This document shows positions 1 through 21,661 of a DNA stretch of 21,661 bases, piece after piece. The translations under genes and the position numbers were made by a program. Position 1 is the stretch's first letter, and every line of letters begins with the position of its first letter. The notes beneath the pieces were generated by a model. It was not told the origin of the DNA and did not search any database. It worked only from the letters and a program-made list of their open reading frames with translations. The DNA comes from a virus, in IMG/VR virus record IMGVR_UViG_3300015171_000038, positions 1-21,661 of that record; one strand, given 5' to 3'.

Positions 1-37
1 ACCACGACCACGACCCCGACCGCGACCCGACTTTCAC
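1..37 (-). CDS. 5' end of an unidentified gene (partial)
   Basis: Only the first 12 codons are in the window. A GTG at 37 reads leftwards and is preceded on the minus strand by AAGGAGG with a 6-base gap, one of the best ribosome binding sites here. The visible residues are MKVGSRSGSWSW, Ser/Gly/Trp-rich. It follows the 254-aa gene by about 19 bases, so it is probably the next gene of the same leftward operon. Nothing can be said about its function. The TCG-GGG/TGG triplet pattern could also be low-complexity DNA. Confidence 0.5.
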   Translation of the reverse strand, partial: MKVGSRSGSWSW

Positions 38-56
38 GGGAAACCTCCTTAAAAAT

Positions 57-821
57 TTAGAAAGGAATCTGATCAATAGGGTGATTAGGCGCCTTCAGGT
101 CGCTGTCGTCGACCACGACGCTCGCCGTCCGCACGACGCGGTACCAGTTAAGCGCTGCGTCCATCTCCTCGCTCGAGGACCGACGCTTCTCGCCCACGTC
201 GGCAACGTAGAACTGGCCGAGGTCGTTCTTCTCTAGGCGCGACGACAGAGTAAAGACCCGACTCGCTGGCGGCTCCTTGAACATCTTAAGCTTGGCGAAG
301 ATCGTCGCCAACTTGCGGCCCGCCGTATAGCTCGTGCGCCTAAAGCTCAGCATGTAGGGCATATAGGTGCCCGACTTAATATCGTCGAGCAGCAGCACGT
401 AGTAGTTAAGACACCGGTCACGCCGCACCGTTCCGCCCGACGACTGCTCTTCGGTCGCCCAGTCCTTATTGTGCGCCGTCATCGGCACCGTCTCTTTATA
501 CTCAGCCTTGCCGCCCACGGCCTGCTCGAAAACTACCCACGTCTTCGTCGAGTGGAAGGGGATAAACTCCAGGGGCTTGTCCTTGCCGCCCAGCAAGGCG
601 CCGGTCAGCGAGTCGCGAAACTCACCCTGCTTCGCCTCGTCGGCGGCGACGAGCTTAGACAGCCCCTGCATCAGCAGGATCTTCGGCACGATAATGTCCG
701 CCGCGTCGACGTTCTCGCTCCCCCACGCCTCAGGCACGTCCGCCGGATGCGCCAGCGCCGCTTCAGTCTTTACGGCCAGCTCACCCGCCACCACTGCTAC
801 GTCGTCTTTCTTCTTCGTCAT
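57..821 (-). CDS. Phage protein of unknown function, possibly DNA-binding (254 aa)
   Basis: I place the start at ATG 821 (MTKKKDD...) because GGAG lies 10 bases upstream of it. The GTG at 830 is only 1 base from the same GGAG. The protein has an Ala/Glu-rich N-terminus, then a globular part opening with IIVPKILLMQG, followed by a stretch containing LEFIPFHSTKTWVVFE and several basic/aromatic segments, and ends in DQIPF. No enzymatic motif is visible. Its position in an operon with an SNF2 helicase, and a general resemblance to phage single-strand-binding or annealing-associated proteins, suggest a nucleic-acid role, but that is inference. The upstream 49-aa gene ends 5 bases before this start, so translation is probably coupled. 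Confidence 0.75.
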   Translation of the reverse strand: MTKKKDDVAVVAGELAVKTEAALAHPADVPEAWGSENVDAADIIVPKILLMQGLSKLVAADEAKQGEFRDSLTGALLGGKDKPLEFIPFHSTKTWVVFEQAVGGKAEYKETVPMTAHNKDWATEEQSSGGTVRRDRCLNYYVLLLDDIKSGTYMPYMLSFRRTSYTAGRKLATIFAKLKMFKEPPASRVFTLSSRLEKNDLGQFYVADVGEKRRSSSEEMDAALNWYRVVRTASVVVDDSDLKAPNHPIDQIPF

Positions 822-826
822 TTCGA

Positions 827-976
827 TCACACTCCGTCAATAGTATTAATGATGGCCTTAGCGCTCGCGCGCAAGACCGGTAAGTCTCGACAAATATCCC
901 CGATAATGTCCTCCAACTCGCCGAGGCGGAGCCACAACTCCTGAATGTCGGACTCGAGGATCTCGAGGTCGGTCAC
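827..976 (-). CDS. Small acidic coiled-coil-like protein (49 aa)
   Basis: GTG at 976 opens a 49-codon frame (VTDLEILESDIQELWLRLG...) that ends with TGA at 829-827. Its GTG overlaps the TGA of the upstream 154-aa gene as GTGA, and GGAGGGGG sits just upstream, so both coupling and a strong ribosome binding site support it. Leu, Ile and Glu at heptad-like spacing suggest a short amphipathic helix or coiled coil. It fills the otherwise empty gap between two operon genes almost exactly. I do not recognise a family. It could be a small accessory subunit of a neighbour. Confidence 0.7.
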   Translation of the reverse strand: MTDLEILESDIQELWLRLGELEDIIGDICRDLPVLRASAKAIINTIDGV

Positions 977-1437
977 TTCCCCCTCCGCATCGTCAAAGTC
1001 TTGGCAAAGCTCGGCTCGCCAATCCCCGGCATCTTATAGTCCGGTAGCCCGGCCGCGACGGCCGCCTCAAACTCCGCCTTATAGAGGGCGTTCAGCGTCT
1101 GAAAGTTGACCGTGATCAGGTTCTCGAATACCCCCTTGTCGCGCAGGTAGGCGAAGAACTGGGCGCGCCGGTCGTCGTCCTTAGGGACCGTCACCGACAT
1201 GCGCTGGGTCGTGTAGACGAGCCCGCGGCTGGCGCAGTGGTACTTCTCCATTCCCGCATCGTCCATATAGGCCTGCACCTTCGCCTTCAGGGCCTCGCAC
1301 CGGGCGGACTTCTCTTTAAAATGCTGCTCGGCAATCTCGGCCTCGTCGCGGGCGTCCCACAGGTCGCGGCACAGGGTGTCAAACGCGACGAGGTCAATCG
1401 ACTCTTTTGGCTCCTCGAAGTCGGCTAGCGTGGTCAT
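973..1437 (-). CDS. Coiled-coil phage protein, Gp157/Gam-like in shape (154 aa)
   Basis: The first third (about residues 15-60) is a charged helix rich in Asp, Glu, Ala and Lys, consistent with a coiled coil. The rest is a compact domain containing HCASRGLVYTTQ and ending in MPGIGEPSFAKTLTMRRGK. A long N-terminal coiled coil followed by a small C-terminal domain ending in Pro-Gly and basic residues recalls siphovirus Gp157-type and Gam-type nuclease-inhibitor proteins, which sit in recombination operons. The match is by shape and context only. The ATG at 1437 overlaps the stop of the 113-aa gene (ATGA), and its own stop overlaps the next GTG, so it is translationally coupled on both sides. 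Confidence 0.75.
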   Translation of the reverse strand: MTTLADFEEPKESIDLVAFDTLCRDLWDARDEAEIAEQHFKEKSARCEALKAKVQAYMDDAGMEKYHCASRGLVYTTQRMSVTVPKDDDRRAQFFAYLRDKGVFENLITVNFQTLNALYKAEFEAAVAAGLPDYKMPGIGEPSFAKTLTMRRGK

Positions 1438-1775
1438 TGCTTCGCCACTCCGAGCTGGCCTTCGAGCGCCGCGAGGCGCGCCTCTAGGTTGATGACGCGC
1501 GTGACGATCGACGACTTCTTACCGAAGCGTTCAACCGTGTTTTCCTTCGGCTGAAACCACTCCTCGCCGTAGATCATATACTTCTCGAAGCAACCCTCGA
1601 CGGTTGCTGCACTCTTATGATGCCGCTTGGCGGCGGCGACAAAGTCAGGCGCCCGGCCTTTCGCCTTCTTCTCGGCCGCGAGCTCTTTCGCGATCTTAAG
1701 CTTGACCTCGCCCGGCTCGTGCTTCTTAAGAAACTTTTTTCCCGTACTCGACACCACCTCGATTTCACGCGTCAT
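1434..1775 (-). CDS. Basic phage protein of unknown function (113 aa)
   Basis: ATG 1775 has GGAG 8 bases upstream. The N-terminal 40 residues are very Lys-rich. Residues about 43-65 (PDFVAAAKRHHKSAATVEGC) could form a helix-turn-helix-like pair, and the last 25 residues (VINLEARLAALEGQLG) form a short coiled coil. It begins 13 bases after the SNF2 helicase stop and its own stop overlaps the next start as ATGA. A DNA-binding accessory role is plausible from the charge and the operon, but no family is recognised. Confidence 0.7.
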   Translation of the reverse strand: MTREIEVVSSTGKKFLKKHEPGEVKLKIAKELAAEKKAKGRAPDFVAAAKRHHKSAATVEGCFEKYMIYGEEWFQPKENTVERFGKKSSIVTRVINLEARLAALEGQLGVAKQ

Positions 1776-1788
1776 ACTCGTTTCTCCA

Positions 1789-3183
1789 TTAAAGTTGATC
1801 TCGCCACTGTAAAATCCTGTCCGCGATATTCTGTTTAGACGCCAGGGCGTCTAGCACCAGGTCGTCGATCGTGCCGGGGGCGACGAGGTCAACCCGCGTG
1901 ATCTTCTCGTGAATCTCCGAGCCGCCGCGGTGGTTCCTAGACTCCGACTGCAGGTCGTGCTCTAGGCTAAAGCCGCGGCTAAAGTAGACCGAGTAGCTCG
2001 CGGCCGTAAGCGTGACGCCGACGCCGCCCGCCCCTTGGTTGGCGATCATAACCCGCACCGCCGGATCAGTCTGGAAGGCGTCGATAGCCGGCTGCCGGTC
2101 CTTGTCCGGCGTCTCGCCCGTCAGCTCGACGGACCGTAGGCCGAGGGCCACGCAGACGCCGCGTATGGCGGCGTAGTTCTGCTTAAAGACCGCCCAGACG
2201 ATGACCTTGTGGCCCTCGGCCAGGTCTTCGAGCAGGTCCTTTAAAGCATCGACCCGGGGATTGTCCTCGAACGCCGTCTCGCGCCCGTCCTCCGTCTTGG
2301 CAAACCCCGAGACGATCTGCTGCAGGCGCAGGGCCTTCGTCAAGGCCAACTGGGCGACGCAGGCCGAGTCGCTGAGGTAGGTCACCAGGTGCTGGGCCAT
2401 CTCCCTATAGGCCTTCGCCTGGGCCGCGCCCATCTCGACCTCGACGCGCGTCTTAACCAGCGGCGGCAAGTCTAGGCACTCGGCCTTCGTGACGCGCATG
2501 GCCTTCTTATAGATGATCCGGTTAAGCTCCTCGTAGGCCCCTGGCCGGATCTGCCAGTTCGGAAAGTAGGCGTGCTTAGGCATGGCCACGTTCCGGTCGA
2601 CAAAGTACTTGGCCCTAAAGAAGTAGAAGTTACAGCCAAACGTCTCACCAGAGTCGAGCACCCGAAACTGCTGGAAGATGTCGAGCGGCGAGTTTAGGAC
2701 CGGCGAGCCCGACAGGATGTAGCGGTGCTTTGCGAAGTCGGCCAACTTTGCAATGCGCTTAGACCGCAGGGACTGCGGGGACTTTAGCCGCTGGCTCTCG
2801 TCGCATACGACGACCTCGGGGCGCCACTCGGTTAGAGCTCCCCACAGCTCGCCCATCTGCGAGGCCTCGTAGTTGGTGACGAAGATTCGGGCCTTTGAGT
2901 AGAAGGTTTTTACGCGTTTTTTCACCGGCCCGACGAGCGGCGCGACCTCGTCACGCGCGATGCCTAAGGCCAGGGCCTCGCGCCGCCAGTTCTCGACCAC
3001 GACTTTGGGGCATAAAATTACGGTGCGCGGCAGCCGGCCGCCGTTGCGGCCCGCCAGCGTCTTAAGGATGCATAGCGTCGTGCGCGTCTTGCCGGTCCCC
3101 ATCTCGTGGAACAGCGCATAGTCGCGCACGCCCTCGGCAGTAGCGAGCTCTAGGGCGCGGCGTTGGTGGGACCAGAGTTCCAT
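1789..3183 (-). CDS. SNF2-type superfamily 2 helicase/ATPase (464 aa)
   Basis: The motifs of an SF2 SNF2-like DNA translocase appear in order: Walker A MGTGKT (residues 28-33), motif Ia around VILCPKVVVENW, motif II CDESQ with D128 and E129 (DESQ instead of the usual DEAH/DEGH), motif III LSGSP (157-161), a C-terminal RecA-like lobe from about 320, and motif VI QSESRNHRGGS (from 412) with both arginines. At 464 aa it is a minimal phage form without extra DNA-binding domains. Known phage homologues sit in replication or recombination operons, and remodelling of DNA or displacement of proteins is likely. It is the first gene of the leftward operon. The start has no clear Shine-Dalgarno sequence, and an in-frame TAA lies 25-27 bases upstream, so ATG 3183 is the only normal start. 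Confidence 0.93.
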   Translation of the reverse strand: MELWSHQRRALELATAEGVRDYALFHEMGTGKTRTTLCILKTLAGRNGGRLPRTVILCPKVVVENWRREALALGIARDEVAPLVGPVKKRVKTFYSKARIFVTNYEASQMGELWGALTEWRPEVVVCDESQRLKSPQSLRSKRIAKLADFAKHRYILSGSPVLNSPLDIFQQFRVLDSGETFGCNFYFFRAKYFVDRNVAMPKHAYFPNWQIRPGAYEELNRIIYKKAMRVTKAECLDLPPLVKTRVEVEMGAAQAKAYREMAQHLVTYLSDSACVAQLALTKALRLQQIVSGFAKTEDGRETAFEDNPRVDALKDLLEDLAEGHKVIVWAVFKQNYAAIRGVCVALGLRSVELTGETPDKDRQPAIDAFQTDPAVRVMIANQGAGGVGVTLTAASYSVYFSRGFSLEHDLQSESRNHRGGSEIHEKITRVDLVAPGTIDDLVLDALASKQNIADRILQWRDQL

Positions 3184-3278
3184 AGGGCGAACTATTAGCC
3201 CATTTTTTTATAGCTAGCTAGCATTTTTTTGGCTAGGTTTGTCCGGCACTTCCCCCAATGGTATCAGGTGTATAAAAA
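3184..3278. promoter_or_regulatory. Divergent control region between early operons
   Basis: This 95-base gap separates the leftward helicase operon from the rightward primase operon, so both promoters probably lie here. It contains two seven-T runs (3203-3209 and 3224-3230) around the palindrome GCTAGCTAGC (3213-3222). Further out are a GGGC/GCCC dyad just before the helicase start (3185-3201) and a TATAAA next to the primase start. No convincing -35/-10 pair was found. The dyads could be operator sites for an early repressor. Confidence 0.45.
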
Positions 3279-4124
3279 ATGATCTCGTACCACCCGCTAA
3301 GCGACCGCCAGCACGTCGGCCAGCACTGGGCCAAAGGTTTTAAAACCCTAGAGGAGCGCGGCATTGAGGACATTGCAAGCGCTATTTTAAAGTACGCCTG
3401 GTCCGGTATTGTCTGGAAAGATGGCACCCGGCTAAAAGCCAACTTCCTATTCTCCGACTACTGCGTCCTCGATATCGACGACGAGCTACACGAGTATAGT
3501 TTAGAGCAAGCTAAACAAGACTACTGCGACATGGTCCACGTCATCGGTACGACGCGCAGTCACCGCAAACTAAAGAACAACACCGTGTGCGACCGCTACC
3601 GGATCGTCACCCCGTGGGACCGGCGCATCGACGACCGGCTCTTATACGAAGGGAATATGCAGTGGCTGCGTAAGAAGAACGACGCCATCGACGGCTCGAC
3701 ACTTAGCGGCGCACAGCATTTTTTTCAGTGCATAGAAATCGTTAGCATGTCAACCGAAGGCTACAAACAGGACGTTCTGAATAAGAAAACCAAGGAGGAC
3801 GTGACAGGGGCGGCCGAGTACGAGGCATACTTAAAGGCTCGACGGTGCGAATACGGGTTCCTAAAACGACTGCCCGACTGGGTCGAACGGTTTCTACGCG
3901 AAGGCGAGAAGGCCGCGGGCAAGCGTCACTATAAAACTCTCGCCGTCGCCATCGCCATGGTCGAACACGGCCTGCCAGTGGAGGAAATACATGACCGACT
4001 AACCAAAGTGCCAATCTCTCGCGAGTATCGACCCGGTGAAGTTATAGGCCTCATTCGGTATGCACAGCAGACGTTGAAGGGGAAGTTGCGCGATGGCGAA
4101 AATCAAAAAGGCAGTGATCTATAA
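3279..4124 (+). CDS. Primase, archaeo-eukaryotic (PrimPol-like) type, predicted (281 aa)
   Basis: The N-terminal half shows the three-part signature expected of AEP-family primases: VLDIDD (D65, D67) for motif I, TTRSH (S94, H95) for motif II, then AIDGS with D138 followed by an aromatic-rich strand (AQHFFQC) for motif III. The C-terminal 100 residues are helical, as in primase accessory domains. It would make RNA or DNA primers at the phage origin. The immediately downstream overlapping gene is a D5-like helicase, the usual partner of such primases. ATG 3279 has AGGTG 8 bases upstream. The last 32 bases overlap the helicase gene. The motifs are partial, so a catalytic assay or structure comparison would be decisive. 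Confidence 0.68.
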   Translation: MISYHPLSDRQHVGQHWAKGFKTLEERGIEDIASAILKYAWSGIVWKDGTRLKANFLFSDYCVLDIDDELHEYSLEQAKQDYCDMVHVIGTTRSHRKLKNNTVCDRYRIVTPWDRRIDDRLLYEGNMQWLRKKNDAIDGSTLSGAQHFFQCIEIVSMSTEGYKQDVLNKKTKEDVTGAAEYEAYLKARRCEYGFLKRLPDWVERFLREGEKAAGKRHYKTLAVAIAMVEHGLPVEEIHDRLTKVPISREYRPGEVIGLIRYAQQTLKGKLRDGENQKGSDL

Positions 4125-5394
4125 CATGATGGCAAGGAGGATCGAGGCGGGGGATTTAGATGAAAAATACTGCTCATATGAGCCGAGCTGCGGCGTGCGC
4201 GTGCCGCTAAAGATAATAGAGGAGCCCGACGTGGTCAGCGTCGTGCCACTCTCAGCGATCACCCACAGTATTCTTACAAGGTGTGAACGGGAGGATATGA
4301 AACCTTCGGCCGAATTGCAACTGACACAAGAAGAGGCCGTGTCGGCCTCCAAGTACTGGCTCGGCTTTATCACCCCCAAGCCCGAGCCTAAATGCTTTAG
4401 CTGGCCCGGCGAGACCGGCCTGACCTTCCAACGCCTGCCGTGGCCCGCGGCCGAAGGGCCGACGCCGACGTGGGACGCGCTGCTCGGACGCATGAGCAAT
4501 AAAGAGGCCTTCACAGCCTTTATCGGATCGCTCTTTGTCGAGGAAAGCTACGCCCAGCAGTACTGCTGGGTCTTCGGCGCCGGCGGCGAAGGCAAGGGCT
4601 GCATTAACCGGTTTTTAGAGAAAGTCTTTGGTCGCGCCTACTGTAGTAAGCAGCCGCCAGAACGAGGCGATAAGTTTTGGAGTTTTGGGCTTATCAACAA
4701 GCGCATCGTCGTCTTCCCCGACTGCAACAACACCGGCTTTACGGCGGGGGGTGTCTTCAAGTCCCTGACCGGCGGGGACCCGATCAGCGTCGAAGCCAAA
4801 GGCGAAATGTCTTACGTGGCCAAGCTGCGCGCCAAGTACCTATTTTTCTCCAACGAACAACCGTCGCTGTCGTCCGAACGGGCCGACATGCGGCGCATCA
4901 TATACTGCGAGATGACCCCGCGCGAGACCGACGAGGTGGACCCGACCTTTGAAGAGCGGCTGTGGGCCGAGGGTGGCGTTTTTATAGGCAACTGTCTCGC
5001 CTTCTACCGGAAGAAGTGCCCCAACCACTGCGCCATACCGACCGACCACGACGCCATCAACGACCGGGTTGAGGAGCTCGAAGCCGAGCATGAGGCGACA
5101 CTGGCGACCTACTTCGACCGTCCCGCCGTCAGTGTATGCACCGAGTGGGCGACCGGTCGAGAGGTCTGGGCGACCCTGACCCAAAACGCTCATATGAACC
5201 GGCGGCAAATAGAGGCCTTCCTTAGCTGGTTGAAAAGAAAGCACAATATCTGCCGTAAGAAGATCGGGAAAAGCGGAGCGAAGGCATACGACCGGTTGAA
5301 AATAAAGCCGATCAGCCGGCCTAAAAAAGACTCCGGTCAGTCCTCATATGCCGACCGGCAAGAGGACCGGCAAGAGGACCGGCGAGAGGATTAG
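4093..5394 (+). CDS. Superfamily 3 (D5-like) replicative helicase (433 aa)
   Basis: The centre of the protein (about 155-275) carries the SF3 set: P-loop GAGGEGKG (162-169, K168), Walker B RIVVFPD with D210, the D5-type FKSLTGGDPISVEAKG, motif C YLFFSNEQP with N254, and a downstream RRIIYCEMTP likely to contain the arginine finger. The P-loop ends GKG rather than GKS/T. The C-terminal 90 residues are basic and may bind DNA. The start at 4093 has GGGGAAG 7 bases upstream. It probably unwinds the iteron region that begins at its own stop codon and works with the overlapping primase. The tail encodes a repeated DRQE motif from tandem 12-bp repeats. Confidence 0.88.
   Translation: MAKIKKAVIYNMMARRIEAGDLDEKYCSYEPSCGVRVPLKIIEEPDVVSVVPLSAITHSILTRCEREDMKPSAELQLTQEEAVSASKYWLGFITPKPEPKCFSWPGETGLTFQRLPWPAAEGPTPTWDALLGRMSNKEAFTAFIGSLFVEESYAQQYCWVFGAGGEGKGCINRFLEKVFGRAYCSKQPPERGDKFWSFGLINKRIVVFPDCNNTGFTAGGVFKSLTGGDPISVEAKGEMSYVAKLRAKYLFFSNEQPSLSSERADMRRIIYCEMTPRETDEVDPTFEERLWAEGGVFIGNCLAFYRKKCPNHCAIPTDHDAINDRVEELEAEHEATLATYFDRPAVSVCTEWATGREVWATLTQNAHMNRRQIEAFLSWLKRKHNICRKKIGKSGAKAYDRLKIKPISRPKKDSGQSSYADRQEDRQEDRRED
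5353..5388 (+). repeat. Three tandem 12-bp repeats at the helicase 3' end
   Basis: GACCGGCAAGAG is repeated at 5353-5364 and 5365-5376, with a one-base variant at 5377-5388. It encodes DRQE-DRQE-DRRE at the extreme C-terminus of the helicase and runs directly into the iteron cluster. It may be a simple slippage repeat or part of the origin's binding array. Confidence 0.85.
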
Positions 5395-5516
5395 GAGACG
5401 GCAGGAGACAGCAGGGGGACAGCAGTTGGGACGGCACAGAACCTTTGGGAGAGTAGGTGGAGACAGCAGAGACAGCATATTTTGTGAATCACATCAGGAA
5501 ATATAATACATAATAG

Positions 5517-5525
5517 TTATCCACA
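5517..5525 (+). promoter_or_regulatory. DnaA box
   Basis: TTATCCACA is an exact match to the bacterial DnaA consensus and sits in the AT-rich core between the two iteron arms. It suggests that the host initiator helps open this origin. Confidence 0.75.
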
Positions 5526-5629
5526 GGGGCGTACGTATATATAGGGTTGCATTTGTTTTTCGATTTTTGCTGTCTCTGCCGTCTCCGCCTAGAGCCCCAA
5601 GGGATTGGTGTTGTCTCCCCTGCTGTCCC

Positions 5630-5652
5630 GGAGACAGCACGGTGCTGTCTCC
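5630..5652. repeat. Perfect 23-bp palindrome made of two iterons
   Basis: The arms GGAGACAGCAC and GTGCTGTCTCC are perfectly complementary around one G. The left arm can also pair with TGCTGTC at 5621-5627. No T run follows, so an intrinsic terminator is unlikely. A binding site for a dimer, or an extruded hairpin at the origin, fits better. Confidence 0.85.
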
Positions 5653-5674
5653 CGACACTAAAACCGGCAAAATA

Positions 5675-5708
5675 TGTGCGTAAATTAAGCAGTCTGTGCG
5701 TAAATTAA
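5675..5708 (+). promoter_or_regulatory. Direct repeat upstream of the accessory operon
   Basis: TGTGCGTAAATTAA occurs at 5675-5688 and again at 5695-5708, a period of 20 bases or about two helical turns. The second copy ends just before the AGGAGG of the next gene. Spacing on one face of the helix suggests paired binding sites for a regulator of the rightward accessory genes. Confidence 0.55.
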
Positions 5709-5723
5709 ACAGGAGGTGGAGAG

Positions 5724-6062
5724 TTGAATTTCGACAAATTTGAGAAGCTTCTAATGTTAACCGGTAGCGACAACGACCACGAGGCTCTTTCAGCCATCCG
5801 TCACGCCAACATGATGCTGGCGAAAGAAAACTTCTCGTGGTGCCACGTGCTAAAGCGGAGCAGGGTCGCCGGGCAACCGGTGGAGCAGGCGGCCGACGAC
5901 CGAATCAGGGACATGCTGGATGACTGCCTGGAATATGTCACCGGGAATGGGGTTGATTTCATTGAGTCTTTGGACTCTCAATATACTGCGCGTGGCTGGC
6001 TTTCGAGCAAGCAAATCGCTGCCTTAGAGAAGTTCTTCCGCAACCTAAAGAAATACCCATGA
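5724..6062 (+). CDS. Phage protein of unknown function (112 aa)
   Basis: The start is TTG at 5724, chosen because AGGAGG lies 7 bases upstream and the frame opens there as MNFDKFEKLLMLTG. The N-terminal half (LTGSDNDHEALSAIRHANMM) resembles the small helical domain seen at the front of DUF2786-type phage proteins. The C-terminus (WLSSKQIAALEKFFRNL) is a pattern common in small phage proteins. No catalytic residues are evident. It is the first gene after the origin, and its stop codon overlaps the start of the disrupted zinc-ribbon ORF. Confidence 0.75.
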   Translation: MNFDKFEKLLMLTGSDNDHEALSAIRHANMMLAKENFSWCHVLKRSRVAGQPVEQAADDRIRDMLDDCLEYVTGNGVDFIESLDSQYTARGWLSSKQIAALEKFFRNLKKYP

Positions 6063-6200
6063 AAAAAACGCAAACGTAAGCGGCAGCACCCCCCTGCGGC
6101 CGATCGACCCGACCCCTGCGCCCTGTGTGGCCGCAAGCCCCTTCTCTATGATGGCCGGTTCAGGTGCCTGCGGTGCTTCCCGGACGATCATACATGTTAA
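6059..6200 (+). pseudogene. Zinc-ribbon microprotein ORF broken (or slipped) at an A7 run
   Basis: ATG at 6059 overlaps the previous stop as ATGA, the coupling used throughout this genome, but runs into seven A (6062-6068) and stops after six codons. With one A fewer, the same start would read MKKRKRKRQHPPAADRPDP and continue through CALC and CLRC to FPDDHTC, 46 codons in all, ending at TAA 6198. Two CxxC pairs 12 residues apart make a typical zinc knuckle, and the N-terminus is strongly basic. The continuation is also the direct in-frame extension past the TGA of the 112-aa gene. It may be a real gene with a sequencing indel, a decayed gene, or one expressed by slippage on the A run or by readthrough. 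Confidence 0.5.
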
Positions 6201-6218
6201 TAATATCGAGCACTTACA

Positions 6219-6247
6219 AAATACTTTGTACCCACACTAAAGTATTT
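6219..6247. promoter_or_regulatory. Inverted repeat, likely operator
   Basis: AAATACTTT (6219-6227) and AAAGTATTT (6239-6247) are perfect inverted arms separated by 11 bases, in the 95-base gap before the 271-aa gene. There is no T tract after it, so a terminator is unlikely. The TTTACA overlapping its right arm could be a -35 element. A dimeric repressor site is the simplest reading; the ribbon-helix-helix protein at 7457-7702 is a possible binder, but that is a guess. Confidence 0.5.
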
Positions 6248-6295
6248 ACAGGATATGCCGATAGGGTTTAGGTAAGCAACGAGGGAGGGGACCCA

Positions 6296-7111
6296 GTGAA
6301 CGACCTAAAAGACATCATCCAGGGCGCCGAGGGGGTTTTGGCCAACTGGCGCAGCGAGTTTAACCAGGTCGCGGCCCAGCGGGCCGACGAGCAGGACCAG
6401 GCGATCGTGGCGGCCTTGGACCAGGAGATGACACGCCGGATTGGCGCCATCAAAGCTATGGAGCGGGCCATTGCCTATTTAAAGGGCATCATTCCCCTCG
6501 TCGTGATCATGCTCATGGTCGCCGGCTGCGGCCGCTACCCCTCGGCCGAGGAGCAGAAGGCGAAGGCCCACGCCGCCGAGGTGAAGGGCAAGGTAGCGTC
6601 TAGCTACATCGACCGGGAGACGCGGGCGCTTGACCACGCGTCACGACCGCAGGCGAAGAAGTCGCCATCTGCCGACCCGTCAGTGCCGAGCGGCCAGGCA
6701 TCCGGTCCGGCGCCGCAGGCCCATACGACGGCGACACCCGACCCGTCGGCCGACCCTCAGCCGGTCGTTCGTCCGGCGCCGCCAGCCGACCCGTCGGTGG
6801 CCGCCGCACAGAACGACTGCCAGGAGGTCAAAACGGCCCCTACAGGCGTCGTCTACCAGTCGACCGTGGCCACGTGGGCCGACGCGGCGAAGAACGCACC
6901 AGCGGGCAAGCGCATGGCTACGTGCGGCGAGACCGTGACGCTGTATAAAACGGGAGCACTAGCTAAGATCCCCGGCGCCATGGAGCTGTGGACTTCGACG
7001 CCGAAATCCGATCCAGCAGGACCAGCAGCTTATTTGGTGAACAACCACACTGGAGCGGTTAACTGGGGCGACGTTGGCGGCGAGTCTGAAACGATTTACG
7101 TCAACCAATAG
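6296..7111 (+). CDS. Membrane-anchored or lipoprotein-like protein (271 aa)
   Basis: The start is GTG 6296 with GAGGGAGGGG 5 bases upstream. Residues 1-54 are a polar, probably coiled-coil helix. Residues 55-78 (from MERAIAYLKG to VAGC) look exactly like a bacterial lipoprotein signal: basic start, hydrophobic core, lipobox VAGC with C78. Residues 80-110 are charged and helical, about 115-170 are a Pro/Ser/Ala-rich linker, and 175-271 form a C-terminal domain with two cysteines. Either the full protein is anchored by an internal membrane segment with its coiled coil in the cytoplasm, or a shorter lipoprotein starts at ATG 6458, although no ribosome binding site is seen there. Envelope-located phage lipoproteins often act in superinfection exclusion; that role is speculation here. 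Confidence 0.75.
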   Translation: MNDLKDIIQGAEGVLANWRSEFNQVAAQRADEQDQAIVAALDQEMTRRIGAIKAMERAIAYLKGIIPLVVIMLMVAGCGRYPSAEEQKAKAHAAEVKGKVASSYIDRETRALDHASRPQAKKSPSADPSVPSGQASGPAPQAHTTATPDPSADPQPVVRPAPPADPSVAAAQNDCQEVKTAPTGVVYQSTVATWADAAKNAPAGKRMATCGETVTLYKTGALAKIPGAMELWTSTPKSDPAGPAAYLVNNHTGAVNWGDVGGESETIYVNQ

Positions 7112-7120
7112 GAGGAAGAA

Positions 7121-7270
7121 ATGTCAGAGGAACCTCGTAACCCGACTAACTTAATTCGCACGATGTGGTTCGCAGAGTGGTTGCGGAGTGTCGACGAGCT
7201 AACCGACGCAGAAGTGCGCCAGCTCAAGATTCGGCTCGCCATCCGCGAGACGGCCGGTCAACCCAAATAA
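7121..7270 (+). CDS. Small protein of unknown function (49 aa)
   Basis: ATG 7121 is preceded by AGGAGGAAGAA, an excellent ribosome binding site, and the frame closes with TAA at 7268-7270. The protein (MSEEPRNPTNLIRTMWFAEW...) has a Trp-containing amphipathic helix followed by a charged helix (DELTDAEVRQLKIRLAIRE). It lies 9 bases after the 271-aa gene and 10 bases before the next small gene, in a run of tightly packed small genes. No family is recognised. Confidence 0.7.
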   Translation: MSEEPRNPTNLIRTMWFAEWLRSVDELTDAEVRQLKIRLAIRETAGQPK

Positions 7271-7280
7271 GGAGACGCCC

Positions 7281-7460
7281 ATGTACTACCTCCAAACGAT
7301 CGCCCTACTGTGCAGCCTTGTGCACGAGCCTCGGTGCGCTAATCAGATGATCGGTTGTTACTTGACCGTCGGCCATGGGAAAGAGCGCGGCGTCAAGCAC
7401 TGCTGGCGGCAGCTCTACGAGCCTGAGATGAAAGTCGGCGTCAAGGAGGCCGGCAAATGA
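7281..7460 (+). CDS. Small Cys-containing protein, paralogue of the 96-aa protein downstream (59 aa)
   Basis: ATG 7281 has AAGGAG 6 bases upstream. The protein begins MYYLQTIALLCSLVHEPRC and contains four cysteines. The 96-aa protein two genes downstream begins MSYLQAIVFICGIYQHPTC, and both keep the YLQ-x-I, the first Cys and the second Cys at matching spacing, so I read them as diverged copies. The N-terminus is mildly hydrophobic but too short for a classical signal peptide. The stop overlaps the next ATG (ATGA). Function is unknown. Confidence 0.7.
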   Translation: MYYLQTIALLCSLVHEPRCANQMIGCYLTVGHGKERGVKHCWRQLYEPEMKVGVKEAGK

Positions 7461-7702
7461 TCCTCAAGCGCTACGGCAATAGGCGCCGCGACTCGATCAC
7501 GATTCGGGTGACTGAGACCGAGCTAAAGCGCCTGCAAGAGCAGGCCGACAAGTACGCGGGTGGCAACCTGTCGTGGTGGCTACGGCATGCTGGTGCGAAG
7601 TACGTTCCGTTCAAGGACGAACTGGAGGTGAGTAAAGAAATCGAGGAACTCGAAGATAGATATCAACGATCAATGAATATTAACCGAGGAGATTGCAAAT
7701 GA
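7457..7702 (+). CDS. Ribbon-helix-helix DNA-binding protein, predicted (81 aa)
   Basis: The segment DSITIRVTETELKRLQEQADKYAGGNLSWWLRHA (residues 12-45) has the pattern of a MetJ/Arc ribbon-helix-helix: a short beta strand with alternating polar residues, then two helices. The remainder is an acidic helix. Such proteins are dimeric repressors or mobilisation accessory factors. Here it lies between two related Cys-containing small proteins with ATGA overlaps on both sides, and it may bind the operator-like repeats at 5675-5708, 6219-6247 or 8006-8022. The assignment comes from the pattern alone. Confidence 0.72.
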   Translation: MILKRYGNRRRDSITIRVTETELKRLQEQADKYAGGNLSWWLRHAGAKYVPFKDELEVSKEIEELEDRYQRSMNINRGDCK

Positions 7703-7989
7703 GTTACCTTCAGGCGATCGTGTTCATCTGCGGCATCTACCAGCACCCCACCTGCGGCACTTATGGTCACCCAAGCTGCGACGGCGCCAGTGAATATGCA
7801 CAGGCCAAGCATGTCGGCCATGGTGATTTTTCGCGCTGCGTGCCTGACGTCACCGAGTGCGTAGAACAAAACGGTCGAAACCGGCAGGCGATCGACACGT
7901 GTTGGTTCCGTAAGTACGGCCCGATGATGTCGCGGGAGGCTCGTCAATATCTTGACCGCTCCTGTCCCGACGGAGGGGGGTGCAAATAG
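7699..7989 (+). CDS. Cys-rich small protein (96 aa)
   Basis: ATG 7699 is preferred over the TTG at 7693 because GAGGAG lies 8 bases upstream of the ATG and the ATG overlaps the previous stop as ATGA. It has eight cysteines in 96 residues, an even number, spread along the whole chain (FIC, PTC, PSC, SRC, TEC, DTC, RSC, GGC), with several histidines. That could mean disulphides after export or metal binding in the cytoplasm. The first 20 residues match the 59-aa paralogue two genes upstream. No known family is recognised. Confidence 0.72.
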   Translation: MSYLQAIVFICGIYQHPTCGTYGHPSCDGASEYAQAKHVGHGDFSRCVPDVTECVEQNGRNRQAIDTCWFRKYGPMMSREARQYLDRSCPDGGGCK

Positions 7990-8005
7990 CCCCCGGCTAA
8001 AACTT

Positions 8006-8022
8006 CCGGCAAAATTTGCTGG
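8006..8022. promoter_or_regulatory. 17-bp near-palindrome before the ParB/methyltransferase genes
   Basis: CCGGCAAAATTTGCTGG is symmetric around the central A except for one G/T position. Ten bases of it (CCGGCAAAAT) are shared with 5664-5673, just upstream of the first accessory gene. Both lie upstream of rightward genes, so a shared operator is possible. No T tract follows. Confidence 0.4.
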
Positions 8023-8055
8023 ACACAGGACACGGTCATACTTCATTCTTGACTT

Positions 8056-8556
8056 ATGACCACACTTAAAGTCGAGTATCGGCACCTCACTAGTTTAGTC
8101 CCCTATGCGAAGAATTCGCGCACCCATTCCGACGAGCAGATCAAGCAGATCATTCGCTCGATAAAGGAATTCGGATTCACCAACCCGGTGCTGATCGCCG
8201 ACGACGGCGAGATCATCGCCGGCCACGGGCGCGTCATGGCAGCCGCGAAGCTCGGCATGGCCGAGGTGCCGTGCATCAAGCTAGGGCACCTCACGCCGAC
8301 GCAGCGGCGCGCTTACGTCATCGCCGACAACAAGCTGGCGCTTAACGCCGGGTGGGACGAGACGATGCTTAAGATCGAGATTGGCGAGCTTAAGCTTGCT
8401 GATTTTGATGTTTCGCTTTTGGGGTTTGACGAGAAGGAGCTGGAGTTTAAAGAGCCAGAAGGCAGTCAAGAACTTGGTGAAGATGAATTCTCGAAGTTCG
8501 ATCATAAATGCCCTAAGTGCGGCTTCGAGTTTGACAATGCCAAGACCACCTCTTAG
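8056..8556 (+). CDS. ParB/sulfiredoxin-fold domain protein (166 aa)
   Basis: The N-terminal 100 residues form a ParB-like domain: HLTSLVPYAKNSRTHSDEQIKQI, then FTNPVLIADDGEIIAGHGR with the hallmark GEIIAGHGR (51-59), then PTQRRAYVIADNKLAL. The C-terminus carries CPKCGFEF (152-159), half of a zinc-ribbon-like knuckle. In phages this domain is usually next to, or fused to, a DNA methyltransferase, as here, where the next gene overlaps by 20 bases. Such proteins may direct or assist DNA modification or cut DNA; the role is not known for this one. The start ATG 8056 lacks a clear ribosome binding site. Confidence 0.85.
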   Translation: MTTLKVEYRHLTSLVPYAKNSRTHSDEQIKQIIRSIKEFGFTNPVLIADDGEIIAGHGRVMAAAKLGMAEVPCIKLGHLTPTQRRAYVIADNKLALNAGWDETMLKIEIGELKLADFDVSLLGFDEKELEFKEPEGSQELGEDEFSKFDHKCPKCGFEFDNAKTTS

Positions 8557-9577
8557 AACCGGCCCCTGGAATCTCTCCGATCTCAAAGACGTTCAACCAA
8601 ATGGCCTTAAGGTTTTTTCCTGCTTCCATTGCGGCGGCGGGTCAACCATGGGTTATAAACTCGCCGGTTTCGAAGTGGTGGGCGGTGTCGAAATCGATCC
8701 CGAAATGATGAAGGTCTATCGGGCCAACCACAACCCGCGGCTGTCGTTTTTGATGGGCGTCCAAGACTTTAACCTGAAAACGGATATTCCGGACGAATTG
8801 CGCGGCATCGATGTTTTGGATGGATCACCGCCATGCTCGTCTTTCTCCATGGCAGGATCGCGCGAGAAGGCTTGGGGCAAAAAGAAAAAGTTCCGCGAGG
8901 GCCAGGCCGACCAGGTGCTGGACGACCTGTTTTTTCATTTCATCAGGACTGCCGAAATTTTACAGCCAAAGGTCGTAATTGCCGAAAACGTTAAGGGCCT
9001 AATATCCGGTGCAGCGCGTGGTTACGTGAAGCAAATTTTCGCCGGTTTTCGAGCTGCCGGCTATGAAACGCAGCTTTTTGTTTTGAATGCATCGCGCATG
9101 GGGGTGCCGCAGCGGCGGCAACGCACCTTCTTTGTTGCCAGATGTTCCGACCTGAACTTGCCAAAGCTCGATATAGCATTCAATGAACCAACTATTTCCT
9201 GCGGACAGGCATTCGAGACCCTTACTGTAGGTTCGACTAAGCCTGCCTCTGAGGAACAGGCCAAATGGTGGAAACTGACCAAACCGGGCGAATCTTTTTC
9301 AAAAGAACATCCCAAAGGAAGCTGGTTCAATTCGATCAAACTCCGTCGAGATTGGCCCGCAAATACTTTGGCAGCAAGCGGAGGAGCAAGTGGTTTTTAC
9401 CATTGGTCGGAATGTAGGAAAATTGCCGATGCCGAATGTTTGCGCCTACAAACATTTCCCGATGACTTCGATCTTGGTGGAATATCTGGGCAGTATATTT
9501 GCGGCATGTCCGTCCCGCCGTTCATGATGCAGCGCGTCGCCGACCAGGTTGCTAAGCAACTATTTGGAGTCACTTGA
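8537..9577 (+). CDS. C5 cytosine-specific DNA methyltransferase (346 aa)
   Basis: It transfers a methyl group from S-adenosylmethionine to cytosine C5. The conserved blocks are in order: motif I VFSCFHCGGGSTMGY (26-40), motif IV DGSPPCSSFS with catalytic C100, motif VI AENVKG (149-154), motif VIII QRRQRTFFVA, and motif X GQYICGMSVPP near the end. The region between VIII and X (about 200-300) would hold the target-recognition domain. I use ATG 8537, which overlaps the ParB gene by 20 bases; earlier in-frame starts would lie deep inside that gene and translate it in the wrong frame. It probably shields phage DNA from host restriction. It is visibly more AT-rich than its neighbours, suggesting separate acquisition. 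Confidence 0.93.
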   Translation: MPRPPLRTGPWNLSDLKDVQPNGLKVFSCFHCGGGSTMGYKLAGFEVVGGVEIDPEMMKVYRANHNPRLSFLMGVQDFNLKTDIPDELRGIDVLDGSPPCSSFSMAGSREKAWGKKKKFREGQADQVLDDLFFHFIRTAEILQPKVVIAENVKGLISGAARGYVKQIFAGFRAAGYETQLFVLNASRMGVPQRRQRTFFVARCSDLNLPKLDIAFNEPTISCGQAFETLTVGSTKPASEEQAKWWKLTKPGESFSKEHPKGSWFNSIKLRRDWPANTLAASGGASGFYHWSECRKIADAECLRLQTFPDDFDLGGISGQYICGMSVPPFMMQRVADQVAKQLFGVT

Positions 9578-10014
9578 TGGCACGTAAGCAAGGCCGTCCC
9601 AAGAAGCCCGTACCAATGGACACGGTCGACGCGGCGTGCCAGCTGAACGCGACCGCGAACCAGGTGCGCCAGATCCTCGCGAGTCAGGGCTTCATCATCA
9701 GCCACGACACGTTAGTGCGCGAGATAGAGCGCATACACAAGATGAGTTTTGCGGAGTACAGAGATCAAAAGGTTGATCTCACGAGGCTCAAACTCGTACA
9801 AAAGGCCGTAAAAATGGCTCTCGACGGCAACGTCGTGATGCTAATTTTTTGTTTAAAGAACATGTGCAACTGGCGCGACAAGGTTGAGGGTAATCTCAAC
9901 TTTACAGCAAACGCACAACCGCAGGTGGTCGTTACGATTCCCGCGACGGAAGAGCCTAAGACTGTCGATGTTTTACCGGAGTTAAAGACTGCCGCGCTGC
10001 CCGAGGTCCAATAG
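9577..10014 (+). CDS. Terminase small subunit-like protein (145 aa)
   Basis: ATG 9577 overlaps the methyltransferase stop by one base (TGATG) and has GGAG 8 bases upstream. Residues 1-12 are basic, about 24-50 (ATANQVRQILASQGFIISHDTLVREIER) look like a helix-turn-helix, and ALDGNVVMLIFCLKNMCNWRDK (about 83-105) matches the common small-terminase pattern of a helix ending in Trp-Arg-Asp-Lys. The Pro/Val-rich tail may contact the large subunit. It would recognise the packaging site on phage DNA. Its place before the large terminase, with an HNH gene between, supports the call. Confidence 0.75.
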   Translation: MARKQGRPKKPVPMDTVDAACQLNATANQVRQILASQGFIISHDTLVREIERIHKMSFAEYRDQKVDLTRLKLVQKAVKMALDGNVVMLIFCLKNMCNWRDKVEGNLNFTANAQPQVVVTIPATEEPKTVDVLPELKTAALPEVQ

Positions 10015-10421
10015 TGATTCAACCGGAAGTGTTTTGGTCGAAAGTTGACTTCATTCCGTTTCACGACTGCTGGGAATGGGCTGGTAATAAAGTCTATAGC
10101 GGCTATGGCGCCTATAGTAAGAAGCGAGCGCATCGTATCGCTTTTGTTTTGTCATCTAAACGAGCAATCCCTGACGGTCTGCATGTACTGCATAAGTGCG
10201 ACAATCGATCCTGTGTTCGTCCGGATCATTTATACCTAGGCACGCATACTCAAAACATGCGCGATAAAGTCGCTCGTGGCAGAGATCACAATAAGGTCAA
10301 GACCACTTGTCGTAACGGGCATCCGTACTCGGGCGCTAATTTGATCGTAAAGAAGAGTGGAGAGAGACGCTGTCGAGAGTGTCATAACGTTCAACTAAGA
10401 CGTTATCGTGAAAGCCGTTAG
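10014..10421 (+). CDS. HNH endonuclease (homing type) inserted between terminase genes (135 aa)
   Basis: The HNH core is clear: AHRIAFVLSSKRAIPDGLHVLHKCDNRSC followed by RPDHLYLGTHTQNMRD and ARGR, with H60, N64 and H72 as likely metal/catalytic residues. A C-terminal zinc finger follows (C99, H103, C120, C123). This architecture is typical of free-standing phage HNH homing endonucleases. It starts with GTG 10014 overlapping the small terminase stop and ends 14 bases inside the large terminase gene. It is AT-richer than the flanks. It may be a mobile gene; some HNH proteins also assist terminase cutting. Confidence 0.9.
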   Translation: MIQPEVFWSKVDFIPFHDCWEWAGNKVYSGYGAYSKKRAHRIAFVLSSKRAIPDGLHVLHKCDNRSCVRPDHLYLGTHTQNMRDKVARGRDHNKVKTTCRNGHPYSGANLIVKKSGERRCRECHNVQLRRYRESR

Positions 10422-11772
10422 TAATACGATCACGATCGGCCCCCAACCTGGACCGCAAACGCATTTTTTGTCCTCACCGGCCAACATCGCCATATTCGGC
10501 GGCGCTGCTGGCGGTGGTAAATCGTATGCGCTTTTACTCGAACCTTTACGGCACTTCGCGAACCCTAGGTTCGGCGCGGTAATCTTTCGGCGCAATAGTG
10601 TTCAAGTGCGCAATGAAGGGGGGTTGTGGCAAGAAAGCATCAGTCTTTACAGTATGTTGAACGGCTACCCGCGCCAATCGTCGCTTGAGTGGGCATTCCC
10701 GTCTGGCATGCGCGTCAAGTTCGCACATCTTGAGATGGACTCTAGCGTCTACGATTGGCAGGGATCACAGATCGCCATGATCGGCTGGGACGAGCTGACG
10801 ACGTTCACCGAGAAGCAGTTCACGTTTATGATGTCGCGCAACAGGTCGAGCTCTGGCGTGCCGGGCTATATGCGCGCGACGTGTAACCCCGATGCCGACA
10901 GTTGGGTCCGTCGCTGGGTCGACTGGTGGATCGACGCCGACGGCTATCCTATCCCCGAGCGTAGCGGCAAGCTGCGTTGGTTCCTACGGCGCGACGACAA
11001 CTTAGTCTGGGCCGACACGCGCCAGGCGCTGCTCGACCAGTACGGGGCCGACGAGCTGCCGAAGTCGTTCACGTTCATCCCTGCTAAGATCGAAGACAAC
11101 CCGATCCTAATGGAGAAGGATCCGTCGTACCGCGCCAACCTGCGCGCCCTGAGTCGCGTCGACCGTGCGCGCCTAGAGCTGGGCAACTGGAACGTGCGTG
11201 CTAGCGCCGGCATGCTCTTTCGCCGCGAGTGGTTCCCTATCGTCGACGCGGTGCCGGCTGGTTGGAACCGGGCCGTGCGAATGTGGGACCGTGCGTCGAC
11301 CAAGCCCAACGCCAACAACAAAGACCCCGACTGGACGCGTGGCCTAAAGCTTTACGGCTATCCCGATGGCTCGTTCGTCGTGGTCGACCTAAAGTCGCTG
11401 CGTGACACGCCGGGCCAGGTGGAGAACCTGATTAAAAACGTCGCTAGCCACGACACGCAGTCTTGTCGCATTATGAGCCAACAAGACCCCGGTTCAGCAG
11501 GTGTGGCAGAGGCCGCTAACTTCGTGAAGATGCTTGGTGGCTATAGCGTGCGTACGGTGATCATGTCGAAGGACAAGGTTACGCGCGCCAAGCCTGTCTC
11601 GGCGCAGGCCGAGGTCGGCAACATCAAGGTGTTACGTTCCACGTGGAACAATGAGTTTTTCAATGAGCTTGAGAACTTCCCTGATGGCGCTCACGACGAT
11701 ATCGTCGACGTGCTGTCGGGCGCGTTTAACGAGCTCGCGGGCAAGGGGCGTTCGATTCTGGATGTCTTATAG
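10408..11772 (+). CDS. Terminase large subunit (454 aa)
   Basis: This is the packaging ATPase and nuclease. ATPase domain: Walker A IFGGAAGGGKS (K38), Walker B MIGWDE (D128, E129), coupling motif around MRATCNPD (155-162). Nuclease domain (RNase H fold): D294 in MWDRAS, D360 in QQDPGSAG, and D430/D431 in GAHDDIVD, the usual three acidic positions. Length is normal for the family. The GTG 10408 start has only a weak ribosome binding site and overlaps the HNH gene by 14 bases, which suggests the HNH insertion altered the original junction with the small subunit. Confidence 0.95.
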   Translation: MKAVSNTITIGPQPGPQTHFLSSPANIAIFGGAAGGGKSYALLLEPLRHFANPRFGAVIFRRNSVQVRNEGGLWQESISLYSMLNGYPRQSSLEWAFPSGMRVKFAHLEMDSSVYDWQGSQIAMIGWDELTTFTEKQFTFMMSRNRSSSGVPGYMRATCNPDADSWVRRWVDWWIDADGYPIPERSGKLRWFLRRDDNLVWADTRQALLDQYGADELPKSFTFIPAKIEDNPILMEKDPSYRANLRALSRVDRARLELGNWNVRASAGMLFRREWFPIVDAVPAGWNRAVRMWDRASTKPNANNKDPDWTRGLKLYGYPDGSFVVVDLKSLRDTPGQVENLIKNVASHDTQSCRIMSQQDPGSAGVAEAANFVKMLGGYSVRTVIMSKDKVTRAKPVSAQAEVGNIKVLRSTWNNEFFNELENFPDGAHDDIVDVLSGAFNELAGKGRSILDVL

Positions 11773-11781
11773 GAGTGACTG

Positions 11782-11997
11782 ATGATGTTCTTCGAAGTTT
11801 ATCGAGACTGTGATCAGAGGTTTCGTCTGCGCAAGGTGGTCGTGACGCTTTGGGGTAAAAGGGGCGAAGAGCCGGCGGTCGTCGACCGTACTCGCATGTT
11901 CGCCGGTCCGCTGTTCACTTGGCGCCTGGCTCGTCGCCTCGCCAAGATGCGCGCGCGCGCGGCGGTGATGATCGCCGTCGCCAGTGCCGTAAAATAA
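11782..11997 (+). CDS. Small basic protein of unknown function (71 aa)
   Basis: AGGAG at 11771-11775 precedes ATG 11782 by 6 bases, and a second ATG follows immediately. The protein (MMFFEVYRDCDQRFRLRKVVV...) is Arg-rich and ends with an Ala-rich helix that may be membrane-interacting (AAVMIAVASAVK). It lies between terminase and portal, a place where small unidentified proteins are common. The 71 bases that follow, up to the portal gene, are AT-rich and include TATAAA at 12034-12039, but no clear promoter pair was found. Confidence 0.6.
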   Translation: MMFFEVYRDCDQRFRLRKVVVTLWGKRGEEPAVVDRTRMFAGPLFTWRLARRLAKMRARAAVMIAVASAVK

Positions 11998-12068
11998 GCG
12001 GTTGATGTATGCTATTATTAACGATTCCAAGTCTATAAAAATTCATAAGCGTACAAGAGGGGCCAAGG

Positions 12069-13949
12069 ATGGCATCCAAGAAGACGGCTGCGGCGCCGCG
12101 TAAGCGCGGGGTTAAGAACGTCGCGGGTCCGACGAGTAATGGCCTGGGCTCCTGTGTGCAGCCGAGTGTCGGGATCGGCGGCGGCATTAACCCGATCGGC
12201 TTCCCTGGCAACCAGGGGTCGCCCTGGACCGAGCAGGTGTCAAACACCGACACGCTCTTTAAGAACCTGCGCTGGTACCTGGTCTCGAACGACCGCCGGA
12301 TGTTGTCTGAGGCTTACGTCGAGCTGGGCCTTGTGCAGACGGTCTGCGACGTTCCGGTCGACGATGCCCTGCGCGGCGGGGTTGAGATTAAGTCGAAGCA
12401 GATGGACGAGGGCCAGATCGAGGAGCTCTTGGGGTCGCTCGACCGTGACGACGATCTAACGACGGCGGGCACGGCGGCGAAGTGGAACCGTCTTTACGGC
12501 GGCGCGGGCCTTATAGTCCTCACGGATCAGGACCCGGCTGAGCCGATCAATGTCGAGGCGATCAACAAGGACACGCCCCTAGAGTTTCGCGCCGCGGATA
12601 TGTGGGAGCTCTTTTGTGACAAGCAGAACACGGAGGGCTACGACCCTGCTATCCAGACGCAAAACTTCGAATATTACAACTACTACGGCGAGCAGGTCCA
12701 CAAGTCGCGAGTCATGCGGCTTAAGGGCCTTACGGCGCCTAGCTTTATCCGTCCTCGTCTGCGCGGTTGGGGTTTCTCTGTTGTTGAGATTCTTGTTCGG
12801 TCTATTAACCAGTATCTCAAGGCTACCGACCTGGGGTTCGAGATCTTGGACGAGTTCAAGATCGACGTCTATAAGATCAAAAACCTAACCGAGACGTTGA
12901 TGTCGCCACTCGGTGACCAGCAGGTCATGAAGCGCATCCAGCTCGGCAACCTGCAGAAGAACTACCAGCACGCGCTCGTCATGGATTCTGAAGACGACTG
13001 GGACCACAAGCAGTTGTCGTTCGCCGGCCTGGCCGAGACGATGGCTGGTATTCGCATGCAGGTTGCGAGCGACATGCGCATGCCGCTAACCAAGCTGTTC
13101 GGCATCTCGGCCGCTGGCTTTAACTCGGGCGAGGATGATCTTGAAGTCTACAACGCCATGGTGGAAAGTCAGGTACGTAACAAGCTTAAGTACGACATCC
13201 TGCGGATCTGCGAGATCAAGTGCCAGAAGCTCTTTGGCTTCATTCCTGACGACCTTACTCTCAAGTTTAAGCCGCTGCGCGTTCTGTCTGCCAAGGAGGA
13301 AGAGGACGTTAAGACGCAGAAGTTTGCGCGTCTTATTCAGGCCAAGCAGGCCGGAGAGTTGACTACCATAGAGTTTCGCGACGCGTGCAACAAGGGCAAC
13401 CTGTTCGACGTGTCGCTCGACACGTCCGAGGACTTGCTTAACCCGGACGACCACGAGATTGGTGACGTCGTCGAGGAGGGTGCCAATGATCCTAAAAACC
13501 CTAAGGACATTGACGATCCAGGCGCTGATCGGCTTGATACGCGCAAGAGCCGGGCTACGGAAGTTGGTGGCGCAGGCAAGGCTCCTAAGTCGCCAGCCCC
13601 TCGGAGCGCGAGCGCGCCGGAAGCTAAGGCGTCGGCAACACCTAAAGATCGTGAAAGAACACGAAACGAAGGGCGACTGGCCGGCGTAAAGCCCTACACG
13701 CAGCGCCAGCGCATCGACCGCGTGCTGGCTAACTCGATCGAGTACGACAAGGCGGCCTACGCGGCCGACGGCGGCGACAGCTGGATCGACCCGGCGCGTC
13801 TAAGGATGCTGGTCGAGCTGAGTACGAAAGACTCGCCCGACAACGGGCCGATTTGGGAGAAGGCGAAACAGGCGTCCGAGGGAGCGTTCGGCGAGATTCG
13901 TTGGCCTTTCGTGGCCTGGTTTTATCAAAAGCACGGGGGCAAGTTTTAA
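12069..13949 (+). CDS. Portal protein, DUF1073-type (626 aa)
   Basis: It forms the dodecameric DNA gateway at one head vertex. The core (about 60-450) matches the DUF1073 portal pattern: NLRWYLVSNDRRMLSEAYVELGLVQTVCDVPVDDALRGG near the start, a KWNRLYGGAGLIVL strand, and a segment ending MRMPLTKLFGISAAGFNSGEDDLEVY. Beyond residue 450 is an unusual extension: an acidic linker, an Ala/Ser/Pro/Lys-rich stretch (about 490-530), and a compact C-terminal domain of about 90 residues with WPFVAWFYQKHGGKF at the end. The ribosome binding site is AGAGGGG, about 9 bases before ATG 12069. Database names for this family sometimes mention Acb1, but no H-x-T/S pair is visible here. Confidence 0.88.
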   Translation: MASKKTAAAPRKRGVKNVAGPTSNGLGSCVQPSVGIGGGINPIGFPGNQGSPWTEQVSNTDTLFKNLRWYLVSNDRRMLSEAYVELGLVQTVCDVPVDDALRGGVEIKSKQMDEGQIEELLGSLDRDDDLTTAGTAAKWNRLYGGAGLIVLTDQDPAEPINVEAINKDTPLEFRAADMWELFCDKQNTEGYDPAIQTQNFEYYNYYGEQVHKSRVMRLKGLTAPSFIRPRLRGWGFSVVEILVRSINQYLKATDLGFEILDEFKIDVYKIKNLTETLMSPLGDQQVMKRIQLGNLQKNYQHALVMDSEDDWDHKQLSFAGLAETMAGIRMQVASDMRMPLTKLFGISAAGFNSGEDDLEVYNAMVESQVRNKLKYDILRICEIKCQKLFGFIPDDLTLKFKPLRVLSAKEEEDVKTQKFARLIQAKQAGELTTIEFRDACNKGNLFDVSLDTSEDLLNPDDHEIGDVVEEGANDPKNPKDIDDPGADRLDTRKSRATEVGGAGKAPKSPAPRSASAPEAKASATPKDRERTRNEGRLAGVKPYTQRQRIDRVLANSIEYDKAAYAADGGDSWIDPARLRMLVELSTKDSPDNGPIWEKAKQASEGAFGEIRWPFVAWFYQKHGGKF

Positions 13950-14356
13950 TGGAAGTCATCTATTGGTCTCCGGGCATGACGCTCGAAGCGGTCGAACGCC
14001 AGATGATCAAGAAGGCATATGCGCACTTCCGCGAGAACCGGACGGCGACAGCCGCGGCGCTCGGCATCTCGGTGCGGACGCTTTACGACAAGCTGGAGCA
14101 GTACGAGGCCGATGACCGCGAACAGGAGGCAGCGAGTGAGCGACGGAGACAAGAAAGAGAAGAGTTCCTTAGCCGTTCCCGCGGTCATTCGGCGCTCGGG
14201 TCAGCGCACGGCCATCCGGCCGAGGCCGGGTTATACATGGAACCCACTCAGAACGCTGCCGCGCAACAACGCGTGTCCGTGCCGGAGCGGCAAGAAGTTC
14301 AAGGCGTGTTGCCTGAACAGCCTGGCGCCGGTCGTAACCGAAGAGGACGCGGCTAA
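13949..14356 (+). CDS. Fis-type helix-turn-helix protein (135 aa)
   Basis: ATG 13949 overlaps the portal stop by one base (TAATG). Residues 10-50 (MTLEAVERQMIKKAYAHFRENRTATAAALGISVRTLYDKLEQYE) match the HTH_8/Fis DNA-binding domain seen at the C-terminus of sigma-54 activators and in Fis. After residue 60 the chain becomes a disordered, Arg/Gln/Gly-rich tail that is encoded over the start of another gene in a different frame (14136-14356). The conserved part ends before that overlap. It may regulate late genes or be a DNA-binding factor; context alone does not say. Confidence 0.72.
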   Translation: MEVIYWSPGMTLEAVERQMIKKAYAHFRENRTATAAALGISVRTLYDKLEQYEADDREQEAASERRRQEREEFLSRSRGHSALGSAHGHPAEAGLYMEPTQNAAAQQRVSVPERQEVQGVLPEQPGAGRNRRGRG

Positions 14357-14480
14357 CATTCGCGTGCAGATGGCCAAGCCTGACCTCGTCTTTATGACCA
14401 AGGACAACCAGTCGCAGGTCGAGGCGGCGGCGCGCCAGCTATTCGACTCGGAGCCGGCTGATGCAAAAACGACCCATTGA
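14136..14480 (+). CDS. SEC-C motif zinc-binding protein (114 aa)
   Basis: GTG 14136 has a perfect AGGAGG 6 bases upstream. The protein carries NNACPCRSGKKFKACC with C47, C49, C58 and C59, the canonical SEC-C metal-binding motif known from the C-terminus of SecA and many small proteins. The first 40 residues are basic and the last 50 acidic and helical. It overlaps the Fis-like gene by 221 bases in another frame and the next head gene by 20 bases. The SEC-C motif is known to bind zinc; its role in this phage is unknown. Confidence 0.82.
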   Translation: MSDGDKKEKSSLAVPAVIRRSGQRTAIRPRPGYTWNPLRTLPRNNACPCRSGKKFKACCLNSLAPVVTEEDAANIRVQMAKPDLVFMTKDNQSQVEAAARQLFDSEPADAKTTH

Positions 14481-15447
14481 GCTGGCGCCTATTAAAGAGA
14501 CGACCGCCGACTACGAGCGCGTCGAGGCGCTTATCAAGCGCGTGTTCCGAGACGTTCTTTATCGGCCCTTACTGCGTGAGCTATCTCTGCCGGGACGGAC
14601 ACTCGCCAACAGTGACAGTGCTCTACTTGATGCCGTTGCCTCGGGACGAGTTACCCATAGCCGAGGAAAGTTCACCGGCAAGTTCTCGGCCGCTGTCTCG
14701 CGGGAGCTGAAACAACTAGGCGCCAAGTGGGACGCGAAGAGTGCGTCGTGGAGTTTGCCGCTGGCCGACTTGCCGCCGGCGATGCGCTCGGCGATCAATA
14801 TTAGCGCCGGCCGGTTTGCTGAGCGGTTGGCCGATATTGACAAGCGCCTGGCGGCCGTGCTGCCCGAGCAATTGGCCGAGCACGTCCGCGTCGCCGACAT
14901 GTTTGACTCGGCCCTGTGGAAGGTCGAGCGGGACATTCAGAAGACGCTCAAGAACATAACCGTAGCGCCGCAGCTAACGCCCGAGCGCCGTCGCCGCATT
15001 GCCGACGAGTGGCAGAACAACATGGATCTTTGGATCAAAGACTTCACCGAGAAGGAGATTGTGCGGCTCAGAAAGAACGTGCAGTCGGCAATTTTTGCCG
15101 GCAATCGGCACGAATCTCTCGTTAGGTCGATTCAAGATTCTTACGGAGTAACGGCGAGCAAAGCTAAGTTCTTAGCGCGGCAAGAGACGTCGCTGCTCAT
15201 GACAAAGTTCAAGGAAACGCGTTACACTGACAGTGGAGTCAACGAATACAAGTGGCGTTGCGTAGTCGGTTCGCCGGCGCATCCAGTACGGCCATCGCAC
15301 AAGGTGCTTGACGGTACGGTGCATCGGTGGGACGCTCCTCCTATCACTACTCCACCAGGTGAACCTCCTCGGCGCAATAATCCCGGCCAAGACTATAACT
15401 GCCGTTGTTCTGCGATCCCGATTGTCAGGTTTAAGGAGACAAGCTAG
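14461..15447 (+). CDS. Head morphogenesis protein, Mu gpF/SPP1 gp7-like (328 aa)
   Basis: ATG 14461 has GGAG about 7 bases upstream. The C-terminal 120 residues show the Mu F-like pattern: SKAKFLARQETSLLMTKFKE, then NEYKWRCVVGSPAHPVRPSH, VLDGTVHRWDAPP and the closing NNPGQDYNCRCSAIPI with the Cys-x-Cys near the end. These proteins are minor head components, often ejected with DNA, that bind the portal. The N-terminal 200 residues are helical and less conserved. It follows the portal region, the expected position. Confidence 0.9.
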   Translation: MQKRPIELAPIKETTADYERVEALIKRVFRDVLYRPLLRELSLPGRTLANSDSALLDAVASGRVTHSRGKFTGKFSAAVSRELKQLGAKWDAKSASWSLPLADLPPAMRSAINISAGRFAERLADIDKRLAAVLPEQLAEHVRVADMFDSALWKVERDIQKTLKNITVAPQLTPERRRRIADEWQNNMDLWIKDFTEKEIVRLRKNVQSAIFAGNRHESLVRSIQDSYGVTASKAKFLARQETSLLMTKFKETRYTDSGVNEYKWRCVVGSPAHPVRPSHKVLDGTVHRWDAPPITTPPGEPPRRNNPGQDYNCRCSAIPIVRFKETS

Positions 15448-15448
15448 C

Positions 15449-15523
15449 ATGAATCACGCGGCTACTTACTTCTTCGCACTGTTGGCGCTGAGTTCACTCG
15501 GCGCCAATTTTTCGTGCCTATGA
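15449..15523 (+). CDS. 24-aa hydrophobic peptide coupled to the protease/scaffold gene
   Basis: ATG 15449 has AAGGAG about 10 bases upstream and reads MNHAATYFFALLALSSLGANFSCL before TGA 15521. The stop overlaps the ATG of the next gene as ATGA. The peptide is hydrophobic and ends in a Cys. It may act as a coupling leader for the next gene rather than as a functional protein, or be a tiny membrane peptide. Confidence 0.5.
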   Translation: MNHAATYFFALLALSSLGANFSCL

Positions 15524-16665
15524 TCAGGAACGCCGCCGGCAAGGGCACAGTCTGGTATGGAATGCACTTCTACCCAGGGGTCGCCGAGTACCAGGAGACG
15601 GACAAAGAGCCGTACCGCGTGTTCCTTAACGAGGACACCATTCGGCGCATGGACCCTACCTTCGCCGGGCGTCCTGTCTTCGTCATGCACGTCGATGACG
15701 TCGAGCCGGACATCGATGTGCTTAAGGCCGAGGCCGATGGCTGGGTCGTCGAGAGTTTCTATAACGAGGCCGACGGCAAGCACTGGGTCAAGTTCATTAC
15801 CGTCAGCGAGCGCGCCGACCGCGCGATCAAGAACGGTATGCGTCTGTCTAACTCGTACTTCCCCCAGAAGTTCGCCTCGGGCGGCGTCTGGAACGGCGTC
15901 AGCTACACGAAGCAGATCACCGACGGCGAGTACGAGCACTTGGCGATCGTGCCGAACCCTCGTTATGATGAATCCAAGATCATGTCGCCCGACGAATTCA
16001 AGAAGTACAACGAAGACAAGCTTGTCGAGTTGAAACGTTTATCTAATAGCGAGGAGCGCAAACCTATGAAGTTGAGCCTATTTAAGCGCACCAAGGTCGA
16101 CAACACCGTTGACCTAGAGACTATGTCCGTCGTCTTGCCGAAGTCCGGCAAGGAGATGACGTTGACGCAGCTCGTCAACGACGCCGACTCGGCGCACGAC
16201 AAAGAGAACCCGGCCTACGGGATGGCGCACCCCGACCACATGGTCGACATGGGCGACGGCAAGAAGATGGCCGTCAAGGACATGTGCAACGCCTACAAGG
16301 CCATGCACGAGGAGCTTGAGTCCATGAAGGCCAAGCACAAGGAAGGCGAGGCCGAGGAGAAGCACGACGACGCCACTGAGCATGAGGGCGAGGTCGAGAA
16401 GAAAGAAGAGAAGGTCGAGGTCGAAGGCGACGACAAAGCCAAGGACAACGAAGAATCTGGCGACGACAAAGACGCCAAGAAGAAGGCCCTTGAGCTCGCC
16501 GAGCACGAGGACAAAGAGATCGAAGCGGCCAAGAAGAAAAACGCGAAAGAGAAGGCCGACCGTCTGCGTAACGCTGCCGACAAGGCAGTCGATGCAGCGC
16601 GCGTCATCGAGCTCTCCGAAGACCGCGTCGTACGCGGCAAGACGCGTTACGGTTCCGGTAAATAA
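15520..16665 (+). CDS. Capsid maturation protease/scaffold, DUF2213-like (381 aa)
   Basis: ATG 15520 overlaps the 24-aa ORF stop; a GTG at 15514 is an alternative. Residues 1-165 match the DUF2213 pattern (VWYGMHFYPGVAEYQ, FAGRPVFVMHVDD, VKFITVSERADRAIKNGMRLSNSYFP, YEHLAIVPNPRYDESKI), a family of predicted prohead proteases. From residue 183 on it becomes a scaffold-like protein: a PAYGMAHPDHMVDMGDGKK segment, then about 100 residues dominated by Lys, Glu and Asp that should form long helices. A protease joined to a scaffold in one frame is the plan of lambda C/Nu3. The catalytic residues were not assigned. Confidence 0.82.
   Translation: MIRNAAGKGTVWYGMHFYPGVAEYQETDKEPYRVFLNEDTIRRMDPTFAGRPVFVMHVDDVEPDIDVLKAEADGWVVESFYNEADGKHWVKFITVSERADRAIKNGMRLSNSYFPQKFASGGVWNGVSYTKQITDGEYEHLAIVPNPRYDESKIMSPDEFKKYNEDKLVELKRLSNSEERKPMKLSLFKRTKVDNTVDLETMSVVLPKSGKEMTLTQLVNDADSAHDKENPAYGMAHPDHMVDMGDGKKMAVKDMCNAYKAMHEELESMKAKHKEGEAEEKHDDATEHEGEVEKKEEKVEVEGDDKAKDNEESGDDKDAKKKALELAEHEDKEIEAAKKKNAKEKADRLRNAADKAVDAARVIELSEDRVVRGKTRYGSGK
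16066..16665 (+). CDS. Internal in-frame product: scaffold protein (199 aa)
   Basis: ATG 16066 (MKLSLFKRTKVDN...) is in frame with the larger gene, at its residue 183. It is preceded by GAGGAG at 16051-16056, a 9-base gap, a better ribosome binding site than many true starts here. It falls exactly at the boundary between the protease-like part and the charged scaffold part. Separate synthesis of extra scaffold from an internal start is established for lambda Nu3 and similar systems. That it happens here is inference. Confidence 0.6.
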   Translation: MKLSLFKRTKVDNTVDLETMSVVLPKSGKEMTLTQLVNDADSAHDKENPAYGMAHPDHMVDMGDGKKMAVKDMCNAYKAMHEELESMKAKHKEGEAEEKHDDATEHEGEVEKKEEKVEVEGDDKAKDNEESGDDKDAKKKALELAEHEDKEIEAAKKKNAKEKADRLRNAADKAVDAARVIELSEDRVVRGKTRYGSGK

Positions 16666-16667
16666 CC

Positions 16668-16687
16668 GCCTGCGAGCAGGCTATTTT
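16668..16687 (+). terminator. Hairpin with T run between scaffold and decoration genes
   Basis: GCCTG-CGAG-CAGGC folds into a 5-bp GC-rich stem with a tetraloop and is followed by TATTTTT. It starts 2 bases after the scaffold stop. It looks like a weak intrinsic terminator or an mRNA processing/stability hairpin ahead of the highly expressed decoration and capsid genes. Confidence 0.65.
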
Positions 16688-16702
16688 TGAAAGGAAAAAA
16701 TC

Positions 16703-17461
16703 ATGGTTGTTGCAGCAGGCGCCCTAACTCTGGTTTCGGTAAGCTCTACTACGGTCAATGCCACGTCGGCAGTGGCTACTGGCGGCACCGGACCGTACAC
16801 TTACCAGTGGTACCGCTCCACCACGTCGGGCTTTAGCCCTGGCGGCGGTAGCCTTATCTCTGGCGCGACGTCCCTGACGCTCGCCGACACGGGTCTTATC
16901 CCTAACACGACCTACTACTACAAGGTTGTAGCGACCGACAGCTTGGCTGCCACGGGCACCTCTTCTCAGCTGACGGCTGTGACGTCGGTCCCGGTCCAAA
17001 GCCCCAACCAGTTTGCTCAGTCAGCCTTCCTCGGCATGATCGACCTGCGCTTCCCGCTGAACAGCGTCTCGGTGCTGGTCGACGTGAGCCAGGCCACTGC
17101 TCTCTACGCTGGCTCGGCCGTCAAGATGGTCGACAGCGCCGACGGCGTGCCGAAGGTCGTGGGCTGCGCCGCAAACAGCGACGAAGTCCTGGGCTTCATC
17201 AACTTCGACATCAAGACCGTGCAGTTCCTCGCGGGCGCACCGGCCGAGATTTCGATGTCCGGCAACGTCATGTACCTCTATGCGACCACGGCGATTGCTC
17301 GCGGCGCGCAGGTACAGCTTGACCTTTCGACCAATGGCGGCGTCGCCGCGGTTGTCGGTGCGAGCGGTGCGGACATCGTCGGCTGGGCTTACGACAAAGC
17401 GTCGGCAGCTGGCGCCTTGATTCGCGTGTACATCAAAACTCCTAGCTTCCTGAAAGCCTAA
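16703..17461 (+). CDS. Head decoration/cement protein with N-terminal Ig/Fn3-like domain (252 aa)
   Basis: ATG 16703 has AAAGGAA nearby. Residues about 5-95 have the Ser/Thr/Gly-rich beta pattern of an immunoglobulin or fibronectin III-like surface domain: GTGPYTYQWYRSTTSGFSPGGG, then LTLADTGLIPNTTYYYKVVATDS. Residues 100-252 (NQFAQSAFLGMIDLRFPLNS... to VGWAYDKASAAGALIRVYIKTPSFLKA) resemble capsid cement proteins, which sit just before the major capsid gene, as here. Ig-like domains on phage heads are known to give weak binding to surface sugars or mucins; that role is inferred. Confidence 0.8.
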   Translation: MVVAAGALTLVSVSSTTVNATSAVATGGTGPYTYQWYRSTTSGFSPGGGSLISGATSLTLADTGLIPNTTYYYKVVATDSLAATGTSSQLTAVTSVPVQSPNQFAQSAFLGMIDLRFPLNSVSVLVDVSQATALYAGSAVKMVDSADGVPKVVGCAANSDEVLGFINFDIKTVQFLAGAPAEISMSGNVMYLYATTAIARGAQVQLDLSTNGGVAAVVGASGADIVGWAYDKASAAGALIRVYIKTPSFLKA

Positions 17462-17492
17462 CCAACACACACTTTGAAAGGGGATTGACCAT

Positions 17493-18530
17493 ATGCATAT
17501 TCTGAACTCCGCAGGCAAGCCGATCGTGCTAACCGCGCGCGAAGACCGTATCGCGAACGTCCTTCAGCGCCAGGTTAACGCCCTCGGTTACGAGGTCAGC
17601 ATCACGACGCTGACCACGATCATGAAGAAGATCACCGAGCAGAAGTTTTTCGAAACCCCGCCGGCCGACTACTTGCCGGTTCGTGTGGGCGAAGGCGCTT
17701 GGTCCAGCAACCTGACGACCTATCGGTCGTTCAGCCTGGCGGACGAATTTGAGACAGGTATGGTGAATACGGGCGGCCAGAATAGCCGCTTGGCGACCGC
17801 CGACGCAGGCGTCGACGCGCTCAACATCAAGGTCTACAACTGGGCCAAGTCGATTGGCTGGTCGATCATGGACCTTGAGATTGCCGCGAAGTCCGGCAAC
17901 TGGGACCTGGTCACTGCCAAGGAGCGCTCGCGTAAGAAGGACTGGGACCTAGGCATCCAGCGGATCGCCTTCCTCGGCGCGCGTGGCCAGAACGGCACAA
18001 GCGGCACTTGCCTCGGCTTGCTCAATCAGGTCGGCGTGACCGTGAACACCACGGTTATCACCCAGGCCATCAGCAGCATGACCCCGGCGCAGCTCAAGGT
18101 CTTCGTTCAGCAGGTCGTCGAGGCCTACCGTTCGAACTGCCAGCGCACCGCGTGGCCGACCCACTTCAGCATTCCAGAGTCCGACTACAACGGACTGGCG
18201 TCGCAGGCGTCGCCGGACTTCCCGATCAAGTCCACCTTGGAACTGCTCGAGGAGGCGTTTAAGCTTATCTGCCGCGACAAGAACTTTAAGATCTTGCCGC
18301 TCGCCTATGCGGACGCTGCTTACCACGCCGACGTGCCGGCGATCGCTGGCAAGCAGGTTTACACCTTGTCGCGTTACGACGAAGAGTCCATTCGCATGGA
18401 CATTCCGGTCGACTACACGAACACGTTGGCGAACAGCATCGACAATTTTAGCTTCCAAAATGTCGGTTTCGGCCAACTAACCGGTGTTCTTGCATACAGG
18501 CCTCTGGAATTACTGTACTTTACTTATTAA
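17493..18530 (+). CDS. Major capsid protein, DUF2184-type (345 aa)
   Basis: ATG 17493 has AAGGGG 9 bases upstream. The protein matches the DUF2184 major capsid pattern: an N-arm (ITTLTTIMKKITEQKFFETPPADYLPVRVGEGAWSSNLTTY), VYNWAKSIGWSIMDLEIAAKSGNWDLVTAKERSRKKDWDLGIQRIAFLG, and a C-terminal section ending GVLAYRPLELLYFTY. It should build the HK97-fold head shell. Length and position, after decoration and before connector genes, agree. A strong hairpin follows, so the transcript can end here. Confidence 0.9.
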   Translation: MHILNSAGKPIVLTAREDRIANVLQRQVNALGYEVSITTLTTIMKKITEQKFFETPPADYLPVRVGEGAWSSNLTTYRSFSLADEFETGMVNTGGQNSRLATADAGVDALNIKVYNWAKSIGWSIMDLEIAAKSGNWDLVTAKERSRKKDWDLGIQRIAFLGARGQNGTSGTCLGLLNQVGVTVNTTVITQAISSMTPAQLKVFVQQVVEAYRSNCQRTAWPTHFSIPESDYNGLASQASPDFPIKSTLELLEEAFKLICRDKNFKILPLAYADAAYHADVPAIAGKQVYTLSRYDEESIRMDIPVDYTNTLANSIDNFSFQNVGFGQLTGVLAYRPLELLYFTY

Positions 18531-18545
18531 TTGTCACTGTTAATT

Positions 18546-18595
18546 AGCCTCCCTTTCGGATAGGTTATTCAAACCAACGAAAGGGAGGCTTTAAT
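18546..18595 (+). terminator. Strong hairpin terminator after the major capsid gene
   Basis: AGCCTCCCTTTCG (18546-18558) pairs perfectly over 13 bp with CGAAAGGGAGGCT (18578-18590). The loop contains a further GGTT/AACC pairing. TTAAT follows, so the T tract is short, and the hairpin may be partly leaky or bidirectional. It separates the capsid gene from the inserted endonuclease gene. Confidence 0.82.
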
Positions 18596-18597
18596 CC

Positions 18598-19146
18598 ATG
18601 AAGACGTGTTGCCGTTTTAAAAATCAAACTTGTGCGTCGCAAGTTAATCCACAGCCACTAGATAATTTCTCGAAAGATGCGAAGCGTAAAGATGGATTAA
18701 CTCCGCACTGCAAAAGTTGTTTGAAAGTTTACAGGGACGTAAACAAAGAACAACGTCAAGCGACCATAAAGAGATGGCGAGCAGAAAACCCGGATAAAAT
18801 GAAATTTTACCGGGCGAGAAAGAGTAAAGAAATCCAGGAAAAAACGAAGCAGTGGCGATTAAAAAACAGACTGATAAGAACCTACGGAATCTCTAACGAC
18901 GAATGGCAAGCAATGTTCGTCGCGCAAGGCGGCACGTGTTTAATATGCGATACACACGCGAAAGACTTGAAGAGAGGACTAGCGGTCGACCATTGCCACG
19001 ACTCCGGCAAGGTGCGCGGTCTCCTCTGCCACATGTGCAATCAGGCCATCAGATTGTTCAAGGAAAGCGTGCCGCGTCTGCAGAAGGCCATCGCCTATTT
19101 GGGGTCGCATGATGGCTTACAACAACCCATCGGTAACCGACTTTAA
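18598..19146 (+). CDS. Endonuclease VII-like HNH nuclease (182 aa)
   Basis: The C-terminal half matches the recombination endonuclease VII family: YGISNDEWQAMFVAQGGTCLIC (C114, C117), then AVDHCHDSGKVRGLLCHMCN with D131-H132, H134, C144 and C147, and an AIAYLG-type ending. The four cysteines bind zinc and the DHCHD holds the catalytic centre. The N-terminus has further Cys pairs (C38, C41) and a very basic helix that should bind DNA. It could resolve branched DNA before packaging or be a homing endonuclease. The first 360 bases are clearly AT-richer than the flanks. Its 3' end overlaps the next gene by 35 bases. Confidence 0.9.
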   Translation: MKTCCRFKNQTCASQVNPQPLDNFSKDAKRKDGLTPHCKSCLKVYRDVNKEQRQATIKRWRAENPDKMKFYRARKSKEIQEKTKQWRLKNRLIRTYGISNDEWQAMFVAQGGTCLICDTHAKDLKRGLAVDHCHDSGKVRGLLCHMCNQAIRLFKESVPRLQKAIAYLGSHDGLQQPIGNRL

Positions 19147-19546
19147 AGCGTTTTTCACGCGTGATTTCCCGTATGGAACTGACCCTAACGTAGCCGTGCT
19201 CGATGCCGACATCGCCAAGGCGATGACGTTCGCGAACATGAACATAAACCCTGCGTTGTTTGCAGACCAGGGCTCTTACAACAACGGCTACCTGCTCCTG
19301 TCGGCGCACTACTTGGTGACGAACCTGCGCTCTAGTTCGCAGGGTATCAACGGGCAGTTCAACTTCCTGCAGGCGGGCAAGGGCGTAGGCTCGGCGAACG
19401 AGTCGTTCGCGATCCCGCAGCGCATACTCGACCACCCGTACTGGTCGATGCTGTCGAAGACGAACTACGGCGCCGAGTACCTGCAGCTGCTTTTGCCACT
19501 GCTCGCGGGCCAGGTCTATACGGTCTTCGGGAGGACTCACGCGTGA
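19112..19546 (+). CDS. Head-tail connector/adaptor protein, DUF4054-like (144 aa)
   Basis: Two ATGs lie at 19109 and 19112; I choose 19112 because GGGG lies 7 bases upstream of it and 4 from the other. The N-terminal SVTDFKAFFTRDFPYG, a middle helix pair with SYNNGYLLLSAHYLV, and the C-terminal TNYGAEYLQLLLPLLAGQVYTV match the DUF4054 pattern, a small helical adaptor that sits under the portal. It follows the capsid gene, apart from the inserted nuclease. It overlaps the next gene start by 4 bases (GTGA). Confidence 0.82.
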   Translation: MAYNNPSVTDFKAFFTRDFPYGTDPNVAVLDADIAKAMTFANMNINPALFADQGSYNNGYLLLSAHYLVTNLRSSSQGINGQFNFLQAGKGVGSANESFAIPQRILDHPYWSMLSKTNYGAEYLQLLLPLLAGQVYTVFGRTHA

Positions 19547-20013
19547 GCGAGGAGTCGGAGCTCGACATCAAGAAGCTTGAGAAGTTTCTCAAGACTCTTA
19601 AGCTCTCGCCTGCTCGTCTTAAGGTCGGCATCCTGGGGTCGCACGCTGCGCGCAAGGACGGCAGCGGCAAGACGAATGCCGAGATTGGTGCGTGTCACGA
19701 GTTTGGCACGACGACGCTCCCGGTTCGTTCGTTCTTGCGCCTGCCGATCTCGGCGATGCTTGACAAGGGCCTGCAGAAGTCGGGCGCCTTTACGCGCGAC
19801 ACGCAGCAGCAGGTCATGCAGCAGGGGACGGTTGTCCCGTGGCTAAAGAAGGTCGGCGTCGTGGCCGAGGGGATCGTCGCCGAGGCATTCCAGACGGGCG
19901 GCTTCGGCACGTGGGTACCGAGCAATATGGCGCACAAGAGGGTCGCCATGACGCTCGTCGAGACCCAGCAGCTGCGCAACTCCATATCGAGCGAGGTCGT
20001 CGAGGGTGGGTAG
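19543..20013 (+). CDS. Neck/tail completion protein, HK97 gp10-like (156 aa)
   Basis: GTG 19543 overlaps the previous stop and has GGGAGGA upstream. A Lys/Leu-rich N-terminal helix is followed by the typical ARLKVGILGSHAARKDG, then IGACHEFGTTTLPVRSFLR, and a C-terminal helix with LVETQQLRNSISSEVV. This glycine-containing start, the EFGT...PxRSFLR stretch and the TGQLRNSIS-like end are characteristic of gp10/minor tail (virion morphogenesis) proteins that finish the neck or tail joint. Context between connector and stopper genes agrees. Confidence 0.82.
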   Translation: MSEESELDIKKLEKFLKTLKLSPARLKVGILGSHAARKDGSGKTNAEIGACHEFGTTTLPVRSFLRLPISAMLDKGLQKSGAFTRDTQQQVMQQGTVVPWLKKVGVVAEGIVAEAFQTGGFGTWVPSNMAHKRVAMTLVETQQLRNSISSEVVEGG

Positions 20014-20539
20014 GCCAACCGTCATAGCGAACGCCGCCAACCAGCCGCTTTATAAGCAGCAGGGTACGGTTCCCGACGTCAGCGGGGCTATGAAGGACTG
20101 GTTTCAGCCGATGATCTTCGAGCAGGTCATCAAGACGACTACCGGCTATCAGGTCGCCGAGACGGCCGAGCCGTTTTACTTTCAGGGAACGATTCAACCG
20201 TTCACCGACCGCCAGCTTATGCTCAAGCCTGAGGGCCAGCGCGCTTGGACGTGGTACACGCTGCACGCCGACCCGGTCTTGACCCTTCAGGTTGACGAGG
20301 TTGTATTTTACCTCGGCGTACAGACGCGCGTCATGGCGCGTCGTGACTACGGCATTTACGGCTATGTAGAGTATCATCTTGTCCAAGACTGGACGGGATC
20401 TGGCCCCGAGCCGTCGCCCGTTAACTATGGTGTCAGCGACGGCGGCCAAGCTGGCACGACCTTCTGGCCGTCAGTCGCTGATGGCGAGGCGCCGGACACT
20501 CATGTTTGGGAAAATACCATTGATGGGGGAGGCCCTTGA
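20006..20539 (+). CDS. Neck or head-closure protein, predicted (177 aa)
   Basis: GTG 20006 overlaps the gp10-like gene by 8 bases; the ribosome binding site is weak (GAGG). The middle part (QPFTDRQLMLKPEGQRAWTWYTLHADPVLTLQVDEVVFYLGVQTRVMARRDYGIYGYVEYHLVQDW) has the beta-rich pattern of small stopper or tail-terminator proteins. The last 40 residues are acidic and Gly/Pro-rich. The exact neck role is not certain. Its stop overlaps the next start (TTGA). Confidence 0.65.
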   Translation: MGRPTVIANAANQPLYKQQGTVPDVSGAMKDWFQPMIFEQVIKTTTGYQVAETAEPFYFQGTIQPFTDRQLMLKPEGQRAWTWYTLHADPVLTLQVDEVVFYLGVQTRVMARRDYGIYGYVEYHLVQDWTGSGPEPSPVNYGVSDGGQAGTTFWPSVADGEAPDTHVWENTIDGGGP

Positions 20540-21661
20540 GTTCTCAAAGGATGTTTCAACGCCGTGGGCTCGCAGCTACTTGGACCGCTGTAAATCCAGT
20601 CTTGGCGGCTGGCGAGTTCGGAATCGAGACTGACACGGGCGAGTTTAAGATTGGCAATGGCTCTACCACGTGGAACTCGCTGCCGTATGCCGGTGGCACG
20701 CCAAATGCCATCACCAGTCTAACTAGTGATGTCACAGCAGCTGGTCCTGGTGCGGCTGCAGCCACTGTGGTAGCAGTTGGTGGTTTGGCCGCTGCGAGTG
20801 TGGCGACAGGAGCGGTAGCTGCCAACGCTGCGACGTCGGCCAACACGGCGAACACCATCGCCAAGCGAAGCGGCGGGGGCGACATCGCGTCCACGTCCTT
20901 TACTGGACACTTAATCGGCAACGCTGACACCGCTACTCTGGCGGCGGGGGCAAGTCCCCATGCCATTACTAATGCGATGCTTGCGCAGTTCCCGGATCAG
21001 ACGGTGCTGGGCAACATCAACGGCCCATCGGCTGTTGCGCAGTATCTGACGGCGACAACGCTGACAGCCGCGATGGTGTCAGTCTTCGACGCGACGACTA
21101 AAGGTGCCGTGCCGCCGTCCGGCGGTGGTACCACCAACTTCCTTCGCGCTGACGGGACTTGGACTACAGGTGCCGGTGGAGTGACTGATGTCAACGGCCA
21201 GACAGGCTCGGTAACACTCACCACGACTGATATTGCCGAAGGCACAAACAAATACGCGACATATGCGAACATTAATACCGCAATTGGCGCGCCTGCTAAT
21301 ACTTTCATATTTTCAAATGGCACCTCCCAAATTTTGGGCTATCCAACTTGGCAATTAGACCCGACAACTAAATTTAGTAACGTTGACAACACAATAGCGC
21401 CAAACAACTTAGCGGCATATTCGCAGGCGTATAGCTGGAACATTAATGTTGCTCCATTACAGAATTCACCAAACGACAGCATGCGCCTGCACTCGTTTAC
21501 GGTAAACCTTGACACCGCTGCGACGGGCTTTACTTTCGGAACGAACGGACAGGCGGGCGAGTTACTTGGTGGAGGTTACAACTACGGCGGCAACGGCGCT
21601 TCGTTTGGCATCCTGCGTGGCATCAATTTTTACAACGGCTTTGGCAACGGCACCGACCCCG
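20536..21661 (+). CDS. Tail fibre-like protein, open at the window end (at least 375 aa)
   Basis: A frame opens at TTG 20536, overlapping the previous stop as TTGA, with GGGGGAGG just upstream, and stays open to the last base. ATG 20551 is an alternative start. Visible parts: RRGLAATWTAVNPVLAAGEFGIETDTGEFKIGNGSTTWNSLPY, typical of tail-fibre and tail-appendage N-termini; then an Ala-rich coiled-coil-like linker; then ANTIAKRSGGGDIAS followed by FTGHLIGNADTATLA, a common tail-fibre repeat motif; LRADGTWTTGAGGVTDVNGQTGSVTL; and a Gly/Asn-rich part. It should contact the host surface. The sequence becomes AT-richer after about 21290. Confidence 0.78.
   Translation, partial: MSSQRMFQRRGLAATWTAVNPVLAAGEFGIETDTGEFKIGNGSTTWNSLPYAGGTPNAITSLTSDVTAAGPGAAAATVVAVGGLAAASVATGAVAANAATSANTANTIAKRSGGGDIASTSFTGHLIGNADTATLAAGASPHAITNAMLAQFPDQTVLGNINGPSAVAQYLTATTLTAAMVSVFDATTKGAVPPSGGGTTNFLRADGTWTTGAGGVTDVNGQTGSVTLTTTDIAEGTNKYATYANINTAIGAPANTFIFSNGTSQILGYPTWQLDPTTKFSNVDNTIAPNNLAAYSQAYSWNINVAPLQNSPNDSMRLHSFTVNLDTAATGFTFGTNGQAGELLGGGYNYGGNGASFGILRGINFYNGFGNGTDP

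Follow-up and report, generated by a model that had tools for sequence, protein, structure and literature searches.

A mirrored iteron array around an AT-rich core 3' of an SF3-like helicase gene as probable replication origin of a tailed phage

The window, i.e. the whole stretch of DNA analysed here, is the entire IMG/VR record IMGVR_UViG_3300015171_000038 with a length of 21,661 bases. It is a genome fragment, and the repeat regions described here are those of this part of the genome. Terminase large subunit, portal, head morphogenesis and major head proteins are all encoded in the window. Based on the genes for the terminase large subunit, the portal and the major head protein, the window was assigned to a tailed phage; with these genes of its own it does not fit a PICI satellite, which uses the capsid and packaging functions of a helper phage. 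The terminase large subunit (10408-11772) shows about 54-55% identity to those of the archaeal Methanoculleus virus Blf4 and of Rhizobium phages. The left end of the window is the replication module, with the following two genes:

3279 to 4124, forward strand: primase-like protein of 281 aa (weak match to PHROG 2135, DNA primase, E 1.6e-5)
4093 to 5394, forward strand: SF3-like helicase of 433 aa (PF19263, DUF5906, E 1.6e-13)

The primase-like protein is 29% identical (E 1e-21) to the PriCT-1-carrying primase of the uncultured phage MW202458. The strings VLDIDD and TRSH were assigned to AEP motifs I and II by visual inspection, and no Pfam match was obtained for the ORF itself. The product is probably a primase of the archaeo-eukaryotic type with a gene separate from that of the helicase.

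The helicase features a Walker A motif (GAGGEGKG) and a motif-C-like string (FFSNEQP), and is matched by PHROG primase/helicase families. It shares the DUF5906/SF3 ATPase core (PF19263) with the P4-type primase-helicases. Comparison of a profile of 12 relatives, with the window helicase as first row, yielded PDB 7ola (E 9e-46), the SaPI5 primase-helicase. Pfam returned no D5_N (PF08706) match for the window helicase; this domain was matched in A2, phi105, Blf4, AcaML1, Acinetobacter phage 4316 and the E. coli phage-plasmid. At its C-terminal end, the helicase can be aligned with the relatives but has no Pox_D5 or winged-helix Pfam match, and the AlphaFold model of the protein, with a pLDDT of 37, was too poor to reveal a DNA-binding domain there. 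Identity to the aligned relatives is only 14-22%, and searches with the window helicase alone found no relatives in viral or genome contigs. The helicase is presumed to be the initiator (Rep).

An array of GGAGACAGCA iterons overlaps the helicase gene by a single base, the final one of the stop codon, and has the following features:

5394 to 5436, forward strand: left outer iterons, four copies (starts 5394, 5404, 5415, 5427)
5440 to 5457, reverse strand: left copy of an 18-bp element, CCTACTCTCCCAAAGGTT (second-best match of the window, p 6.7e-6 per position)
5459 to 5477, forward strand: left inner iteron pair (starts 5459, 5468; 9-bp spacing)
5478 to 5567, no strand: AT-rich core (31% GC compared to 57% for the window; lowest-GC 90-mer of the window)
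5517 to 5525, forward strand: DnaA-box-like TTATCCACA (exact; sole exact copy in the window)
5568 to 5586, reverse strand: right inner iteron pair, inverted (starts 5568, 5577; 9-bp spacing)
5588 to 5605, forward strand: right copy of the 18-bp element, CCTAGAGCCCCAAGGGAT (best match of the window, p 4e-9 per position)
5609 to 5652, reverse strand: right outer iterons (5609-, 5621-, 5630+, 5643-)
Exact GGAGACAGCA copies, four: 5404+, 5459+, 5630+, 5643-
One-mismatch copies, six: 5394+, 5415+, 5468+, 5568-, 5577-, 5609-
Weaker copies: 5621- (two mismatches) and 5427+ (three mismatches, TGGGACGGCA)

The 21.7-kb window contains ten GGAGACAGCA copies with no more than one mismatch, all of them within the 259-bp stretch 5394-5652. 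In 100 shuffled versions of the window, 1.2 such copies were counted on average and 6 at most, and none reached 10. The twelve-copy array of the first-pass annotation, composed of these ten copies and the two weaker ones, is thus far beyond what shuffles produce. Its location directly after the primase and SF3 helicase ORFs was likewise borne out, as were the flanking of an AT-rich core by iterons and the switch in orientation across this core, with six forward copies to the left and five inverted copies plus one forward copy to the right. The core is presumed to be the melting site. That annotation did not contain the 18-bp elements, the 9-bp-spaced inner pairs, the perfect 11-bp inverted repeat with a 1-nt spacer formed by the final two iterons (5630-5652), or an AT-rich 18-nt direct repeat (TGTGCGTAAATTAARCAG), two copies of which lie with a spacing of 20 bp at 5675-5712 between the array and the next ORF. 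The direct repeats are a possible operator or a possible extra part of the origin.

The iteron had been described as unfamiliar from known origins, which holds for the collections searched: two pattern scans of IMG/VR (79 stretches listed) revealed no arrays of the GGAGACAGCA iteron, the inspected clusters being coding repeats, and blastn of the array against 50,697 phage records gave no match. Since the iteron of the window was found nowhere else, conservation concerns the layout and not the iteron sequence.

Distant relatives of the helicase were compared by layout. A blind test was used, in which the 9-mers in the 320-330 bases past the helicase stop codon were grouped (at most one mismatch, both strands) and the size of the largest family was recorded. 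The window scored 11, while shuffles averaged 2-4. Values of 6-10 were obtained for Blf4, plasmids of Loigolactobacillus and Pseudonocardia, the phage-type plasmid pCF11, the E. coli phage-plasmid, phi105 and A2, with both orientations present in most of them. By the same test, no array was found 3' of the helicase in a Bradyrhizobium plasmid, Truckee, a haloarchaeal plasmid and MT835627.

Collection of P4-type helicase loci yielded 80 loci, of which 49 were non-redundant. These were picked by similarity to the A2/phi105 group and hence mainly represent that group; an array of at least five iteron copies lies directly 3' of the helicase in 39 of them, compared to 0 of 170 control windows. Of the 39 arrays, 32 change orientation at the core. 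The first-pass annotation had proposed to look for the array beside the helicase genes of relatives, and this comparison shows that the layout is kept in most of the examined relatives, whereas the iteron sequence varies from lineage to lineage and is unrelated between relatives. In the record of phage A2 (AJ251789), a rep_origin feature is annotated at exactly the corresponding place 3' of the helicase.

Two individual arrays were noted alongside this comparison. In Blf4 (L021), the primase/helicase gene is followed directly by GGGCAGGAA-type repeats in opposed orientations and then by a 33-bp inverted repeat, which makes 35819-36087 a candidate origin of an archaeal virus. NrS-1 is a model phage for primer-free DNA synthesis. 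Its genome (L258, AB746912) carries a thirteen-copy CTACACTTT-type array in mixed orientations at 17063-17442, directly 3' of the primase-polymerase gene and in a stretch annotated as hypothetical protein (17055-17456). This array is a candidate for the as yet unmapped origin of the phage, though it has no 18-bp element.

Repeats located between two same-direction genes, with an additional 18-nt tandem repeat (5675-5712) just upstream of the next ORF, could also be an operator or autoregulatory array, by which a phage regulator or the helicase itself would control the downstream genes and at which replication would not start. However, 10-12 sites mirrored around an AT-rich core are seldom seen in operators, and no sigma-70-like promoter was found near the array. 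That other helicase genes are followed by the same layout built from unrelated iterons, and that it is also seen at the annotated A2 origin, further argues against this explanation, which we regard as very improbable.

The window strand folds far better than shuffled sequences (z -7.6), and the plasmid pRN1 requires a 100-nt stem-loop 3' of its replication gene as origin (PMC4234260). The inverted arms might thus extrude a long hairpin or cruciform, of which the fold and not the iterons would be recognised. Inverted iterons, however, necessarily fold. In the 24 relatives compared, the stretches that separate the iterons show no complementarity from one arm to the other (0.42 identity compared to 0.41 for unrelated loci), which disfavours a stem-loop, and gap lengths are unequal in most of them. 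A conserved long stem-loop was rejected because it is not kept in relatives, and we give an origin of this kind only a very small chance.

The DnaA box of the first-pass annotation is present as a single exact TTATCCACA in the core, but it found no comparative support, with 2 boxes seen compared to 2.8 expected in the regions of the 49 relatives. It was thus rejected as a conserved part of the origin. At a DnaA-dependent origin, host DnaA would bind TTATCCACA and open the core, for which the position of the exact box within AT-rich DNA speaks. The window nevertheless has one exact box instead of the DnaA-box cluster of a DnaA-dependent oriC, and the phage encodes its own helicase and primase. 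We regard this explanation as very improbable as well.

Motif discovery on 38 mutually diverged downstream regions, from which the window had been left out, yielded a second conserved signal, the 18-bp element CYTACAGCCNCAAGGGAT, with 16-17 bits compared to about 10 bits in shuffled sets. When all positions of the window were scored on both strands with the weight matrix, the two best matches were located inside the array, one per arm, and both sit between outer and inner iterons. The same gap holds 27 of 32 elements in relatives. The right copy differs by one base from the element in loci L124 and L183. A search of IMG/VR with two exact forms of the element alone returned 80 loci; 35 of them lie inside arrays of at least six copies, compared to 5 of 141 control windows, and most of those with arrays have an SF3 or VapE-type helicase within 700 bases. 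Primases found together with the element carry Prim-Pol/PriCT-1 domains or the helical-bundle domain that takes its name from NrS-1. No recognisable copy of the element is present in Blf4, AcaML1, the E. coli phage-plasmid or NrS-1, so that it is not universal. One exception concerns the initiator type: at locus L178 (2674-2872), a distance of 25 bases separates the element from an array of nine iterons located within a Phage_rep_O gene. This may be chance, or an argument for a host factor.

Since the iterons vary with the helicase while the element remains constant, two different readers are argued for. Our leading guesses for the element are a signal for priming and a site bound by some shared factor. 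The primase-polymerase of NrS-1 requires an 8-nt template signal, which occurs once per genome strand (PMC7102993), and by analogy a priming role would be reasonable. Identity of the 18-bp element with this 8-nt recognition sequence was rejected, as the NrS-1 array does not contain the element. A fixed element orientation as sign of strand-specific priming was also rejected; orientations are mixed and the element is semi-palindromic. The broader proposal that primase/SF3-helicase origins widely have CYTACAGCCNCAAGGGAT in common as a second signal, either a start site of the phage primase or a site of a shared host factor, with the iterons as a fast-changing lock specific for each helicase and the element as the fixed part, is tentative and we would not give it even odds. 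No report of the element was found for AGCCACAAGGGA in the open-access literature, which is weak evidence for novelty with most subscription journals outside the scope of the search.

Origins of PICIs consist of two iteron sets around an AT-rich region 3' of the initiator gene, and rep together with ori supports plasmid replication (PMC6092414). The window resembles this pri-rep-ori organisation of SaPIs and other PICIs in the position of its array immediately 3' of the primase/helicase initiator, in the two iteron sets flanking an AT-rich region and in the match of its helicase profile to PDB 7ola. Unlike a satellite, however, the phage encodes terminase, portal and head proteins itself; further differences are its iteron sequence and the two copies of the 18-bp element inside the arms. 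The origin of phage A2 is also located 3' of a P4-type primase-helicase and shares the mirrored order of outer iterons, element, inner iterons and AT core, including two element copies. In contrast, its iteron is of the ACGGGAGGA type, its primase and helicase are fused and its protein similarity to the window is weak.

The alpha protein of phage P4 similarly unites helicase, repeat binding and an associated primase in one initiator, a likeness at the level of the protein. According to the pRN1 paper (PMC4234260), P4 has a primase of the bacterial Toprim type, whereas that of the window is a separate gene product of probable AEP type. In pRN1 as in the window, the origin directly follows the primase/SF3-helicase gene, but pRN1 has no iterons and needs its stem-loop, while the window is dominated by iterons and its fold is not kept in relatives. 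A lambda-O-type origin does not match the findings either, as the array is intergenic and the gene upstream encodes DUF5906, not Phage_rep_O.

Taken together, we propose that 5394-5652 is the replication origin of the phage and that the SF3-like helicase acts as its own initiator on the GGAGACAGCA iterons, a sequence-based reading to which we assign a probability of about 0.88. It is supported by an array beyond chance that lies 3' of the helicase and flanks the most AT-rich 90-mer, by the arrays and orientation switches in most of the relatives, the same pattern in more distant cases such as Blf4, pCF11 and NrS-1, the annotated rep_origin of A2 and the PICI layout, and by the 18-bp element, which is present in both arms and by itself recovers helicase-linked arrays. 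The candidate phage origin of the first-pass annotation thus gained support from the layout of relatives, the A2 record and the match to PICI origins (PMC6092414).

Binding, melting, priming and the start of replication at this site are what we infer from these observations. The helicase encoded upstream would bind the GGAGACAGCA iterons. As the two iteron arms face one another, a helicase ring would form on either flank of the core, the two in opposite orientation. After melting the AT-rich DNA, the rings would separate, and initial primers would be made by the primase encoded next to the helicase. Both copies of the 18-bp element would be recognised by a constant partner, possibly the primase, for which they would be start sites, or a host factor.

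The layout of iterons, AT core and iterons is already known from SaPIs and other PICIs; here, it is found in a phage and with a new iteron. A divergent phage is thereby added to an origin class that the published survey held to be peculiar to phage satellites (PMC6092414). The occurrence of such origins in phages and plasmids, including the annotated origin of A2, suggests that this restriction is too narrow and that the class is common in both, reaching at least one archaeal virus. Its simple mirrored anatomy of outer iterons, element, inner iterons and AT core allows origins to be predicted from sequence, and purified primase and helicase offer a direct way to look for the partner of the conserved element.
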